DNA from: Falsibacillus albus
GTDB taxonomy: Bacteria; Bacillota; Bacilli; Bacillales; DSM-25281
Direction: 5' to 3'
Assembly (NCBI RefSeq): GCF_003668575.1
Contig: NZ_RCVZ01000009.1
Coordinates: forward strand, 1 to 64,000
DNA length: 64,000 nt
The position numbers and the translations under genes were made by a program. Every line of letters begins with the position of its first letter. Position 1 is the first letter of the stretch. The notes below the pieces were generated by a model. The model was not told the origin of the DNA and did not search any database. It saw only the letters and a list, made by a program, of their open reading frames with translations. Positions 1-64,000 of the stretch are shown piece after piece.

Positions 1-2
1 TG

Positions 3-746
3 GCCGATGTGAAAGCCATGTCAAAAAATGAAGAGAACCAATCTTCATTGGATGCAAAAGCAGCAGCAGACGCATGGATAGAGTCAACAAACACAGGCGA
101 CCAAGACATGAACAGCACGAAAGCAGGCGTGAACACGATGACCGATGTGAAAGCCATGTCAAAAAATGAAGAGAACCAATCTTCATTGGATGCAAAAGCA
201 GATGCAGACGCATGGGCAGAGTCAACAAACACAGGCGACCAAGATATGAACAGCACGAAAGCTGGCGTGAACACAATGACAGATGTAATGGCTATGTCAA
301 ACGATGAAGGGAATCAATCGTCATTGAATGCGAAAGCATATGCTGGTCTATGGGCAATGACCCAAAACGATGAAGATTCAAATAAAGCCGGGTTGAATGC
401 GATGACAGATGTAATGTTAAGCTCTATGTCCAATTCATATGATGAAAACAATTCAAGCAGTTTGTCATCAGCAGTCGACACTGGACTTTGGGTTGAGAAC
501 AACAATGATTCTTATAATAATAGCTTGAATGGTGAAGTGAAATCAGACCTTCAATTGAATCTTATGAACAGTGGCCGTTATGATCACAATTCAAGCCAAC
601 TAGGATTGAATGCGGAATTAGGATTGAGCAGCATGTCCAGCAGTGATGAAGATCGCTACATGAGTGACCTTTCCTTAAATACTTCAATCATGCTAATGCT
701 CGATTCAATGAACGAAGACGAAAACGATTCTATTTTGAATCTGTAA
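3..746 (+). CDS. acidic tandem-repeat protein, 5'-truncated by the window edge
   Basis: Function not recognised. The frame is already open at the window edge and its first visible residues (ADVKAMSKN) continue the repeat, so the true start lies upstream. Two near-identical 138-bp (46-residue) copies begin at 9 and 147, and a diverged third at 285; after that the pattern decays. Each 46-residue unit looks like two ~23-residue halves of the type S-x-N ... S-(L/T)-x-A. The protein is rich in Asn, Asp, Ser and Met, has no Cys, and shows no membrane segment. Near-identity of the first copies at DNA level suggests recent duplication. A surface, matrix or spore-layer role is possible but only inferred. 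A strong terminator follows at once. Confidence 0.75.
   Translation, partial: ADVKAMSKNEENQSSLDAKAAADAWIESTNTGDQDMNSTKAGVNTMTDVKAMSKNEENQSSLDAKADADAWAESTNTGDQDMNSTKAGVNTMTDVMAMSNDEGNQSSLNAKAYAGLWAMTQNDEDSNKAGLNAMTDVMLSSMSNSYDENNSSSLSSAVDTGLWVENNNDSYNNSLNGEVKSDLQLNLMNSGRYDHNSSQLGLNAELGLSSMSSSDEDRYMSDLSLNTSIMLMLDSMNEDENDSILNL
9..422 (+). repeat. 138-bp in-frame tandem repeat, three copies
   Basis: Copies start at 9, 147 and 285 with exact 138-bp spacing. Copies 1 and 2 differ at only a few bases; copy 3 is clearly diverged. The array probably extends upstream of the window because the sequence before position 9 matches the end of a unit. Confidence 0.85.
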
Positions 747-982
747 ACAGATGAAAACCCTGTGGATGACGATCCACAGGGTTTTTTCTTTTTGGAGATT
801 TTATTTGAATTTTCCCCCGCCATCTCCTCCACCATTTTGGCTATTGTAGAATTGAAATTTTGTTGAATCAGATTCAACGCCATGGCTCTTTTGAGTGGCA
901 TCAGGAGGTGCTGCCTTTTGCTGAAATAGATTGAAATGCCTATGATCAAAACAAGCGGAGCTCCGACGATTAGCCAAATCAT
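656..982 (-). CDS. small membrane protein of unknown function
   Basis: A 108-residue frame with one N-terminal membrane segment (about residues 2-20) followed by a basic and polar tail. The start is supported by an AGAGGAGATG ribosome binding site about 9 bases upstream. The C-terminal third is read through the terminator hairpin (residues KKKKPCGSS) and overlaps the end of the convergent repeat-protein gene by 91 bp, which is odd. The membrane segment with its ribosome binding site looks real; the C-terminal tail may be a run-on after an ancestral stop was lost. No family recognised. Confidence 0.45.
   Translation of the reverse strand: MIWLIVGAPLVLIIGISIYFSKRQHLLMPLKRAMALNLIQQNFNSTIAKMVEEMAGENSNKISKKKKPCGSSSTGFSSVYRFKIESFSSSFIESSISMIEVFKERSLM
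753..792 (+). terminator. intrinsic terminator of the repeat-protein gene
   Basis: Stem AACCCTGTGGAT / ATCCACAGGGTT with a short loop, followed by a T-run. The facing strand also has a run of T, but the minus-strand reading frame at 656-982 passes straight through it. Confidence 0.85.
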
Positions 983-1061
983 GCGATCATCTCCTCTTTG
1001 AAAGTATATGAATACATACGCAGTATTTTCTATTAAGTTTCAAATATACGACTGTGAGAAG

Positions 1062-2063
1062 TTAAAAGAGCACTTCCACGAGACCAAAGGTAACAAGCGA
1101 CAAAAGAACAGAGACGATGAAGATGGTCAGCAGCGGCCTCAGCGCTTTTTCCCTAAGTTCTTTAAAGTGTATGTTGAGGCCGAGTCCGGTCATGGCCATC
1201 GTCAAAATGAATGTCGTCACTTTGGACACACTGTCGATCATCGTTTGATTCAAAAATCCATACTGTGTCAGCAAAGTTCCCGCGAGGCTCATCAGCAAAA
1301 AGCCGAGAAGGAAATAAGGGAACTCAATTTTTGCTTCATTTCTATCATTCTCTTTTTTTCGCATCCAATAAATAAAGATCAAACTGACCGGGATTAAGAG
1401 AAGCACCCTGCCAAGCTTAGCTAGGAGAGCAAGGGCCAGTGCATCGCCGCCTGCAGGAGCTGCTGCAAGGGCGACATGTGCGATTTCATGCAGGCTGATC
1501 CCGCTCCACAATGCATAGTGATGGGTGGAGATAGGGAACCAGGAGAATAGAAGCGTATAGGAAACGGAAAAAATGGTTCCCATCATCGCGATGATGCCGA
1601 CGCTCAAAGCCGTATCCTCTTCCTTTGCCTTGACGATCGGTGCGATTGCGGCAATCGCGGCAGCACCACAAATGCCTGTGCCGACCCCAAGCAAGAGTGT
1701 GATCGATTTATCGCTTTTTAATAGTTTGCCAAGCCAAAGCATGAGAATGATTGAAAAAATGATGGAAAAGCTCCCTAATAGCAAAACAGCCGGCCCTTGG
1801 TTGACGATCATCAAAATATTCAGCTTTAAACCAAATAGAATGATAGCCAAACGGAGCAGTCTTTTTGAACTGAAATCAATCCCCGATTTTATGGCAGTCG
1901 GATAGCCGAAAAATTGCCGGAACAAAACGGCGATCAGGATGGCAGAAGCTAATGGTCCGATCATGCTGAAAAATGGCAGCTTCGCTAAAAATGTGCCGAT
2001 GACGGCAATGATAAAGGTGAAAAAAACTCCGCCCATTAGAGGGAATCGTTGTAATGTATTCAA
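1062..2063 (-). CDS. YeiH/UPF0324-family membrane protein (putative sulfate/sulfonate exporter)
   Basis: About 333 residues of mostly membrane helices, with the family hallmark run GVGTGICGAAAIAAIAP and the later segment SGISLHEIAHVALAAA. The family is annotated as a putative sulfate exporter and has around ten helices; the length fits. The frame is open to 2186, but the best start is TTG at 2063, preceded by GGAGGTG at a spacing of 8; the extra upstream residues would run into the divergent regulator. It faces a LysR regulator, the usual arrangement for yeiH/yeiE-type pairs, so control by that regulator is likely. Substrate is unproven. Confidence 0.85.
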   Translation of the reverse strand: MNTLQRFPLMGGVFFTFIIAVIGTFLAKLPFFSMIGPLASAILIAVLFRQFFGYPTAIKSGIDFSSKRLLRLAIILFGLKLNILMIVNQGPAVLLLGSFSIIFSIILMLWLGKLLKSDKSITLLLGVGTGICGAAAIAAIAPIVKAKEEDTALSVGIIAMMGTIFSVSYTLLFSWFPISTHHYALWSGISLHEIAHVALAAAPAGGDALALALLAKLGRVLLLIPVSLIFIYWMRKKENDRNEAKIEFPYFLLGFLLMSLAGTLLTQYGFLNQTMIDSVSKVTTFILTMAMTGLGLNIHFKELREKALRPLLTIFIVSVLLSLVTFGLVEVLF

Positions 2064-2177
2064 AATGTGTGACACCTCCAAATGATCTATTATCATTATA
2101 CTGCTCGTTTCGATATAATAAAAATTAATATAATCAATAGAAATCATAAGTAATAACTTATGGAAGGGATGACTACA

Positions 2178-3059
2178 ATGGAGCAAAAATATTCAGTTTT
2201 TCTGGCGGTGGCGGAAGAAAGGAGTTTTTCAAGGGCGGCGGATTCGTTGTTCATTTCCCAGCCAGCTGTGAGCCAATATGTTGCAGGGCTTGAAAAGGAG
2301 CTTGGGGCGGCATTGATCATCCGGGATCATAAAAAACTTCGACTTACGAAGGCAGGGAAGATTTTGTATGAGTACGTGGTCGAATTAAAGCAGGCACATA
2401 AAGAGATGAATCAAAAAATCCAAGGTATCCTCAACATACCTGCTGGGGAGCTCAGGATTGGCGCCAGTTATACATTCGGCGAGTACATCCTTCCGCATAC
2501 GATCTCGATTTTAATGGAGAAGTTTCCAAATATACACCCGACCATCACGATCGGAAACACGACGGAAATCGCGGCCAAGCTCCACGATGATCAATTGGAT
2601 ATCGGAATCGTCGAAGGGATGAACCTACATCAAGATCTCACCGTAATTAAATTGACAGAGGACGAAATGTACATTGCAGCGGGGAAAGATCACTCGTTGG
2701 CAGGAAAGACACGTATCACTGCGAAAGAACTGGAACACGAACGCTGGATCATACGCGAAAAAGGCTCAGGCACAAGAGAGGCGACCGATCAATTCCTAAA
2801 AAGCCAGGGGATAAAACCACTAGAATCCATGGAATGCGGCAGCACCCAGATCATCAAAGAATCCGTAGAAGCAGGGCTCGGCATCAGCCTGATCTCGCGC
2901 TGGGCCATCCGAAAAGAATACGACATGAAGCTACTGCGCATATTGAATCATAAAGACACCCCCGTCAAAAGGGACTTCTCAATCATCCGGCAGTCGGAAA
3001 AAGACTCTTCAAAAGCAATCGAAGTGTTTCAAGAAGTGCTGTTGGAATACTTTCTATGA
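2178..3059 (+). CDS. LysR-type transcriptional regulator (YeiE/CysL-like)
   Basis: 293 residues. The N-terminal winged helix (residues ~2-60, with RAADSLFISQPAVSQYVAGL) is followed by a periplasmic-binding-like effector domain. ATG 2178 is chosen over the upstream ATGs at 2160 and 2169 because GGAAGGG at 2162-2168 is 9 bases before it. It is divergent from the YeiH-type exporter, with about 115 bp between the chosen starts, and presumably activates it, as YeiE-type regulators do. The sulfur-related regulator CysL belongs to the same subfamily; which effector is used cannot be read from the sequence. Confidence 0.85.
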   Translation: MEQKYSVFLAVAEERSFSRAADSLFISQPAVSQYVAGLEKELGAALIIRDHKKLRLTKAGKILYEYVVELKQAHKEMNQKIQGILNIPAGELRIGASYTFGEYILPHTISILMEKFPNIHPTITIGNTTEIAAKLHDDQLDIGIVEGMNLHQDLTVIKLTEDEMYIAAGKDHSLAGKTRITAKELEHERWIIREKGSGTREATDQFLKSQGIKPLESMECGSTQIIKESVEAGLGISLISRWAIRKEYDMKLLRILNHKDTPVKRDFSIIRQSEKDSSKAIEVFQEVLLEYFL

Positions 3060-3092
3060 GGGGATATTTAAGTGCGGAAAAGTTAGTGGTTT

Positions 3093-3373
3093 GGCGCAAG
3101 TATTTTGATTCCAGCGCAAAAAACCCGTAGTTAGGCGCAAAAAACTTAATTTAGGCGCAAAAAATCTAAGTTGTGCGCAAAAAATCAGATTAAGGCGCAA
3201 AAAACGATGTTGCCTGCTGTCCTCATAGTCGGATGAATCTGCGCGGTAGTCCGAAACCGGCGTTAAGCGCATAAAATCTGAAAATCGCGCAAAAAACTGG
3301 AGTTAGGCGCAAAAATCTTAATTTAGGCGCAAAAAATCTGAGTTGCGCGCAATGAATCAGATTAATACGCAAA
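3093..3373. repeat. non-coding array with GCGCAAAAA core, 20-21 bp step
   Basis: GCGC cores occur at 3094, 3114, 3135, 3155, 3175 and 3195, and again at 3267, 3287, 3307, 3327 and 3347, each followed in most cases by an A-tract of 5-6 and then a variable ~10 bases. A 60-bp non-repeat interruption lies at about 3205-3262. No gene is seen in this 346-bp gap. Confidence 0.8.
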
Positions 3374-3407
3374 AAACGCTTCGCCCCAATGGGGCGAAGC
3401 GTTTTTT
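3371..3407. terminator. bidirectional intrinsic terminator
   Basis: Perfect 17-bp arms (AAAAAACGCTTCGCCCC and its complement) around an AAT loop, so both strands end in a T-run. It serves the LysR gene and the convergent MFS gene, whose stop codon is inside the hairpin. Confidence 0.9.
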
Positions 3408-4692
3408 ATTGAGCACTCGCTGTTTCTGTTTTGTCTTTTTCAAACCGACGGAACATCAGCCAATAGATGGCGGCGCTGAGCACGGCGAGGAAAGTCAGCG
3501 AAAGGAAGGTCCATTCATAGCCAAATAGGGTCGTAAGCGGGATGGACAATGGTGCGAGCGTCCGGCCGATCGTGAACCGAAGGCTGGCCGCGGCGAAATA
3601 TTGTCCCCTCATGTGTTCAGGCGCGAGCTTCGAGATGAAGCTTTGCTGGATGCCGACTGTCATCAGCTCTGCAAAGGTGAAGAAGGCCATTGCGATGATC
3701 ATTCCCCAGACGGTGCCGAATTGCCCCATCATGAAGATGGCGAGTCCGTATACGATGGAAGAGATCATAAAGACGTTCCGTTCGTAATACTTTGTCATCC
3801 ATTTTGTCACAAAAACGGTAAAAAGTGCGACGAGGAGGCCGTTTTCAGATAGGACAAAGCCGAATATCTGCTCACTCCTTAGATTCAGCGACCAATCACC
3901 GAAATGGAGGAGCGGCGCCTCTTTAATCGTTTCTTTTATATAAACAGGTATCAGCAGGTCGAGCTGCATGAAGGTCTGTGCAGCCAGGACGCCGGCGATG
4001 ATGAATAATAGAAAGGTCTTGTCGCGGATGATAACGCGGTAGTCCTTCACTTGATTCCATAATGCTTCATGCCATTTCAGTTTTTGGATCGCTTCTGCGC
4101 CGTCATTGTTGACCAAAAGAGGTGCGGTTTCTCGTGTCCATTTGAAGAGCATGAAGGCAAGCAGCATGCATACTAATCCGGATACAGCCAATAATTGAAA
4201 ACGATAGTGCACATAAAATATTCCGCCGAGCATCGGTCCGAGGACGACAGCAATGTTGATCGAAGTGTAGAAGACGGCGAAAACGTTGCTCCGCTCCTTT
4301 TCATCGACGACATCTGCGACCATTGCCTGACTGGCGGGCCAATAGACCGATCCGCACATGCCGGCAAAAGTGAAGCAAATGAAGCCGAGCGTCGCTGATT
4401 CAAGCCAAGGCGAATTGGCAAAGCCGAATACTAAAAAGGCCACACCTTGCCCGAATGCAGACAGCACCATCATTTTCTTCCTGCCGTATCGATCCGCATA
4501 ATAGCCTCCCAGCAGGTTGGCCAGCACGGAGAAGACCTGAGAGCCGATCAGCAAGATGCCGGCTTTTTCTTTTCCGAATGCTTCTGTAAAATAAATCGTC
4601 AAAAACGGGAAGAACATCCAAAATGTCAAATTCAACAGCGCTTCCCCGAATAGACGGACTTTCAAATTTCGATCCCAATCCCTGATTCTCAT
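3406..4692 (-). CDS. MFS transporter (MdtH/multidrug-efflux type)
   Basis: 428 residues with about 12 membrane helices and the MFS loop 2-3 motif GGYYADRYGRKKMM, then the domain-C type run near residues 130-150. The start at 4692 (MRIRDWDRN) follows AAGGGGTGAAAC; the longer open frame upstream to 4845 has no ribosome binding site and runs into a palindromic repeat. The sequence resembles drug:proton antiporters of the DHA1 group. It stands alone without an adjacent regulator, so the substrate cannot be named. Confidence 0.8.
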   Translation of the reverse strand: MRIRDWDRNLKVRLFGEALLNLTFWMFFPFLTIYFTEAFGKEKAGILLIGSQVFSVLANLLGGYYADRYGRKKMMVLSAFGQGVAFLVFGFANSPWLESATLGFICFTFAGMCGSVYWPASQAMVADVVDEKERSNVFAVFYTSINIAVVLGPMLGGIFYVHYRFQLLAVSGLVCMLLAFMLFKWTRETAPLLVNNDGAEAIQKLKWHEALWNQVKDYRVIIRDKTFLLFIIAGVLAAQTFMQLDLLIPVYIKETIKEAPLLHFGDWSLNLRSEQIFGFVLSENGLLVALFTVFVTKWMTKYYERNVFMISSIVYGLAIFMMGQFGTVWGMIIAMAFFTFAELMTVGIQQSFISKLAPEHMRGQYFAAASLRFTIGRTLAPLSIPLTTLFGYEWTFLSLTFLAVLSAAIYWLMFRRFEKDKTETASAQ

Positions 4693-4800
4693 AGCCGTTT
4701 CACCCCTTTGATGCTTCATAACCTTCCATATCATACTCCTCAAAAGGGTCCGGCACAAGGTCAAATTGACAAATTTCGCAAAATTAAAAACAAATAAAAA

Positions 4801-4842
4801 GGGTGGCCCCCTGGTGCCTGTCACCAGAGGGGCCACCCCTAT
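4801..4842. terminator. palindromic terminator with GGTGCCTGTCACC core
   Basis: GGGTGGCCCC / GGGGCCACCC arms flank TGGTGCCTGTCACCA. It lies 3' of the aminopeptidase gene and is a member of a family recurring across the window (15830, 25281, 25632, 30077, 38999, 39585, 49427). Confidence 0.8.
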
Positions 4843-4853
4843 CATTCATGAAA

Positions 4854-6086
4854 TTAGAATGCCCAGTCTCCGTTGCGGAATACTGGCTCAGAGCTGCCAT
4901 CCTTTGTGATTCCGTCGATGTCCATTTCAGAGGAGCCGATCATGAAATCAACGTGTGTGATGCTGTCGTTGAGTCCATTCTTTTCAAGCTCTTCCTTGGA
5001 CATCTTTTTGCCGCCTTCGATGCAGAACGCATATGCGCTTCCGATCGCCAAGTGGTTGGAGGCATTTTCATCGAACAGCGTGTTGTAGAACAAGATGTTC
5101 GACTGTGAAATCGGCGAGTTGAATGGAACCAATGCGACTTCGCCTAAGTAGTGTGAGCCTTCATCCGTTTCGACAAGGCGCTTCAATGTTTCTTCGCCTT
5201 CTTCTGCTTTTACATCGACAATACGTCCATTTTCAAATGTAAGGGAGAAGTTGTCGATGATGTTTCCGCCGTAGCTCAAAGGCTTCGTGCTGGAAACTGT
5301 TCCATTGACACCTGTCTTAAGAGGAACCGTGAAGACTTCCTCTGTCGGCATATTTGCCATGAATTCATTGTCATCGGAGTTGATGCTGCCTGCTCCAACC
5401 CAAAGGTGCCCTTCAGGAAGCTCGATCGTCAAATCTGTGCCAGGCGCTTTATAATGAAGTTTGTGATAATTTTTCCCGTTCAAATAGTCAACTTTTTCAT
5501 GAAGGGAAGCGTCATGGTCTTTCCATGCTTGAACCGGATCTTCCAAATCAGAACGCGTCGCTTTGAAAATGGCATCCCAAAGCTTATCTACTGCTTCGTT
5601 TGCATCTGCTTCAGGGAATACCTTTTTCGCCCAGTTTTCAGAAGGGACGGCAACCACTGTCCAGCTGACTTTATCGGATTGTATGTATTGGCGGTATTTA
5701 TTCAGGGCAGTACCAGCTGCCTTTTGGAAAGCGGCGATTCTTTCTCCTTCTACTCCTTTTAAAAGGTCCGGGCTTGAAGAAATGATCGACATGAAAGCTG
5801 CACCTTTTTCAGCTAAGTCTTCCATTTCCCTTGCACGCCATTCAGGAAATTCATCGAATGCTTCGCGCGGCGCCATTTCATATTTCATACGGCTGATCTG
5901 ATCATCGCCCCAGTTGACGTTCACATGCTTAGCGCCTGCTTCATAGGCCTTTTTTACGACCAAGCGAACGAACTCGGCTGCATCGATCGTTGCATTGACG
6001 ACCAATGTTTGGTTCTTTTGAATATTTACGCCGACCTTAACGGCCAATTCGGCGTATCGTTCCATTTTATCCTGGAAAGTTGTCAT
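4854..6086 (-). CDS. ampS: M29-family aminopeptidase (AmpS type)
   Basis: 410 residues, the usual length of the thermophilic-metalloprotease (M29) family. The N-terminal domain begins MTTFQDKMERYAELAVKVG and the C-terminal half carries the dinuclear-metal region (PTEEVF, LFDENASNHLAIG, THVDFMIGS), supplying the expected Glu, His and Asp ligands. It removes N-terminal residues from peptides in the cytoplasm. The start is supported by AAAAAGGAGAATTCTAT just upstream. It is monocistronic, ends at a palindromic terminator, and nothing in the neighbourhood points to a special substrate. Confidence 0.9.
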   Translation of the reverse strand: MTTFQDKMERYAELAVKVGVNIQKNQTLVVNATIDAAEFVRLVVKKAYEAGAKHVNVNWGDDQISRMKYEMAPREAFDEFPEWRAREMEDLAEKGAAFMSIISSSPDLLKGVEGERIAAFQKAAGTALNKYRQYIQSDKVSWTVVAVPSENWAKKVFPEADANEAVDKLWDAIFKATRSDLEDPVQAWKDHDASLHEKVDYLNGKNYHKLHYKAPGTDLTIELPEGHLWVGAGSINSDDNEFMANMPTEEVFTVPLKTGVNGTVSSTKPLSYGGNIIDNFSLTFENGRIVDVKAEEGEETLKRLVETDEGSHYLGEVALVPFNSPISQSNILFYNTLFDENASNHLAIGSAYAFCIEGGKKMSKEELEKNGLNDSITHVDFMIGSSEMDIDGITKDGSSEPVFRNGDWAF

Positions 6087-6210
6087 ATAGAATTCTCCTT
6101 TTTTTCAGAATGTTCTATTCTATTTTATCAGGGCTGGGAGTGGAATGGAATTGTTTTACGATTTAGAATGAGGGAAAGAGCAAATAATCTAGTATAAAAG
6201 GAGTGTATGC

Positions 6211-6564
6211 ATGTTTCAGATGAAACGGATTTATGAAGCTGCAGAGGAATCAGATGGGAAAAGAGTCCTCACCGATCGGCTTTGGCCGAGGGGGGTCTCT
6301 AAAGAAAAAGCTAAGCTGGACGAGTGGATGAAGGAAATCGCACCAAGTACGGAACTTAGGAAATCTTTCTGTCATGATCCGGAAAAATTTGATCAGTTCA
6401 GGGAAAAATATAGAGAAGAACTACAATCGGAAGAAAAAGCAGAAGCGGTTGAATCGCTCAAACGAAAAGGGGCTGAAGGAAACGTGACGCTTCTGTACGG
6501 TGCGAAAGATGAAACGTACAACCATGCTATCGTACTCAAAGAATTTTTAGAAGGAAAAAGCTGA
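6211..6564 (+). CDS. DUF488 family protein (YeaO-like)
   Basis: 117 residues with the family hallmarks VLTDRLWPRGVSKEKAKLDE near the N-terminus and LYGAKDETYNHAIVL near the C-terminus. The ribosome binding site AAAGGAGTG is 8 bases before ATG 6211. Members are small soluble proteins of unproven function, often beside stress or NO genes; here it converges on nsrR and shares its terminator. No enzymatic activity can be claimed. Confidence 0.85.
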   Translation: MFQMKRIYEAAEESDGKRVLTDRLWPRGVSKEKAKLDEWMKEIAPSTELRKSFCHDPEKFDQFREKYREELQSEEKAEAVESLKRKGAEGNVTLLYGAKDETYNHAIVLKEFLEGKS

Positions 6565-6592
6565 TCTTTGAACGATAAAGGATCAGCTTTTT
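6556..6592. terminator. bidirectional terminator between DUF488 gene and nsrR
   Basis: AAAAGCTGATC arm and its complement GATCAGCTTTT flank a 15-base loop, with T-runs on both strands. It overlaps the last codons of both convergent genes. Confidence 0.75.
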
Positions 6593-7023
6593 GATTGAAA
6601 ATATTGACGATAGGCGTCTGGATCGGCTATCAAATCGGCCAATGTATATTCGTCCAGGACGGCTAAATATGACTGCAAGGCTTTATGAAGCACATGCTTC
6701 AATCCGCACACAGGCGTGATCACGCATTGGTTGTGCTCGCGGTCGAAGCATTCCACAAGGTGGAAGTCTTCCTCGGTCTTCCGTACGGTCGAACCGATGT
6801 TGATCTGGTCAGGGGATTTTCCCAGACGGATGCCGCCGTTTCTGCCGCGGATGGTTTCGACCAGCCCCATCTTGCCCAATTCATAGGTCACCTTCATTAG
6901 ATGGTTTTTTGAAATCCCATATGCCTCCGCTATATGCTTAATATTGGCCAATTCGCCTTTTGGAAGCGTAGCTAAATATAATAAAACCCTCAAAGAGTAA
7001 TCGGAATAATTGGTTAATCTCAT
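6583..7023 (-). CDS. nsrR: NO-sensing Rrf2-family repressor NsrR
   Basis: 146 residues, the same length as B. subtilis NsrR. The winged helix (residues 1-60, YGISKNHLMKVTYELGKMG) is followed by the three iron-sulfur ligands Cys92, Cys100 and Cys106 in ECFDREHNQCVITPVC, matching the B. subtilis numbering. It carries a [4Fe-4S] cluster that is destroyed by nitric oxide, lifting repression. ATG 7023 (MRLTNYSDYS) is preferred over GTG 7032 because AAAGGTG is at the right distance. It is divergent from hmp with two matching operators between them, so it almost certainly represses hmp and perhaps itself. Confidence 0.93.
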   Translation of the reverse strand: MRLTNYSDYSLRVLLYLATLPKGELANIKHIAEAYGISKNHLMKVTYELGKMGLVETIRGRNGGIRLGKSPDQINIGSTVRKTEEDFHLVECFDREHNQCVITPVCGLKHVLHKALQSYLAVLDEYTLADLIADPDAYRQYFQSKS

Positions 7024-7050
7024 TATCATCACCTTTACCTATTATAAGCA

Positions 7051-7081
7051 TTGTGACAAATCAATGTCTAAATTTGTGACA
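7051..7081. promoter_or_regulatory. two TTGTGACA motifs (possible ResD sites)
   Basis: TTGTGACA at 7051-7058 and TTTGTGACA at 7073-7081. ResD of B. subtilis binds TTTGTGAAT-like sequences upstream of hmp and nasD, so these are plausible activator sites; the match is partial. Confidence 0.35.
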
Positions 7082-7090
7082 GATTATTTA

Positions 7091-7114
7091 AAGATATATT
7101 TTAAATATTGCTTT
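7091..7114. promoter_or_regulatory. NsrR operator 1
   Basis: AAGATATATTTTAAATATTG followed by CTTT: an A+T-rich imperfect dyad of the kind bound by NsrR, located between nsrR and hmp. Confidence 0.7.
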
Positions 7115-7137
7115 AAACCTGCTAGAGGAGTAATTTA

Positions 7138-7161
7138 AAGATGTATTCAAAATACTACTTT
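7138..7161. promoter_or_regulatory. NsrR operator 2
   Basis: AAGATGTATTCAAAATACTA followed by CTTT is very close to the general NsrR consensus (GATGYATTTNAAATRCATY). It starts 38 bp before the hmp start codon, and its centre is 47 bp from that of operator 1. Confidence 0.8.
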
Positions 7162-7175
7162 AAGGAGCGATTCAA

Positions 7176-8399
7176 ATGTTATCCCAAAAGACAATTGACA
7201 TCGTCAAATCGACTGCGCCTGTTTTGGAAGTGAAAGGTCAAGAAATTACAACCTGCTTTTATCAATTAATGTTTAACAATCACCCTGAACTTTTAAATAT
7301 CTTTAACCATGCCAACCAATCGAAGGGACGTCAACAAACGGCCTTGGCCAATACAGTATATGCAGCTGCCAAATACATCGATCAGCTTGAGGTGCTGCTG
7401 CCGGCGGTCAAACAAATTGCCCATAAGCATAGAAGCTTGGCCGTCAAGCCTGAGCATTATCCGATCGTCGGTGAATTTTTGCTGAAAGCGATCAAAGAAG
7501 TGCTCGGAGACGCGGCAACGGAAGACATCATCAACGCTTGGGCAGAAGCATATGGTGAAATTGCCAACGTCTTCATCAGCGTCGAAAAGGGGATGTACAC
7601 AGAAGCCGAAGAACAGGAGGGCGGCTGGAAGGACTTCAAGGAGTTCGTCGTAAGCGACAAAGTGAGGGAAAGCATGACGATCACTTCCTTCTACTTAAAG
7701 CCAGCAGATGGAGGTAAAGTAACGAGCTTTTTACCAGGGCAATACATCACCATCCAGGTCCAGATTCCAGGGGAAACTTACACGCTTAACCGCCAGTACA
7801 GCTTGTCCTGTGCGCCAGGAAACGAATATTACCGCATTTCCGTGAAGCGTGAAACGGAATGCATGCCTGAAGGGAAAGTATCCAACTATCTTCATGATGA
7901 AGTGAATATTGGCGATATGATAAAAGTAAGTGCTCCTGCCGGCGACTTCGTCTTGAATAGGGAAGAAAATTCACCGATTGCCTTGATCAGCGGCGGCGTC
8001 GGCATCACCCCGATGATGAGCATGCTCCAAACCATGGTGAAAAATGAATCCAAACGGGATGTTGCATTCATCCACGCAACGAGGAACGTAGATGTCCACG
8101 CATTCTTGGAAGAAGTACAGGAAGCCTGCCAGCAGCTTGAAAACGGCCGTTCCTACTTTGGCTATGAAGCAAACGAAGCAGAAAAGCAAGCCGGTGATTT
8201 TTCCGGCTACATCCAAAAAGATTTCCTGCAAAAAGTGATCCTATCGTCTGAAACAAGATGCTACGTCTGCGGGCCGAAACCGTTCATGGAAGCCGTCATC
8301 CGCCAGCTCAAAGAAATCGGCATCCCGGAAGACCGGATCCACTATGAATTCTTCGGCCCGGCCATGGTGCTTGATACAGAACCGGTGGAAGTAAAATAA
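7176..8399 (+). CDS. hmp: flavohemoglobin (nitric oxide dioxygenase)
   Basis: 407 residues, typical for Hmp. The globin domain spans about residues 1-140 (MLSQKTIDIVKSTAPVLEVKG; proximal His in KHRSLAVKPEHY). The FAD domain covers about 150-260, with the flavin-binding run LNRQYSLS. The NAD(P) domain begins at GGVGITPMMSML and ends with YVCGPKPFMEAV and HYEFFGP. It converts NO and O2 to nitrate using NAD(P)H in the cytoplasm. The ribosome binding site AAGGAG is 8 bases before ATG 7176. Divergent nsrR and two operators show NO-responsive control. Confidence 0.97.
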   Translation: MLSQKTIDIVKSTAPVLEVKGQEITTCFYQLMFNNHPELLNIFNHANQSKGRQQTALANTVYAAAKYIDQLEVLLPAVKQIAHKHRSLAVKPEHYPIVGEFLLKAIKEVLGDAATEDIINAWAEAYGEIANVFISVEKGMYTEAEEQEGGWKDFKEFVVSDKVRESMTITSFYLKPADGGKVTSFLPGQYITIQVQIPGETYTLNRQYSLSCAPGNEYYRISVKRETECMPEGKVSNYLHDEVNIGDMIKVSAPAGDFVLNREENSPIALISGGVGITPMMSMLQTMVKNESKRDVAFIHATRNVDVHAFLEEVQEACQQLENGRSYFGYEANEAEKQAGDFSGYIQKDFLQKVILSSETRCYVCGPKPFMEAVIRQLKEIGIPEDRIHYEFFGPAMVLDTEPVEVK

Positions 8400-8405
8400 A
8401 AATAG

Positions 8406-8446
8406 GGAAAAGCTGATGTGTGAGATGCATCGGCTTTTTTTATTGT
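8406..8446 (+). terminator. terminator of hmp
   Basis: AAAGCTGATG / CATCGGCTTT stem (one G-U) followed by a T-run. Confidence 0.75.
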
Positions 8447-8498
8447 GAGAAGACTTTATTCGTAAAGCTAGTTTTAATAAATATCTAACAGTGTGAAA

Positions 8499-8669
8499 GG
8501 TTGATTTCCGCGGAAGGATGCTCGCTTTCTGAGGGGGCTAACAGGATGTGAGGTCGTTCGATGTTGGCACACGACGTACCGAACTTAATCGAATATCCGT
8601 CTTATATTGCGGGGTCTCACCCTGCCCGCAGATCCCCCCGGAGTCTCTCACCTTCAGCTCCAATCAACA
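8499..8669. repeat. dispersed GC-rich imperfect palindrome, long variant
   Basis: Begins GGTTGATTTCCGCGG and ends with CAGCTCCAATCAAC, with GCTCGCTTTC and GGGGTCTCACC blocks inside. The same family is at 13469, 15938, 20126, 36351 and, degraded, 46560. This copy is about 45 bases longer than the 36351 copy because the central part is replaced by unrelated sequence (~8544-8608). The remainder of the 469-bp gap 8400-8868 holds only terminators. Confidence 0.8.
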
Positions 8670-8785
8670 TTGGAGGATGAATTTTTAATATAAAACAGTC
8701 GCTATTACATAGGCAACTCTACCACAAATCCCGCTCAAACCCGCTTATGTTATGCAATTCGTCGCTGCATCCCTCTCCAATCAAA

Positions 8786-8815
8786 AACGGTCATCAATGA
8801 AATTGATGACCGTCA
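8786..8815 (-). terminator. terminator of the small basic-acidic protein gene
   Basis: Perfect stem ACGGTCATCAAT / ATTGATGACCGT with a 3-base loop; read on the minus strand it is followed by TTTTTG. Confidence 0.8.
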
Positions 8816-8868
8816 GACAAATTGACTCCATCCCGATTCTGCCCAGTTGAACCGGGGTGGTCCCAGTT

Positions 8869-9027
8869 TTATTCCTCTTCTTCGACCCGATTTTTGAACG
8901 CTTCTTGAGTGGTGATGAATTCTTCGTCCTCGATGCGTTCTTTCGTATGTTTTTCAGCGATGCTGTTCTCAGGGAAATTGCCCGGATGTCCTTTTTCTTT
9001 ATGGTTGAATCCTTTTCCTCGCGCCAT
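8869..9027 (-). CDS. small hydrophilic protein of unknown function
   Basis: 52 residues starting MARGKGFNHKEKGHPG, basic at the N-terminus and very acidic at the C-terminus (RIEDEE, RVEEEE). AAGGGAG lies 8 bases before ATG 9027, which is why this start is preferred over the upstream ATGs at 9057 and 9042. The composition resembles small spore-associated or stress proteins of bacilli (YfhD-like), but I cannot assign a family. It has its own perfect terminator and is convergent with nothing, so it is probably a monocistronic gene. Confidence 0.65.
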   Translation of the reverse strand: MARGKGFNHKEKGHPGNFPENSIAEKHTKERIEDEEFITTQEAFKNRVEEEE

Positions 9028-9079
9028 GCTGTTCACTCCCTTCATCACTTTACACATATCTTTTCCAAGTTCGGCGTAA

Positions 9080-10009
9080 TTATTTGTCTGGTTGGCGATC
9101 GTTGAAGACCTTTTTCACATTACGGAAAAACAATGATTGTGCACTCCATTTTGCAAACTTGTCTGGAATCAACAGCTGCTCAGCGGCGCTTTCGGCTGAG
9201 ATTGCGTCGCCTGCCTGGATCATATGCTCAATCAATTCCTTTAAATGCTGAATGTCTTCTTTACCGCCGACTCCACCGTGGCCAGGAACGGCGCAAGTAA
9301 ATGGAAGCTTGTTCAACTCGTCCAGCACTCGGTTCCAGCGGCGATAGTTTCCTTCTTGGAAGGATGGGAAGCTTTCGACGAACAGCAAGTCGCCTGCAAA
9401 AACAACTTTGTCATCCGGCAGCCAAACGACGGTGTCCGATATCGAATGGGCGCTGCCGAAATGAAGAAGTTCCAATGTCCGCGTGCTGCCAGCGATGGTC
9501 AACTTGTCCTCAAACGTGACATCCGGGAGGCGCAGGCTGAAATCATGGATCGTTTTGGCGATTTCCTCGACGAGCGTGATGCTGGATCTCAGCTCGCTGC
9601 GCTTTTCTTCATTTTTTTCCGTTTCCAATTGCCCTGTCAGCATGGAGAGGTAAGCTGATTCGTTCTCGATTTGCATCTTGACCTGCGGCATGATCCGTTC
9701 CTTCATGGCCTCATAGGTCGAAGGGGTGCTGATGATCGCGGCTTCATCAAACAGTTGATTGCCCCTGACATGATCGCCGTGGCAATGCGTCGTCGCGACA
9801 TATTTGATCGGCTTTCCGATCAAGGCTTGGGCTGCGCTTTTCAAATCAGCCGCCGCTTGCAGTGTCATCATCGTATCGACCACAACAGTAAAGCCGCCCA
9901 TATCAATGATGCCGGCATTGCCCAGTGCGCCTCTTCCCGAATCGATTGCCGCGAATATGCCATCTGCAATTTCCTTTAGCTTAAAGTGTTCTGAGTAAAA
10001 TGTTTTCAA
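9080..10009 (-). CDS. metallo-beta-lactamase-fold hydrolase
   Basis: About 309 residues. The metal-binding signature TTHCHGDHVRGNQ follows an N-terminal region ADGIFAAIDSGRGALGNAG, and later His and Asp ligands are in HFGSAHSISDTVVWLP with FAGDLLF and VPGHGG. The fold binds two metals, usually zinc. A TTG at 10009 with AAAAGGTG 9 bases upstream gives MKTFYSEHF; a GTG at 10021 is the alternative start. The family covers lactonases, glyoxalase II-like and other hydrolases; the substrate cannot be read here. The helical insert at residues ~120-170 (MLTGQLETEKNEEKR) distinguishes it from classic beta-lactamases. Confidence 0.85.
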   Translation of the reverse strand: MKTFYSEHFKLKEIADGIFAAIDSGRGALGNAGIIDMGGFTVVVDTMMTLQAAADLKSAAQALIGKPIKYVATTHCHGDHVRGNQLFDEAAIISTPSTYEAMKERIMPQVKMQIENESAYLSMLTGQLETEKNEEKRSELRSSITLVEEIAKTIHDFSLRLPDVTFEDKLTIAGSTRTLELLHFGSAHSISDTVVWLPDDKVVFAGDLLFVESFPSFQEGNYRRWNRVLDELNKLPFTCAVPGHGGVGGKEDIQHLKELIEHMIQAGDAISAESAAEQLLIPDKFAKWSAQSLFFRNVKKVFNDRQPDK

Positions 10010-10184
10010 AGATATCCACACCTTTTCTAAAAAAATCGTAATGGTGAATACATTCTTTTAAAAAGGCAAAAACACCTATCAGAAATTGTTAATTTTTTGA
10101 CAAATTTAGAAACGTTGAGAGCGGTTCCATTGCCTTCGAATAAGGTATAATAAGGATAATCATTGACAAGAGGGGTGCTGTTGA

Positions 10185-10559
10185 ATGGATTATTTCGATA
10201 TTATATCCGAACAAAGAATTCGCGAAGCCCATAAGAACGGTGAATTTGACAACCTGCCCGGGATGGGGAAACCGCTGCCGAAGGATGAATTCGCCAATGT
10301 CCCCCAAGAAATCCGCATGGCCTACCGATTGATGAAGAACGCAGGCTACTCCCCTGAAGAATCGACCCTCAGACAAGAGATGATGACCATCGAAAGCCTC
10401 ATCGCTCAATGCGATGACGAAGTCGAAAAAGAAGACCTCACCAAGCAGCTCAACGAGAAGATGCTCAAATTCAACCAATTCATGTCCAAACGAAAAAAGA
10501 ACACAAACTCTTCGTTATTCAAAAACTACGAGAACAAGATCGAAAAGAAGCTATTGTAA
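10185..10559 (+). CDS. DUF1992 (DnaJ-homologue subfamily C member 28 type) protein
   Basis: 124 residues beginning MDYFDIISEQRIREAHKNGEFDNLPGMGKPL, which is the conserved DUF1992 block (residues ~5-70). No J-domain HPD motif is present; the name comes from eukaryotic proteins where this block follows a J domain. The C-terminal part is a charged helix. ATG 10185 is preceded by AGAGGGGTG. It is cytosolic and of unknown role, widespread in bacilli. A weak terminator follows at 10566. Confidence 0.85.
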   Translation: MDYFDIISEQRIREAHKNGEFDNLPGMGKPLPKDEFANVPQEIRMAYRLMKNAGYSPEESTLRQEMMTIESLIAQCDDEVEKEDLTKQLNEKMLKFNQFMSKRKKNTNSSLFKNYENKIEKKLL

Positions 10560-10565
10560 ATTTAT

Positions 10566-10600
10566 TAAGGAATCCATCATTGATGGGTTCTTTTTTTATG
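10566..10600 (+). terminator. terminator of DUF1992 gene
   Basis: GGAATCCATC / GATGGGTTC stem with a T7 run. Confidence 0.65.
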
Positions 10601-10689
10601 GATTTACATGTTTCGCTGCTTATGCGGTGAGGACAGAAGGAAGATATCTGCGAAAAAAGCGAAATATCCATTATTCTACACCTTTCGTC

Positions 10690-10792
10690 AAATTTCGCCC
10701 CCGCCGTTCGCCACCTTCTTCCCGCCGCCGTCCGCCGCCGCCAATTCTCCAGCAGCCCCTCTCCCCCCCCCAGCAATCCTTCCCCATCATCC
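10690..10792. other. C-rich low-complexity tract with a 9-C homopolymer
   Basis: The gap between the DUF1992 gene and the lgt-like operon (10560-10875) contains a strongly asymmetric stretch: multiple CCGCCG units, then CCCCTCTC followed by nine C (10763-10771). The minus strand is correspondingly G-rich. Base composition is unlike anything else in the window. No coding frame with a ribosome binding site was found in it. Confidence 0.7.
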
Positions 10793-10875
10793 GAACAAAA
10801 TTTCTCGATTTTTCAGATAAATAAACAGTGATTTGTGTTAATATTTTCCTATACATATGAGTTGAGGTGTTGAAA

Positions 10876-11646
10876 ATGGATTTTCCCGTTTGGATCCATC
10901 TGGGCGGATTCCGTTTCCATCCGCACCTGGTGTTTGAAACACTCTCTTATTTCATCGGATTCAGGGTGTATCTTTGGACAAGGAATAAAGAGAGAATCCC
11001 GTATGACACGATGCTGGCGGTGCTGGTGGGGGCGATTGTCGGGGCGGCGCTCGGGTCGAAGCTGCTGTACTGGCTGGAAGATCCGATCAAAACCATCCAT
11101 TCTCTCACGGACCTCCCCTATTTAATGGAAGGGAAGACGATCGTCGGCGGATTGCTTGGAGGGTTGATCGGGGTCGAGGCAGCGAAAAAAATGGTCGGAT
11201 GGAAAAAATCGACCGGCGATGAGTTTGTGCTTCCGCTCATTGTAGGAATGTCGATCGGCCGGGTCGGATGCTTTTTGACCGGGCTGGATGACCATACATA
11301 CGGAACCGAAACGAAGCTGCCATTTGGGGTCGATTTCGGCGATGGGGTGCCGCGGCATCCGACGCAGCTTTATGAAATTGTATTTCTCTTCCTGCTGGCC
11401 GCCTTCGTCATTGGGCTGCGCAAGTTGAATAAATCGAAGCCGTGGGAAGGATTTGAATTTCAGCTTTTCATGGCGGGCTATTTGTTGTTCAGATTGTTGA
11501 TTGATTTTATCAAACCGACGCCGCATGTGTACTTCGGCTTGAACAATATTCAACTTGCGGCCATTGCCGGGTTGATCTACTACGGACAATTAATGTACAA
11601 GAAAGCGAGGAAACATGATGCCGAATCGAAGCTATCTGTTCTATGA
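10876..11646 (+). CDS. Lgt-family (prolipoprotein diacylglyceryl transferase-like) membrane protein, diverged
   Basis: 256 residues with about seven membrane segments. It keeps the family skeleton: GKTIVGGLLGG (86-96), GRVGCFLTG (128-136) and HPTQLYE (161-167). Canonical Lgt has His in the first block (the essential HGG) and Asn after GRxG (GRxGNFxNxE); here these are Val and Cys/Thr and the Glu is missing, so ordinary lipoprotein modification is doubtful. Start ATG 10876 follows GAGGTG at 6 bases. The 3' end overlaps the radical SAM gene by 29 bp. The fold suggests binding of a glycerophospholipid; the reaction is unknown. Confidence 0.75.
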   Translation: MDFPVWIHLGGFRFHPHLVFETLSYFIGFRVYLWTRNKERIPYDTMLAVLVGAIVGAALGSKLLYWLEDPIKTIHSLTDLPYLMEGKTIVGGLLGGLIGVEAAKKMVGWKKSTGDEFVLPLIVGMSIGRVGCFLTGLDDHTYGTETKLPFGVDFGDGVPRHPTQLYEIVFLFLLAAFVIGLRKLNKSKPWEGFEFQLFMAGYLLFRLLIDFIKPTPHVYFGLNNIQLAAIAGLIYYGQLMYKKARKHDAESKLSVL

Positions 11647-13033
11647 ATTGACGAATAGCATTTGTTCCAAATGTTTGCGAAAAGTGGAAGCGAAAATCAT
11701 CCTGGAAAATGACTGTGTGTACATGGTGAAGCATTGCCATGAGCATGGCAGGGAGCGGGTGCTCATCTCCACCGATATCGAGTACTACAAGAAATGCCGT
11801 GAATTCATCAAACCATCCGAAATGCCGTACCGCTTCAATACGCCGATCAAATATGGGTGTCCTTATGATTGCGGGATCTGCCCGGACCACGAGCAGCACA
11901 GCTGTTTGACCTTGATTGAAGTGACGGATCAATGCAACCTCCAATGTCCGATCTGCTATGCAGAATCATCCCCGCAGAAGAAGCGCTGGAGGTCACTGGA
12001 GGAAATCGAGTTCATGCTCGATAGCTTAGTAAAAAATGAACATGAGGTCGATATCGTCCAAATCAGCGGCGGCGAGCCGACGATCCATCCGCAGTTCTTT
12101 GACATTCTCGATTTGGCGAAAACGAAACCGATCAAGCATATCATGGTCAATACAAACGGGCTCCGGATTGCCCAGGACCGTTCGTTTGCCAAAAGGCTTG
12201 CCGAGTATCTACCTGGATTCGAACTATATCTCCAGTTTGACAGCTTTGAAAAAGAAGCCTTGAAGGAGCTTCGTGGCGTCGATTTGCGGGAAACAAGGAG
12301 GAAGGCGATCGAGCACCTTAATGAATTCAACATTTCTACGACATTGGTGGTAACGTTGAAAAAAGGACTCAATGATCAGGAGGTCGGAAAAATCATTGAA
12401 TACGGCCTTTCGCAAAAAGCGGTCAGGGGCGTCACGTTCCAGCCGATTCAGGCAGCAGGGAGGCTTGAGGACTTCGATCCTGCAACCGATCGACTCACCC
12501 TCAGCGAGGTGCGGCAGATGATCATCGATCAATCCGATGTGTTCAACAGTGAGGATATCATTCCGGTCCCGTGCCACCCTGACTGCCTGGCGATGGGGTA
12601 TGCGCTGAAGACGAACGGCAAAGTGACGCCGCTCACCGGGATGATCGATCCGAAGGTCCTGCTCGAAGGAGAGCGGAATACGATCGTCTTTGAACAGGAT
12701 GAGGAGATCAAGGATAAAATCTTCAAGCTGTTCAGCCTGAACCATTCGCCGCTATCCTCGTCTATGTCGCTGAAGGATCTGCTTTGCTGCCTTCCGAAGG
12801 TGTCCGCTCCGAACATTTCCTACGACAATGTGTTCAGGGTGATCATCATGCAATTTTTGGATGCTTATAATTTTGATATACGTTCCGTGAAAAAATCATG
12901 TGTCCACATCGCGCATCCGGACGGAAAGATCATCCCATTCGATACGTACAACCTGTTTTACAGGGACGATAAGGTGAAGCGTCTGGAAGAAATCCGCGCA
13001 GAAATGACGGGGGTGAATCATGAGCGAGTATAA
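11618..13033 (+). CDS. radical SAM enzyme of the Tes/MJ0619-like (COG1964) group
   Basis: 471 residues. An N-terminal Cys-rich region (Cys16, Cys19, Cys33, Cys40) precedes GCPYDCGICP-DHEQHSC (Cys81, 85, 88, 96). The radical SAM cluster motif CNLQCPIC (106, 110, 113) and GGEP (151-154) follow. A conserved VPCHPDCLAM block lies in the C-terminal half and adds possible cluster ligands. This layout is that of archaeal tetraether lipid synthase MJ0619 and its bacterial relatives, which join lipid chains carbon to carbon. ATG 11618 is 7 bases after GCGAGG; ATG 11615 is an alternative. It overlaps genes on both sides. Lipid chemistry is inferred from family and the Lgt-like neighbour. Confidence 0.8.
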   Translation: MPNRSYLFYELTNSICSKCLRKVEAKIILENDCVYMVKHCHEHGRERVLISTDIEYYKKCREFIKPSEMPYRFNTPIKYGCPYDCGICPDHEQHSCLTLIEVTDQCNLQCPICYAESSPQKKRWRSLEEIEFMLDSLVKNEHEVDIVQISGGEPTIHPQFFDILDLAKTKPIKHIMVNTNGLRIAQDRSFAKRLAEYLPGFELYLQFDSFEKEALKELRGVDLRETRRKAIEHLNEFNISTTLVVTLKKGLNDQEVGKIIEYGLSQKAVRGVTFQPIQAAGRLEDFDPATDRLTLSEVRQMIIDQSDVFNSEDIIPVPCHPDCLAMGYALKTNGKVTPLTGMIDPKVLLEGERNTIVFEQDEEIKDKIFKLFSLNHSPLSSSMSLKDLLCCLPKVSAPNISYDNVFRVIIMQFLDAYNFDIRSVKKSCVHIAHPDGKIIPFDTYNLFYRDDKVKRLEEIRAEMTGVNHERV

Positions 13034-13301
13034 GGAGGAGGAAATCGAGCCTAAACGGAAAGATACGCTTGCTTCCGGGATCGGCTTGACGGTGCTGCTT
13101 CATTTGATTTTGATTGTCTTTCCGGTGGCCTATTTTTTCATCGGCATTGTCCAGATTGTCTATATCATCCCAGCGGTTGCCATTGCGTACCGTAAGGGCT
13201 ACCCGAGAAGGGGAAAAGGGCTCATCATCGGGGCGGGCATCACGTTCCTATTGAACAGCGCCTGCTTTGGGATCGTGATGTCGGGCAGCCTTGGTGGATG
13301 A
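13020..13301 (+). CDS. small membrane protein, third gene of the lgt-like/radical SAM operon
   Basis: 93 residues: an acidic/basic N-terminus (MSEYKEEEIEPKRK), then two to three hydrophobic segments (about 19-58 and 68-90) separated by a basic loop YRKGYPRRGKG. ATG 13020 lies inside the end of the radical SAM gene (14-bp overlap) with GGGGGTG upstream, so the two are translationally coupled. No family is recognised. Its constant linkage, if confirmed elsewhere, would suggest a membrane partner or anchor for the cytosolic enzyme. Confidence 0.7.
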   Translation: MSEYKEEEIEPKRKDTLASGIGLTVLLHLILIVFPVAYFFIGIVQIVYIIPAVAIAYRKGYPRRGKGLIIGAGITFLLNSACFGIVMSGSLGG

Positions 13302-13692
13302 GAACGCGGGTGGCTCTTGATTGGGAGGGATTTTGCGGGCATTATAAAAGAAATGGGTCTTTTCGCAATAATTGCTGTTTTTAGATTTTCTTGTAAACGA
13401 TTCATCATTTGATTTTTTCTCCATTCGCAAGGCTGTTTTCAAGAGGCTCTTTTCGTAAAGTTTGTACAGGTTGATTTCCGAGGAAGGATACTCGCTTTCC
13501 GCTGCAATCAACCACCTAAGATGAAATTTTATCAAAAAAACTATTACTAATAGTAATCTTGGAGAAAAGAGCCATTTATAAAATTTGTTGCAATATATCA
13601 ACGGTTGAGCAAGGTTGATTTTCAAGGTCAGTATGCTCGAACCTGCCGCTGCAGCCAACACAAAAACTCATGGGATAGAAAGGAGATTTTTT
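13302..13692. other. 391-bp gap with degenerate repeats
   Basis: Holds a partial dispersed palindrome at 13469-13513 (GGTTGATTTCCGAGGAAGGA ... GCAATCAAC), a weaker one at 13610-13660, and the facing sequences GAGGCTCTTTTCGTAAAG (13444) and GGAGAAAAGAGCC (13561). No supported gene; the long minus-strand frame across it is built from repeats. Confidence 0.6.
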
Positions 13693-14043
13693 ATGAAAAT
13701 AGAGGGTTTTGGAGGAATCTTTTGGAGGACTAAAAATCTAGAGGATATCAAAAGCTGGTACAGTAAAGTCCTGAATATTGAAATTGAGAATTGGAATGGA
13801 GCCATCCTTACGCCACAACCTGGCAATGAAACCGTCTTTTCCTTCTTCACTGAAGATGACCCATATTTTCCAACAAACCAACAAGTGATGTTGAACTTTC
13901 AAGTTGAAAATTTGGACGACAGTATTAAACATCTAGAAGAAATCGGTGTTCCCATTGTGATGGAGAAGGCAGTTGATGAATATGGAAAGTTTATTTGGAT
14001 TGAAGATCCAGAGGGAAGACGTATAGAGCTTTGGGAGAAGTAA
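13693..14043 (+). CDS. VOC-superfamily (glyoxalase/bleomycin-resistance fold) protein
   Basis: 116 residues with the paired beta-alpha-beta modules of the VOC fold: FGGIFWRTKNLEDIKSWYSKV at the start and NFQVENLDDSIKHLEEIGVP then IWIEDPEGRRIELWE at the end. ATG 13693 follows AAAGGAG at 7 bases. The family includes dioxygenases, lyases and drug-binding proteins; metal ligands are not complete enough to choose. It is monocistronic, with a good terminator at 14073. Confidence 0.85.
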   Translation: MKIEGFGGIFWRTKNLEDIKSWYSKVLNIEIENWNGAILTPQPGNETVFSFFTEDDPYFPTNQQVMLNFQVENLDDSIKHLEEIGVPIVMEKAVDEYGKFIWIEDPEGRRIELWEK

Positions 14044-14072
14044 TAGGATCATAAGCAGCGATAAATATTGGA

Positions 14073-14108
14073 GATTGCCTGGATCATTTTGAACCAGGCA
14101 ATCTTTTT
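14073..14108 (+). terminator. terminator of VOC gene
   Basis: GATTGCCTGG / CCAGGCAATC perfect stem followed by TTTTT. Confidence 0.85.
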
Positions 14109-14148
14109 ACTTAAAGTATCAAAATATTAACTTTATAAAATATATGTC

Positions 14149-14175
14149 TTCATTTGTTGAAAAAACAGCCGATAT
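14149..14175 (+). promoter_or_regulatory. sigma-D promoter of motAB
   Basis: GCCGATAT at 14168-14175 is the exact sigma-D -10 consensus of bacilli; the -35 about 15 bases upstream (TTCA/TCAT) is weak. It is 36 bp before the motA start, as expected for a flagellar motility operon. Confidence 0.75.
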
Positions 14176-14210
14176 AAACAGTAGAAATAACTTTATAGGG
14201 TGAAGTACAT

Positions 14211-15014
14211 ATGGATAAAACATCAGTAATCGGGATTGTGCTAGGGATTTTGGCAATCGGTTTGGGGATGTTCTTCAAGGGCTTGAGCCCAAGCGTCCTC
14301 ATCAATCCTGCGGCAATCATGATCATCATTGTCGGGACGATCGCAGCAGTGACGATTGCGTTCCCGAGCTCGGATTTAAAGAAAGTGCCAAAGCTTTTCG
14401 GCATTTTATTCAAAGAAAAGAAACAGCTGGACCCCAAGGATGTGATCGGATTATTTTCCGAATGGGCACAGCTTGCACGAAAAGAAGGATTGCTTGCCCT
14501 TGAAGCAAAGACAGGGGAAGTGGAGGATCCTTTTTTGAAAAATGGATTAAGTCTTGCGGTGGATGGCCAAAGTGCCGACTACATCCGCGACGTTCTCAGC
14601 GAGGAAATCGATGCGATGGAGGACCGTCATCAATCGGGTGCAGCCATCTTTTCCCAAGCAGGCACATACGCACCTACGCTCGGTGTTCTTGGGGCGGTAT
14701 TGGGTCTGATTGCCGCGCTCGGCCACATGGATAATACGGATGAGCTTGGCAATGCGATTGGAGCGGCTTTTGTAGCGACCCTGCTCGGGATTTTCACGGG
14801 CTATGTACTGTGGCATCCTTTTGCGAATAAGCTTCGCAGGAAATCGAAAGAAGAAGTGAATATTAAACAAATGATGGTGGAAGGAATCCTCTCCATCCTG
14901 GAAGGGGAAGCGCCTCGTATCATCGAACAGAAGCTTGCGTCCTATCTTCCTGCCGAGGAGCGGAAGAAAATTTTAGACGACGAAAGCGGTGTTATGAAAG
15001 ATGAGCCGGCGTAG
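14211..15014 (+). CDS. motA: flagellar motor stator protein MotA
   Basis: 267 residues. It reads like B. subtilis MotA almost throughout: MDKTSVIGIVLGILA at the start, the helix pair near residues 1-55, the cytoplasmic loop QLARKEGLLALEAK and the C-terminal helices TYAPTLGVLGAVLGLIAAL and GAAFVATLLGIFTGYVLW. With MotB it forms the proton channel that turns the flagellum. A sigma-D promoter lies upstream and motB overlaps its 3' end by 14 bp. AGGGTGAAG supplies the ribosome binding site. Confidence 0.97.
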   Translation: MDKTSVIGIVLGILAIGLGMFFKGLSPSVLINPAAIMIIIVGTIAAVTIAFPSSDLKKVPKLFGILFKEKKQLDPKDVIGLFSEWAQLARKEGLLALEAKTGEVEDPFLKNGLSLAVDGQSADYIRDVLSEEIDAMEDRHQSGAAIFSQAGTYAPTLGVLGAVLGLIAALGHMDNTDELGNAIGAAFVATLLGIFTGYVLWHPFANKLRRKSKEEVNIKQMMVEGILSILEGEAPRIIEQKLASYLPAEERKKILDDESGVMKDEPA

Positions 15015-15819
15015 ACGAAGGAAAAAAGAAGAAAACAATCATATTGATGAATCATGGCTGATTCCGTACGCCGATTTATTGACACTCGTGTTGGCGCTGT
15101 TTATCGTCTTATTTGCCGCCAGCTCCGTCGATGCCCAAAAGTTTCAGATGCTTTCCCGCGTTTTCAATGATATTTTCATAGGGGGATCGGGGGTCATGGA
15201 CTATCCACAGCCATCGCCTCAGGACGATGCATCGCTGTCTGACGGGCTGAAGAAGGAAGATCAAAAGGCGGCGGCTATACAAACGACAGAAGTGCCGACA
15301 CAACCAAGTGATTTGGAAAAGAAAATTCAGCTCCATAAGCTGGATCAAGAAGAATTAAAGCAAATTCAGGCGAAAATCAATCAGTATATTAAAGAAAATC
15401 ATCTTCAGGTGAAATTTGCGACCTCCCTTACTGATGAAGGACTGCTGTTGACCATACGCGACAATGTCCTGTTCGATTCGGGGAAAGCGGAGGTCAAGAA
15501 AAGCAATTTGGATGTTGCCCATGAACTCTCGAAATTATTGGTGATGGACCCGCCTCGCGATATTATCATCAGCGGGCATACCGATAATGAGCCGATCCAC
15601 AATTCGAAATTCGATTCCAACTGGGAATTGAGCGTGATGCGGGCGGTCAACTTCATGAAAATCATGCTGGAGAATAAAAATCTCGACCCGCGCTGGTTCA
15701 GTGCAAAGGGCTTCGGAGAATTCCAGCCCATCGCCTCCAACCAAACCGCCGAAGGAAGATCCAAAAACAGAAGGGTCGAAGTCTTGATCCTGCCAAGGCA
15801 CAACTTGCCGGAACAATAA
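15001..15819 (+). CDS. motB: flagellar motor stator protein MotB
   Basis: 272 residues: basic cytoplasmic start (MSRRRRRKK), one membrane helix with the proton-binding Asp25 in IPYADLLTLVLALF, a linker, and a C-terminal OmpA-like peptidoglycan-binding domain (about 150-265; DNVLFDSGKAEV, ISGHTDNEPI, NRRVEVLI). It anchors the MotA channel to the cell wall. The Asp in a proton-type context and the B. subtilis-like MotA partner favour a proton-driven rather than sodium-driven stator. Confidence 0.96.
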   Translation: MSRRRRRKKEENNHIDESWLIPYADLLTLVLALFIVLFAASSVDAQKFQMLSRVFNDIFIGGSGVMDYPQPSPQDDASLSDGLKKEDQKAAAIQTTEVPTQPSDLEKKIQLHKLDQEELKQIQAKINQYIKENHLQVKFATSLTDEGLLLTIRDNVLFDSGKAEVKKSNLDVAHELSKLLVMDPPRDIIISGHTDNEPIHNSKFDSNWELSVMRAVNFMKIMLENKNLDPRWFSAKGFGEFQPIASNQTAEGRSKNRRVEVLILPRHNLPEQ

Positions 15820-15829
15820 GAAACAGCCC

Positions 15830-15866
15830 CCTACCCTAGGTGACAGGCACCAAAGGGTGGGGGGCT
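15830..15866. terminator. palindromic terminator after motB (GGTGACAGGCACC family)
   Basis: CCCCCTACCCTAGGTGACAG and the complementary CACCAAAGGGTGGGGGG form an imperfect hairpin with the shared TGACAGGCACC core. Confidence 0.6.
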
Positions 15867-15937
15867 GATTTTTGTTGGATGTTTTCTCGGAGAATAAGTG
15901 ACTAAAAGTTTTATTTTTGTGAATACATCATGAGATG

Positions 15938-16068
15938 ATGATTGGAGCGGAAGGTGCGAGACTCCGGAGGGATCAGCGGGCAAGGTGAGACCCCACAGCG
16001 TAGCGAGGACGCTCACCGCCCGCCCCTCGGAAAGCGAGCATCCTGCAGCAGAAATAAAGGTCAACAAC
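15938..16068. repeat. dispersed GC-rich imperfect palindrome
   Basis: GATTGGAGCGGAAGGTGCGA at one end and TCCTGCAGCAGAAATAAAGG at the other; inside are GACTCCGGAGGGATCAGCGG and GTGAGACCCC then GCTCACCGCCCGCCCC. Opposite orientation to the copy at 8499. Confidence 0.8.
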
Positions 16069-16076
16069 AAATTGTA

Positions 16077-17276
16077 TTACGCAGATAGTCTCTGCTCTTC
16101 GTTCGAAGCCACATTCTTCTTCTGCTTCCGTCCATGCAGGATATGATACAGTCCCACAACAAGAAGGATATAAATCGAAACATAGAAATATAGCTTTCCA
16201 TAGCCTAAAGAGGAAACGATGATCCCCAAAAGGAAGGAACCGACCCCGATCCCTGTATCGAAAATCGTGAAAAAGGTCGCCGTGGCGATTCCCCTTCTTC
16301 TTGAATCGACGGAATTCAAGGCGATCGTCTGCATTCCCGGCACCAGTGTCCCATAGCCAAGGCCGATGACACCGCCGGCCAAGAGAAGCATGAATGCGCT
16401 ATGGACGATGCTTAAGAGGAAGATGCCGATGCCAAAAAGCAAAATCGATGGATACAGGATGACATTTTCGCCGAAGCGGTCAAACCATTTTCCTGTAAAT
16501 GGCCTTGAAATAATGATTGCAGCGGCATAGACGACAAAGAAAAAACTGGCCGCTTCCATCAAGCCAAGCTGCTTCGCATAAACGGAAATGAAGGAGAGGA
16601 TGCTGGAATAAGCAAATGCAAGGGAACCTGCGGAAATTGAAATCGGCAGGGCTTTTTTCTCCAATAAATCCCCGATTCGGAATTTTGGCGGTGCTGCTTT
16701 TGTGAGCGCTGCTTTCGGAAATTTCACGATCAGGCCGCTGACAAGGGCGAGAAAAGCAAAAATGCTGCAAAGCAGGAATAATAGCTGGAACGATGCATAG
16801 TGGATGACCGTCAGTCCCAAAAACGGGCCGATGACCATCGCCATATTCATGAAGGTTGCGAAATAGCCCATTCCTTCTCCCCTGCGCGAATTCGGCACAA
16901 GGTCTGCAGCGATGGTGCCCGTTGCCGTTGTTGCCATGCCAAATCCTGCCCCGTGAAAAAATCTGAGCAGCAATAAAGCTCCTACGTTTCCTGCGCTAAA
17001 ATACAATGGTGCAGCTACAAAGAATAAAGTCAGGGAAATGAGCAGGACCGGCTTTCGTCCGAAGCGTTCGATCCATATGCCTGAAAACGGCCGGCAGATG
17101 ATGGACGATACGAGAAAGATGGAGATGATCAATCCGATTTCCTTTTCATCGCCATGCAGATCATCCAATACATAGATCGGCAGGGTGACGAGCAGCGTGT
17201 AAAAGGTTAGAAATAAGAAAAAACTTGATAAGGAGATGCTGACGAAATCCTTTGTCCATAATTGTTCTTTTTTCAT
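16077..17276 (-). CDS. MFS transporter under MarR control
   Basis: 399 residues and about 12 membrane helices. Motifs include RPFSGIWIERFGRKPVLL in loop 2-3, a repeat of it in the second half (RPFTGKWFDRFGENV), and FHGAGFGMATTATGTIAADL. This is the small-molecule/drug efflux type. Its start overlaps the stop of the upstream MarR gene by 4 bp, so the two are one operon. The regulator suggests induction by an aromatic or toxic compound that is also the export substrate. Confidence 0.85.
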   Translation of the reverse strand: MKKEQLWTKDFVSISLSSFFLFLTFYTLLVTLPIYVLDDLHGDEKEIGLIISIFLVSSIICRPFSGIWIERFGRKPVLLISLTLFFVAAPLYFSAGNVGALLLLRFFHGAGFGMATTATGTIAADLVPNSRRGEGMGYFATFMNMAMVIGPFLGLTVIHYASFQLLFLLCSIFAFLALVSGLIVKFPKAALTKAAPPKFRIGDLLEKKALPISISAGSLAFAYSSILSFISVYAKQLGLMEAASFFFVVYAAAIIISRPFTGKWFDRFGENVILYPSILLFGIGIFLLSIVHSAFMLLLAGGVIGLGYGTLVPGMQTIALNSVDSRRRGIATATFFTIFDTGIGVGSFLLGIIVSSLGYGKLYFYVSIYILLVVGLYHILHGRKQKKNVASNEEQRLSA

Positions 17277-17710
17277 CGATCGGATGCCTCCTTGCTGTAC
17301 AACTTCTCGAGAATGAGGGCAGAAACGGTTTTCACTTCGGCTTGCTGTGAGGCCGAAACATTTTGCAGCATATCATTCTCGAATTCAGATACGACTTTCT
17401 GCCACGTTGGATATTCTTCCAGTGCCTGATTTGAAAGGCTAACGAGCTTTTCGCGCTTGTCCTTTCCTTGGAGGCGTTGGATCCAGCCGGCTTCCTCGAG
17501 GCGCGCCAACGTTCGGGTGATCGTCGGGCGCTCGACCCCCAAATAATCAGCCAGCTCTGCCTGTGTGCAGCTGCCAACCTGCTTTAACCGATACAAAATG
17601 GTCCATTGGCTGCTAAAGATCCCCAATGCGGAGAGGCGCTCATTTAATTCCTTAGACAAATAGCGCGTCAATTGATGCAGCTGATGGAAAAACTCATGAT
17701 GGTTGTTCAT
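17273..17710 (-). CDS. MarR-family transcriptional regulator
   Basis: 145 residues with the MarR winged helix (about 35-100): SSQWTILYRLKQVGSCTQAELADYLGVERPTITR and the wing RLQGKDKREKLVSLS. MarR dimers release DNA when they bind phenolic or similar ligands. It is first gene of the operon with the MFS pump, and a perfect dyad overlapping a promoter sits about 145 bp upstream, so auto-repression with the pump is likely. The leader between promoter and start (17711-17850) includes a decayed repeat. Confidence 0.9.
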   Translation of the reverse strand: MNNHHEFFHQLHQLTRYLSKELNERLSALGIFSSQWTILYRLKQVGSCTQAELADYLGVERPTITRTLARLEEAGWIQRLQGKDKREKLVSLSNQALEEYPTWQKVVSEFENDMLQNVSASQQAEVKTVSALILEKLYSKEASDR

Positions 17711-17853
17711 CGATCATGTCACCTTTCTTATAAAAAATGAATCTGTTGTTTTTCATAGAGTCAGTTGGAGAGGAAGGTGCTAAATTCTAGAGGGAACACC
17801 GCAAAGCAACCTTTCTCACGCCTGATGTATATAACAAATTTTTTCCTTAAAAG

Positions 17854-17871
17854 TAGTTACCTAGCTAACTA
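17854..17871 (-). promoter_or_regulatory. MarR operator overlapping the -10 of the MarR/MFS operon
   Basis: TAGTTACCTAGCTAACTA has 6-bp arms (TAGTTA/TAACTA). On the minus strand TGGACG, 17 bases, TATAGT forms a promoter whose -10 overlaps the dyad, so binding would block transcription. Confidence 0.7.
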
Positions 17872-17940
17872 TATCGCATGAAGCATTTTTCGTCCAGATT
17901 TTGTGTAAAGTTTCACAATTACAAATTTTAAGAAAACTTA

Positions 17941-17976
17941 TTGAATGATTCCCAACAAATGTTTAAAATGTAAACA
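17941..17976 (+). promoter_or_regulatory. psuK promoter with overlapping palindrome
   Basis: TTGAAT (17941-17946), 17 bases, TAAAAT (17964-17969). The palindrome TGTTTAAAATGTAAACA (17960-17976) covers the -10, a typical repressor site; the helix-turn-helix of PsuK itself is a candidate binder. Confidence 0.6.
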
Positions 17977-18012
17977 AGTGTTTATCATTTTGTTGTCAAT
18001 GGGGGTGGGGAA

Positions 18013-19107
18013 ATGAATGAAAAAGAAAAATTCATACTCCAATTAATCGAGAACAATCCGTTTATCAGCCAAGCTGAATTGAGTGAAAAGACACAGCTTT
18101 CAAGGTCGGCTGTTGCGGGGTACATATCAGCGCTTGTGAAATCGGGGAAATTGCTGGGGAGGGCGTATATCCTCCCGAAAAACAACGGCGTCGTCTGCAT
18201 TGGCGGATCGAATATCGACAGAAAGCTCAAAGTGCAGAAAGAGCTCGTTTATGGGACATCGAATCCATCGGAGACAAGTATTTCCTGCGGCGGCGTGGCG
18301 CGGAATATTTCCGAGAACCTCGGAAGGATGGGGATTCCGTCTTCTTTGATGACGATTGTTGCAGATGATTATGAAGGGGCTTTCCTGCTGGAGGAAACGA
18401 AGCCTTACGTGGATGTCGCGGGTACGATGATGGTTCTGCACCAAACGACGGGAACGTATACGGCTGTGTTGAATGAAGAAGGGGATATGGCCATCGCTTT
18501 GGCCGATATGAATATTTACGAGATGATCGACACCGGCTTCATCGAGAAAAGGTGGTCGCAGATTTCTTCAGCGGAAATGGTCCTTCTGGATACGAACTTT
18601 CCGGAAGAGGTGCTGGCCTACATCATCAGAAGATGCAAGCAGGAGGGTGTGCCGCTTGTGATTTCCCCGGTTTCCTCGCCAAAAGTGAAGAAGCTGCCGC
18701 GCAATCTGGAAGGGACAACCTGGTATATATCCAATAAGGATGAGGCTGAAGAACTGACAGGCATGAAAATCGAGAAGGACGGGGACTTCTTCATGGCAGC
18801 CGAGGCGATCATTGAAAAAGGCGCTGAAAATGTCGTTATAACAAGGGGGAAAGAAGGACTTGTCTATTACTCGCAATCGGGTGGAGCGGGTGTCATCTTG
18901 GCGCCGCATATTCAAGTCGATGAAGTGACGGGGGCAGGGGATGCGCTCGTTGCCGGTGTGATCTATGGATGTATGAACGGCTTCAATATCGAGGATGCAT
19001 GCAAAGTCGGGATGACGGCATCGATCATCGCATTGCAGTCTGGCCAGACCGTATCGCCTGCTTTGAATAAACATAAGCTTCAGGAAACATATAAATCATA
19101 TTTTTAA
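18013..19107 (+). CDS. psuK: pseudouridine kinase with N-terminal helix-turn-helix
   Basis: 364 residues. Residues 1-57 form a winged helix ([27 protein letters not shown]). The rest is a PfkB-type sugar kinase starting [12 protein letters not shown], with [17 protein letters not shown] and the catalytic GAGD (Asp310) near the end. It phosphorylates pseudouridine to the 5'-phosphate for PsuG, encoded 13 bp downstream. The fused DNA-binding domain suggests that the kinase senses its substrate and controls its own operon, but that is inference. The start follows GGGGTGGGG. Confidence 0.88.
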
Positions 19108-19120
19108 GGGAGAGAGCATC

Positions 19121-20038
19121 ATGACATTTGAAAAGTGGCTGGAATTTTCCGAGGAAGTTTTGGAGGCAAAGAGAATGGGAAAAGCGATCGTGGCGCTTGA
19201 ATCAACGATCATTTCCCACGGGATGCCATATCCGCAAAATGTGGAAACCGCGAAGGAAGTGGAGGCGATCATCCGGGAGCATGGCGCTGTTCCTGCAACG
19301 ATCGCCATCATCGGGGGAAAAATAAAAATCGGCCTGACCGATGATGAAATCGAATTTTTAGCAAAAAGCGACGAGATTGTGAAAGCGAGCCGGAGGGATA
19401 TGCCTTATTTGCTTGCCACGAAGAAAAATGGTGCGACAACGGTGGCAGCGACGATGATCTGCGCCAATTTGGCCGGGATCGATGTATTTGTGACCGGAGG
19501 GATCGGCGGTGTCCACCGCGAGGCGCAGGAAACGATGGACATTTCAGCCGACCTTCAGGAGCTGGCCAACACGAATGTTGCCGTCGTCTGTGCGGGTGCG
19601 AAGTCGATTCTCGACATCGGTCTGACACTTGAATACTTGGAGACGTTCGGCGTCCCGGTCGTCGGCTATGAAACCGATGTGCTGCCGGCCTTTTACACGC
19701 GTTCAAGTCCTTATCACGTCAACTTCAGGATCGACACGCCGGAGGATGCCGCAGCATTGATCGCTGCCAAACGGGATTTGAAACTGAATGGCGGAGTGGT
19801 CATCGCCAATCCGATCCCGACAGAAGCAGCCCTTGAAGAGTCATTCATCACGGAGGTCATTGAAACTGCCTTGCTAGAAGCCAAAAATCAAGGAATCAGC
19901 GGCAAGGCAGTCACGCCGTTTCTATTGAGCAAGGTGAAGGAATTGACGGAAGGAAAGAGCCTTGTCGCCAACATCGCCTTGGTTAAACATAATGCGGAAG
20001 TCGGGGCGCAGATCGCTGTTTCGCTGCTTTCGAAATAA
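19121..20038 (+). CDS. psuG: pseudouridine-5'-phosphate glycosidase
   Basis: 305 residues, usual PsuG length. Hallmarks are [47 protein letters not shown] and [12 protein letters not shown]. The enzyme reversibly splits pseudouridine 5'-phosphate to uracil and ribose 5-phosphate using a Lys and a divalent metal. It is coupled to psuK (13-bp gap) and has its own GGGAGAG ribosome binding site. Together the pair salvages pseudouridine from RNA turnover. No nucleoside transporter is present in this operon. Confidence 0.95.
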
Positions 20039-20125
20039 ACAGAAGCTGCCAGGCAGGGGCAGGCCATTTGTGAAAATAGAGATGGAATCAGTGCTGATTT
20101 TTTCACATTTATGCAATCCGATGAA

Positions 20126-20207
20126 GTTGATGGGAGCGGAAGGTGCGAGACTCCGGAGGGATCAGCGCCGCACCTCGAAAAGCGAGCATCCTGCAGCGGA
20201 AAACAAC
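20126..20207. repeat. dispersed GC-rich palindrome, internally deleted copy
   Basis: GTTGATGGGAGCGGAAGGTG at the left and GAGCATCCTGCAGCGGAAAA at the right; the centre found in the 15938 copy is missing. Confidence 0.75.
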
Positions 20208-20257
20208 TTTTTTGAACCTATGATTCACAGCAACGAATCCTACAAAACAACCCAAAA

Positions 20258-20304
20258 TAAAAGAGCTGGCCGCATCAAGTTTTATGCCGTCCAGCTCTTC
20301 ATTT
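20258..20304 (-). terminator. terminator of subtilase gene
   Basis: AAGAGCTGG arms pair across the loop (20261-20299) with additional GCCG/CGGC-type pairing; the minus-strand product ends in TTTTATTTT. Confidence 0.75.
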
Positions 20305-21132
20305 TTGGACAAGACCATAGCCAGAGAAGGAATCCACTCCTTCTGGTCCGATATCCACGGCTGACTTTTGCAGCAGATCCCTCAGTTCGATGTGAGATAG
20401 CCCGGGATTCTCCTCCTTTAATATGGCAAGCCTAGCGCTGACGACAGGGGCAGCGACAGAGGTGCCCGAAAAGGATTTATACTTGTTTTTCAGATACGTG
20501 CTCTTGACCTTCACCCCGATGGCCGCAAATTCAATCCCATTTCCATGAGATGAAAATGGCGCGCGCTGAAGACGGGAGTTGACGGCACTGACAGCGATGA
20601 CTTCTGCATATCTTGCAGGAAACATAACATTGCTGTTTTCTGATTTTCCTGTATTCCCAGCGGCCGCCACCAGCAATATTCCATGATCATATGCCCGTTT
20701 GACCGCATCTTCTAGTTGAGGGCAGTCCGTTTGGGTCAACAAGCTCATATTGATAATGTCCATTTCATGTTCGATGGCCCACTCTATTCCCTTAACGACA
20801 TCAGCGATCCTTCCGTTGCCGACCTTATCCAGCACCTTCACGGCATAGATTTCCGCGCCGGGTGCGAGCCCATTAAGCTTCGATGCAATAATGCCGGCAA
20901 TATGTGTGCCGTGGCCGAAATCATCGCCGCAGCCTTCAGATGGATCCACTAGATTGACGCCGCCGGAAATGGTCAGGTCCTTATGAGGAAAGATGCCTGA
21001 GTCAATGATGGCAATCCTGATTCCTTTCCCTTTTGAATTATCACGATTAACCAGGTGTCTTTCACTCCGTTGCTTTCTCCATCTATAAAATAAATAAGCA
21101 GTGAAAAGCAGCATAACTATATTAATCATCAT
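20299..21132 (-). CDS. membrane-anchored subtilisin-like (S8) serine protease without prodomain
   Basis: 277 residues. A single N-terminal hydrophobic segment (1-17) followed by basic residues leads directly into the catalytic domain: Asp44 (AIIDSGIF), His74 (FGHGTHIAG), oxyanion Asn160 (AAAGNTG) and Ser225 (FSGTSVAAP). The I9-type inhibitory propeptide seen in secreted subtilisins is absent. By the positive-inside rule the RWRKQR patch after the helix places the protease on the cytoplasmic side, though a type II reading cannot be excluded. ATG 21132 follows GAGGAACATGC. Function unknown; quality control or regulated cleavage are possibilities. Confidence 0.88.
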   Translation of the reverse strand: MMINIVMLLFTAYLFYRWRKQRSERHLVNRDNSKGKGIRIAIIDSGIFPHKDLTISGGVNLVDPSEGCGDDFGHGTHIAGIIASKLNGLAPGAEIYAVKVLDKVGNGRIADVVKGIEWAIEHEMDIINMSLLTQTDCPQLEDAVKRAYDHGILLVAAAGNTGKSENSNVMFPARYAEVIAVSAVNSRLQRAPFSSHGNGIEFAAIGVKVKSTYLKNKYKSFSGTSVAAPVVSARLAILKEENPGLSHIELRDLLQKSAVDIGPEGVDSFSGYGLVQK

Positions 21133-21318
21133 GCATGTTCCTCATCGAATAAATTTCAGAATTTTTTCAAGGCGATTTTCATTAAATGGTTGTTTTTTCT
21201 TAAAAGTAATTCATGTTGAAGAAGCCTCAAATTCCTCTTGCAATAGTATATGGCTGTCGTGCCACTCGGCTTGTACGTATGCGGAGATTACAGCATTACG
21301 GAATTACGAAAAAGATAT

Positions 21319-21345
21319 AAAGGAATTCCACTATATTTGTCGAAA
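21319..21345 (+). promoter_or_regulatory. candidate sigma-H promoter of the sensor kinase
   Basis: AAAGGAATT (21319-21327) matches the sigma-H -35 consensus RWAGGAxxT; CGAAA at 21341-21345 matches HGAAT at 4 of 5 after 13 bases. It is about 30 bp before the kinase start. B. subtilis kinA is sigma-H dependent. Confidence 0.4.
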
Positions 21346-21375
21346 GGTAAGGTATACGTAAAAAGGGGCGTGCAA

Positions 21376-23085
21376 ATGATGAAAACTTTTCCGAATGAAT
21401 TATGCAGCATGATGATCAATCAGATTCCATACCCGTCCTATGTCGTCAGTGCTCAAGGAGAATTACTCGTTTTCAATCATTTGTTCGCAGCGGAAATGAA
21501 TGACTTCCTTCATAGTGAGGAAAATAGGGAACAAATTTTATCAACATCCCCCTTGAATCAAAACGTTTCAATTGAAGCAGCCAATGGGACCATCCATCAT
21601 TATTTACTGAAGATGGATAAAAGCATGATCGATCAGGAAGAAATGTATTTTTGCCAATTAATAAAAGAAGAACCTCCGCCCCAAATCCATGTTCATGAAT
21701 TGAAGGAGCATAAGTTATCTTCCTTCATTCACCTGCACCCTGAAGCGGTATTCTATATGAGCGATGACGGGCGCATTCTCCATATGAATCCATCCGCAGA
21801 AAGGTTGACCAGCTTTCTGAAAGATGAAAAATACGGAATTTCCTTTCTGAGCCTTTTGCATAAAGATGATCATTGTCAGCATCAGCGTGAGTTTGCGCGA
21901 TCACTGTCCGGATCTCCGCAGCACAGTTCACTACGAATCATCGATAAGTACCGGATTTGCCACAATGTAGATTTTACTTACATCCCAATCGGAACGGGGA
22001 TTTACGGGGTGGCAAAGGATAAGACGAAGCGGATGATCATTGAAAATGAATTGAAGGAAGTGAAAGAGCTTCTCGAGGCACATTTTGAGAATACAGCTGA
22101 AAGCATCAGCCTTCTGGATGAGAACGGCAATATCTTGAAGATCAATAAAGCATTTGAAAAAGCATTCGGTTGGCTGCAGGATGAGATCGTCGGCTATTCG
22201 ATGAAGATTTTGCACAAAAACGGAAGAAGTGAAGAATTCGAAGAAATCCTTATGCGAATTAAAAGGAAAGAAAGAATTGTGGATTTCGAAACGATTCGCT
22301 ACAATCGCTGGAAAAAACCTGTCCATGTCATCATCAATGTCACTCCGATCATCAGTAAATCCGGCGAGCTGATCGGCATGTCATCGATCATGAGAGATGT
22401 CACGAAGCAAAAGCAGACGGAAGATCTGTTGAAGAAATCAAAGCAGCTCGCACTCATCGGCCAGCTTGCTGCAGGTGTTGCCCATGAGGTTCGCAATCCA
22501 TTGACGACTTTGAAAGGATTCATGCAGCTCCTCAAGGAAGATACCAATCAGCCCATTTATTTCGATGTCATCCTGGATGAACTCCAGCGAATCGAATTGA
22601 TCACCGGGGAATTCATTTCGCTGGCGAAGCCGCACGCAGTCAATTTTAAAGTAAGCTCACTGAATCGGATACTCTTCCATATCATTGAAACGGCCAATAT
22701 ACATTGTTTAAAGAAGAATGTGAGTTTATATTTACACATCGATGAGTTTGTGGAAGTGGATTGCGATGTGAAACAGGTCAAACAGGTGCTGATCAATGTC
22801 ATCAACAATGCTGTCGATGCAATGCCGGAGGGCGGCGAACTGCTCCTCACGTTGTATCGGGTGGAGGATAAGGCCCTGATCACCATCGAGGACACGGGAA
22901 TCGGGATTCCGGCTGACCGGATGAAGCATTTGGGCGAACCCTTCTACAGCACGAAGGAAAAAGGGACGGGCCTGGGGCTGATGATTTCTAATAAAATCAT
23001 TAAAGAGCATGACGGCACGTTCATCATCGAGAGTGAGGAGGGGCGCGGAACGAAAGTGATGATTACACTTCCGATTGCCAAATAA
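21376..23085 (+). CDS. PAS-domain sporulation-type histidine kinase (KinA/KinE-like)
   Basis: 569 residues. Three PAS-like regions (about 10-90, 112-220 and 230-350, the last with LLDENGNILKINKAFEKAFG) are followed by the dimerisation/phosphoacceptor helix with His370 in VAHEVRNPLTTLKGFMQLL. The HATPase domain follows (NVINNAVDAMPEGG, EDTGIGIP, GTGLGLMISNKII). That HEVRNPLTTLKGF sequence is characteristic of kinases feeding the Spo0A phosphorelay. No membrane segment, so a cytosolic sensor. ATG 21376 is chosen for AAAAGGGGCGTG upstream. No adjacent response regulator, which also fits an orphan phosphorelay kinase. Confidence 0.88.
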   Translation: MMKTFPNELCSMMINQIPYPSYVVSAQGELLVFNHLFAAEMNDFLHSEENREQILSTSPLNQNVSIEAANGTIHHYLLKMDKSMIDQEEMYFCQLIKEEPPPQIHVHELKEHKLSSFIHLHPEAVFYMSDDGRILHMNPSAERLTSFLKDEKYGISFLSLLHKDDHCQHQREFARSLSGSPQHSSLRIIDKYRICHNVDFTYIPIGTGIYGVAKDKTKRMIIENELKEVKELLEAHFENTAESISLLDENGNILKINKAFEKAFGWLQDEIVGYSMKILHKNGRSEEFEEILMRIKRKERIVDFETIRYNRWKKPVHVIINVTPIISKSGELIGMSSIMRDVTKQKQTEDLLKKSKQLALIGQLAAGVAHEVRNPLTTLKGFMQLLKEDTNQPIYFDVILDELQRIELITGEFISLAKPHAVNFKVSSLNRILFHIIETANIHCLKKNVSLYLHIDEFVEVDCDVKQVKQVLINVINNAVDAMPEGGELLLTLYRVEDKALITIEDTGIGIPADRMKHLGEPFYSTKEKGTGLGLMISNKIIKEHDGTFIIESEEGRGTKVMITLPIAK

Positions 23086-23086
23086 G

Positions 23087-23122
23087 GGAAATGTCGAAAA
23101 TATTTTCGACATTTCTTTTTTT
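23087..23122 (+). terminator. terminator of sensor kinase
   Basis: GAAATGTCGAAAA / TTTTCGACATTTC followed by T8. Confidence 0.9.
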
Positions 23123-23167
23123 TGCTGCGAGCCGTTCATTTCTTGGGAAATATAAAGTCATAAGGAA

Positions 23168-23189
23168 ATTAATCAATCGTTTGATTAAT
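23168..23189. promoter_or_regulatory. perfect palindromic operator upstream of the N-hydroxylase gene
   Basis: ATTAATCAA, four bases, TTGATTAAT. The size and symmetry fit a TetR-family operator. No TetR gene is in the window, and no Fur box was seen here. Confidence 0.55.
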
Positions 23190-23297
23190 AAAAAGTCGGT
23201 CATGATATGACATTGTTCGAGGCTTAATCCATCTTAGAATTGGGTATGTTTGTAGAATGGACAATAAAAAATTGATGGTAAAAGGGGAGTCTTACAT

Positions 23298-24611
23298 ATG
23301 GAAGAGAAGGATTTATTAGATGTAGTCGGGATTGGCATCGGACCCTACAATCTCGGTCTGGCTGCCTTATTGGAAGAAACCGACCTGCGCGGAATGTTTT
23401 TTGATCAGACCCCTGCATTTGAATGGCATCCCGGCATGTTGATCGATGGAACGGATTTGCAGGTTCCGATCCTTGCCGACCTCGTCACATTCGCCGACCC
23501 GCGCAGCCGATTCACCTTCTTGAATTACTTGCATGAACACAACCGTTTATATAAGTTTTTCTTTTTTAATAAAAATGAGATCCCCCGCCAGGAATATAAC
23601 CGTTATGCCCAGTGGGTGGCAGGCCAGCTGGAATCTTGTTTCTTTGGGAAAAAGGTGGTCGATGTCATCGATCATATGAACGATGAATCTCCCCATTACG
23701 AGGTCATCGTGGAAGATCGGGATTCGGGCGAGCTGACGTCCCACTTTTCAAAGCATGTTGTCATGGGTACGGGGGCAAAACCGCTCGTTGTAAATGGAAT
23801 GGAAGGTCTGCCTGATAAGGATGTGTTCCATTCGAACCGCTATCTATACCATAAAGACGATGTGGTAAAATCAGGCTCTGTGACGATTGTCGGATCTGGC
23901 CAGAGCGCAGCGGAAATTTTCCTCGATTTATTGAAGGAGCAGCGAAACCGGGATTATAAGGTCACCTGGTTCACAAGGTCGGAGGGCATCCTGCAATTGG
24001 AATCGTCGAAGCTCGGACAGGAGTTCTTTTCGCCAGACTACATCGAATATTTTCATCCGTTGTCCTTCGAGCAGAGAAAGAGCGCCTTATCCACGCTTGA
24101 GCATTTGCGGAAGGGCATCGACCCTTCCACGCTGAATGCCATTTACAATGTTCTTTACCACCGATCGGTCGAGGATAATACGCAAGACATCCTGATACAG
24201 CCTTTGACCGAAGTGAAAGAAATTTCCCGTGTGGATGACGGATACCGACTGTCTTGCCATCAGTGGCAGGAGGGTGATGAGTTTGACTATGAATCGAAAA
24301 AGGTCGTTCTTGCGACTGGCTACAAGCCGAACATCCCGGATTGGTTCGACGACCGGTTCCGCGATCAAATCGTTTGGGAGGACGAAAAAAGGTTCAAGGT
24401 CTCGAGGGACTATCAGCTGGTGTTTAAGGAAGAAAGGGAGCATCACTTTTTCACGCTGACCAATCTGGAGCATTCCCACGGGGCAGCCGCGACGAACCTA
24501 GGGTTGTCGGTCGACCGGAACATCCATATCATCAACACGATTGCGGGCAAGGAGCTGTACCGCATTCAAACGGACACCATCTTTTCTCAATTCACGATGG
24601 ACAAAAAATGA
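23298..24611 (+). CDS. lysine/ornithine N-monooxygenase family protein (siderophore-type, IucD-like)
   Basis: 437 residues, FAD- and NADPH-dependent N-hydroxylase layout: FAD motif VVGIGIGPYNLGLAALLEE, substrate/FAD region EWHPGMLIDGTDLQVPILADL, NADPH motif VTIVGSGQSAAEIFLDLL and the late ATGYKPNIP. Such enzymes hydroxylate the side-chain amine of lysine or ornithine in hydroxamate siderophore synthesis. IucD-type spacing favours lysine. No siderophore synthetase, transporter or Fur box is adjacent, so it is an orphan; a different amine substrate is possible. The ribosome binding site is AAAAGGGGAG. Confidence 0.88.
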   Translation: MEEKDLLDVVGIGIGPYNLGLAALLEETDLRGMFFDQTPAFEWHPGMLIDGTDLQVPILADLVTFADPRSRFTFLNYLHEHNRLYKFFFFNKNEIPRQEYNRYAQWVAGQLESCFFGKKVVDVIDHMNDESPHYEVIVEDRDSGELTSHFSKHVVMGTGAKPLVVNGMEGLPDKDVFHSNRYLYHKDDVVKSGSVTIVGSGQSAAEIFLDLLKEQRNRDYKVTWFTRSEGILQLESSKLGQEFFSPDYIEYFHPLSFEQRKSALSTLEHLRKGIDPSTLNAIYNVLYHRSVEDNTQDILIQPLTEVKEISRVDDGYRLSCHQWQEGDEFDYESKKVVLATGYKPNIPDWFDDRFRDQIVWEDEKRFKVSRDYQLVFKEEREHHFFTLTNLEHSHGAAATNLGLSVDRNIHIINTIAGKELYRIQTDTIFSQFTMDKK

Positions 24612-24612
24612 T

Positions 24613-24637
24613 GTTTTAAATACCAAATAACGGGAAT
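24613..24637 (+). promoter_or_regulatory. sigma-B promoter of yfkM
   Basis: GTTTTA, 13 bases, GGGAAT, close to the sigma-B consensus GTTTAA-N12-15-GGGWAW, 58 bp before the start of a gene known as a general-stress member in B. subtilis. Confidence 0.7.
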
Positions 24638-24694
24638 CATTAAAAATGTGATTCGTAGGAAAATTCGTCAGTAAAGAAAAGGAGATGAGCGAAT

Positions 24695-25213
24695 ATGAGT
24701 AAGAAGATTGCATGTGTCGTAACGAGTATGTTTGAAGACAGCGAATACACTGAGCCAGCAAAAGCATTTAAGGAAGCCGGCCATGAAGTGGTGAACATCG
24801 AGAAGGAAGCAGGCAAAAAAGTGAAAGGCAAGCAAGGAGATGCAGAAATCTCCATCGATAAAAGCATTGATGATGTTAAACCGGAAGATTTCGATGCACT
24901 CTTGATCCCTGGTGGCTTCTCACCCGACCAGCTGCGTGCAGATGACCGCTTCGTCCATTTTGTCAAATCGTTCATGGATGACAAGAAACCAGTCTTCGCG
25001 ATCTGCCACGGACCGCAGCTGCTCATCACCGCCAAGACATTGGAAGGTAGGACAGCAACTGGATTCAAATCGATCAAAGTCGATATGGAATATGCAGGTG
25101 TGACATACAAAGATGAAGAAGTCGTCGTATGCGGCAACCAACTCGTCACCAGCCGCACACCTGACGACCTGCCAGCCTTCAATCGCGAATCGTTGAAGCT
25201 GCTCAGTGAATAA
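24695..25213 (+). CDS. yfkM: DJ-1/PfpI-family general stress protein YfkM
   Basis: 172 residues, class I glutamine-amidotransferase-like fold with nucleophile Cys104 in FAICHGPQLL and the Glu in the GGFSPDQLR/FED region. Relatives are described as deglycases or glyoxalase III-like chaperones; the B. subtilis homologue is General stress protein 18. AAAGGAGATG precedes ATG 24695. A sigma-B promoter lies upstream. It is monocistronic with a strong terminator. Confidence 0.92.
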   Translation: MSKKIACVVTSMFEDSEYTEPAKAFKEAGHEVVNIEKEAGKKVKGKQGDAEISIDKSIDDVKPEDFDALLIPGGFSPDQLRADDRFVHFVKSFMDDKKPVFAICHGPQLLITAKTLEGRTATGFKSIKVDMEYAGVTYKDEEVVVCGNQLVTSRTPDDLPAFNRESLKLLSE

Positions 25214-25231
25214 TAAATAGTTGAGTTGATA

Positions 25232-25264
25232 CAGGGCCGCCCCATTCCGATGGCGGCCCTTTCG
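25232..25264 (+). terminator. terminator of yfkM
   Basis: AGGGCCGCC / GGCGGCCCT stem with loop CCATTCCGAT, then TTTCG. Confidence 0.75.
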
Positions 25265-25280
25265 ATTGTAGGGGAGGATA

Positions 25281-25315
25281 GGGTGGCCCTTTGGTGACAG
25301 GCACCAAAGGGCAGG
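25281..25315. repeat. palindromic element, GGTGACAGGCACC family
   Basis: TGGCCCTTTGGTGACAGGCA then CCAAAGGGC, located between yfkM and mapB; a sister copy lies at 25632-25668. Confidence 0.7.
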
Positions 25316-25336
25316 GTTTAGCGTGGGAAAACAAGC

Positions 25337-25458
25337 GATGATGGAGAAACTGCGATTAGTGATGGAATAAACGTGATTAGTGATGGAATAAACCTCAAGA
25401 GTGATGGAAAAAATCGAAAAAGTGACGGAATCTTCTCGAAACATGATGGAATCCACCA
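25337..25458 (+). repeat. non-coding array with GTGATGGAA core, exact 21-bp step
   Basis: GATGGA (one GACGGA) at 25340, 25361, 25382, 25403, 25424 and 25445. Each core is usually followed by an A/T run and eight variable bases. It is the reverse complement of the TCCATCAC core in the array at 63661-64000. Bracketed by two palindromic elements. The 534-bp gap 25214-25747 holds no supported gene. Confidence 0.85.
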
Positions 25459-25631
25459 CCCCAGCCAGAAGCAAAGCCTCTTTATCCGCTCATTCAAACC
25501 TCAATCCACTCATCATCGCTTTTATTTAACAGAGGAGACTTGGAAATGGCGGGCAAATAGCCAGGAAAGCGGGTATCAGGAAAAGGTTTTCCCAAGAAAA
25601 CGCCCTTGGACAAATGGAGGGGGCGGAATTG

Positions 25632-25668
25632 GGTCAGAGTGGCCCCTGGGTGACAGGCACCAAAGGGC
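25632..25668. repeat. palindromic element, GGTGACAGGCACC family
   Basis: GTGGCCCCTGGGTGACAGGC followed by ACCAAAGGGCAC; imperfect arms. Confidence 0.65.
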
Positions 25669-25747
25669 ACGGGTATACTTATAGTGTGATTACATATATT
25701 CAGGATTTACTAGTGAGACGTAGTTCATTGGGAGAGGAAGGATAGCG

Positions 25748-26494
25748 TTGATTATTCTTAAATCGCCGCGGGAAATTGAAAATATGCGCAGATCGGGGGT
25801 GCTGCTGGCGACGATCCATCAGGAAATCGCCAAATTGATCAAACCGGGCATTACCACGATGGAGATTGATCGATTTGTCGAGGGGTTCTTGAAGAAGCAT
25901 GGCGCCACCCCGGAACAGAAGGGATATAAAGGATACGAGTTTGCCACTTGTGCATCGATCAATGATGAAGTCTGCCACGGCTTTCCGCGGAAGACACCAT
26001 TGAATAATGGGGATATTGTGACGATCGATATGGTTGTGAATTTGAATGGAGCTCTGTCGGATTCAGCTTGGAGCTATGCAGTTGGAGACGTGGATTCGAA
26101 GACAGAGCAGCTTCTTAAGGTGACAGAAGAGTCCCTTTATAAAGGCATTGAGCAATCGGTTGAAGGGAACAGGATCGGGGATATCGGCCATGCCATCCAG
26201 ACCTATGTCGAAGGCGAAGGATTTTCGGTCGTTCGCAGATTCATCGGCCATGGGATTGGTTCGACGATTCATGAGAAGCCTGAAGTGCCGCATTTCGGTG
26301 TTGCCGGGAGAGGCTCCAGACTTCGTGAGGGCATGGTTTTTACCATTGAGCCCATGGTCAACATCGGCGACTTTGAAGTAAAAATGGATGACAACGGATG
26401 GACGGCAAGGACTGAGGACGGATCTCTTTCTGCCCAGTTCGAGCATACGATTGCGGTCACGAAGGACGGCCCGGTGATTTTGACGAGATTATAA
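25748..26494 (+). CDS. mapB: type I methionine aminopeptidase (YflG-like)
   Basis: 248 residues, matching the second B. subtilis enzyme (YflG, about 249). All five metal ligands are visible: Asp94 (TIDMVV), Asp105 (SDSAW), His168 (FIGHGIG), Glu201 (FTIEPM) and Glu232 (QFEHT). It removes the initiator Met from new proteins. The start is TTG 25748, preceded by GAGAGGAAGG. It lies near yfkM and yfkK as in the yfl/yfk region. A terminator follows at 26508. Confidence 0.93.
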   Translation: MIILKSPREIENMRRSGVLLATIHQEIAKLIKPGITTMEIDRFVEGFLKKHGATPEQKGYKGYEFATCASINDEVCHGFPRKTPLNNGDIVTIDMVVNLNGALSDSAWSYAVGDVDSKTEQLLKVTEESLYKGIEQSVEGNRIGDIGHAIQTYVEGEGFSVVRRFIGHGIGSTIHEKPEVPHFGVAGRGSRLREGMVFTIEPMVNIGDFEVKMDDNGWTARTEDGSLSAQFEHTIAVTKDGPVILTRL

Positions 26495-26507
26495 ATATAT
26501 CAAGAAG

Positions 26508-26540
26508 GAGCATGCCATCATTTGGCATGCTCTTTTATTT
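26508..26540 (+). terminator. terminator of mapB
   Basis: GAGCATGCCA / TGGCATGCTC followed by TTTTATTT. Confidence 0.85.
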
Positions 26541-26596
26541 GCTCTTTTCTCATACTTTGTTGATTTAGGCGTTAAAATCGAAACAGTTTTTTTATT

Positions 26597-27838
26597 TTAG
26601 GAAGCATCTTTCAAGCTTCTTGCTTTTACCCAAAGAAAAAAGCCATACAGCAACAAAACGGTACCGCCAATCAATAAAATCCTATAAATGGACAAGCGGC
26701 TTGTCATCAGAGCAGATACCCCAGCATAGGAAAGCGGGATGAATCCAATCGAGACCATGGTCGTCAAACTCATGACGCGTCCCATTTTTTCTTGATCAGT
26801 CGTTTCTTGAATCAAGCTTGCAACAGGGATGTTGATGCTCGAAATCGCCATGCCAATCAAAAAAAGTATAATGGCAGCCATCCAAAGAAAAGGTGCTCCG
26901 CTTAAAAAGATCAAACCTGCGCCTTCTGCCATGATAAGGAGGATGACGGTGCGGCCCCTTGCATTTCTCAAATTGATCAACCCCGACAACACCGCACCGC
27001 TTAACATTCCTGCGGCAAATGCACTCTGCAGGAGGCTCAAATGAACGGCTGACCCTCCAAATTTTTCATCAGCCATGACCGGGATGCTTAGCATGAGTGG
27101 ACCGATGAAAAAGAAATTATCGATGATGAACGTCAGCATCAGTGCCAATAACAGTGGACTCCTTCTCACATATTGAAACCCAGTTTTTAAATGGACAAAA
27201 ATCGAAACGTCTTTGCCTGGTTGATCGATGATCCGTCTATCACTGATGTTCAGTGCAAAGAGGCTCCCGGTAATGAGCAAAATGGAAATCGTGATAAAAA
27301 CGCCTTTAAATGAGAGGAGGGATAAGAGGAATGCTCCAATCAATGGTCCGATCAGCGTCGTGATCTGGCTGGTCGTCTGGATCAGCGAATTTGCCCGCGT
27401 CAACTGATGTTTGTGAACGAGAGAAGGGAGGAGCGAATCGCGTGCCGGCCAAAAAAAAGCATCGATGGAGCCAAAGGAAAAGGCGAATACAAACAGCTGC
27501 CAAAATTGAAGTTGCCCGATCGTTAAAAGCAAAAACATCGACAATATCAGCAATCCCCTGACCAAAAGTGAAAAGAAAATGATCCGCGATCTTCGTACAT
27601 AATCCGCTGCCACTCCGCCAAACATCATAAAAATCACGCGAGGCAAAGTTGTCGCCATTAAAATCAATCCAAGCGATTCTGTCATATGCAGCCGTTTCAA
27701 GACATACCATTGTTCACATAACAAATAAATCGAAATCGAGAGCCCTGAGCATATGCTGGCCAGCCAAAGGAAAAGTAACGGTTTATTGTGTTGGACTTGT
27801 CGAATAACGTTTTTAGACAAAATTCCATTGATTTTCAT
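26597..27838 (-). CDS. MFS transporter (EntS/MFS_3 type)
   Basis: 413 residues with about 12 membrane helices. Features of the EntS-type branch are VIFMMFGGVAADYVRRSRIIFF in loop 2-3 and FWPARDSLLPSLVHKHQLTRANSL in the middle. Members export siderophores or drugs. It lies about 2 kb from the orphan N-hydroxylase, but on the other strand and past two genes, so a link is only suggestive. The start follows AAAGGCGG. A repeated operator sits just upstream; no regulator gene is adjacent. Confidence 0.82.
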   Translation of the reverse strand: MKINGILSKNVIRQVQHNKPLLFLWLASICSGLSISIYLLCEQWYVLKRLHMTESLGLILMATTLPRVIFMMFGGVAADYVRRSRIIFFSLLVRGLLILSMFLLLTIGQLQFWQLFVFAFSFGSIDAFFWPARDSLLPSLVHKHQLTRANSLIQTTSQITTLIGPLIGAFLLSLLSFKGVFITISILLITGSLFALNISDRRIIDQPGKDVSIFVHLKTGFQYVRRSPLLLALMLTFIIDNFFFIGPLMLSIPVMADEKFGGSAVHLSLLQSAFAAGMLSGAVLSGLINLRNARGRTVILLIMAEGAGLIFLSGAPFLWMAAIILFLIGMAISSINIPVASLIQETTDQEKMGRVMSLTTMVSIGFIPLSYAGVSALMTSRLSIYRILLIGGTVLLLYGFFLWVKARSLKDAS

Positions 27839-27866
27839 AAAGGATACCGCCTTTCTACTTCAATGA

Positions 27867-27910
27867 CAATCTAATTAGATAAATAACTAATTAGGTGGTT
27901 ATCTAAATAG
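27867..27910 (-). promoter_or_regulatory. double CTAATTAG operator upstream of EntS-like MFS gene
   Basis: CTAATTAG at 27871-27878 and 27887-27894, 16 bp apart, with a related TTATCTAAATAG at 27899. Such paired 8-bp palindromes resemble MarR- or TetR-type sites. Confidence 0.5.
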
Positions 27911-27954
27911 TAAAGGCGATTGGATTAATTTTCAAGTGTGTTTTTTTCATGAAA

Positions 27955-27986
27955 AAAGAAGCCGGTGACTCTTGGCTTCTAGTGAG
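27955..27986 (-). terminator. terminator of yfkK
   Basis: AGAAGCC / GGCTTCT stem; on the minus strand it is followed by TTTTTT. Confidence 0.8.
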
Positions 27987-27990
27987 TTCA

Positions 27991-28227
27991 TTATGCTTTT
28001 TTACGAATGTTCCCCAGTTCCTCTGCGATGGCCTGCATTTCGCTGGGACTGAATGAATCTTTTCGTTTGACCATTGAATAGAGGTCGTGAAGGTCCTCGT
28101 ACATTTCTTCATCGAAATAGCCAGGCTTGATTGCGCCTACATTGACCATTCTTAGTTTTGTCTTTATTTCTTCAACCATGAATTCGATATTTTCGGGTGA
28201 TTTTTGAGAAAGATCCACTTCTTCCAT
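27991..28227 (-). CDS. yfkK: UPF0435/DUF1128 protein YfkK
   Basis: 78 residues, all-helical and acidic: [44 protein letters not shown] in outline (about residues 10-53). Length and sequence fit the UPF0435 family, whose function is unknown. The ribosome binding site GGAAAGG is close to the ATG. Its position between mapB/yfkM and yfkH agrees with the B. subtilis order. Confidence 0.88.
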
Positions 28228-28311
28228 CCTTTCCTTTTCCGACTAGCTTACATAATATCTTTCCATGATTGCTGCAGATTGTCAAATTGATTAAGTGAGG
28301 TGTATCCGATG

Positions 28312-28336
28312 TTTTAAAAATTGATTTAAAGGTAAA
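28312..28336 (+). promoter_or_regulatory. weak candidate sigma-B promoter of the YtxH-like gene
   Basis: GTTTTA, 13 bases, AGGTAA (one mismatch to GGGWAW). A separate TATAAT at 28405-28410 is a sigma-A alternative. YtxH of B. subtilis is stress-induced. Confidence 0.3.
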
Positions 28337-28500
28337 TTAAAAGAGTAACAAAATTTCATCATAAAAAATATCATCTGAAAATCCCAAAAGAGGACGGCTT
28401 CCCCTATAATGAAAGATAATACGTACATAATTAAATAAGGTTCTCTCTTCAATAGGGAGGGACCCTTAAATACATTTATTGATACAGGAGGCATTTGTTC

Positions 28501-28860
28501 ATGGCGAGTAAATTTTTCAAGGGAGTACTATTAGGGGCTGCAGCAGGTGGATTATTGAGTTTATTGGACAAAGAGACAAGAACGGCCGTCATTTCCTCAA
28601 GCAAACGCAATGGGGAAAAGGCGTGGGAGATGGTGAGCCATCCGCGCGAGCTTGTGGCCAAGTCCAAGGATTTGTACGAAAGATCCACAGCTGCCTTTCA
28701 GCAAGTGAAGGAAGATCTGGAGTATATCAATGAAAAAGTGGAAGAAGTAAAAAAAATCACACCGGAAATCAAATCGATGGTAAAGGATACGAAAGAAACG
28801 TTTGAGCACTCTGCTGAAAAGTATAAGGATGCTTTGGTGGAGGATGAACAGCAAGTATAA
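28501..28860 (+). CDS. YtxH-domain protein
   Basis: 119 residues. An N-terminal glycine-rich hydrophobic segment (MASKFFKGVLLGAAAGGLLSLLD) is followed by a long amphipathic coiled coil (about 30-115), the usual form of YtxH-type general-stress proteins. ATG 28501 follows CAGGAGG at 9 bases. It is 14 bp upstream of the YihY/YfkH gene and probably cotranscribed with it. The function of the family is not established. Confidence 0.8.
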   Translation: MASKFFKGVLLGAAAGGLLSLLDKETRTAVISSSKRNGEKAWEMVSHPRELVAKSKDLYERSTAAFQQVKEDLEYINEKVEEVKKITPEIKSMVKDTKETFEHSAEKYKDALVEDEQQV

Positions 28861-28874
28861 GATGAGGTGAGGGA

Positions 28875-29711
28875 ATGAGAGAGAAAAAGATTAGTAAATC
28901 GTTCATAAAGAATTTAGCATCAAGCATCCAATACGATGATGCTGTCGGACTGGCAGCGGAATTGTCCTATTTCTTCTTGCTTTCGATGTTTCCTTTGCTG
29001 ATCTTTTTAGTGACGTTATTACCTTACCTGCCTTTTACAGAAGAAGATGTCCTGAATGTCATCCGGGATTTTGCACCGGGACAGACGATGGACTTGATCC
29101 AAACCAATTTGAAGGAAATCATGAGCAACCGGAGCAACGGCTTGCTTTCATTCGGGATCATCGCGACGATCTGGTCGGCGTCCAACGGGATGAATGCAAT
29201 CGTCAAAGCGTTGAACCGCGCCTATCGCATCGATGAAACAAGGTCCTTCCTTGTGACGAGGGGCATGTCGATCTTCTTGACGTTCGGGATGATCTTCGTA
29301 TTCATGGTTGCATTGCTGCTGCCGGTATTCGGCAAGCAGATCGGGATGTATCTATTCTCTAAATTCGGTTTTTCCGAGTTGTTTTTACAGCTTTGGAATG
29401 CATTAAGATGGATTGTCAGCGCCATTATCTTATTTCTGATCTTTGTGGGCATCTACTACTTTGCCCCGAGTAAAAAAATTAGCTGCGTCACGGCCTTTCC
29501 TGGGGCGATCGTAGCCACCATCGGATGGGTCATTGCTTCTTTTGCCTTTTCCTTCTATGTCAGCAGTTTCGGAAATTACTCCTCGACCTATGGAAGCATC
29601 GGGGGGATCATCGTCCTGATGCTCTGGCTCTTCATCTCAGGCTTCATCATCATCCTCGGCGGCGAGGTCAATGCCCTGCTCAATGTGGATGACGAAGAAT
29701 GCAAAAGCTGA
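28875..29711 (+). CDS. yfkH: YihY/BrkB-family membrane protein YfkH
   Basis: 278 residues, six membrane helices, with the family blocks AAELSYFFLLSMFPLLIFLVTLLPYL in outline near the start, WSASNGMNAIVKALNRAY in the middle and YGSIGGIIVLMLWLFISGFIIILGGEVNA at the end. Once called ribonuclease BN by mistake, the family is now regarded as membrane proteins of unknown role. Start ATG 28875 has GAGGTGAGG upstream. It matches yfkH in the collinear B. subtilis region. Confidence 0.9.
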   Translation: MREKKISKSFIKNLASSIQYDDAVGLAAELSYFFLLSMFPLLIFLVTLLPYLPFTEEDVLNVIRDFAPGQTMDLIQTNLKEIMSNRSNGLLSFGIIATIWSASNGMNAIVKALNRAYRIDETRSFLVTRGMSIFLTFGMIFVFMVALLLPVFGKQIGMYLFSKFGFSELFLQLWNALRWIVSAIILFLIFVGIYYFAPSKKISCVTAFPGAIVATIGWVIASFAFSFYVSSFGNYSSTYGSIGGIIVLMLWLFISGFIIILGGEVNALLNVDDEECKS

Positions 29712-29756
29712 TTACCGCTAATTACCTGAGCGACAGACAACTGAAACGTACACACT

Positions 29757-29790
29757 AAAAAGAGGATGCACATCACGCATCCTCTTTAAA
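29757..29790 (+). terminator. terminator of the ytxH-yfkH unit
   Basis: AAAGAGGATGC / GCATCCTCTTT with loop ACATCAC. Confidence 0.8.
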
Positions 29791-29821
29791 ATTGTCTTTT
29801 ATTCGAAGGGAGAGACCCATC

Positions 29822-29926
29822 ATGACCAAAAAAACCAAAAAAGACGGCGGAACTAAGCAAAACAAAAACCAAAAACCTAAAGGGAAAACATCCGGATCCG
29901 CTAACGGCCAAAACGGATACCATTAG
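29822..29926 (+). CDS. 34-residue basic glycine/asparagine-rich protein
   Basis: Reads MTKKTKKDGGTKQNKNQKPK then GKTSGSANGQNGYH. ATG 29822 has AAGGGAG 9 bases upstream. High Lys, Asn, Gly and Gln with no hydrophobic residues recalls the small spore-specific proteins of bacilli (SspN-like type), but no family can be assigned. It falls in the 410-bp gap between yfkH and the metal ATPase and would be missed by a length cut-off. Confidence 0.55.
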   Translation: MTKKTKKDGGTKQNKNQKPKGKTSGSANGQNGYH

Positions 29927-30076
29927 AAAAGCATAGGCAGCTTGACCAGAGGCAATGAGAAGGGAAAATTGCAGTTCGAATTTTCCTTGGCCTTCCTTTG
30001 GACCGAAGCGCAGCGTGGAAAGAAGATGGCAGGCTTCCATTATGTGTGGAATTTCTCCATCACATGGACAAAAATA

Positions 30077-30118
30077 GGGTATGCCCCTTGGTGCCTGTCA
30101 CCAAAGGGGCATACCCTG
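30077..30118. terminator. bidirectional palindromic terminator (GGTGCCTGTCACC family)
   Basis: GGGTATGCCCCTTGGTGCCT then GTCACCAAAGGGGCATACCC, a near-perfect 19-bp-arm palindrome at the 3' end of the ATPase gene. Confidence 0.8.
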
Positions 30119-30121
30119 ATT

Positions 30122-32041
30122 TTATTTCAAGAGCCTCAGACTGTTGAGGATGACGAGGATGGTGCTGCCTTCGTGGCCGATGACGCCGTAGGGCAGATCC
30201 AAGAATTGCAGGAAGTTCGATGCGATCAAGAGCATGATGACGGATATCGAGAAGATGACGTTTTGCTTGATGATCCGATTCATCCGCTTGGAGATTTGAA
30301 TCGCTTCGGAAATCCGTGATAAATCATTTTTCATGAGAACGACATCGGCGGTTTCTAGGGCGACGTCCGTTCCTTCTCCCATCGCAATGCCGACATTGGC
30401 AGTTGCGAGCGCCGGGGCGTCATTGATGCCGTCGCCGACCATGGCAACATTATTGAACTGTTCTTTCAGCTTTTTCAATTCTGACACCTTCATGTCAGGC
30501 AGGCATTCGGCGATGTATTGATTGACATAGGCTTCTTCGGCGATGGCCTTGGCCGTCTTTTCGCTGTCTCCGGTAAGCATGATCGTATAGAGTCCTTGGT
30601 CGCGCAGGAGCTTGATGGCATCGACGGTAATATCCCGCACCGTATCCTTCAGCGCAAGGATAGCAGCGATTCCGTTTGGGTCTTGGACAAAGACGATCGT
30701 TTTTCCTTCTGCTGCAAGCTTGCTTCCCGCATCATTAGCAAAACTACGCGCGTTTTCAGCACCGACGAAATCCGCTTTGCCGATTTTCCAGTCTTCACCG
30801 TGCAATGCGGCTTTGACCCCCCAGCCCGACACATCTTCCAAGGAATCAGGCTGAAGGAGCGGATTCGTGCGATCCCGCTTTTTTACATACTGGACGATCG
30901 CCTGGGCCAATGGGTGATGCGAGTAATTTTCAATCGACGCGACCTTATGAAGGACCTCATTCTCATCCACGTCGGGACGGACGATCACATCGGTCACTTC
31001 CGGCTTTCCTTTTGTCAGCGTCCCGGTTTTATCGAATGCAATTGCCTTCAGATTGCTCAAGTTTTCTAAATGGACGCCGCCTTTAAAAAGGATTCCATGC
31101 TTCGCGCCGTTGGAGATGGCGGACAGTGTCGCCGGCATGATCGAGGCAACGAGTGCACAAGGCGAGGCGACCACGAGCAGGATCATGGCACGGTAAAAGG
31201 TTTCTTTCCACGTCCAGTCCAACAACAAGTGGGGGACGAACATCATCAGCAGAACGACGATCAGGACGACCTTCACGTACGTTCCTTCAAAGCGCTCAAT
31301 GAACAGTTGTGATGGCGACTTTTCGCTTTGCGCCGATTGGACAAGTTTGATGATTTTTTGGAAAAGCGTATCGCTGTTCGGCTTGGTGATCTCAATCGTG
31401 ACAGTCCCAGTGATATTGACTGTCCCGGCGAAGACTTCCCCGTCCTGTTCTTTTGTAATCGGGATCGATTCGCCTGTAATGGCCGCTTCATCAATCGTCG
31501 TCTGGCCTTTGACGATCTGGCCGTCGGAAGGAATGCGCTCACCCGGCTTTACTAAGATTTGGTCACCGATGTTCAGCTCGGAGACGTGCACCCTCTTTTC
31601 ATCACTGTCTACGAGGAGAGTGGCTTCCTCGGGCTGTAGATCCATCAATGACGAGATTTCCTTCTGGCTTTTGTTCATCGTATACGTTTCAAGGGCGCCG
31701 CTGACGGCAAAAATGAAGATCAAAATGGCGCCTTCCGTCCAGTAGCCGATGATCGCCGAGCCGATCGCGGCGAAAATCATCAGCATTTCCACATTCAGTT
31801 CCTTGTTTTCAATCGTCTCTTCAATGCCTTCCTTTGCTTTCGCAAACCCGCCGATCAAAAAGGCGAGCAGGAAGAAAGCGACAGAAGTTCCGCTTGCCTC
31901 ATTTTTCTGCAGCAGCCACCCCGTTAGGATGAATACACCGCTCATCAAAGCGGCGATCAACTCGGCATGCGGTTTGATTTTATCCAAAAAAGATTCCTTT
32001 TTCACCTTGGGAATTGCTATTCTTTTAGCCTCAGTACTCAT
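30122..32041 (-). CDS. pfeT: P1B-type metal-transporting ATPase (PfeT/ZosA-like)
   Basis: 639 residues, like B. subtilis PfeT (formerly ZosA, 637). It lacks an N-terminal metal-binding HMA domain. Motifs: actuator TGES, membrane SPC (VASPCALVAS, P1B-4-type rather than CPC), phosphorylation site DKTGTLTKG, HHPLAQ in the nucleotide domain, and MVGDGINDAPAL. P1B-4 pumps export ferrous iron and related metals. ATG 32041 has AAAAGGAGGG upstream. The leader contains a perfect hairpin and an AT-rich stretch (32067-32084) faintly like a PerR/Fur box. Zinc or cobalt cannot be excluded. Confidence 0.85.
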   Translation of the reverse strand: MSTEAKRIAIPKVKKESFLDKIKPHAELIAALMSGVFILTGWLLQKNEASGTSVAFFLLAFLIGGFAKAKEGIEETIENKELNVEMLMIFAAIGSAIIGYWTEGAILIFIFAVSGALETYTMNKSQKEISSLMDLQPEEATLLVDSDEKRVHVSELNIGDQILVKPGERIPSDGQIVKGQTTIDEAAITGESIPITKEQDGEVFAGTVNITGTVTIEITKPNSDTLFQKIIKLVQSAQSEKSPSQLFIERFEGTYVKVVLIVVLLMMFVPHLLLDWTWKETFYRAMILLVVASPCALVASIMPATLSAISNGAKHGILFKGGVHLENLSNLKAIAFDKTGTLTKGKPEVTDVIVRPDVDENEVLHKVASIENYSHHPLAQAIVQYVKKRDRTNPLLQPDSLEDVSGWGVKAALHGEDWKIGKADFVGAENARSFANDAGSKLAAEGKTIVFVQDPNGIAAILALKDTVRDITVDAIKLLRDQGLYTIMLTGDSEKTAKAIAEEAYVNQYIAECLPDMKVSELKKLKEQFNNVAMVGDGINDAPALATANVGIAMGEGTDVALETADVVLMKNDLSRISEAIQISKRMNRIIKQNVIFSISVIMLLIASNFLQFLDLPYGVIGHEGSTILVILNSLRLLK

Positions 32042-32104
32042 AAAGAACCCTCCTTTTAATGAGAAGAATAATCACTTTCATTACCCTTAAAAATGACGAA
32101 AGCT

Positions 32105-32127
32105 GTCATCCTATAGATGACAGCAAT
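32105..32127 (-). other. perfect hairpin in the metal-ATPase leader
   Basis: GCTGTCATC, 5 bases, GATGACAGC. On the minus strand it lies about 65 bases before the start codon and is followed by a moderately T-rich stretch (TTTCGTCATTTTT). Confidence 0.6.
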
Positions 32128-32302
32128 TTCTTATAGTGGAGCAGAAGCGGAGTCAAGCCGCTTCAAATCCGTTATAAACTTTTGTCGGCAGTTATGTTAG
32201 ACATATACTACCATATAATGTATGGGAAGAAAAGAAATATGTTCCGGTGACTTTTTGCATTATAATAAATGCAAGTTAAAAACGAATGCTAGGTGAAGCA
32301 AA

Positions 32303-32695
32303 ATGAACAATGAAAACAAAGAGCATACAGTCGATTCAAAGTATATCCAGCAGCATCTGGCCAATGAGCGAACATATCTCGCTTGGATCAGGACGGCCAT
32401 TGCCACGATCGGCGTAGGGTTTCTGATCACGAATCTGCATTTCTCCTTGAGCGAAGATTTCAGTGAAATGGGCGACATCTTGGCAAATGTGATCGGCGCA
32501 TTGTCCATCGTCTTCGGGCTGGCGACCATCCTATTTTCGACGGTCAGCTATTTTACGAAATTGAAGAAAATCAATGAGCAGACATTCAGGGCATCAAGAG
32601 GGCCGATTTGGATTTTGTCGACCATTTTGATTGTCATAATTTTTATTTTTGCCTTTTATTTGTTTTATATTACGACACCATTTACTGTGCGCTAA
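32303..32695 (+). CDS. DUF202 membrane protein
   Basis: 130 residues. The DUF202 signature LANERTYLAWIRTAIATIGVG is at residues 19-39, followed by two more membrane segments (about 60-85 and 103-125). The family (YidH-like) has no proven function. ATG 32303 is preceded by AGGTGAAG. It is monocistronic; a GCGC-type array and a bidirectional terminator follow. Confidence 0.88.
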   Translation: MNNENKEHTVDSKYIQQHLANERTYLAWIRTAIATIGVGFLITNLHFSLSEDFSEMGDILANVIGALSIVFGLATILFSTVSYFTKLKKINEQTFRASRGPIWILSTILIVIIFIFAFYLFYITTPFTVR

Positions 32696-32715
32696 TGCGA
32701 GGGGGATTTGAATCT

Positions 32716-32785
32716 GTGCGCGGTTCTCGGAACTGCTTATTGCGCGTAAGTTCAGTTTTTTGCGCCTAGCTCTGTTTTTTTGCGT
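32716..32785. repeat. short GCGCAAAAA-type array, inverted
   Basis: TGCGCGGTTC, TTGCGCGTAAG, TTTTTTGCGCC and TTTTTTTGCG follow one another about 20-24 bp apart, the reverse complement of the cores at 3093 and 41165. Confidence 0.65.
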
Positions 32786-32815
32786 GAAATCTGGTTTCAT
32801 CCCCATAAACATGAA

Positions 32816-32850
32816 ACAAGGGAACTCCAATTGACGGAGTTCCCTTGTTA
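32816..32850. terminator. bidirectional terminator
   Basis: AAGGGAACTCC, AATTGAC, GGAGTTCCCTT at the 3' end of the yfkF-like gene. Confidence 0.8.
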
Positions 32851-34032
32851 GCTATGAAAGGCATGCTCAACTTTTTTCTCCATTTTCCTTCCGTACATCG
32901 TGACGAAGGCGAAGATGGTAAGCATCAGGAAGCTGATGATGTTGAAAAAGCTGACGTCCGAAAAGTATTCGATGAAGATGCCGGCAATGAACGGCCCGGA
33001 CAGGCTGCCGACGCTGAAGGCGATACCGCAGATCAGGTTCCCAGTCGGGAGCAGGTTCTTCGGCATAAGGTCGGACATGTAGCTGATGCCAAGCGAGAAG
33101 GTCGATCCGACGACCATTCCGGCAATGAATAGGCAAATGCTCAATAAAAGGACCGAATGTTCTACGGCACTGGCGGCTATGAAGCTAATCCCGCCGATCA
33201 GCGAAATGGCAATGATGATGTTTCGCCTACCAAACTTATCGCTCATGATTCCGAGCGGCAGCTGAAACACGATGCTGCCGATGGCAAATGAGGTCAGCAG
33301 GATGGACACGCTGCTGACGGACAAGCCGATGCGCAAGGCATAAACGGGGAAGCTTCCGTTCAGGGACGATTCCAAAAATCCATACCCCATGGCAGGCAGG
33401 AAGGCGACCCAGCCGAAGCGGACGGCCGTCGAAAAGCGGCTGATCGTATCCTTGAACGAATTGACCGCCATGTCCTGCTCTGGAAAATCATTTTTCAATG
33501 TAAATAAAAAGCCCCACGCAATTAAACAAAGGACCGAGGAAATGATGAACGGTAGCGACTGGCTGATGTCGACAAGCGGTGTCATCAGCGGACCAGCCGC
33601 AAAGCCAATTCCGAAAAAGAGGCCATAGAGGGATATGTTCCGTCCGCGTCGTTCCTTGGATGAAAAAGATGTGATCCACGTCTGGGTGGCAAAATGGAGG
33701 GCGTTGTCGCCGATCCCGATGCAGAGCCTTAAGAAAAACCAAAACCAGAACGTTTTCCAGAGCGGGAACAGGGCCAATGATAAAATGACCACGCCGCCGC
33801 CTGCGATGATGATCGGTTTATAGCCGAATTTCCTGAGCGGCCCTTCCATGAAAGGGGATATGATTAAAATCCCGATATATAAAGCTGTCGCGTTGATTCC
33901 ATTTAACGATGAGGATACGCCGTCATGCTCGAAGATGACCGCAATCAGCGGAAGCAGCATCCCTTGCGAGAAGCCGGAAATCGCCACGATGCTGACTAAA
34001 ATCCAAAATCGCAGTTGATTTGAATGCCTCAT
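32848..34032 (-). CDS. yfkF: MFS transporter (YfkF-like)
   Basis: 394 residues and about 12 membrane helices; loop 2-3 reads FMEGPLRKFGYKPIIIAGG and the second half PLGIMSDKFGRRNIIIA. ATG 34032 (MRHSNQLRFW) is preferred because AGGAGAAG is 7 bases upstream; the open frame to 34065 has no ribosome binding site. The gene name rests on the position between yfkH and chaA(yfkE) and on MFS membership, so it is tentative. Substrate unknown. Confidence 0.75.
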   Translation of the reverse strand: MRHSNQLRFWILVSIVAISGFSQGMLLPLIAVIFEHDGVSSSLNGINATALYIGILIISPFMEGPLRKFGYKPIIIAGGGVVILSLALFPLWKTFWFWFFLRLCIGIGDNALHFATQTWITSFSSKERRGRNISLYGLFFGIGFAAGPLMTPLVDISQSLPFIISSVLCLIAWGFLFTLKNDFPEQDMAVNSFKDTISRFSTAVRFGWVAFLPAMGYGFLESSLNGSFPVYALRIGLSVSSVSILLTSFAIGSIVFQLPLGIMSDKFGRRNIIIAISLIGGISFIAASAVEHSVLLLSICLFIAGMVVGSTFSLGISYMSDLMPKNLLPTGNLICGIAFSVGSLSGPFIAGIFIEYFSDVSFFNIISFLMLTIFAFVTMYGRKMEKKVEHAFHS

Positions 34033-34155
34033 TATCTCTTCTCCTAGTTGAATTTCAATCTCCATTTTGATGGTAACGGTAATTCATTTGAATGGCAAGA
34101 TAATTAAAAATCGATTAGAATTTTATTCAATGAGAACATGGAGGAGTGAATATAT

Positions 34156-34542
34156 ATGAAATATACAATGAAAGAAGGCGGCTTTTTCACGGAGCTGCCA
34201 TACGGAAGACTGGACATTTCAGGCGACGAGGCATACGGTATCCGTCCGTACCAGCTGATGGTGTCATCCATCGCAGTTTGCAGCGGGGGCGTATTGAGAA
34301 AAATCCTTGAAAAGCAGCGCGTTGATGTGAAGGACATCGAAGTTCAGGCTGGGGTGGAACGCAACGAAGAAGAAGCAAACCGCATCGAGAAAGTGGCGCT
34401 TCACTTCACGATCACCGGAACAGGACTTTCAGAAAAGAAAATCGAGAAAGCAATGGTGTTGACACGGAAAAATTGCTCGATGGTGCAATCGGTCATCGGC
34501 AGCATCGAAGTGACCGAAACATTTGAGTTGAAGGAAGGATAA
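34156..34542 (+). CDS. OsmC-family peroxidase-like protein
   Basis: 128 residues with the OsmC fold and the two redox Cys positions visible as AVCSGG (about residue 42) and TRKNCSM (about 106). Members reduce organic hydroperoxides, although the YhfA-like branch is uncharacterised. ATG 34156 follows GGAGGAGTG. It converges on the flavin-binding stress protein gene; a long hairpin without a T-run lies between them (34570-34606). Confidence 0.85.
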   Translation: MKYTMKEGGFFTELPYGRLDISGDEAYGIRPYQLMVSSIAVCSGGVLRKILEKQRVDVKDIEVQAGVERNEEEANRIEKVALHFTITGTGLSEKKIEKAMVLTRKNCSMVQSVIGSIEVTETFELKEG

Positions 34543-34569
34543 ATAAAATCTAAATCCAATACAACCGAT

Positions 34570-34606
34570 CCGCCATGCCCCTCAGTTACTCGAGGGGCAA
34601 GGGCGG
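34570..34606. other. long hairpin without T-run between convergent genes
   Basis: CCGCC-A-TGCCCCTC pairs with GAGGGGCA-AG-GGCGG around a short loop. Possibly a transcription barrier or processing site. Confidence 0.5.
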
Positions 34607-34618
34607 AAAGCAACTTAG

Positions 34619-35047
34619 TCATACCTTTCCAACCGCAAGCTCCTGCGGTTCAGATCCGGCATGATCATAATATAAAATCGTCTTTGGCGACAGCTTTAAG
34701 AGGAGGTAGTCGGGATCATCGGGACCCGTGATCCATGGCTGCAGCTGTTTGTGCCAATATTTCCGCTTCATTTCCACTGAACCTACTTTTTCAACAACCG
34801 CTTCAATTTCTGCATACGAATCGTTCAAGCCTTTTCCTTCATAGCCAAGCAAGATGTGGACATCTGGATGTTCTGTTAAATCATTCGCTTTATGGGCATG
34901 CTGATTGGTAGCTGTGTAAAGTGTCAAATCGTCATGAAAGAACATCATAAACCGCGAAAACGGTTTGCTGTCCTGGATAGTGGCCAATGTTCCGACATGA
35001 TGATCATCCATCAATGATAAAATTTTTTCCTTCAAAGCATCGTTCAT
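34619..35047 (-). CDS. pyridoxamine 5'-phosphate oxidase-fold protein (general stress protein 26 type)
   Basis: 142 residues: the split-barrel flavin-binding fold with HHVGTLATIQDSKPFSRFMMFFHDDLTLYTATN in outline (about 16-48) and LLGYEGKGLNDSYAEIEA. Similar to B. subtilis YdaG (GSP26). ATG 35047 follows AAGGAG at 9 bases; the much longer open frame upstream is antisense to chaA and is not coding. Its ligand (FMN, haem or F420-like) cannot be told from sequence. Confidence 0.85.
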   Translation of the reverse strand: MNDALKEKILSLMDDHHVGTLATIQDSKPFSRFMMFFHDDLTLYTATNQHAHKANDLTEHPDVHILLGYEGKGLNDSYAEIEAVVEKVGSVEMKRKYWHKQLQPWITGPDDPDYLLLKLSPKTILYYDHAGSEPQELAVGKV

Positions 35048-35138
35048 ATGGGATGTCTCCTTTTTGGCAAGATATCCATTAATGTGGCTTATTAAAAGAA
35101 CTTTTAACCATTTTCCTTTAAGAAGAGAGGTAGAAGGC

Positions 35139-36197
35139 ATGGATAAAATCTTTGGTTTATTGGTCTTGGCCGGGGTGCCGCTTTCCATCATCGGATCCTT
35201 GCTGCATTGGCCGAGCGTGGTCATGTTCATTGTATACTGTGTCACGATCATCGCGCTGGCATCATATATGGGGAGAGCGACGGAAAGCTTGGCGATAGTG
35301 GCAGGACCTCGGATCGGTGGGCTACTCAATGCAACGTTCGGAAATGCAGTCGAACTGATCATCTCTATTTTTGCCCTGCAGGCGGGATTGACGGAAGTCG
35401 TCCTGGCATCGCTGACCGGGTCGGTGATCGGGAACCTCCTGCTTGTGGCAGGACTTTCATTTTTCGTAGGCGGACTGAAGTTCAAGCGCCAGAAATTCAA
35501 TGTCTTTGACGCAAGGCACAACTCGGGGCTGCTCATGTTTGCCGTCATCGTTGCCTTTGTCATCCCTGAAATCTTTGCGATGTCGATGGAACCATCCCGG
35601 ACGATCAGCTTGAGCGTCGGCATCTCCATCATCTTGATCATCTTATACATGGCAGCACTTTTCTTTAAACTCGTCACCCACCGAGGGGTCTATCAATCAC
35701 AAAATGACTCTGCCGGGGAAGAGGCTCATGAAGAACCGGAATGGAGCAAGGGAAGGGCGACACTCGTACTGGCGCTGGCAACCGTTGCCGTCGCATATAT
35801 CTCAGAAAACCTTGTACATACGTTTGAAACGGTCGCACACAGCTTTGGCTGGAGCGAGCTGTTCATCGGGGTCATCATCGTCGCCATCGTCGGAAACGCT
35901 GCCGAGCATGCATCCGCCATTTTGATGGCGTACAAAAATAAAATGGATGTCGCCGTCGAAATTGCCATCGGCTCGACCTTGCAGGTGGCGATGTTCGTCG
36001 CGCCTGTGCTTGTGTTGATCTCCCTGTTCTATGCCCAATCGATGTCGCTCATTTTCACGATCCCCGAGCTGGTCGCAATGGTGTCATCAGTGCTCTTGAC
36101 GGTCGTCATCGCCAATGACGGGGAGACGAACTGGTTCGAGGGGGCCACGCTGCTTGCAGCATACGTGATCATGGGATTGGGATTTTATTTGTTGTAG
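35139..36197 (+). CDS. chaA: calcium/proton antiporter of the CaCA family (ChaA/YfkE)
   Basis: 352 residues, essentially the length of B. subtilis ChaA/YfkE. The two inverted alpha-repeats are visible: LLNATFGNAVELIISIFAL (about 60-80) and IVGNAAEHASAILMAYKNK (about 250-270), with the Glu residues that bind Ca2+. Eleven membrane helices expected. It exports Ca2+ in exchange for H+. ATG 35139 is preferred over the in-frame 35064 start on the basis of the AGAGAGG site and family length. Divergent from the GSP26-like gene. Confidence 0.92.
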   Translation: MDKIFGLLVLAGVPLSIIGSLLHWPSVVMFIVYCVTIIALASYMGRATESLAIVAGPRIGGLLNATFGNAVELIISIFALQAGLTEVVLASLTGSVIGNLLLVAGLSFFVGGLKFKRQKFNVFDARHNSGLLMFAVIVAFVIPEIFAMSMEPSRTISLSVGISIILIILYMAALFFKLVTHRGVYQSQNDSAGEEAHEEPEWSKGRATLVLALATVAVAYISENLVHTFETVAHSFGWSELFIGVIIVAIVGNAAEHASAILMAYKNKMDVAVEIAIGSTLQVAMFVAPVLVLISLFYAQSMSLIFTIPELVAMVSSVLLTVVIANDGETNWFEGATLLAAYVIMGLGFYLL

Positions 36198-36207
36198 GGA
36201 ATGTAAG

Positions 36208-36238
36208 AGCTTAGGATTTTCTAGGCTCTATTTTTTTG
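36208..36238 (+). terminator. terminator of chaA
   Basis: AGAGCTTAG / CTAGGCTCT stem followed by T7. Confidence 0.7.
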
Positions 36239-36350
36239 TATATGGATTATTAAATTGTGATAGACCGGTGGTTGTGATATTTTTGAAAAATAAGGCTGTA
36301 ACAAAAGGAGGGCTCAAGAAATTTTGTTGCTGTTAATCAAAATCGGAAAG

Positions 36351-36475
36351 GGCTGATTTCCGCTGCAGGATGCTCGCTTTCCGAGGGGCGGGCGGTAAGC
36401 CTCCTCGCTCCGCTGCGGGGTCTTACCTTGCCCGCTGATCCCTCCGGAGTCTCGCACCTTCCGCTCCAATCAACA
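36351..36475. repeat. dispersed GC-rich imperfect palindrome, best-preserved copy
   Basis: Starts GGCTGATTTCCGCTGCAGGA and ends CTTCCGCTCCAATCAACA; contains GAGGGGCGGGCGGTAAGCCT and CGCTGCGGGGTCTTACC. Fills most of the 328-bp gap before the oxidoreductase gene. Confidence 0.85.
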
Positions 36476-36525
36476 TACTTTAAGTATTCGCCTATAAAAA
36501 TATTAAACCAACTAGGAGCTATCAA

Positions 36526-37518
36526 ATGAAAAAAGCAAACCTCTGTTTTATCGGTGCTGGCTTTCATGCATCGACGAACATTTTTCCATCTGCTATCGAA
36601 GCAGGCGCGGAAATACAAGCTATATCCACAAGGAATATTGATCGTTCCAAGGCTGCGCTGCAGCGGTTTGGAAGCAATGGGACGCCTTATGATGATTATA
36701 AAAAAATGTTGGAACAAGAAGAATGCGACGGGGTTGTCGTCATCGCACAGCCTGTGGATCAACCTTCCATTGTGCTCGATTGTATCAGGGCCGGGAAAAA
36801 TGTATATGTAGAAAAACCACTTGGGATGAGTGTGGAAGAAGCGGCTCAAATTGCAGATGCGGCTGAAGAAGCAGGAGTGATCGTGATGGTTGGATTCATG
36901 AAACGCTTTGCCCCTTGCTATGCGAAGTTAAAAGATTTAATGACAGAGGGTAATCTGGGTGCCGCTCGTTCTTTCCAAGCAAGGTTTGCGGTGGACAGCA
37001 CACCGTTTTGTAAAAATGAAGATCAATTTATCAAATTTGCCGCGATACATATGGTTGACCTTGTTCGCTATCTTTTTGGAGAAGTCCTTCAAGTAACAGG
37101 TCTGAAATATACAGACCAGGAATTCATCTCCCAAAGTATTTCGCTGAAGTTTGAAAATGGCGTCGTCGGGAGCCTCTATTTTACGGGAATGACAGCTTGG
37201 TCGCGTGAAAGTGAAAATATGCTCGTCACATTTGATAACGGCTTTGCCTTCGCTGATGAAATCAATACCTTGACCGTGCATCAGTCGCAAACTTTTGAAG
37301 ACCTGCCATGGAAGTCCTTAAGGGAGGAGAACGCCGTTTTCACTCCATCGGCCACACCGATGTCCGGACCTTACAGAGACCTTTATTTACGAGGGTTTGT
37401 CGGGGAAATGGCCCACTTTATCGGCTGTTGTAAAAGTGGGGAAACGCCCACTTCAAATGGACGCGACAATGTGAATACAATGCTGCTATGTGATCGCATA
37501 CTTTCTGCGCTGCAGTAA
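36526..37518 (+). CDS. Gfo/Idh/MocA-family NAD(P)-dependent oxidoreductase
   Basis: 330 residues. The N-terminal Rossmann fold starts ANLCFIGAGFHASTNIFPSA; the family motif NVYVEKPLGMS is near residue 97; the C-terminal alpha/beta domain contains the DLVRYLFGEV block with the catalytic-type His in AAIHMVDL. Such enzymes oxidise or reduce sugars and inositols. ATG 36526 follows AGGAGC. There is no sugar operon beside it, so the substrate is open. The gene interrupts the conserved chaA-yfkD neighbourhood and follows a repeat element, so it may be an accessory insertion. Confidence 0.87.
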   Translation: MKKANLCFIGAGFHASTNIFPSAIEAGAEIQAISTRNIDRSKAALQRFGSNGTPYDDYKKMLEQEECDGVVVIAQPVDQPSIVLDCIRAGKNVYVEKPLGMSVEEAAQIADAAEEAGVIVMVGFMKRFAPCYAKLKDLMTEGNLGAARSFQARFAVDSTPFCKNEDQFIKFAAIHMVDLVRYLFGEVLQVTGLKYTDQEFISQSISLKFENGVVGSLYFTGMTAWSRESENMLVTFDNGFAFADEINTLTVHQSQTFEDLPWKSLREENAVFTPSATPMSGPYRDLYLRGFVGEMAHFIGCCKSGETPTSNGRDNVNTMLLCDRILSALQ

Positions 37519-37529
37519 GACGCATTGAT

Positions 37530-37793
37530 TTAAAATCCAGATCCATTGGCCAATCCAATCATAAACAACACGATGATGGCAATATATCCGACGGGAAGTA
37601 AGATGAGTATGGCCGCCGATGCTTTTCGCCAAAAGCCGCTCGTACTGAACCAGGAAGCTGCCGCAGCAGAAATGTAGCCGATTGCGATGATCCAAAGCCA
37701 TAGATGACCAATATATTTTCCGGTGAGCGTTTGTAAGATGAAAAAAGTGGCGATCAGTATCAAGATTGAAACAATTCCTAAGTACTTTCTCAA
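37530..37793 (-). CDS. small three-helix membrane protein of unknown function
   Basis: 87 residues with three hydrophobic segments (about 5-22, 29-47 and 58-82). The start is TTG 37793, 7 bases after GGAGAG. No family recognised. It converges on the oxidoreductase gene, leaving only 11 bp between stop codons. Expression is probably separate from the minus-strand unit upstream because a strong terminator lies at 37869. Confidence 0.7.
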   Translation of the reverse strand: MRKYLGIVSILILIATFFILQTLTGKYIGHLWLWIIAIGYISAAAASWFSTSGFWRKASAAILILLPVGYIAIIVLFMIGLANGSGF

Positions 37794-37868
37794 TTTAAAT
37801 CTCTCCCTTCATTAACAGAATTTTACCATAAATATCCAGTTTGTTAGAAGGACTTTTCTAATAAAACG

Positions 37869-37913
37869 TAAAAACCTCTGCACAATCGTTCTTTAAGTGT
37901 GCAGAGGTTTTTA
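37869..37913. terminator. strong bidirectional terminator
   Basis: AAAAACCTCTGCACA and TGTGCAGAGGTTTTT arms around a 15-base loop. No annotated gene ends here on either strand except the small minus-strand unit described at 37921-38059. Confidence 0.85.
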
Positions 37914-37920
37914 AAATCCG

Positions 37921-37959
37921 TTAAGTATCATATTCACTTTGGAAGAAGGCGTTTCGCAT
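37921..37959 (-). CDS. candidate 12-residue peptide in a short transcription unit
   Basis: MRNAFFQSEYDT, preceded by AAAGGAGG, though the spacing (13) is longer than usual. An overlapping alternative reading begins with ATT. It lies between a near-consensus promoter (38031-38059) and a strong terminator (37869-37913), so a ~150-base RNA is expected whether or not the peptide is made. No known family. Confidence 0.3.
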   Translation of the reverse strand: MRNAFFQSEYDT

Positions 37960-38030
37960 ATCGATAGACATTCCTCCTTTAATTTCAGGTAAATGTTAAC
38001 TGATAGCCCTCCCTCCTGTTTGTTAAGTTA

Positions 38031-38059
38031 AGTATACAACAGTGTTAGAAATTTGTAAA
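38031..38059 (-). promoter_or_regulatory. near-consensus sigma-A promoter without an annotated gene
   Basis: On the minus strand TTTACA (38059-38054), 17 bases, TATACT (38036-38031). Downstream are AGGAGGGAGGG and AAAGGAGG, then a terminator. Confidence 0.65.
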
Positions 38060-38176
38060 TATTCAGAATAATATTTATCTGTTAGAAAAAAATGTATTTC
38101 CTTAATAGGCATAAAGTGAATGACACGGGAAAAAATAATAAAAAATTTGGTAAGAAGGAAGGGAGTTTACGACAAC

Positions 38177-38986
38177 ATGAAATGGCCTCAATCTATTCTA
38201 GCCGTCATTTTTGCATTATTTACACTTACCAATCCCGTTCATGCTGAAAAAACAAAAGCACCTGAAAAATCTGTTCAGGCTAAAATACCATCCTCGGTCT
38301 TGAATGTGGCGAAGGAAAACACTTATCCAAACCCGACACAGGATATGCCGTATTTGCAGCCGAGCGAATTCACGAAAGACTTGTTGAAGTCATCGAATGT
38401 CAAAATCGACAACCCGAATTTGATTAAAATGTTCAATGAATCAGCGATTAACAAAACGCCTTTCTCCATCGGATTGAGAGCGACGATCTTCCTTGGTGAG
38501 TGGCCGCTGAGCTACGAGTCGTCGGAAACGGCGCCGAACTGGGAATATCAAAAAATCAACACGAATTACTTTGACAACCGAGGCGGGAAAAAGAATTATC
38601 AAATTCACTACGTCCAGGAATCGCAAAAGGTCATTAAAGGCGGCTTGACGGCCAAGATCGCAAAATCTGAAGACGTCAAAAAAATGATGCTCTTAAAAGC
38701 GATGGAAAACACAAAGCTTCCATTATCATGGGATACCATCGTCGGAGCAGGCACGAAAAAAGATAACGTCTACAACATCGCACCAAAACGGCTCGGCTAC
38801 CTATACGGCTATGCTCCAGCCGTCAATGAAAAAGGGAAAGTGACTTACGGCGAAGTCTACCTGGTCCTCAAAGGGCTGAAACGGATGATCATCGTCAAAA
38901 ACGTTACCTCCCAAGGCATCGGCGCCTGGATCCCCGTTCAGGACCACGTCTCATTCGGCTTCATCTCAACCGATCGACCAAGATAA
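38177..38986 (+). CDS. yfkD: YfkD-like exported protein
   Basis: 269 residues (B. subtilis YfkD is about 264). Signal peptide MKWPQSILAVIFALFTLTNP with likely cleavage after VHA; the mature part contains PYLQPSEFTKDLLKSS and IFLGEWPLSYESSET, which recall YfkD. ATG 38177 is taken because GGAAGGGAG precedes it; the frame is open to 38120. Function unknown; expected outside the membrane. It sits between chaA and yfkAB as in B. subtilis. Confidence 0.87.
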   Translation: MKWPQSILAVIFALFTLTNPVHAEKTKAPEKSVQAKIPSSVLNVAKENTYPNPTQDMPYLQPSEFTKDLLKSSNVKIDNPNLIKMFNESAINKTPFSIGLRATIFLGEWPLSYESSETAPNWEYQKINTNYFDNRGGKKNYQIHYVQESQKVIKGGLTAKIAKSEDVKKMMLLKAMENTKLPLSWDTIVGAGTKKDNVYNIAPKRLGYLYGYAPAVNEKGKVTYGEVYLVLKGLKRMIIVKNVTSQGIGAWIPVQDHVSFGFISTDRPR

Positions 38987-38998
38987 CGATACTAAAGA

Positions 38999-39046
38999 GT
39001 GACAGGCACCATCCATTTTCTGGATGGTGCCTGTCACCCTTTTTTA
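38999..39046. terminator. perfect palindromic terminator (copy 1 flanking the GNAT gene)
   Basis: GTGACAGGCACCATCCA, loop TTTTC, TGGATGGTGCCTGTCAC then CCTTTTTT. Identical core to the copy at 39585. Confidence 0.9.
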
Positions 39047-39119
39047 CCCATTGTTGCTTTTTTTAAGGTAATGTTTTTAGTATGAAATAAGCCATAATAG
39101 AAGGGATAAGGAGAACAAC

Positions 39120-39572
39120 ATGGAAATCAGGAAGCTGAACAAAGGGGAAGAGCCCCCGATGGACCTGCTTTTGTTGGCAGATCCTTCAGAAAAGCTGGTT
39201 AAGGAGTATGTAAAGAGGGGAGACTGTTTTGTTGCCATCATTGAGGAGCAAATTGTCGGCGTCTATGTCCTTTTGCCGACAAGGCCGGAGACAGTGGAGT
39301 TGGTCAATGTGGCCGTGAATGAGGATCTACATGGCAAAGGGATTGGCAAGCGATTGGTCATGCATGCGATACAAGAATCCAAGGAGAGGGGATTCAAAAC
39401 GGTTGAAATTGGAACCGGGAATGCCGGCATCGGACAATTAGCGCTTTATCAAAAGTGCGGTTTCAGAATCGTAGGAGTGGACTTTGACTTCTTTACAAGG
39501 CACTACCCGGAAGAAATTTACGAGAACGGCATCCATTGCAGGGATATGATCCGACTATCGATGGATTTATGA
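39120..39572 (+). CDS. GNAT-family N-acetyltransferase
   Basis: 150 residues. The acetyl-CoA loop is VAVNEDLHGKGIGKRLVMHAI (about 61-81) and the C-terminal part LALYQKCGFRIVGVDFDFF completes the fold. AAGGAG lies 6 bases before ATG 39120. The acceptor is unknown; the sequence recalls the YvbK/aminoglycoside-type branch. The gene is placed between yfkD and yfkAB and is bracketed by two identical palindromic terminators, so it may have entered as a unit. Confidence 0.88.
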   Translation: MEIRKLNKGEEPPMDLLLLADPSEKLVKEYVKRGDCFVAIIEEQIVGVYVLLPTRPETVELVNVAVNEDLHGKGIGKRLVMHAIQESKERGFKTVEIGTGNAGIGQLALYQKCGFRIVGVDFDFFTRHYPEEIYENGIHCRDMIRLSMDL

Positions 39573-39584
39573 AAGGGTGACTGA

Positions 39585-39632
39585 AAGGGTGACAGGCACC
39601 ATCCATTTTCTGGATGGTGCCTGTCACCCTTT
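39585..39632. terminator. perfect palindromic terminator (copy 2 flanking the GNAT gene)
   Basis: Same 17-bp arms and TTTTC loop as 38999-39046; followed by CCTTTT. It also serves the convergent yfkAB gene. Confidence 0.9.
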
Positions 39633-39638
39633 TGAATT

Positions 39639-40763
39639 TTATATCAATGTTTTTCTCTTGCTGAAGTCGACTTCAGGGTAGTATGCATCCTTCACGAGGA
39701 CGTTGGGGCCCAGGCATTTGACGGATGGGCAGTGGCAGTTGAGGTCTTTTGCCAGTTTGGAGTCCATCCATTTATTGAATACATCCGGAAGCGAATCGCG
39801 TACGACGTTGCCGAGTGCAGGCGTATCGCCGAAGTCCGTGACGATGACATCTCCGTTGAAGATGTTCACATTCAAACGGGACCGGCCGTCAGGATCGTTG
39901 CGGACGGTGACGTTCTTTTCGTTATAAAGTCTTGAAAGCAGTTCGCGGTCTTCGGCATTGCTGCTGCAAGGATAGAAAGGAAGCGTTCCGAACAGCATCC
40001 ACACCTCTGGATTGCGGATATCGAGCAGGTGACGGACTGCTGAACGCATTTCATTAAGCGTCAATGTTTCCATCGTCGAAGCGAAGTCACTCGGATACAT
40101 CGGGTGAACTTCATGTCGGGCACATTGCATTTCCTCCGTGATTTGCTTGTGGATTGCCTCCATATGTGGAAGTGTGCGCTTATTCAGCATCGTTTCTGCA
40201 GACACCATCACATTTTCCTTCGCAAGCGCGCGGCTGTTCTCAATCATTGTGTAGAAAAGCTTTTCACGTTGGGCAGGCGTCGGCTTTCGTTCCATCATCG
40301 CAAATCCACCCTCGATGAAATCGTCGATCGTGCCCCAATTGTGGGAAATATGAAGAACGTCCAGAAAAGGTGCGATCTCCAAGTATCTATGTAAATCAAG
40401 CGTCAAATTTGAATTGATCTGAGTACGGACACCGCGCTCATGGGCATACTTTAATAAAGGAAGAACATAATTCTTCACCGACTTCTTGGACAGCATCGGC
40501 TCACCGCCCGTGATGCTCAAGGAACGCAGATGAGGGATTTCTTCCAATCTTGATAAAAGCAGATCAAGCGGCAGTGCATCCGGGTCCTTCGGCTGCAGCG
40601 TATACCCGACTGCACAATGCTCGCATCGCATATTGCACAAAGTCGTCGTGGTAAACTCGACATTCGATAACGTCAGCCGGCCATGCTCCTCCATATCCAT
40701 ATAGGCTTCCCATGGATCATATTCGGTCGTGATTTTTTTTAATTGTGTATCATTAATAGGCAT
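39639..40763 (-). CDS. yfkAB: radical SAM protein YfkAB
   Basis: 374 residues (about 373 in B. subtilis). The cluster motif is CNMRCEHC in TTTLCNMRCEHCAVGY, followed by SITGGEPM, and the C-terminal CHCPSVKCLG gives the CxCxxxxC motif from which the family is named. It is a radical SAM enzyme of unknown substrate, widely conserved in bacilli. ATG 40763 (MPINDTQ) is chosen over 40769 because GAAGGAG needs the longer spacing. Divergent from the SE1561-family gene. Confidence 0.92.
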   Translation of the reverse strand: MPINDTQLKKITTEYDPWEAYMDMEEHGRLTLSNVEFTTTTLCNMRCEHCAVGYTLQPKDPDALPLDLLLSRLEEIPHLRSLSITGGEPMLSKKSVKNYVLPLLKYAHERGVRTQINSNLTLDLHRYLEIAPFLDVLHISHNWGTIDDFIEGGFAMMERKPTPAQREKLFYTMIENSRALAKENVMVSAETMLNKRTLPHMEAIHKQITEEMQCARHEVHPMYPSDFASTMETLTLNEMRSAVRHLLDIRNPEVWMLFGTLPFYPCSSNAEDRELLSRLYNEKNVTVRNDPDGRSRLNVNIFNGDVIVTDFGDTPALGNVVRDSLPDVFNKWMDSKLAKDLNCHCPSVKCLGPNVLVKDAYYPEVDFSKRKTLI

Positions 40764-40915
40764 GTTCATGCTCCTTCAAACAAAATTGTACCAACTGCCA
40801 TTATTCTGCAGTTCCCCATGGCTGTCAACCAGCGAAAGCCGGATATAAACGAAAAATCGTTGCACAAACCACATACTTCCGTTACGATGGAAAAGTACGA
40901 AAGGAGAGACGACAG

Positions 40916-41101
40916 ATGGGTAACGCTATTCATGACAACGAATCTCAAGTAACTTACTTAAAGCAACGTTTAAATATGTTTTTAGACGTATTGGATTCCA
41001 TAGATCCCGAAAATACAGAACTCGAAGACGTCGACCGCTTAATCAACATGCTCGACGAACTCGAAACGAAATGTGAACAATTCAAAAAAACACAAGACTA
41101 A
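40916..41101 (+). CDS. yfjT: SE1561-family small protein (YfjT-like)
   Basis: 61 residues forming an acidic helical hairpin (SQVTYLKQRLNMFLDVLDSI and LINMLDELETKCEQF). The ribosome binding site AAAGGAGAG is well placed before ATG 40916. Function unknown. The order yfkAB-yfjT-pdaA agrees with B. subtilis. Confidence 0.82.
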   Translation: MGNAIHDNESQVTYLKQRLNMFLDVLDSIDPENTELEDVDRLINMLDELETKCEQFKKTQD

Positions 41102-41114
41102 TCAGTCTTTGCAT

Positions 41115-41145
41115 CGAAGCTCTCTTTAGGAGGGCTTTTTTTGTT
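41115..41145 (+). terminator. terminator of yfjT-like gene
   Basis: AAGCTCTCTTTAGGAGGGCT imperfect stem followed by T7. Confidence 0.65.
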
Positions 41146-41164
41146 TTTGTAATGGATGGAAATC

Positions 41165-41846
41165 GGCTAATGCGCAAAAAATTGAAGTTAGGCGCAAAAA
41201 TCTTGAGAATCGCGCAATAATCACAAGTTACGCGCAAAAAACAAAATCAAAGCCAATTTGTCTGGCGGAGATGCACAATCAAGGTGGTTATTTTGATGAT
41301 TGCTCGCAGGCTCGATGTGGGCATCACGCAAAAAATTGAACTTAGGCGCAAATAATCAAGAAAATAGCGCAAAAAAATGAAGTTAGGCGCAAAAATTCCG
41401 AGAATCGCGCAATAATCACAAGTTACGCGCAAAAAACTAAATCAAAGCCAATTTGTCAAGCGGAGATGCACAATCAAGGTAGTTGATTTGATGATTGCGC
41501 ACAGGCTAGATGTGGTCTTCACGTAAAAAATTGAACTTAGACGCAAATAATCAAGTAAATAGCGCAAAAAAATGAAGTTAGGCGCAAAAATTCTGAGAAT
41601 CGCGCAATAATCGCAAGTTACGCGCAAAAAACAAAATCAAAGCCAATTTGTCTGGCGGAGATGCACAATCAAGGTGGTTATTTTGATGATTGCTCGCAGG
41701 CTCGATGTGGGCATCACGCAAAAAATTGAACTTAGACGCAAATAATCAAGAAAATAGCACAAAAAAATGAAATTAGGCGCAAAAATTCCGAGAATCGCGC
41801 AATAATCACAAGTTACGCGCAAAAAACAAAATCAAAGCCAATTTGT
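41165..41846. repeat. higher-order GCGCAAAAA array, 195-bp period
   Basis: GCGC cores at 41172, 41192, 41212, 41232 and again from 41346 with 20-21 bp steps. The larger block (AATCGCGCAATAATCACAAG ... AATCAAAGCCAATTTGTC) recurs at 195-bp intervals: 41209, 41404, 41599 and 41794. Three identical-length minus-strand frames of 61 codons, exactly 195 bp apart, are by-products. Confidence 0.85.
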
Positions 41847-42080
41847 CCTGTACACGCCTATGACCAAGCCGTCTCCGCTTTTCCAGTTGTCCAGCTCCCC
41901 CGGCTAGAGGCTGTGAGATTTCCCTCAGCGCGCTTACGATAAGTCAACATCGAATCGCTGTCGCTCTTCGTGTTTCCTTTATTTCATTCGAGTCAGTCCA
42001 GCTTAGTCGTCGATAATCAGGGTGCCTCCGCTTTTGTGTGTAAACGCTCGCAATCTTTCCTTTTCAACTTTTTGGACTAG
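41847..42080. repeat. degenerate dispersed Bacillus-type repeat (TTGTCCAGCTCC...)
   Basis: The stretch with CCAGTTGTCCAGCTCCCCCG and GAGGCTGTGAGATTTCCCTC resembles, from memory, a CTGTCCAGCTCC repeat frequent in Bacillus genomes. No coding frame is supported. Together with the array it makes up the 1-kb gene-free gap 41102-42153. Confidence 0.45.
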
Positions 42081-42089
42081 GAGTATAAT
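42061..42089 (+). promoter_or_regulatory. candidate sigma-A promoter of fumarase gene
   Basis: TTTTCA, 17 bases, TATAAT (42084-42089), 64 bp before the start codon. Confidence 0.45.
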
Positions 42090-42153
42090 GTAATCGGAAT
42101 CAAATACAGACAAACAAATGCTACATGTGTTCTGAAAGTAGGGAGAGGGTAAA

Positions 42154-43707
42154 ATGAACCTGGAAAAGCTTAAGGAAAGTATGTATCAATTAATCGTGGA
42201 GACGTCGACGAATCTTCCGAAGGATGTCCGCAGGGCCATCAGGGAAGCGAAGCAGCGTGAGAATGAAGGTACGCGTGCGGCGATGAGTTTGGCGACTATT
42301 ACTAATAATATTCAGATGGCGGACGAAAATGTGTCCCCGATTTGTCAGGATACGGGTCTTCCGACATTCAAGATCAAAACTCCGGTCGGCGTGAATCAGC
42401 TCCAAATCAAAGAGGCGATTTACGAGGCGATCACGAAAGCAACAAAGGATGGGAAGCTTCGCCCGAATTCCGTTGACTCGCTGACGGGTGAAAACAGCGG
42501 CGACAACTTGGGACTTGGCACGCCTGTCATCAAGTTCGAGCAATGGGAAAAAGACTACATCGAGGCGAAGCTGATCTTAAAAGGAGGCGGCTGCGAGAAC
42601 AAGAACATTCAATACAGCCTGCCGTGCGAGCTTGATGGGCTCGGCCGCGCGGGACGCGATCTTGACGGCATCCGCAAGTGCATCATGCACTCCGTTTACC
42701 AAGCGCAAGGTCAAGGCTGCAGCGCCGGCTTCATCGGCGTCGGCATCGGTGGCGACCGTTCTTCCGGATACGATTTGGCGAAAGAACAGCTATTCCGCTC
42801 CGCTGATGATGTCAATCCGAATGAATCCCTTCGCCAATTAGAGGAGTATGTAATGGACCATGCGAACGAGCTTGGCATCGGTACAATGGGCTTCGGCGGC
42901 GAAACGACACTTTTAGGCTGCAAAGTCGGCGTCATGAACCGCATCCCGGCCAGCTTCTTCGTTTCCGTAGCGTACAACTGCTGGGCATTCCGTCGTTTGG
43001 GCATCAGCATCAACCCGGAAACTGGCGATATCAATGAATGGCAATACCAGGACGGCGAGCTTGTTTCTTTTAAAGAAGAAAACGAAGCAGAAAAGCAAAC
43101 AGCTGCTGCTTCCGAATCTGAAAGCAGCATCGTGACGCTTGAAGCACCGATCACAGAGGAAAAAATCCGCGAACTTAAAGTCGGTGATGTCGTGCGCATC
43201 AACGGTATGATGTACACGGGCCGCGACGCGATTCATAAGCATCTTTCCGATAACGATGCACCGATCGACTTGAATGGTCAGATCATCTATCACTGCGGTC
43301 CGGTCATGTTGAAGGATGACGAAGGCCAATGGCACGTGAAAGCAGCCGGCCCGACTACGTCCATTCGCGAGGAGCCTTACCAAGGCGATATCATGAAGCG
43401 CTTTGGAATCCGTGCGGTCATCGGAAAAGGCGGCATGGGACCGAAAACATTGGCTGCCCTTGAAGAACATGGCGGCGTCTACTTAAACGCAATCGGCGGA
43501 GCTGCTCAATACTATGCAGACTGCATCAAATCCGTGGAAGGCGTCGACCTTATGCAGTTCGGAATCCCTGAAGCGATGTGGCACCTGAAAGTGGAAGGCT
43601 TCACAGCAGTTGTCACAATGGATTCCCATGGCAACAGCCTTCATGAAAAAGTCGACAAGTCGTCTTTAGAAAAACTGGCGCAGTTCAAGGACCGCGTGTT
43701 TAATTAA
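42154..43707 (+). CDS. fumA: class I (iron-sulfur) fumarate hydratase
   Basis: 517 residues, alpha and beta parts fused. The [4Fe-4S] ligands are Cys64 (SPICQDTG), Cys189 (GQGCSAG) and Cys256 (LLGCKVG). The C-terminal domain (about 325-517) carries KVGDVVRINGMMYTGRDAIHK and the substrate-binding GPTTSIRE and GKGGMG. It hydrates fumarate to malate in the citric acid cycle; the cluster makes it oxygen-sensitive. GGGAGAGGG precedes ATG 42154. B. subtilis itself has only class II FumC, so this gene is an addition relative to that genome. Confidence 0.95.
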   Translation: MNLEKLKESMYQLIVETSTNLPKDVRRAIREAKQRENEGTRAAMSLATITNNIQMADENVSPICQDTGLPTFKIKTPVGVNQLQIKEAIYEAITKATKDGKLRPNSVDSLTGENSGDNLGLGTPVIKFEQWEKDYIEAKLILKGGGCENKNIQYSLPCELDGLGRAGRDLDGIRKCIMHSVYQAQGQGCSAGFIGVGIGGDRSSGYDLAKEQLFRSADDVNPNESLRQLEEYVMDHANELGIGTMGFGGETTLLGCKVGVMNRIPASFFVSVAYNCWAFRRLGISINPETGDINEWQYQDGELVSFKEENEAEKQTAAASESESSIVTLEAPITEEKIRELKVGDVVRINGMMYTGRDAIHKHLSDNDAPIDLNGQIIYHCGPVMLKDDEGQWHVKAAGPTTSIREEPYQGDIMKRFGIRAVIGKGGMGPKTLAALEEHGGVYLNAIGGAAQYYADCIKSVEGVDLMQFGIPEAMWHLKVEGFTAVVTMDSHGNSLHEKVDKSSLEKLAQFKDRVFN

Positions 43708-43726
43708 TTTCACGAAAAAAATAAAC

Positions 43727-43758
43727 TCCCCTTAATTTCAGAGGGGAGTTTTTTGTGG
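43727..43758 (+). terminator. terminator of fumarase gene
   Basis: AAACTCCCCTTAATTTCAGA then GGGGAGTTTTTT. Confidence 0.85.
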
Positions 43759-43807
43759 ATTATGTTAATATTTGGATAAATGGGTTTTTTGAAGGAGTGT
43801 GATTAAT

Positions 43808-44041
43808 ATGATCGTCTATGTGATTATCGCCCTCATTTTCCTTTTGATTTATCTAAATCTTGTAAGAACCGGGAGAATGAATCTGTTTGAATTAACTGCG
43901 TTAACATTCATAATCTTCGGGGGCATATTAATGATCTGGTCGAAAACTTGGCTCGGAAATGTAGGGGTTGGTATATTCTCACTGGGCTCATTCATGCAAT
44001 TGGTGGATGTCATAAAAAATAAAAATGAAATTAAGAGGTAA
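43808..44041 (+). CDS. small membrane protein of unknown function
   Basis: 77 residues: three hydrophobic segments (about 2-17, 27-43 and 49-67) and a short charged tail. AAGGAG is 10 bases before ATG 43808; the GTG at 43799 is too close to it. No family recognised. It converges on the YdcF-like gene with only 2 bp between them and no visible terminator. Confidence 0.65.
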   Translation: MIVYVIIALIFLLIYLNLVRTGRMNLFELTALTFIIFGGILMIWSKTWLGNVGVGIFSLGSFMQLVDVIKNKNEIKR

Positions 44042-44043
44042 TT

Positions 44044-44595
44044 TCACACCCATCCCGAAATATGAGACCCAAAGTAGCTCCCTATCTTCTCTACTTCCGT
44101 CATGACGCGGCGGATGCCGTTGTCCGTTTGGAACCAATTATCTTTGTCCACGCCGGCACGATCGGCTACTGTGGCCATCATGAATTCCGTTTCTTTCGGG
44201 AACACGGTTTGATACGTCATGAGCGCTCGGCGGGAGTGCCATGATTTGCAGACCATGATGACTTTTTGCGGATGGATCCCGTTCTTTTTTAATACATCAA
44301 AAGAAAATTGGGCATTATGAAACGTATGCTGCGCCTGATTTTCCTTCAAAATCGCTGATTGCGGCACACCGTTTGCGATGCCGACCTTCTGCAGGAAGTC
44401 CCATTCGGTCGTCGTCACGCGCGGGTTCGATCCGCCGGATGGCAGGATATATGGCGCCATTCCTTGATGATACAGCGATGCGGCTTTTTCCATGATTTGT
44501 GGGAGGCTGCCGCCAGGAACTAGAATCACATCTGCCGGTGCAATTTCTGTTTCGACAAATATCAAGTCGGTGATGCAATCGAATGGATATGACAT
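44044..44595 (-). CDS. YdcF/DUF218-family protein
   Basis: 183 residues. DUF218 features: DVILVPGGSLPQIMEKAASLYHQGMAPYILPSGG in outline (about 23-56), the acidic LKENQAQHTFHNAQFSFDVL, and KVIMVCKSWHSRRALMTYQ. The Escherichia homologues SanA and ElyC act in envelope integrity, YdcF binds S-adenosylmethionine; here no membrane anchor is present. ATG 44595 follows AAAGGAGGAG. Divergent from pdaA. Confidence 0.82.
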   Translation of the reverse strand: MSYPFDCITDLIFVETEIAPADVILVPGGSLPQIMEKAASLYHQGMAPYILPSGGSNPRVTTTEWDFLQKVGIANGVPQSAILKENQAQHTFHNAQFSFDVLKKNGIHPQKVIMVCKSWHSRRALMTYQTVFPKETEFMMATVADRAGVDKDNWFQTDNGIRRVMTEVEKIGSYFGSHISGWV

Positions 44596-44750
44596 GGCTG
44601 ACTCCTCCTTTCTCAAACCTTTGCCACCTATCTAATACCACTCTTTTCTTCAGCATATGCACGTTTCCTCCCTGATTCCAATAATATGCACGCATGATTC
44701 CGTCCAATTGCACAAAAAATAACCCCAAAAGCAGTAAAGGAAGGTATTTT

Positions 44751-45536
44751 ATGAAAAAATGGATTGGCTCTTTGGCGCTCATTTTCTTCCTCGCATTCGC
44801 CCAATCTGCCTCTGCTGTTTCCAATCAGGCCATTCACTGGGGCTTTATGAAGGGAAAAAACGGGGAGCAGGGGGAAGCAGGAGCCCAGCTCGATCAGCTC
44901 ATTGCTAAATACGGGGCATTTTATAAGGCAGGAAAAGAAAAGAAAATCATCTACTTAACATTCGACAATGGCTATGAAAACGGCTATACGGCACAGGTGC
45001 TTGATGTGTTGAAAAAAGAAAAGGTGCCTGCAGCCTTCTTTGTCACCGGACACTATTTAAAAAGCGCCCCAGACCTCGTCATACGGATGGTCAATGAAGG
45101 GCACATCGTCGGCAATCATTCCTGGGGACACCCGGACATGACGCAGATCACCGATGACCGGATCAGACAGGAGCTTCAAAAAGTAAAAGATGAAACAGCA
45201 CGCATCACGAAGCAAAAGGATATGACATTCATGCGGCCGCCGCGGGGAATCTTCAGCGAGCGCACGATGCAAATCGCCAAAGAGGAAGGCTATACCCATG
45301 TATTCTGGTCACTTGCGTTTGTCGATTGGAAAGTCGATCAGCAAAAGGGTTGGAAATACTCCTACGATAATATCATGGCACAAATCCATCCGGGAGCGGT
45401 CATCCTGCTTCACACCGTTTCAAAGGATAACGCCGATGCACTCGATAAAGTGATCAAGGACTTGAAAAAGCAGGGCTACAAATTCAAAAGCCTCGATGAT
45501 TATGTGAAGACCCATCAAGAAAACAAAGCAAACTAA
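44751..45536 (+). CDS. pdaA: spore-cortex N-acetylmuramic acid deacetylase PdaA
   Basis: 261 residues (263 in B. subtilis). Signal peptide MKKWIGSLALIFFLAFAQSA with cleavage near ASA; NodB deacetylase domain with the catalytic Asp in YLTFDNGYENG, the zinc His pair in NHSWGHPD, RPPRG, and VILLHTVS. It deacetylates muramic acid so that muramic delta-lactam forms in the spore cortex. AAAGGAAGG precedes ATG 44751. In B. subtilis it is a forespore (sigma-G) gene; I could not find a convincing sigma-G promoter here. This gene is strong evidence for an endospore former. Confidence 0.95.
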   Translation: MKKWIGSLALIFFLAFAQSASAVSNQAIHWGFMKGKNGEQGEAGAQLDQLIAKYGAFYKAGKEKKIIYLTFDNGYENGYTAQVLDVLKKEKVPAAFFVTGHYLKSAPDLVIRMVNEGHIVGNHSWGHPDMTQITDDRIRQELQKVKDETARITKQKDMTFMRPPRGIFSERTMQIAKEEGYTHVFWSLAFVDWKVDQQKGWKYSYDNIMAQIHPGAVILLHTVSKDNADALDKVIKDLKKQGYKFKSLDDYVKTHQENKAN

Positions 45537-45629
45537 AAGAAGGCTGTCGGGAAAACTAGCGGATTCGGTTTTGAAATGCAAAATTCGAATCAAAAGTGCT
45601 TTCCACAAACCAAATGACAGTCAAAATAG

Positions 45630-45674
45630 CACACGAAAAAGCTCAGAGCAATCAAAAGTCCTGAGCTTTTTTTG
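45630..45674. terminator. terminator between pdaA and the convergent helical protein
   Basis: AAAAAGCTCAG / CTGAGCTTTTT with a 16-base loop; T-runs on both strands. Confidence 0.8.
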
Positions 45675-45697
45675 ATGCCATACATTTGCAGCCAATT

Positions 45698-46060
45698 TTA
45701 TAGAAGACGGTTCTCCAAGGATTCTATTGCCAGTTCTAGTGCAGTCAACCGGCGCTCGATTAATGTTTTTTGAGAACTGCCTTCTTTTGCTTTTTCCAGC
45801 TGGCTTTTGATAGATGGAAGGAGGCCATGTAGAACTTCTTTAGAAGTCAATACGGTTTCTTCATCATCGGAAAAATCCTCCCCATTCCATGTACCCTTGA
45901 GGCTTTCTAAACCAATCTTTACAGCGTCTCGTCTCTTTTGGACAAGGCTTGTGTTCAATCCTTTTTCTGTCATGCTTTTATAAGAAGTTGAAAGTTTATT
46001 GAAAGTCGACTCCAAGGATTTAATGGATAAGTCTTGGATATCTTGGTTGACAGTCTTCAA
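45698..46060 (-). CDS. helical protein of unknown function
   Basis: 120 residues, predicted almost entirely helical, with polar composition and coiled-coil tendency (SLESTFNKLSTSYKSMTEKG, IERRLTALELAIESLENRLL). The start is TTG 46060, preceded by AAAGGGTG at 7 bases. No family, signal or membrane segment is recognised. It is followed by the bidirectional terminator shared with pdaA. Confidence 0.65.
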   Translation of the reverse strand: MKTVNQDIQDLSIKSLESTFNKLSTSYKSMTEKGLNTSLVQKRRDAVKIGLESLKGTWNGEDFSDDEETVLTSKEVLHGLLPSIKSQLEKAKEGSSQKTLIERRLTALELAIESLENRLL

Positions 46061-46177
46061 ATAGGAAGCACCCTTTCTTTTTTAGTAATACTAAAATGTT
46101 TTTCAACCAACCTGAAGTTAGTGGAATAGCCCCGATCGATTTTAACATAAATGCCCAATAAAACAGTCCCGGCAGCC

Positions 46178-46525
46178 TCAATCTTTGCTTCCATATTTAT
46201 TCGCATAATTCACTTCAAAATTGCCGTCTTTCGTCTGGACGGCCAACGTTTTGTCGTCCTTGCCTTTTATCGTGAAAATTTTGGAGCCGGCCGGAAAATG
46301 GTTTGAAAAAATTTTGTTAGGATTCACGTTAACTTCCTGGTCAGAGTAGACCTCAACGGTATTAATTTGTTTTCCTAAATCTTCATCCGGTATCATGTTG
46401 TCGGACACGATGTAATTGTCGCCATGATAGACGATAAATGAGTACGCCCAATCTGCACTGGGGCTGGATTGGCAGCCAGTGAGCAGGAAAAATGTGAGCA
46501 AAACCATGAAAGTGATCTGTTTCAA
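46178..46525 (-). CDS. putative lipoprotein of unknown function
   Basis: 115 residues. A lipoprotein signal peptide, MKQITFMVLLTFFLLTGC, ends in the lipobox LTGC, so Cys18 would be lipid-modified and the protein tethered outside the membrane. The start is TTG 46525 with GAGGAGTG 8 bases upstream; the longer open frame to 46600 crosses a decayed repeat and has no ribosome binding site. The mature part (YSFIVYHGDNYIVSD) is not recognised. Confidence 0.75.
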   Translation of the reverse strand: MKQITFMVLLTFFLLTGCQSSPSADWAYSFIVYHGDNYIVSDNMIPDEDLGKQINTVEVYSDQEVNVNPNKIFSNHFPAGSKIFTIKGKDDKTLAVQTKDGNFEVNYANKYGSKD

Positions 46526-46559
46526 GTGATTTACACTCCTCAAATAGACTATAGAAGAG

Positions 46560-46675
46560 ATGAAATCAACTCGCTTACCGCGGACGAACCACCGAGCCAC
46601 CTCGCTGTGCTGCGGGGTCTCGGCTGGCTCGTTTTTCCGCAGGAGTCTCGCCGATTCCCTCTCTTCATTAAATTC
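46560..46675. repeat. decayed dispersed GC-rich palindrome
   Basis: GAAATCAACTCGCTTACCGC at one end, CTGCGGGGTCTCGGCTGGCT in the centre, GCAGGAGTCTCGCCGATTCC at the other. Weaker than the other copies. The rest of the gap to 46890 holds the promoter of the next gene (extended -10 TGCTATAAT at 46848-46856). Confidence 0.55.
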
Positions 46676-46890
46676 TCGTTCATGTTCATTAATAAAAAAT
46701 TGGGAAAGACTTTTTCATCGGGAACATGGAAAGCGAAGTGTATTCAGGCTGCAATATTAATAATCTCTCCTTTACAATTTTTAGACGAACGAATAAGCAC
46801 CAAGGTTTCAGTTCAATTCGCCTTCTTTCTGTTGAACCCCTTAAATATGCTATAATCGAGAAAAGCTTAAGGGGATGTAGGTGAACGAAC

Positions 46891-47763
46891 ATGTGGGAAG
46901 AAAGGCTGCAGATCGAGGGACCGTATCATTTTGATTTGATTTTGGAGCGGCTCTCAATGGATCCGTTGAACGCAGTGGATGTGAACAATCGTACGGTCAA
47001 GGTGCCGATCTATGAACCGGAGCGGGAAGTCGCGACGATCCAGGCTGTCGGCGAAGTGGAAGCACCGGAATTCATCATTAAAGGTAGGAACGAAAAAACG
47101 AAGGAATCGGTGCAGGAGAAGCTCGCGCATATTTTCCAGTGGCACGTGTCGCTGAAAGATGTGGACAAGCATTTTGCCGAAACCGATTTGCACGAGATTT
47201 TTGCCCAGCACCGCGGGACGCCGCTCATTCTTGATTTTTCTCCCTATACGTGCCTGATCAAGTGCATCATCCATCAGCAATTGAACTTGAAATTTGCTAT
47301 GACGCTGACGGAGCGGTTTGTGCACACATTCGGTGAGGAAATCGATGGGGTCTGGTTTTATCCGACGCCGGAAAAAACAGCTTCTTTGGCGATCGAAGAG
47401 CTGCGCGAACTCCAATTCAGCCAGCGGAAAGCGGAGTATGCGATCGGCTTGAGCCAGATGATCGTCAATGGCGAGCTCAATCTCGAGGAACTGAGCGTGG
47501 AATCGGATGAAATGATTATGAAGACGCTCGTGAAAATCCGCGGCATCGGGCCATGGACGGCGCAGAACTTCCTGCTGTTCGGACTCGGACGGCCGAACCT
47601 GTTCCCGATCGGGGACGTCGGCATCCAAAATGCATTGAAAAAATTATACAAGCTCGAGGCAAAGCCCGATCATCCTGCGATGGAGCAGTTCAGCGAGGCG
47701 TGGAAGCCTTATTTAAGCTATGCATCCCTATATTTATGGCGAAGCATTGAAACGACGGAGTGA
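46891..47763 (+). CDS. yfjP: DNA-3-methyladenine glycosylase, HhH-GPD family (YfjP)
   Basis: 290 residues. The N-terminal AlkA-like region (about 1-110) is followed by the helix-hairpin-helix (LVKIRGIGPWTAQNFLLFGLG) and the catalytic Asp region LFPIGDVGIQ. It excises alkylated purines as the first step of base excision repair. AAGGGGATG is upstream of ATG 46891. It is 6 bp from the rRNA methyltransferase gene and shares its transcript, as yfjP-yfjO neighbours do in B. subtilis. Confidence 0.9.
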   Translation: MWEERLQIEGPYHFDLILERLSMDPLNAVDVNNRTVKVPIYEPEREVATIQAVGEVEAPEFIIKGRNEKTKESVQEKLAHIFQWHVSLKDVDKHFAETDLHEIFAQHRGTPLILDFSPYTCLIKCIIHQQLNLKFAMTLTERFVHTFGEEIDGVWFYPTPEKTASLAIEELRELQFSQRKAEYAIGLSQMIVNGELNLEELSVESDEMIMKTLVKIRGIGPWTAQNFLLFGLGRPNLFPIGDVGIQNALKKLYKLEAKPDHPAMEQFSEAWKPYLSYASLYLWRSIETTE

Positions 47764-47769
47764 TAGAAA

Positions 47770-49167
47770 GTGACAAAACCAAAGCAAAAGCAGAAGGAAC
47801 AAAAAGTATTCATCAAGGAAAGACAGACATTTCCTTTAACGATAAAGAGGCTCGGCATCAATGGAGAGGGTGTCGGCTATTTCAAGCGCCAGGTCGTCTT
47901 CGTCCCAGGTGCCTTGCCGGATGAAGAGGTGGTAGTCGAAGCGACAAAGATCCATCCGAAGTTCGCGGAAGGCCGGATCAAGAAAATCCGCAAAGCGTCG
48001 CCGCATCGAATCAAGCCGCCATGCCCGGTGTACGAGCAATGCGGCGGCTGTCAGCTGCAGCATCTGGCCTATGAGCAGCAGCTTCACCTGAAGCGTGACA
48101 TCGTTATCCAGGCGCTCGAACGCCATACGAAATTCGATATCGGAAAAATGAACATCCGTCCGACGATCGGCATGGACAACCCTTGGCATTATCGGAACAA
48201 AAGCCAATTTCAGGTCGGCTCGCAAAAAGGAAAAGCGATTGCCGGGTTATACAGCATGAACTCCAACCGCCTTATTGACATCGACGAGTGCATCGTCCAG
48301 CATCCTGCGACGAACAAAGTGACGGCGGAAATCAAACGGATCATCAACGATTTCAATATCCCGGTCTTTGATCAAAAGAAGAAAAAGCCGCTCATCAAGA
48401 CGATCGTCACCCGTGTCGGTTTTGAAACCGGCCAAGTGCAGGTCGTGCTCGTGACGACGGAAAAATCGTTCCCACGAAAAGATTTGCTCATCGAAGAAAT
48501 CAAAAAGCGCCTGCCGGAAGTCGTCTCGATCGCGCAAAACATCAATCCGAAAAAGACAGCGATTATTTTCGGCGATGAAACGATCCTCCTATCCGGAAAG
48601 GAAAGCATCGAAGAGCGTCTCGAAGAATTCACCTATGAACTGTCGGCCCGCGCCTTCTTCCAGCTCAACCCGATTCAGACGAGCAAGCTTTATAACGAAG
48701 CGAAAAAAGCTGCCGGCCTGACTGGTGTGGAAAAAGTCGTTGATGCCTACTGCGGCGTCGGCACGATCGGACTGTGGCTCGCCGATGGAGCGAAGGAAAT
48801 CAGAGGGATGGACGTCATCAAGGAAGGAATCGACGACGCCAAGCAAAACGCCAAAAAATTTGGCATCGAGCATGCCGACTATTATGTCGGAAGTGCCGAG
48901 ACGCTGATGCCGAAATGGAAAAAAGAAGGCTGGCACCCGGACGTCGTCGTCGTAGACCCGCCAAGGACCGGCTGCGACCGCAAGCTCCTTGACACGATCA
49001 AGGAAGTCAAACCGAAAACATTCGTCTATGTCTCATGCAACCCATCCACACTCGCCAAGGACATCGACTACTTGAAAAAGCACTACAAAGTCGAATACAT
49101 CCAGCCCGTGGACATGTTTCCGCAGACGGCGCACGTAGAAGCGGTTACCTTGTTGGAGCTTAAATAA
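47770..49167 (+). CDS. rlmD: 23S rRNA (uracil-C5)-methyltransferase, RumA/RlmD family (YfjO)
   Basis: 465 residues. N-terminal TRAM domain (about 15-72, [29 protein letters not shown]), iron-sulfur cluster Cys residues in [13 protein letters not shown], and the SAM domain with [34 protein letters not shown] and the catalytic-Cys block [12 protein letters not shown]. It makes 5-methyluridine in 23S rRNA. The start is GTG 47770 with GGAGTG 7 bases upstream, the GGAG lying in the end of yfjP. B. subtilis has two paralogues (YefA/RlmCD and YfjO); the position points to YfjO, so the rRNA target may differ from RlmD. Confidence 0.93.
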
Positions 49168-49219
49168 CGCTTTTCTGTTTGACGGTACGAAGAACACAAG
49201 TGCAGAGAGGTGTGAACAC

Positions 49220-49414
49220 ATGGATGCAAATAAAAAATGGCTCGCAATTCCTGAAGATATTAGAAGGAAATTAAGAAAGAACGTTTTCTGTACGAATTGT
49301 TCAGATGTTGTAGAAATTGAACAGTTTACGATTGAGGATCATTCAAACGGGATTGTCTTAGAAGGCAAGTGCAAGGTTTGTGGGAATGGTGTTTCTCGGG
49401 TTATTGAAGATTAA
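49220..49414 (+). CDS. small zinc-ribbon protein
   Basis: 64 residues with two CxxC pairs (CTNC at about 24-27, CKVC at about 51-54) that can hold one zinc. GAGAGGTG is 7 bases before ATG 49220. No family name can be given; such proteins often act in nucleic-acid binding. It follows the rRNA methyltransferase by 52 bp and may be cotranscribed with it. A strong terminator follows. Confidence 0.75.
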   Translation: MDANKKWLAIPEDIRRKLRKNVFCTNCSDVVEIEQFTIEDHSNGIVLEGKCKVCGNGVSRVIED

Positions 49415-49426
49415 CAGGAATTGAAA

Positions 49427-49487
49427 TAGGTGCCTGATCACTAGTACGGGAGCGGATTAACGTACTGGGGGACAGGCACCTTTTTTA
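49427..49487 (+). terminator. long hairpin terminator (GGTGCC...GGCACC type)
   Basis: AGGTGCCTG pairs with CAGGCACCT; an internal AGTAC/GTACT stem gives a two-part hairpin, followed by T6. Confidence 0.8.
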
Positions 49488-49706
49488 AACTGAGACCAAA
49501 TAGAAGAATTAATCTCAATTTTAGAGAACTATGTCTTCCTTAACTGGGACAAAGAACCTTTCCCCTATGTCCTAATTACTCCATATGCCAGGTGATACAG
49601 TACTCCAATCGATTTCACCAGTTAATATTAGCGGCCATTTTTCGGCGCCTGCTCCCAGTGCGATCAAGGGGCAGACGCCTTTTTGTTTTTTTTTTGAAAA
49701 GATTTG
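49488..49706. other. gene-free stretch ending in a GC-rich hairpin with T-run
   Basis: No coding frame with a ribosome binding site. At 49645-49692, GGCGCCTGCTCC pairs with GGGGCAGACGCC and is followed by TTTTTG, so it is a terminator; no gene is seen to feed it. The part around 49552-49570 (GGGACAAAG ... TATGTCCTA) looks like a decayed GTCCC-type repeat. Confidence 0.5.
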
Positions 49707-49763
49707 TTGACAATTCAAGCTATTCGGTAATACTATATACTAGTAGTCATTATTACTGAATAG
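49707..49763 (+). promoter_or_regulatory. PadR-operon promoter and operator
   Basis: TTGACA (49707-49712) with TACTAT (49731-49736) as -10. Arms CTATTCGGTAATA (49720-49732) and TATTACTGAATAG (49751-49763) form an inverted repeat covering the -10 and start site. Confidence 0.75.
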
Positions 49764-49829
49764 CTGAAGTGCAGTTAATCTGTGTTTCAGGGTACTGAAT
49801 ATATGAGTGAAAAATTGGGAGGTGAAAAA

Positions 49830-50174
49830 TTGGAAAACATCACGGAAATGCTGAAAGGGGTGCTTGAGGGTTGTGTGCTTGAAATCATCAGCCGTGGAGA
49901 GACTTACGGCTATGAAATCACGCAGCAGCTGCGGGCACTTGGCTTCACGGATGTCATTGAAGGCACCGTTTATACCATCACGATGCGGCTTGAGAAAAAT
50001 AATCTGGTGAATATGGAGAAAAAGCCATCCACCATGGGGCCGCCGAGGAAATTTTACACCCTTAATGAAGCAGGTCAAGAACAGCTGAAAGCATTTTGGA
50101 AAAAGTGGGATTTTGTTTCGAGTAAAATCGATGAACTTAAAACGAAAAAGAATTTAAAAGGAGAGATCGTATGA
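49830..50174 (+). CDS. PadR-family transcriptional regulator
   Basis: 114 residues, a normal length for PadR. The winged helix (about 5-80) contains [30 protein letters not shown] and [16 protein letters not shown]. The start is TTG 49830, 7 bases after GGAGG; the ATG at 49803 is in frame but lacks a site. The DUF1048 gene overlaps by 4 bp. PadR proteins repress adjacent exporters and release DNA on binding drugs or phenolics; the inverted repeats before this gene and before the ABC genes fit that role. Confidence 0.9.
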
Positions 50175-50509
50175 ATATCTTTGAAAAAATTATCGGAAGT
50201 CTGGATGACAAGCGAGAATGGAGAGCAATGGAGGCGCGTGCGAAGGCACTGCCAACTGAGTACCACAATGCTTATAACGCGATTAAAAAATATATGTGGA
50301 CGGCTGGCGGCACGACGGATTGGAAAGAAACAAGCCGAATCTTTGGCGGCATTCTTGATCTCTTGGAAGAAGCGGCAGCCGAAGGCAGGAAAGTCACTGA
50401 CCTCACGGGGGATGACGTGGCCGCATTTTGCGACGAGCTTGTGAAGGACTCGACAACCTGGAAGGATAAATACCGCAAGAAGCTAAATGATACGATTGAC
50501 CGCGGGTGA
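50171..50509 (+). CDS. DUF1048 protein
   Basis: 112 residues, helical. Family features: [28 protein letters not shown] at the start and [37 protein letters not shown]1048 genes are very often found between PadR regulators and ABC exporters; function unknown. ATG 50171 overlaps the padR stop (ATGA). There is no membrane segment. Confidence 0.88.
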
Positions 50510-50581
50510 AGGTGAAATCTTATTTCAAGGAACCGGCAGAATCTAAATATAAAGTCTGCAAATATGAAATTCAAGGTATCT

Positions 50582-50660
50582 ACTGAATAGGAAACGTGAC
50601 ACATTCACTATTCAGTTTTATTTTTAAATCAGTAGTCGGTAATACAGAATATCGGTCAGA
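50582..50660 (+). promoter_or_regulatory. second PadR-type operator, upstream of ABC genes
   Basis: ACTGAATAG (50582-50590) and CTATTCAGT (50608-50616) are perfect inverted arms, the same half-site as in the 49751 arm. TCGGTAATACAGAATA follows at 50636. No clear -35/-10 pair was fixed. Confidence 0.65.
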
Positions 50661-50700
50661 CATAGTAGGGGAGAATATGTAACTTTAAGGAGGAAAACGA

Positions 50701-51462
50701 ATGAGTAAAACAGAGATTTCTGTTAATGGGTTGAAAAAAGCTTTTAAAAATAAGGAAGTATTGAATGGGGTGGATTTTGAGGTGAAGAGGGGAGAAATTT
50801 TCGCCCTGCTTGGGTACAATGGAGCGGGAAAGACGACGACGGTCAATATCCTCTCGTCCCTGATGAAGCCTGATAGCGGTGAAGTGGAGATTTGCGGATA
50901 TGACATCAAGCAGCAGCCGGACGGTGTTCGCAGCAGCATCAGCCTGACAGGGCAATTCGCTGCTTTGGATGGAATGCTCACCGGGAGGGAAAATTTGATG
51001 ATGATTGCCAAGCTGCGGGGAGTGGCCAATCCTGCTGAAGTCGTCGACAGTCTGCTTGAAAGGTTTGGCCTCACCGATGCGGCCAGCCGCCGGGCGGATC
51101 AATATTCCGGGGGGATGAAGCGCCGCCTTGATATCGCCATGAGCCTGCTTGGGACGCCGGCAGTCATTTTTCTAGACGAACCGACGACAGGACTTGATCC
51201 GGAGGCGCGAATCGAAGTATGGAAAATCGTGAAGGAACTTGCAGATGGAGGAACGACCATTCTGCTTACGACCCAGTACCTGGAGGAAGCCGAACAATTG
51301 GCGGACCGCATCGCCATTTTGCATGGCGGAAAAATCATCAGTACCGGCACCCTTTCCGAACTTAAAAAGATGTTCCCGCCGGCGAAAGTGGAGTATATCG
51401 AGAAGCAGCCGACATTAGAAGAAATTTTTCTTTCAATTATCGGTAAAAAGGAGGAAATGTAA
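50701..51462 (+). CDS. ABC transporter ATP-binding protein (drug-resistance DrrA type)
   Basis: 253 residues. Walker A GYNGAGKTT (about 38-46), Q-loop in SLTGQFAALDG, signature YSGGMKRRLDIAMSLL, Walker B VIFLDEPTTGLDP and the switch His region ILLTTQYLEEAEQLADRIAIL. This belongs to the DrrA-like exporters. TTAAGGAGG is 8 bases before ATG 50701. The permease gene begins 0 bp after its stop. With PadR and DUF1048 it forms a regulated efflux cassette; substrate unknown. Confidence 0.93.
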   Translation: MSKTEISVNGLKKAFKNKEVLNGVDFEVKRGEIFALLGYNGAGKTTTVNILSSLMKPDSGEVEICGYDIKQQPDGVRSSISLTGQFAALDGMLTGRENLMMIAKLRGVANPAEVVDSLLERFGLTDAASRRADQYSGGMKRRLDIAMSLLGTPAVIFLDEPTTGLDPEARIEVWKIVKELADGGTTILLTTQYLEEAEQLADRIAILHGGKIISTGTLSELKKMFPPAKVEYIEKQPTLEEIFLSIIGKKEEM

Positions 51463-52212
51463 ATGAAAAATCAAACGGGTGTTTTACTGGCACGTTTAAT
51501 GCGCAATATCATGCGCAGTCCTGATACGATCATTACAGTTGCCATCACACCGATTATGATGATGCTGCTATTTGTTTATGTGTTTGGCGGAGCCATAAAG
51601 GCGGGAACGGGCAGCTACGTCAATTATTTATTGCCGGGAATTTTGCTTATGGCTATCGCATCCGGCGTCGCATACACTTCTTTGCGCCTTTTCAATGATG
51701 TAAAAGGTGGACTCATGGCGCGTTTTATTACGATGCCGATTAAACGCTCATCGATATTATGGGCTCACGTGCTTACCTCGCTTGTTTCCAATGCTCTAAC
51801 CGTCTTAGTCGTTTTCCTTGTTGCCCTTTTAATGGGTTTCCGTTCAAACGCAGACCTTCTTTCCTGGCTGGCAGTAGCCGGGATACTCGGACTTTTTACA
51901 CTAGCGTTGACATGGCTGGCGGTCATTCCCGGATTGACCGCGAATTCTATGGAAGGGGCCACGACCTATTCGTACCCATTGATCTTCCTTCCATTCATCA
52001 GCTCGGCGTTTGTCCCAACTGAGACCATGCCTCGCATTGTCCGTGCGTTCGCTGAGAACCAGCCCGTGACCTCCATCGTGAATGCGATTCGGGCGCTTTT
52101 GTATAACGGGGCGGTCGGAAGCGATATCTGGATTGCTCTTGCGTGGTGTGTCGGCATCATGATCCTTTCCTACATTATTGCAAGCAAACAATTTAAACGC
52201 CAGTTAGGATAA
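51463..52212 (+). CDS. ABC-2 type permease (DrrB-like)
   Basis: 249 residues with six membrane helices. Hallmarks: TVAITPIMMMLLFVYVFGGAI, the mid-region SGVAYTSLRLFNDVKGGLMARF, and SAFVPTETMPRIVRAFAENQPVTSIVNAIRALLYNG in outline near the C-terminus. It forms the membrane channel for the adjacent ATPase. The ribosome binding site AAGGAGG lies inside the ATPase gene. ATG 51463 follows immediately after the upstream stop codon. Confidence 0.93.
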   Translation: MKNQTGVLLARLMRNIMRSPDTIITVAITPIMMMLLFVYVFGGAIKAGTGSYVNYLLPGILLMAIASGVAYTSLRLFNDVKGGLMARFITMPIKRSSILWAHVLTSLVSNALTVLVVFLVALLMGFRSNADLLSWLAVAGILGLFTLALTWLAVIPGLTANSMEGATTYSYPLIFLPFISSAFVPTETMPRIVRAFAENQPVTSIVNAIRALLYNGAVGSDIWIALAWCVGIMILSYIIASKQFKRQLG

Positions 52213-52365
52213 ATGGAGTGTGATCCGTCAAAGGTAGGTGCGGGATCTGGAAGCAGTAGTGCATTCGCCGCGGGGAAAGGCGCAGACCGGTTCTCACGTT
52301 TGCTTGTTCTGATTTAAACAAAGTGAAACAGTAGAACCGTCCCCGTGTTTCACGCGTTTCACAAA

Positions 52366-52403
52366 AAACATGGATGTAAAGATATCTTTACATCCATGTT
52401 TTT
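52366..52403. terminator. perfect palindromic terminator containing an XRE-type operator
   Basis: AACATGGATGTAAAGA and TCTTTACATCCATGTT are continuous arms with no spare loop bases, followed by T7. The central TGTAAAGATATCTTTACA (52375-52392) is repeated at 52419. Confidence 0.8.
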
Positions 52404-52418
52404 TTATTTTATTCTATA

Positions 52419-52436
52419 TGTAAAGATATCTTTACA
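52419..52436 (+). promoter_or_regulatory. 18-bp palindromic operator upstream of XRE gene
   Basis: TGTAAAGATATCTTTACA, identical to 52375-52392, centre-to-centre 44 bp (about four helical turns). Located 27 bp before the regulator start. Confidence 0.75.
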
Positions 52437-52462
52437 CGCCCTGATAAAGGAGATTTTTCCAT

Positions 52463-52666
52463 TTGAATGTAACGAACCGAATTAAAGAGATCCGTTTGGA
52501 AAAGGGAATCAGTCAGGTGAAGATGGCTGAGGATCTGCAAATTACGAGACAGACCATTAATGCCATTGAAAACCATAAATACAATCCCAGCTTAGAATTA
52601 GCATTAAAGTTGATTAAATATTTTGGCGTCGGCATTGACGACCTATTCAAGCTTGAGGAGGACTAA
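52463..52666 (+). CDS. XRE-family HTH transcriptional regulator
   Basis: 67 residues, a bare helix-turn-helix: MNVTNRIKEIRLEKGISQVKMAEDLQITRQTINAIENHKYNPSLELALKLIKYFG in outline. The start codon is TTG 52463, 10 bases after AAAGGAG. These short regulators are usually paired with a membrane protein gene, as here (next gene starts 2 bp past the stop). The two identical palindromes upstream are the likely binding sites, giving auto-repression. Confidence 0.92.
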   Translation: MNVTNRIKEIRLEKGISQVKMAEDLQITRQTINAIENHKYNPSLELALKLIKYFGVGIDDLFKLEED

Positions 52667-52667
52667 G

Positions 52668-53066
52668 ATGAAAAAGTGGGGGACTATCATGATTGCAGTG
52701 ACGATTATTGGAGGGATGGGCATAGGGTTCTTTTTAGTAAATCTGTTTCTCCCTGACTTGCCAGTTGGAACGATTTATGCGGGAATTGGAGGATCCATTG
52801 CAGGGATCGGGATTGTGATGGGAATCGGGAAGATGCGTCAAAGGCGGAAGAAAAACAACGTTCCTGAAGTGGATGAAAGAACGTGGATGAATATCAAAAA
52901 TTTTTATGCCATTTCCCTGTATTTTGTTCTGATTGGAAGCATGCTTCTTGTCTGCATCCTCTTTACCATTGGAATGAAGACGATAGAAGTAGGGGCTTTG
53001 GCCATCTATTTATTGTTGATATTTATGCTGCTGGCAGTTGGGACGACTGTTGTGAGAAGGCGATGA
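52668..53066 (+). CDS. four-helix membrane protein paired with XRE regulator
   Basis: 132 residues; hydrophobic segments at about 4-24, 35-54, 80-100 and 105-126 with a basic loop (KMRQRRKKNN) between the second and third. GGAGGAC precedes ATG 52668, the ribosome binding site being within the regulator gene. The function of such partners is unknown. Translation coupling with the regulator is likely. Confidence 0.8.
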   Translation: MKKWGTIMIAVTIIGGMGIGFFLVNLFLPDLPVGTIYAGIGGSIAGIGIVMGIGKMRQRRKKNNVPEVDERTWMNIKNFYAISLYFVLIGSMLLVCILFTIGMKTIEVGALAIYLLLIFMLLAVGTTVVRRR

Positions 53067-53221
53067 TTTGGGATGGGCAGGCTGGTTCACCTTTTCCCCA
53101 GTGCAGGAGTGAGTTAATGTGCTGAGGGCAGGCTCTTTTTTAGTAGGAGGGAAGGACAGGTTGATCGTTTTTTTATGGGTCATACAAGTTGGGACCTGTC
53201 CCCAATCTCCCATGTCATGGT

Positions 53222-53866
53222 TTAATTTTTAAACTTATCCGGAAATTGCTTCACGACACCGGCAGAGATGACATCTGCCATCTGGATGATATGTGTGACG
53301 CCGTCGTCGATTGAAACAATTCTTGCATTCCAATTTTTTGCTAAGCTTGAGGATAAATCATCAGTCACTAACTGCAAATGCTTATACAGCATTTTTTTTA
53401 GGTCCTCATTTTTTAAATAAGGGTTGGCGCCGCTAAGGAAAGCCGCTATTTCATCTGCATTTCTATACCAATCTTTGTTTAGCTGATTCATCAAGGACTT
53501 ATTGCCACTTTTTGCAGCCTCTACAATCTTACCTGCAATGACAATATGCTCGGTAAGCAACTCAGCAAGTTTGTTCCCGACTTTTTCTCCATATACCGGC
53601 TTCACTGCATTTCCAATATCCTTTTGATTTTTCAAAAGCCTGGCCAGTACCTGTTGCTGATCCTTCGATCCGGCTGTTGTTGCACTTGTTATATAATTAC
53701 TTGTCCACAGCACATGATCGATCCAGAGTTTCCTGAAATCATTTTGAAACGCTGCTGCGGATTGGCTGATGCACTGGGTCTGCGGTTTAGCGTATGCATG
53801 GGTTGTCCCAACCGCCATGTTGAGAGGGACGAGCAAAAGTAAACCGATCAACCATAATTTTTTCAT
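53222..53866 (-). CDS. secreted helical protein of unknown function
   Basis: 214 residues with a signal peptide (MKKLWLIGLLLLVPLNMAVG, cleavage near AYA). The mature part is helical: FQNDFRKLWIDHVLWTSNYI, LARLLKNQKDIGNAVKPVYGEKVGNKLAELLTEHIVIAG in outline, and KDWYRNADEIAAFLSGANP. I recall a common Bacillus family of this type that databases label, without support, as a glycosyltransferase; no catalytic motif is visible. ATG 53866 follows GAAAGGAG. Confidence 0.8.
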   Translation of the reverse strand: MKKLWLIGLLLLVPLNMAVGTTHAYAKPQTQCISQSAAAFQNDFRKLWIDHVLWTSNYITSATTAGSKDQQQVLARLLKNQKDIGNAVKPVYGEKVGNKLAELLTEHIVIAGKIVEAAKSGNKSLMNQLNKDWYRNADEIAAFLSGANPYLKNEDLKKMLYKHLQLVTDDLSSSLAKNWNARIVSIDDGVTHIIQMADVISAGVVKQFPDKFKN

Positions 53867-54226
53867 GAGAATTCTCCTTTCAAAGTAAAAAACAAATTCC
53901 TTCATTATTATTGATGAATGGGATTTTATTATTCCAGGAATGGTTGACGTTGAAAATTTACGATGTCGCCGGGTCTATTCTTTATTCTTTTATCTCAGCT
54001 AAAGCTTGGTGTTGATAATAGCCCGTTTCCGGCTGTTGATTTCCGGACTTGCCTTCCTTGGGAGCTCCTTGAAGTAGAACAGGAATTGCCGCGAATGCTT
54101 TCTGATGGCGAAAATCATGTTAAAATATGCGGTACACATACAACGAGATTAGAAGGGAATATCGTCAAACGTCCCTCCATCCCTTGGACCAGCGATTTTA
54201 ACAGAGAAGGGAAGAATTTTTTGATT

Positions 54227-55414
54227 ATGACAAAGAAGAAAAAGGGAATTTTGATTGGCGTTCTAGGTGCTTTGTTGGTGATGGCTGTCGTTTTCACCGT
54301 TGGCAAATCTATACATAGTAAGGAAAAATCTTTACAGGCATCCCCATCTCCAGCACAGGAAACGCAAGATAAAGTGGATCATCCATCTGAAAACAAAAAA
54401 ACTAATCCTGAGAGTAATAAAACTTCGGATTCTTCGGTGAAGAAGAGTGAAGCGGTAAAATCAAAGAGTCAAGAAACGAAGGAAAAAGAGTCAAAAACAC
54501 AGCAGAGTAAAGAACATACATCCACCGCCGTTACAAAGCCAGCAACCAAATATGTGGCAGCGAGCTCATTGAATGTTCGAACGGGAGGCGGGACGGATCA
54601 TGCTGTCATGATGACCGTGAAAGAAGGACAGGAAGTTTCCGTTTATGAGTCGGACGGTTCCTGGAGCAGAGTGAAGGTGAATGATCAATCGGGGTGGGTG
54701 GCTACGAAATACTTATCCGATAAAAAACCGGTCGTTCAAACTGTTAATCCGCCTTCGACCAAAAAGACAAACAGTTCGACAGCAGCAAGTACACCAAAAA
54801 AGCCTACAGCGAATACAAACGTGGCTGATGGATTAACGACCATTGCTGGAAACAGGCAGCTCATCCTCGTGACGACAAATGGATCAAATACGAGCCGGGC
54901 GACGATCCGCACATTCGAAAAAGGTAGTGAAGGAAAGTGGAACCCAGTGCTGAATACCACTGGCTATGTCGGAAAATATGGCATGACTTCCAATATGAGT
55001 GAGGGCGGCAAAAAGTCGCCGATCGGAAAATTTACCATCGGGACAGCATTTGGCCGAAGAGGAAATCCAGGGACGAAATTGCCGTTCCGTTCAATTACCA
55101 GTGACGATGCTTGGGTGGATGATCCCAAGTCCTCCCTTTATAACACCTGGCAGTCAAAGAGCAAAACGAAGGGTCAATGGAATAGCGCTGAAAATATGAA
55201 TATTCCCGCCTATACGTATGGATTTGTCATCAACTACAACACACAGCGGATTCCATACAAGGGCAGTGCGATCTTCTTTCACATCGGCAGCAGCTATACG
55301 CTGGGGTGTACGGCAACTTCTGAAACGAATGTAATAACAATTTTGAAGTGGCTCGACCCTGCAAAAAATCCAGTGATCATTCAAACACCAGTTCAATCAT
55401 TAAATAAATACTAA
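54227..55414 (+). CDS. L,D-transpeptidase-like protein with SH3b domain
   Basis: 395 residues: an N-terminal membrane anchor (about 5-25, GILIGVLGALLVMAVVFTVG), a low-complexity Lys/Ser/Glu linker (about 30-105), a bacterial SH3 domain (about 108-165, SSLNVRTGGGTDHAVMMTVKEG), a second linker, and a C-terminal YkuD-like domain with His352 (FFHIGS) and Cys361 (TLGCTATS). The Cys would form a peptidoglycan cross-link or attach a protein. ATG 54227 follows AAGGGAAG. The frame stays open back to 53963 without a start signal. A strong terminator follows. Confidence 0.85.
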   Translation: MTKKKKGILIGVLGALLVMAVVFTVGKSIHSKEKSLQASPSPAQETQDKVDHPSENKKTNPESNKTSDSSVKKSEAVKSKSQETKEKESKTQQSKEHTSTAVTKPATKYVAASSLNVRTGGGTDHAVMMTVKEGQEVSVYESDGSWSRVKVNDQSGWVATKYLSDKKPVVQTVNPPSTKKTNSSTAASTPKKPTANTNVADGLTTIAGNRQLILVTTNGSNTSRATIRTFEKGSEGKWNPVLNTTGYVGKYGMTSNMSEGGKKSPIGKFTIGTAFGRRGNPGTKLPFRSITSDDAWVDDPKSSLYNTWQSKSKTKGQWNSAENMNIPAYTYGFVINYNTQRIPYKGSAIFFHIGSSYTLGCTATSETNVITILKWLDPAKNPVIIQTPVQSLNKY

Positions 55415-55423
55415 AAGCAAAAA

Positions 55424-55456
55424 CTGCAGGAAGACCTCTTCCTGCAGTTTTTTGGT
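55424..55456 (+). terminator. terminator of L,D-transpeptidase-like gene
   Basis: AAAACTGCAGGAAG / CTTCCTGCAGTTTT followed by TT. Confidence 0.9.
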
Positions 55457-55527
55457 AGTGCTATTCTCGCATCCGAGGCTCCTCGCTAGTTCATCAGATA
55501 TTTTAGCCTACAATAAGGAAGAAATTT

Positions 55528-55558
55528 TTGACACAAAATATACACAACGGGGTATATT
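55528..55558 (+). promoter_or_regulatory. promoter of CoA-disulfide reductase with CsoR/CstR-like dyad
   Basis: TTGACA (55528-55533) and a -10 near 55552-55558 (GTATAT/TATATT). Between them TATACACAACGGGGTATA (55539-55556) has TATAC/GTATA arms and the GGGGTAT half-site of CstR-type operators; the other half is imperfect. Confidence 0.45.
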
Positions 55559-55659
55559 GATTTTTAATCAAAGAGTCATATAATAAAAGTGTAAGGATTA
55601 CCTTTTTTATCCTTTGTGAAGTGGTGAACAAACATTGGCCAGGGAAGAGGCGAGGGAAA

Positions 55660-57300
55660 ATGAAGAAGAAAATTGTGATTGTGGGCGGGGTTGCCGGGGG
55701 AGCCACTGCTGCAGCAAGGCTGCGCCGGTTAAGTGAGGAAGATGAGATTGTCTTGATTGAAAAAGGAGAGTATATTTCGTTCGCCAATTGCGGGCTTCCG
55801 TATTATATCGGTGACGTCATTACGAATAGAGAGGCGCTGTTGGTTCAAACCGTGGAGGGGATGTCCAAGAAGTTCAAACTTGATATCCGGAACATGAGTG
55901 AGGTGGTTGAAATCCATCGTGATCGCAAAACCGTTTCGATCAGGAAAGTGGGAACGGATGAAGTTTATCAAGAAAGCTACGATAAGCTGATCCTATCACC
56001 GGGTGCGCGTCCAATCGTTCCGCCGCTTGATGGTTTGGCTGAAGCGGAGAATGTATTTACGCTGCGGAATGTCCCGGATACGGATAAAATCAAGGCTTGG
56101 GTCGATGAAAAGAAACCCAAAGAAGCGGTGATCATCGGCGGCGGTTTCATCGGGCTGGAAATGGCAGAGAACCTGCATCATCGCGGTGTGCATGTGACGG
56201 TGGTTGAACTGGGGAATCAGGTGATGGCGCCGATCGATTATGAAATGGCAGCGATTGTCCACCGTGAACTGCGGCAGGCTGGCGTTAAGTTATTTTTGAA
56301 TGATGGTGTGAAGGCAATCAATGAGAAAGGCAGTTCCATTGTTCTTCAAAGCGGCAAGGAATTAACGAGTGATTTGACCATACTTTCCATAGGGGTCAGA
56401 CCTGAAAATGAACTGGCCGTTAAAGCGGGATTGGCCGTTGGAGACCGCGGAGGCATCATGGTCAATCCGCATCTTCAAACCGATGATCCCGATATTTATG
56501 CGATTGGGGATGCCATAGAAGTGAGGGATTATATTCAAGGTACACCAGCGATGGTTCCCCTGGCATGGCCGGCCAATCGCCAAGGTCGGCTTACGGCGGA
56601 CCATATCAATGGAAAAAAAGCGGAGTACAAAGGCAGTCTTGGGACATCCGTCGCAAAGGTTTTTGATTTGACTGTCGCTGCAACGGGCAACAATGAAAAG
56701 ATGCTGAAGCGGATCGGCGCCACGTATGAAGCAGTGCACATTCATCCTCAGTCCAACGCGTCCTACTATCCAGGAGGAAGCCAGATTTCGTTGAAACTCT
56801 TATTCCAGCCAGAAACCGGTGAAATCTTCGGTGCACAAGCTGTCGGATATAAAGGCGTCGAGAAACGGATCGATGTCATCGCAACGGCCATCAAAGGGAA
56901 GTTGAAAGTATGGGACCTTGCCGATCTTGAACTGGCATATGCACCGCCATATTCTTCTGCAAAGGATCCTGTCAACATGGCCGGATACGTGGCTGGAAAC
57001 GTCGTGGATGGTGATTTAAACCTGGTGCATCATGATGAAATCGATGACATCATCAAAAAAGGCGGGTATCTGCTGGACGTGAGGGAACCGGAAGAAAGAG
57101 AGTGTGGCTTCATCACAGGATCAGTCAATATCCCATTAGGCGAGCTGAGGGACCGGCTGCAAGAGCTTCCGGATCAGCACATTTATGTCAGTTGCCAAGT
57201 CGGCATGAGAGGATACCTCGCCGTGAAAATCCTAATGAATCATGGGTTCAAAGCCAGCAATTTGAGCGGCGGTTATAAGACATACGTGTTAGGGAAGTAA
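55660..57300 (+). CDS. cdr: CoA-disulfide reductase with C-terminal rhodanese domain
   Basis: 546 residues. FAD motif VIVGGVAGGATAAARLRRL; active Cys44 in FANCGLPYYIGD; NAD motif AVIIGGGFIGLEMAENL; second FAD motif IYAIGDAIEV; dimerisation domain to about 450; rhodanese domain about 455-545 with its Cys512 in VSCQVGMRG. The enzyme reduces CoA disulfide, and the fused form is linked to persulfide/sulfur metabolism. ATG 55660 follows GAGGCGAGGG. It is monocistronic; the possible CstR-like dyad at the promoter fits sulfide or persulfide control. No CstR gene is nearby. Confidence 0.93.
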   Translation: MKKKIVIVGGVAGGATAAARLRRLSEEDEIVLIEKGEYISFANCGLPYYIGDVITNREALLVQTVEGMSKKFKLDIRNMSEVVEIHRDRKTVSIRKVGTDEVYQESYDKLILSPGARPIVPPLDGLAEAENVFTLRNVPDTDKIKAWVDEKKPKEAVIIGGGFIGLEMAENLHHRGVHVTVVELGNQVMAPIDYEMAAIVHRELRQAGVKLFLNDGVKAINEKGSSIVLQSGKELTSDLTILSIGVRPENELAVKAGLAVGDRGGIMVNPHLQTDDPDIYAIGDAIEVRDYIQGTPAMVPLAWPANRQGRLTADHINGKKAEYKGSLGTSVAKVFDLTVAATGNNEKMLKRIGATYEAVHIHPQSNASYYPGGSQISLKLLFQPETGEIFGAQAVGYKGVEKRIDVIATAIKGKLKVWDLADLELAYAPPYSSAKDPVNMAGYVAGNVVDGDLNLVHHDEIDDIIKKGGYLLDVREPEERECGFITGSVNIPLGELRDRLQELPDQHIYVSCQVGMRGYLAVKILMNHGFKASNLSGGYKTYVLGK

Positions 57301-57385
57301 GATGAAGAGAGGGGGAGAGGCCCTTCTCTTTTTCTATATAGTGAAGGACGCTCCATTTTCTCCACCAAAAAAGAACACCCACCCA

Positions 57386-58315
57386 TTAGCTAGGGGATTC
57401 TGCATTGGTCGTTTCATCATTGTTCGCTCGCAGGCGCTTAATATCTTCTTTAGGCGGTAAGCCGAACATACGTGAATATTCTCGGCTGAATTGAGATGGG
57501 CTTTCATATCCTACCCGGAATGCAACGTCTGCTGCATCTTCAGCCTCGGATAATAACAGGCTCCGGGCTTCTTGAAGTCTCAGTTGTTTTTGGAATTGAA
57601 TGGGGCTCATCGCGGTTACCTCTTTAAAGTGCCGATGAAGTGAAGAAACACTCATATTTGCTATTTCTGCAAGTTCCTCGATTTTAAAAGACTTTTCATA
57701 GTTTTTCATAATATGTTCGATCACGTCACTGATTTGATGAGTGGAACTGCCTTCAATTGCTATTTGTTTTAACATTCCGCCATGTTCCCCTTGCAGAACC
57801 CTATAGATAATTTCTTTCACAATTAGCGGGGCAAGTACCTTGATGTCTTTCGGAGTATCTATTAAACGAGATAATCTGGTTACCGCGTCCAGCAAGGACG
57901 GCTCTATTTTACTGACATACATACCTCTTTTGGCATTTACCTTTTTGTCGACTTCCAATTGGAATTCACGTAAAACCTCCAGGATTTCACTTGGTGTAAA
58001 TTCTAGTTTGAGAGCCAGATAAGGAACTTCGGAAGAGGCTTCAGTGACTTGTCCTGAAATTGGCAGGTTAACAGATGAAACAAGGTAATCTGCAGGCCCG
58101 TACTGAAAACGCTCCTGTGATAACAATACCTCCTTCATTCCTTGAACCACAATGCATAACGAAGGCTTATAAATTCCGTAATTTGGTCCAGTATCATTAG
58201 AATAACGGGAGAAAAATAATGACGGAATAGCAGTCTTATGAGATCCGTCCCGTTCTGTGTGATTTTCTACGATATTGGCGAGCTCAACTCTTTGTTTAGA
58301 TAATTGTTCAAACAT
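57386..58315 (-). CDS. AraC-family transcriptional regulator
   Basis: 309 residues. N-terminal AraC_N-type domain (about 25-180: YGIYKPSLCIVVQGMKEVLL, PADYLVSSVNLPISGQV) and C-terminal double helix-turn-helix (about 200-295: FKIEELAEIANMSVSSLHRHFKEVTAMSPIQFQK, VGYESPSQFSREYSRMFG). ATG 58315 follows AAAGGAGG at 5 bases. It is divergent from an aldo-keto reductase gene, and a ~65-bp sequence conserved before that gene and before the next MFS gene is its likely target, so it probably activates both. Confidence 0.92.
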   Translation of the reverse strand: MFEQLSKQRVELANIVENHTERDGSHKTAIPSLFFSRYSNDTGPNYGIYKPSLCIVVQGMKEVLLSQERFQYGPADYLVSSVNLPISGQVTEASSEVPYLALKLEFTPSEILEVLREFQLEVDKKVNAKRGMYVSKIEPSLLDAVTRLSRLIDTPKDIKVLAPLIVKEIIYRVLQGEHGGMLKQIAIEGSSTHQISDVIEHIMKNYEKSFKIEELAEIANMSVSSLHRHFKEVTAMSPIQFQKQLRLQEARSLLLSEAEDAADVAFRVGYESPSQFSREYSRMFGLPPKEDIKRLRANNDETTNAESPS

Positions 58316-58390
58316 AAAATCCTCCTTTGATTTCTTCCCCCATGATGGTTTCATTATAATGTAAATTCATTTTTTAAGTAAATGGACATG

Positions 58391-58456
58391 AGAGGATTGT
58401 GCAATCATCTGGCAGGATTATGATACCAGTCCAGATTTCATTTATTGCATAATGAT
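58391..58456 (+). promoter_or_regulatory. conserved upstream block, copy 1 (AraC target candidate)
   Basis: AGAGGATTGTGCAATCATCT then GGCAGGATTATGATACCAG, and ATAATGAT at offset 58. Matches 59500-59565 at the same offsets. Confidence 0.7.
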
Positions 58457-58542
58457 GAAGACGGAAGTAACGATTTTATTTATGTTCGCGAAACTTTTAA
58501 ATCATGCGGGTAAGTTGCAAAATCATCAATAATAAAATATAG

Positions 58543-59406
<864 letters not shown>

Positions 59407-59419
59407 TGTTCTTTCTCAG

Positions 59420-59455
59420 AAAAACTCGCTGCCGTTCCGGTAGTGAGTTTTTTGC
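59420..59455 (+). terminator. terminator of aldo/keto reductase gene
   Basis: AAAAACTCGCT / AGTGAGTTTTTT stem with a T-run. Confidence 0.75.
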
Positions 59456-59499
59456 ATTTCTTAGAATTTTTTCTACTATTTTCACCTTCCAGCCATTTT

Positions 59500-59565
59500 A
59501 GAGGAATGGGCAATGATATGGCAGGAATGTGATACCGGCCACCTGATCGCCTGGAGGATAATGAT
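59500..59565 (+). promoter_or_regulatory. conserved upstream block, copy 2 (AraC target candidate)
   Basis: AGAGGAATGGGCAATGATAT then GGCAGGAATGTGATACCGG, with ATAATGAT at offset 58, as in copy 1. Confidence 0.7.
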
Positions 59566-59620
59566 AAAGACAAAATGATGCACAATACTGATTTTTTATT
59601 TAAGGAGTTATTACAACGAT

Positions 59621-60766
59621 ATGAAAAACACTTGGAACATTTATATGCTGACGCTCATCAGCTTTTTTGTCGGAACTTCACAGTTTGGTATAGTCGGAAT
59701 GCTGGATAAAATAGCTGATTCAGTGGACGTATCGATACCAACAGCTGGACAGCTGGTTACTGCATTCGCTCTCGCAAACGCAATCGGAACACCTATTATG
59801 ATGATTGCTATTGCAAAAATGAATCAACGCAAGCAATTGTTGCTTGCTCTTATCATTATCATAATTGGCATCATTTCGACCATTACTCTTCCAGGCTTCG
59901 GCTTGCTGATGGCAGCGCGGGTCGTAATGGGGGTCGGAACTGGGATGTTTATCGTTACAGCCTATAATATTGCATCAAAGCTGGCTGCCCCTGGTAAGCG
60001 AGGCGGGGCGATGTCCAATATCTCGATGGGTTTTAGCTCATCTCTAGTATTTGGAGTTCCCCTCGGACGGGTTATAGCTGCGTCTTACGATTGGAAGACA
60101 ATTTTCTGGATTATTGGCATTTTCTGTTCACTAGCTCTTTTCGCTGTTGCGCGAACGATCCCGAACATGGAAGGCGAGGGAGGCATTCCTTTAGGAAAGA
60201 GACTTACCTTATTGAAGAATCCGCTGCTCGCGGTCACTCTATCTGTCACTTTGCTTGTTTTCATCGGCTTTTCGATTATCGATACGTATATCACCCCTTA
60301 TCTGTCTGCTGTTATTCCACCAAAAATTGAAATAAGTTTCATCCTCTTCGCAATGGGCATTGCAAGTGTGATTGGCTCCAAAACAGGCGGACTTTTCGCT
60401 GATCGAATTGGCGCATTCCGCACACTAATGGGTTCAATGTTCATACAAGTTCTTGCGATGGCGTTGCTGTCCTTTGGTTCTGGATCTACAATTGTCACCA
60501 TCATCTTGTTAATGCTATGGGAAATAGCCTGTTGGACGTTTGGGGCAGTTCAGAACTTTAATCTAGTTTCGATAGCCCCGGAATCATCTGGAATTGTGCT
60601 CAGTCTGAACAGCTCGTTCGTGCAGCTTGGCTTTGCTTTAGGAGCCGGTATCGGAGGAATGGCTGTAGGAGGTTTCTCCATAATGGCAATCACTTATATT
60701 AGTGCAGCATTTGTCTTATGTGCTGCTGCCATCTTCATCGTTCGTTATCATCTGTCAAATAATTAG
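59621..60766 (+). CDS. MFS transporter (DHA1, AraJ/YdhP-like)
   Basis: 381 residues and 12 membrane helices. Typical of the short AraJ-like group: FGIVGMLDKIADSVDVSIPTAGQLVTAFAL, RVVMGVGTGMFIVTAYNIASKLAAPGKRGGAMS and KTGGLFADRIGAFRTLMGSM, each in outline. AAGGAG precedes ATG 59621. It is downstream of the aldo/keto reductase but behind a terminator and its own copy of the shared upstream block, so co-regulated rather than cotranscribed. Confidence 0.88.
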   Translation: MKNTWNIYMLTLISFFVGTSQFGIVGMLDKIADSVDVSIPTAGQLVTAFALANAIGTPIMMIAIAKMNQRKQLLLALIIIIIGIISTITLPGFGLLMAARVVMGVGTGMFIVTAYNIASKLAAPGKRGGAMSNISMGFSSSLVFGVPLGRVIAASYDWKTIFWIIGIFCSLALFAVARTIPNMEGEGGIPLGKRLTLLKNPLLAVTLSVTLLVFIGFSIIDTYITPYLSAVIPPKIEISFILFAMGIASVIGSKTGGLFADRIGAFRTLMGSMFIQVLAMALLSFGSGSTIVTIILLMLWEIACWTFGAVQNFNLVSIAPESSGIVLSLNSSFVQLGFALGAGIGGMAVGGFSIMAITYISAAFVLCAAAIFIVRYHLSNN

Positions 60767-60891
60767 GTGCAGATTGATATTTCGATTCGCATGCTGTTAT
60801 TCCCACGGTTGAAGCGATTCATTTTTTTAAATCTATAAGAAGAAGTTCAGGGCGACCAGTTGTAATGAGAGATTTGAAACTTTTTCCATTC

Positions 60892-60921
60892 CCCTCCCGT
60901 AGAATATGTTATACGGGAGGG
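60892..60921 (+). promoter_or_regulatory. hairpin that buries the ribosome binding site
   Basis: CCCTCCCGTA (60892-60901) pairs with TACGGGAGGG (60912-60921), a 10-bp perfect stem with a 10-base loop. The second arm is the GGGAGG site of the next gene. No T-run follows, so it is not a terminator. Confidence 0.65.
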
Positions 60922-60927
60922 ATGTTT

Positions 60928-61866
60928 GTGTTTTCACAGATTAATGAGCGTCTTGTTCAGGTGAAACAGGACGTGCGGAAGAAAGAGAAAATTGAAGCCA
61001 AGCTAGCAGATTATCAAAAAGAGTCAGAAATGATAGAGGAAACGATTGCTGGGCTGCGCAGACAGTTTGAGTCCGAAAAGAAGGATGTCGATAAACTGGA
61101 ACGCGTCAGTCTCGCCAATTTGTTTGCCACCTTGTCGGGAAAAAAGGAAGAGAAACTATCCAAGGAACAGCAGGAAATGATTGTGGCGCAGCATAAGCTG
61201 GAAGAAGCCGAGAAATCGAAAAAGGAAATAGAGGATGCCATCCAGGAACTAATTTTGAAGCGATCAGAATTGATACATGTAGAAGAGGAGTATAAAAGAC
61301 TTCTCCGCGAGAAAGAAAATATGATTAAATACAGCGACTCTCCTTCCGCGGAAATCATGCTGGATCTGAGTGAGCAGGAAGGATTGCTTAAAGCCGGCCT
61401 AACGGAGCTATATGAAGCCATTGAAGCTGGAATAGAAGTGGATCGTGCGCTTGACCGGGCCATCGAATCCCTTCGGAAGGCAGAAAATTGGGGTACATGG
61501 GATATGCTCGGTGGCGGAATGGTTTCGAGCATGATTAAGCATGACCATATCGATGAAGCGGAAGATTACCTTCATAAAGCGCAAAAGAGATTGCGCCATT
61601 TTCAAAAGGAATTGTTGGATGTGGAGGAAACCATCCATCTGGAAGTCGGCATCTCTGGAATGCTGAAGTTTGCGGATTTCTTTTTTGACGACTTCATCGC
61701 TGACTTTATGGTCCAAGGAAAAATCAAGAAGTCGCTGGACCAAGCCATCCAACAATCCGATGATGTTTACGACATTTTGTCAAAGCTACAAGAGGAATAT
61801 GAAGAAAAGGGACGGGAGCTGGAAATGCTCCAAAAGCAGAAACGTGAAATGATCGAGCGTTTGTAA
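60928..61866 (+). CDS. coiled-coil protein of unknown function
   Basis: 312 residues, nearly all helical. Long coiled coils lie at about 1-135 and 265-312 (LAKLADYQKESEMIEE-like heptads; LQEEYEEKGRELEMLQKQKREM). Between them is a conserved-looking region with RKAENWGTWDMLGGGMVSSM and HIDEAEDYLHKAQKRLRHF. GTG 60928 is chosen because GGGAGG is 6 bases upstream; an in-frame ATG 60865 has a poor site. The ribosome binding site is inside a 10-bp stem, suggesting translational control. No domain is recognised; no signal or membrane segment. Confidence 0.7.
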   Translation: MFSQINERLVQVKQDVRKKEKIEAKLADYQKESEMIEETIAGLRRQFESEKKDVDKLERVSLANLFATLSGKKEEKLSKEQQEMIVAQHKLEEAEKSKKEIEDAIQELILKRSELIHVEEEYKRLLREKENMIKYSDSPSAEIMLDLSEQEGLLKAGLTELYEAIEAGIEVDRALDRAIESLRKAENWGTWDMLGGGMVSSMIKHDHIDEAEDYLHKAQKRLRHFQKELLDVEETIHLEVGISGMLKFADFFFDDFIADFMVQGKIKKSLDQAIQQSDDVYDILSKLQEEYEEKGRELEMLQKQKREMIERL

Positions 61867-61916
61867 CGTTGATTCTTTTTCGAATAAGAGGAAACCCGGA
61901 AAAGTCCTGGATTGTT

Positions 61917-61990
61917 CACAAGTGGATAAAGCGATGCAAGAGATTTTAGGGGATATCCCCAACTCTGCATGTCTTTATCCACTTTTTTTA
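61917..61990 (+). terminator. long hairpin terminator
   Basis: AAGTGGATAAAG / CTTTATCCACTT with an inner GGGGATATCCCC helix, followed by T7. Confidence 0.8.
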
Positions 61991-62118
61991 TCTAAATTGT
62001 GGGAAGTGATGTTTCAATCATATTTTTTCTTTTTTTATAATAAACCATTTACATTATACGGTAAAATGATTATGGAAGATTTTTTCATTTTTTAAAATGA
62101 TGGAAGGGGTGACGATTT

Positions 62119-62172
62119 TTGAAAAGAGTGGTTAAACAAAATCGTATGTTTATGAGAGGGCTTGCTTATTAG
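62119..62172 (+). CDS. candidate 17-residue leader peptide upstream of the APH-like gene
   Basis: MKRVVKQNRMFMRGLAY, starting at TTG 62119 with GAAGGGGTG about 8 bases upstream and ending at TAG 62170-62172. Codons 11-14 form the left arm of an 11-bp stem (62149-62159 with 62184-62194). The right arm could instead pair, with one G-U, to the GGGAGG ribosome binding site of the next gene (62199-62204). This is the layout of ribosome-sensing attenuators of antibiotic-resistance genes. Translation is not proven. Confidence 0.5.
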   Translation: MKRVVKQNRMFMRGLAY

Positions 62173-62204
62173 CGTAGTTTAGTCCTCTCATAAATAGTGG
62201 GAGG
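62149..62204 (+). promoter_or_regulatory. candidate translational attenuator
   Basis: Stem TTTATGAGAGG / CCTCTCATAAA with a 24-base loop, followed by GTGGGAGG. The alternative pair CCTCTC with GGGAGG would close the ribosome binding site. Confidence 0.5.
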
Positions 62205-62215
62205 AAACAAGCAAA

Positions 62216-63196
62216 ATGATGAAGTTAAATACCATGGATAAAGGGTTGGCTTCGGATGTCGTTGCCAAAAGTCTTATTCAAAATTGGGAACATGACGAAG
62301 GTACATTAAAGTTCTGGCGCGCCAGTTCGAACTTCGTCTATGTTTTCGAGAACAACCAAGAGCAGTATTTTCTGCGATTCAGCTTAGATCAAGAGAATTC
62401 AATCGGACAAATTCAAGCTGAACTTGAATTCATGGAATACTTGGAATCGAATCGTTATCCTTGTGTTTCTCCTATCCTTTCGAAAAATGGTAAGTATATA
62501 GAAACAGTGCAAAATTCAGAAGGAAAGTATTTCTCCGTTGTGTTTAGTTCAGCCAAAGGCATTGCATTGGATGAGGATATTAACGAGCTGCAATGCGAGG
62601 ACTGGGGAAGGTCGCTTGCTGCTTTGCATCAATTATCGAGGGAGTACGAGCCTTCTGATAAGAAAAGATCGATTTGGCAGGATATTTTACGTAAAATTGA
62701 TGCGATGTTACAGAGATACCCTGAAGAACAAGAAGCAATTGAGGAACTTGGCAAACTTACTGAACGGCTGACATCGTTTCCGATATCAGATAGTAATTTT
62801 GGTTTAATCCATTATGATTTCCAATTGGACAACATATTTTATCAAGAGAATAATCGATCGTTTTGTGTGATTGATTTTGATGATGCGGTTTATAGTTGGT
62901 ATGCTCAAGATATTGTCACTGCTCTCGATGATTTTCTTGGCGATGATAGTAACTTGGAAGATCCTAAAGTGAAATCATTTTTAAAAGGTTACAGTTCTGT
63001 AATTCCGCTGGAAGAGGAGGACATTAGCCAGTTTCCATATTTTCGTAGGTTCATGAAATTATATACCTTCTCGAGATTGCTATGGTCGCTGGAAGGCTGC
63101 GAAGTGGAAGAATCACCTGATTGGCTGGATGGACTAAAGTCAAAGTTTAATCGTGTATTAGATGATTTGAGACAGGGGTTTCGAGAGCAGCATTGA
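62216..63196 (+). CDS. aminoglycoside phosphotransferase (APH)-family kinase
   Basis: 326 residues, the eukaryotic-protein-kinase-like small-molecule kinase fold. The N-lobe contains FWRASSNFVYVFENNQEQYFLRF with the ATP Lys/Arg region; the catalytic loop is GLIHYDFQLDNIFY (Brenner-type HxDxxxxN) and the metal motif is VIDFDDA. Substrates in the family range from aminoglycosides and macrolides to homoserine, choline and fructosamine. GGGAGG lies 11 bases before ATG 62216. The upstream leader peptide and hairpin hint at antibiotic-inducible expression. A perfect terminator follows. Confidence 0.85.
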   Translation: MMKLNTMDKGLASDVVAKSLIQNWEHDEGTLKFWRASSNFVYVFENNQEQYFLRFSLDQENSIGQIQAELEFMEYLESNRYPCVSPILSKNGKYIETVQNSEGKYFSVVFSSAKGIALDEDINELQCEDWGRSLAALHQLSREYEPSDKKRSIWQDILRKIDAMLQRYPEEQEAIEELGKLTERLTSFPISDSNFGLIHYDFQLDNIFYQENNRSFCVIDFDDAVYSWYAQDIVTALDDFLGDDSNLEDPKVKSFLKGYSSVIPLEEEDISQFPYFRRFMKLYTFSRLLWSLEGCEVEESPDWLDGLKSKFNRVLDDLRQGFREQH

Positions 63197-63207
63197 GTAA
63201 ATCGGAT

Positions 63208-63246
63208 AACAGCACTTGTTATGAATGGATAACAAGTGCTGTTTAT
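63208..63246 (+). terminator. terminator of APH-family kinase gene
   Basis: AACAGCACTTGTTA / TAACAAGTGCTGTT perfect 14-bp stem, loop TGAATGGA, then TATTTG. Confidence 0.85.
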
Positions 63247-63261
63247 TTGTGGATTGTACAC

Positions 63262-63314
63262 ATGTGGATAAAGGCTTAGGGATTACCCCTAAGCCTTTAT
63301 CCGCTTTTTGTTTT
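63262..63314. terminator. second hairpin with T-run
   Basis: GGATAAAGGCTTAGGG / CCCTAAGCCTTTATCC followed by GCTTTTTG; similar in design to 61917-61990. Confidence 0.7.
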
Positions 63315-63362
63315 AAGGGAGAGGGGGCGGAGGGCGAAGTTTGTCGAGAAAAGTAGAATAAT

Positions 63363-63462
63363 CGATATATCGGGATTTTCGTAGATATATTGGTGAATTT
63401 CGTAGATATATTGAGATTTTCGAAGATAAATGTGGCAGTTTCGTAGATATCCTGGAACGCTT
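63363..63462. repeat. non-coding array with CGTAGATATATTGG core, 20-21 bp step
   Basis: CGTAGATA (one CGAAGATA) at 63380, 63401, 63421 and 63442, preceded by a partial copy CGATATAT at 63363. Spacing 21, 20, 21. No sequence relation to the GCGCAAAAA or GTGATGGAA arrays. Confidence 0.75.
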
Positions 63463-63660
63463 GCTGCGCGTGGACATGAGGAGGACCGGCAATTCCGCCG
63501 CACAGGCCCATTTTGTAGCCATGTTAGGTGAAAAGCCACCGAAATCCTGCTATTTCTCATTCATTTCACACCAAATCGATCCGTTGAGTAGAAGCAGTAT
63601 GCTTTAATTGATGCTATTTTTGCTTGAAGGCAGGTGATTCTCTCATGTTTATGATTTATT

Positions 63661-64000
63661 CCATCATATATCGAGTTTTTTCCATCACATATGGTAATTT
63701 CTCCATCACATATCGGGGTTTTTCCATCAGTAATGGAGATTTCACCAACAGGTATAGCATTTCACCATCAGGTATCGCACTTTCTCCATCATGATTTGCG
63801 TTTTTTCCATCACATAACGTGATTTCTCCATCACAATCCGCATTTATTCCATCACATATCGGGGTTTTTTCATCAGTAATGGAGATTTCACCAACAGGTA
63901 TCGCACTTTCTCCATCATGATTTGCGTTTTTTCCATCACATAACGTGATTTCTCCATCACAATCCGTATTTATTCCATCACATATCGAGGTTTTTCCATC
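63661..64000 (-). repeat. array with TCCATCAC core, 21-bp step, running off the window
   Basis: CCATCA-type cores at 63661, 63682, 63703, 63724, 63745, 63765, 63786, 63807, 63828, 63849, 63870, 63891, 63912, 63933, 63954, 63975 and 63996; every step is 21 bp but one (20). The block from 63786 is repeated from 63912 (126 bp = 6 units). It is the inverse of the GTGATGGAA array at 25337. No gene is supported from 63197 to the window end. Confidence 0.9.

Follow-up and report, generated by a model that had tools for sequence, protein, structure and literature searches.

A conserved set of an Lgt-like protein, a Tes-like radical SAM protein and a small Cys-tailed protein that resembles an undescribed route of membrane lipid modification

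Lloyd et al. noted that homologues of the archaeal tetraether synthase (Tes or GDGT-MAS) are present in bacteria from which no such lipids are known (PMC9433317), and Tes homologues in bacteria have been interpreted elsewhere as potential markers of brGDGT producers (PMC11868695, PMC8941075). A radical SAM protein with this fold occurs in a Bacillota locus beside a protein with the fold of the lipoprotein enzyme Lgt and a small membrane protein.

A linked set of three genes

In the window, the 64,000-nucleotide stretch of Falsibacillus albus DNA analyzed here, three genes follow one another on the forward strand (Table 1). The open frames of the Lgt-like protein and the radical SAM protein (RS) overlap by 32 nt with the stop codon (29 nt without the stop, or if RS begins at its second Met), those of RS and the small protein overlap by 14 nt, and the longest open frame of the Lgt-like protein begins at 10867, upstream of the gene call. 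A preliminary description of the locus had given overlaps of 29 and 14 bp, an Lgt-fold membrane protein, a radical SAM protein with a GCPYDCGICP block before CNLQCPIC, and a 93-residue membrane protein; all are present (simple counting of hydropathy gives the last of them three hydrophobic helices), and the first overlap lengthens once the stop codon is included.

The Lgt-like gene is directly upstream of RS in 36/36 close loci (window included) and in 79 of 80 named loci, which range from Bacillota to Bacteroidota and include one archaeal MAG. Close RS and Lgt-like genes co-occur in the identical 27 of 398 genomes of the class (RS was surveyed at E 1e-30 or 1e-40, the Lgt-like protein at 1e-25). 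The named loci (80 kept of 88 confirmed) were gathered with six peptide patterns taken from the window protein, and this survey consequently favors close relatives. The P values of the analysis (hypergeometric, 10^-41.8; Fisher, 5e-46 and 2e-34) are descriptive only, as related genomes were treated as independent. Overall, the set occurs sporadically across several bacterial phyla and in one marine archaeal genome assembly (L175), though mis-binning is possible for this and other MAG-derived loci (e.g., L154 and L173); in the available locus DNA of L173, no Lgt-like gene was seen. The preliminary description had suggested a survey of adjacency across Bacillaceae and had allowed that the genes might not be conserved together; adjacency reaches far beyond that family, and so this objection fails.

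For counts of the full set, the 116 loci (36 surveyed and 80 named) were reduced to 107 unique modules by removing 9 with an identical 840-base RS stretch; loci whose RS is distant or fragmentary (L037–L039, the TrsS-type loci, and L178–L182) were left out. Chance neighbors are ruled out by adjacency, co-occurrence, and the Cys-tail counts given below, and the trio is a genuine linked set, with linkage far beyond chance. A larger gene cluster was also rejected, as clustering the ORFs of 25 neighborhoods returned widely shared groups for RS (23 loci), the Lgt-like protein (20 loci), and the small protein (11 loci), with the next group in 7/25. Promoter-like sites were not in excess (8 found; shuffle mean, 7.2), and no clear conserved regulatory element was noticed in the unaligned sequence. 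No paper pairing an Lgt-like gene with a radical SAM gene was found among the literature matches listed, from which subscription journals and preprints were mostly missing.

The trio may represent the version, found in Bacillota, of a three-part module that modifies membrane lipids, a reading that, with the following roles, falls a little short of probable. RS, presumably cytosolic, would make a 5'-deoxyadenosyl radical and, in the manner of Tes, activate an unreactive C-H within a phospholipid's hydrophobic chain. The Lgt-like protein, which retains two PG-positioning arginines and has lost other residues needed by Lgt, would bind that phospholipid in the membrane and feed in the phospholipid or its product. 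The small protein, with a conserved Cys predicted near the outer face, would be a partner dedicated to the Lgt-like protein and might also accept the product.

Table 1. Features of the three-gene set, with positions in the window
Feature	Position	Strand	Details and basis
Lgt-like membrane protein gene (PF01790, Lgt fold)	10876..11646	+	256 aa; Pfam, structure match
Lgt-like His17, at E. coli Tyr26 place	10924..10926	+	113 His, 2 gaps of 115 rows; E. coli numbering from PMC13251419
Lgt-like Val90, at E. coli His103 place	11143..11145	+	Val 102, Met 10, Ile 3 of 115
Lgt-like Arg129 (E. coli Arg143, 115/115) to Cys132 (replaces Asn146, 115/115)	11260..11271	+	Alignment
Lgt-like Arg206 (E. coli Arg239, 115/115)	11491..11493	+	Alignment
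Radical SAM enzyme (RS) gene, Tes/TrsS superfamily, separate clade	11615..13033	+	472 aa
RS rubredoxin-like metal site C17/C20/C41/H44	11663..11746	+	PF23545, alignment
RS N-terminal auxiliary cluster block C82/C86/C89/H92 (GCPYDCGICPDH)	11858..11890	+	Alignment; GDGT-MAS ligands from PMC9433317
RS radical SAM CX3CX2C motif C107/C111/C114	11933..11956	+	Pfam, alignment
RS C-terminal metal-site region: C320, CC391-392, M412 (Met439 of GDGT-MAS), C429, D443 (Cys in Tes/TrsS)	12572..12943	+	Alignment
Small membrane protein gene, third module part, three hydrophobic helices	13020..13301	+	93 aa
Last hydrophobic helix of small protein with Cys82 (13263-13265), conserved C-terminal Cys context	13221..13286	+	Alignment, counts

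Folds and residues of the two large proteins

RS matched PF04055 (E 6.7e-25) and the N-terminal metal ribbon PF23545 (E 3.1e-17), with GDGT-MAS/Tes of M. jannaschii as the closest solved structure (E 2.7e-70). The RS model aligned to GDGT-MAS by Foldseek (TMq, 0.78–0.79) and to 7tom (Z 43.0; rmsd, 2.5; 389 aligned), with low confidence for model region 347–398. Ligand positions of the rubredoxin-like site, the N-terminal cluster, and the radical SAM motif were each kept in 115–116 of 116 RS rows, and the Met position (M412) in 114. The position of the C-terminal Cys of Tes and TrsS (of IIPFC) was occupied by Asp (n = 103) or Glu (n = 12; one gap), and that of Tyr459 of GDGT-MAS by Ile (n = 111) or Phe (n = 4; one gap). 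From its conservation, the replaced Cys is probably a cluster ligand in Tes, where the C-terminal cluster region is thought to hold the lipid intermediate. RS scored 292.9 bits against the Tes model (NF045702; curated cut-off, 450) and 339.8 bits, its best family score, against TrsS (NF045646; curated cut-off, 490), and formed its own clade outside of Tes/TrsS (support, 100/100). RS is excluded from being Tes itself by the cut-off, the clade, the altered C-terminal region, and the Tyr459 change, and from being TrsS itself by the cut-off, the clade, and Asp/Glu in place of Cys. The label of Tes/MJ0619-like enzyme in the preliminary description is thus apt for the fold and most of the metal layout and fails as an identity, leaving that description, with its Lgt-like fold and wide adjacency borne out, supported in part.

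Two more distant RS from the same phylum (G1055 and G937) branch beside the module clade (95/86) and likewise lie close to an Lgt-like gene (190 and 153 bits). One has Cys and the other Ser at the Asp/Glu position, indicating that the residue change does not track the Lgt link exactly.

In a special case of the lipid-modifying reading, RS would be a membrane-spanning lipid synthase that, like Tes or Mss, links two (iso-branched) acyl chains end to end to yield iso-diabolic-type lipids, with the other two proteins holding lipids. The GDGT-MAS fold and metal layout are consistent with such a synthase, as are the iso-diabolic lipids found in Bacillota and attributed to Mss (PMC13274423) and the proposal of Zeng et al. 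that lipids of this kind are produced by Tes homologues in bacteria (PMC8941075). The position of RS outside the Tes/TrsS clade and under the Tes cut-off, the Asp/Glu at the C-terminal Cys, and the loss of a Tyr that is constant in archaeal GDGT-MAS make it unlikely, though Y459 variants stay active and Tyr459 is therefore not essential; further, Tes alone sufficed in a methanogen (PMC8941075).

The Lgt-like protein matched PF01790 (E 1.2e-24; 87.5 bits against a cut-off of 24.9), and the best PDB match of its model was E. coli Lgt with PG bound (5azb; Z 14.6; rmsd, 4.6; 237 aligned), such that both large models agree with the structures, Tes and Lgt, that the preliminary description had put forward for comparison. 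The protein was under the cut-offs of all seven NCBIfam Lgt models (best, 69.5 against 334 and 43.1 against 118.9 bits). Of the residues required in E. coli Lgt, R143 and R239 are kept and Y26, H103, and N146 replaced, while G154 was not placed with confidence. A housekeeping Lgt is excluded because a canonical Lgt (278 bits) is also encoded in that genome.

The small protein and its C-terminal cysteine

A small protein whose last membrane helix has a Cys 4–18 residues from the end was adjacent in 89 of the 107 unique modules, compared to 12/207 control genes, and among small proteins chosen solely on location and helices, a Cys occurred in the last 25 residues in 72/75, compared to 3/14 controls; control ORFs were the longest open frames, some of which are possibly spurious. 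The remainder of the protein differs by lineage, with a B-box zinc finger, an EF-hand, or 2–3 helices at the N-terminus, while the Cys tail stays. For 97 collected proteins, the presence of the Cys (97/97) is mostly by construction, as 89 were selected for it. The stretch 16–32 residues before the Cys was net basic in 89/97 and the tail net basic in 7/97, which by the positive-inside rule would place the Cys outside. A bacterial lipoprotein signal was rejected, as the strict lipobox ([LVI][ASTVI][GAS]C) matched only 8/97 tails and does not match the NSAC of the window. The conserved Cys and the spread to other phyla were missed in the preliminary description, and the third gene is weightier than it assumed.

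Modules without a match to the Cys-tail rule (18/107) include those in which a small membrane protein does lie next to the pair but misses the helix threshold or falls outside the rule (L017, L019, L021, L022, L026, L028, L130, and L170), a BLAST match to the small gene farther off (L119), a small-gene remnant containing a stop (L027), and a locus sequence that ends inside or close after RS (L166 and L176). In L105, the small gene was matched only by a profile search that was circular (built from proteins it then found) and is not evidence. For L008–L011 (one family) and L173, no small gene was found in the available locus DNA; the small-protein profile also overlooked the zinc-finger type that G440 and G642 carry, such that its blank result for the L008–L011 genomes does not prove absence. 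A Bacillota-only accessory role, suggested by BLAST (27/80), was dropped after the helix and Cys-tail counts. In the genome of the window, the profile returned a single small protein of this kind.

The constant tail on a variable N-terminal part is what would be expected of a substrate, and the Lgt-like protein or RS could attach a lipid to the C-terminal Cys through thioether or C-S coupling, and the product would be lipid-anchored or a lipopeptide. The enrichment of the Cys near the end of the protein points the same way, as does its predicted place outside, where Lgt works (PMC4728403), and N146C is also present in other Lgts, one of them partly functional (PMC13251419). This protein lipidation is nonetheless doubtful, given the scarcity of the strict lipobox and the replacement of Tyr26, His103, and Asn146, all three of which E. 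coli Lgt needs. The single small protein in the window's genome argues against a general tag, as far as the profile sees, and the Cys could instead have a structural role or form a pair with the Lgt-like Cys132. A bolder version, for which the chances appear slim, would be a new kind of protein lipidation, in which the Lgt-fold protein and the Tes-type RS act jointly to attach a phospholipid chain, or else a coupled lipid that spans the membrane, to the C-terminal Cys of the dedicated small protein in several bacterial phyla and a marine archaeon.

Distant relatives and known systems

For each of three plasmid relatives of RS (27–38% identity), the next gene downstream encodes a methyltransferase, and genes for CcdA, thioredoxin, redoxin, DsrE, or a low-molecular-weight phosphatase, rather than lipid genes, lie nearby. 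Together with the best family score falling to TrsS, a (seleno)protein family, these redox-type surroundings would suit non-lipid chemistry, with RS as a TrsS-like thiol, selenium, or arsenic enzyme and the membrane proteins as a transporter or redox relay, but this is quite improbable in view of the lack of any other broadly shared gene in the 25 neighborhoods, the lack of an Lgt-like gene within ~1.5 kb on each side at 25 TrsS-type loci (0/25; 23 over and 2 just under the cut-off), and the Lgt-fold partner, which points to a phospholipid.

For the lipid-modifying module, further support was drawn from the Lgt-like genes near G1055 and G937 and from two other distant RS paralogues, the neighbors of which look from their sequences like fatty-acid synthesis genes. 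The pocket of GDGT-MAS, which binds bacterial phospholipids (PMC9433317), was likewise counted in favor. Counted against the module were the RS scores under both curated cut-offs, the loss of the conserved C-terminal Cys, the plasmid relatives beside methyltransferase and redox genes, and the loci in which a small gene (L008–L011) or an Lgt-like gene (L173) was not seen in the available DNA. TrsS, a family with no known function, was also counted against, as were the named hosts, most of which are aerobic or facultative. By comparison, anaerobic cultures were used for the Bacillota strains in which membrane-spanning lipids were demonstrated (PMC13274423).

The module, which resembles an undescribed route of membrane lipid modification, separates one clade of bacterial Tes homologues and adds two membrane partners and a diagnostic residue set, making the role of bacterial Tes-like enzymes testable in easily grown bacilli. 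Should membrane-spanning lipids be made, soil bacilli would become candidate sources of a climate proxy; should a protein be lipidated, the modification would be new; and should neither hold, Tes-based gene surveys should omit this RS clade.

Among known systems, Tes/GDGT-MAS (MJ0619; 7tol and 7tom) shares with RS the fold, the rubredoxin-like site, the N-terminal cluster block, the radical SAM motif, and the Met ligand position, while RS differs in clade, score, Asp/Glu for the C-terminal Cys, Ile for Tyr459, an invariant CC pair (391–392), and the tight link to an Lgt-like gene. TrsS has the same domain order and the highest family score, though it differs from RS in the cut-off, the clade, a Cys where RS has Asp/Glu, and the Lgt-like neighbor of RS. 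Mss was reportedly discovered by Sahonero-Canavesi in 2022. Compared by description alone, Mss is like RS a radical SAM enzyme, said to have Tes architecture, in Bacillota; the genome table for Mss and Ger holds mainly Clostridia, but also 1 Bacillaceae and 5 Paenibacillaceae species, so overlap with the RS family is possible, and Lgt goes unmentioned in connection with Mss in the accessible part of that paper (PMC13274423). E. coli Lgt (5azb) and the Lgt-like protein share the fold and the Arg143 and Arg239 equivalents, whereas the Lgt-like family has Tyr26 to His, His103 to Val/Met/Ile, and Asn146 to Cys and fails the NCBIfam Lgt cut-offs. The same Y26H and N146C replacements occur in MSMEG_5408, the second Lgt homologue of M. 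smegmatis (PMC13251419).

Linkage and spread of the gene pair

The Lgt-like, radical SAM (RS) and small genes of the window lie head to tail on a shared strand, with neighbouring frames overlapping.

Positions of the trio, of other features of the window and of two distant loci
Feature	Record	Position	Strand	Detail
Lgt-like gene	window	10876-11646	+	PF01790, 87.5 bits
Radical SAM gene (RS)	window	11615-13033	+	PF04055 and N-terminal metal ribbon PF23545
Small gene	window	13020-13301	+	Pfam: sub-threshold match only
Metallo-beta-lactamase-fold gene	window	9080-10021		flanks trio
VOC gene	window	13690-14043		flanks trio
Another radical SAM match	window	40245-40649	-	E 4.1e-10; 378 aa open frame
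Distant Bacillota RS with Lgt-like gene (L178)	G1055:C8:19500-38500	8294-11888		Lgt-like gene, 190 bits
Two distant RS paralogues in tandem (L180)	G937:C39:270000-289000	2767-9817		

RS occurred patchily in the order (11/397 genomes) and in 30 of 398 genomes of the class survey, the window's genome being in both. At all 36 close loci, the window included, an Lgt-like gene immediately preceded RS on the same strand, the two overlapping at 27 of the loci, and it was present at 79 of 80 loci in the named collection, so that the adjacency described from the window held across genomes. Named hosts of the pair included Bacillota, Bacteroidota, a Chlorobi MAG, Omnitrophota, Obscuribacterales and an archaeal MAG; the lone locus without an Lgt-like gene was from a Myxococcales MAG (L173). 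Class genomes searched with the Lgt-like protein gave matches in 27 of 398, exactly the 27 with a close RS. The other three RS-bearing genomes comprised two with a distant RS, with no Lgt-like gene in the flanking DNA examined, and one in which a broken piece of RS adjoins an Lgt of canonical type. This fragment (L039/L063, genome G446; two TGA and one TAG in the matched stretch) lies directly 3' of the Lgt, which keeps its His and Asn. Further, RS and Lgt-like distances covary (r = 0.94, 5460 pairs; r = 0.86, 3682 close pairs). The two genes belong together.

A sister species keeps the order Hmp, DUF1992, MotA, MotB and MFS, and in its matching 15 kb neither the trio nor the VOC or metallo-beta-lactamase-fold gene is present; RS was not found in a search of its whole genome. 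As both flanking genes are also absent, this part of the genome may be a short variable segment. In Persicobacter, all three genes are on a 1.07 Mb plasmid record.

The small Cys-tailed protein

What the module analysis newly brings out is the third gene. Among 107 unique modules (116 loci, minus nine with the same 840-base RS stretch), an ORF of 45–200 aa with at least two hydrophobic helices directly followed RS in 75, compared to 14 of 228 other genes, and a Cys fell within the last 25 residues in 72 of these 75 small proteins (controls, 3/14). When an adjacent ORF on either side was accepted if its last helix ended in a Cys 4–18 residues from the end, 89 of the 107 modules had one (65 downstream, 24 upstream) compared to 12 of 207 controls. 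No Cys-tailed small gene was near four loci of one family (L008–L011), and none was found in their genomes with a profile that also missed the zinc-finger type.

Outside the Cys tail the protein varies, with three helices in bacilli, two at Flavobacteria-type loci and an EF-hand in the archaeal MAG. In one Paenibacillus and Saccharibacillus group the small gene is upstream of the Lgt-like gene and encodes a zinc finger and one helix; in the two upstream-type Paenibacillus proteins scanned, the finger is a B-box (Pfam PF00643). Most of the loci L138–L151 carry such small Paenibacillus zinc-finger proteins, fused to a Cys-ended helix, upstream of the Lgt-like gene.

The usual Cys context in 97 collected small proteins is L-L-x-(A/T/S/G)-(A/I)-C-(F/G)-(G/A). 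A lipobox was rejected for the tail (8/97 matches). The stretch preceding the last helix is net basic in 89 of the 97 and the tail in seven, so that by the positive-inside rule the Cys is predicted to face outward; the active cavity of Lgt is reported on the outer side (PMC4728403).

Relation to Tes and Lgt

The closest solved structure to RS is GDGT-MAS (Tes) of M. jannaschii (E 2.7e-70). Twenty-nine RS sequences went into an AlphaFold model (mean pLDDT 76.9; residues 347–398 poorly modelled), whose top Foldseek matches, ahead of all others, were 7tom (TMq 0.79) and 7tol (0.78); structural comparison gave Z 43.0 over 389 residues for 7tom and 42.3 for 7tol (next match, 19.5). Foldseek matched the model of the Lgt-like protein (mean pLDDT 87.2) to a single structure below E 0.001, that of E. 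coli Lgt (5azb; Z 14.6; next match, 6.1). Both fold resemblances in the preliminary description were thus supported, but identity of RS with Tes was not: RS scored 292.9 bits against the NCBIfam Tes model (cut-off 450), falls outside the MJ0619/TrsS group and has Asp or Glu at position 443. It also scored under the cut-off for TrsS (339.8 bits; cut-off 490). A maximum-likelihood tree built on 42 rows, 22 of them from the module, gave the module clade 100/100 support, grouped MJ0619 with TrsS (100/99) and placed two distant RS with nearby Lgt-like genes next to the module clade (95/86). RS is a relative of Tes, but not Tes.

Using the GDGT-MAS ligand assignments of PMC9433317, ligand positions of the rubredoxin-like site, N-terminal cluster and radical SAM cluster are conserved in 115–116 of 116 module rows; the site of labile Met439 is kept in 114, and Cys391 and Cys392 of RS are invariant (116/116). 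Position 443 is Asp in 103 module rows, Glu in 12 and a gap in one, compared to Cys in 28, Ser in one and gaps, mostly from proteins aligning as two rows, in 27 of 56 MJ0619/TrsS-type and other distant rows. This acidic substitution for a C-terminal Cys suggests a last metal site different from the one in Tes. Of the two distant proteins with a nearby Lgt-like gene, one carries the Ser (L093/L178) and the other Cys (L096/L179). Locus L178 also holds a DUF4395 membrane protein and a small membrane protein, beside genes taken here to be for nickel/cobalt transport and hydrogenase maturation, and is possibly an older form of the module. The tandem RS pair at L180 is preceded by what are presumably fatty-acid synthesis genes (ketosynthase, two reductases, acyl carrier, dehydratase); a Tes-type enzyme inside a fatty-acid cluster would itself be a lead.

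In the Lgt-like protein, the arginines that position phosphatidylglycerol in E. coli Lgt, Arg143 and Arg239, are retained at the equivalent sites in 115/115 rows. Of the residues E. coli Lgt needs (PMC13251419), Tyr26 is replaced by His (113/115 rows, two gaps), His103 by Val, Met or Ile, and Asn146 by Cys (115/115). The protein is an Lgt fold with an altered active site, and these residues make loss of Lgt activity likely, not more, because true Lgts differ at His103 and some distant Lgts carry N146C, one of them partly functional (PMC13251419). In contrast, the canonical Lgt that the window's genome also carries (278 bits) has His, Asn and Tyr in place. PF01790 had no match in the Bacillus subtilis control genome. 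B. subtilis has lgt, and the control genome may be incomplete at that locus.

Proposed chemistry and known systems

From linkage, folds and residues we infer lipid delivery, chain activation and bond formation: the Lgt-like protein would grip a phospholipid through its two arginines and hand it on, RS would activate a carbon of its chain, and a bond would then form with either another chain or a thiol, candidates being the small protein's conserved Cys and Cys132 of the Lgt-like protein. GDGT-MAS is reported to take hydrogen from the lipid chain end, to bind bacterial phospholipids and to form an intermediate with the chain bonded to the sulfur of a cluster (PMC9433317).

Counting against this mechanism, RS should be cytosolic and Lgt outer-side. 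Three plasmid relatives (27–38% identity) adjoin methyltransferase, CcdA, thioredoxin, redoxin, DsrE or phosphatase genes, neighbours which indicate that the superfamily is not uniformly lipid-related and also count against a lipid role. These three Tes/TrsS relatives are L214 (NZ_CP126902.1), L215 and L216, from Mycolicibacterium and two haloarchaea, and a methyltransferase gene directly follows each. Most module hosts are aerobic or facultative. In contrast, the Bacillota in which iso-diabolic lipids were attributed to Mss in 2026 were grown anaerobically (PMC13274423), a further point against the mechanism.

The literature already covers the Tes homologues of bacteria collectively, with proposed roles in brGDGT synthesis (PMC8941075, PMC11868695). 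Among the literature matches listed, neither the Lgt-like/RS pair nor the Cys-tailed protein was described; the folds are known, and the fixed combination of the genes is apparently undescribed. Compared to Tes, RS has the fold and the rubredoxin-like, N-cluster and radical SAM ligands in common, and differs in the acidic residue at position 443.
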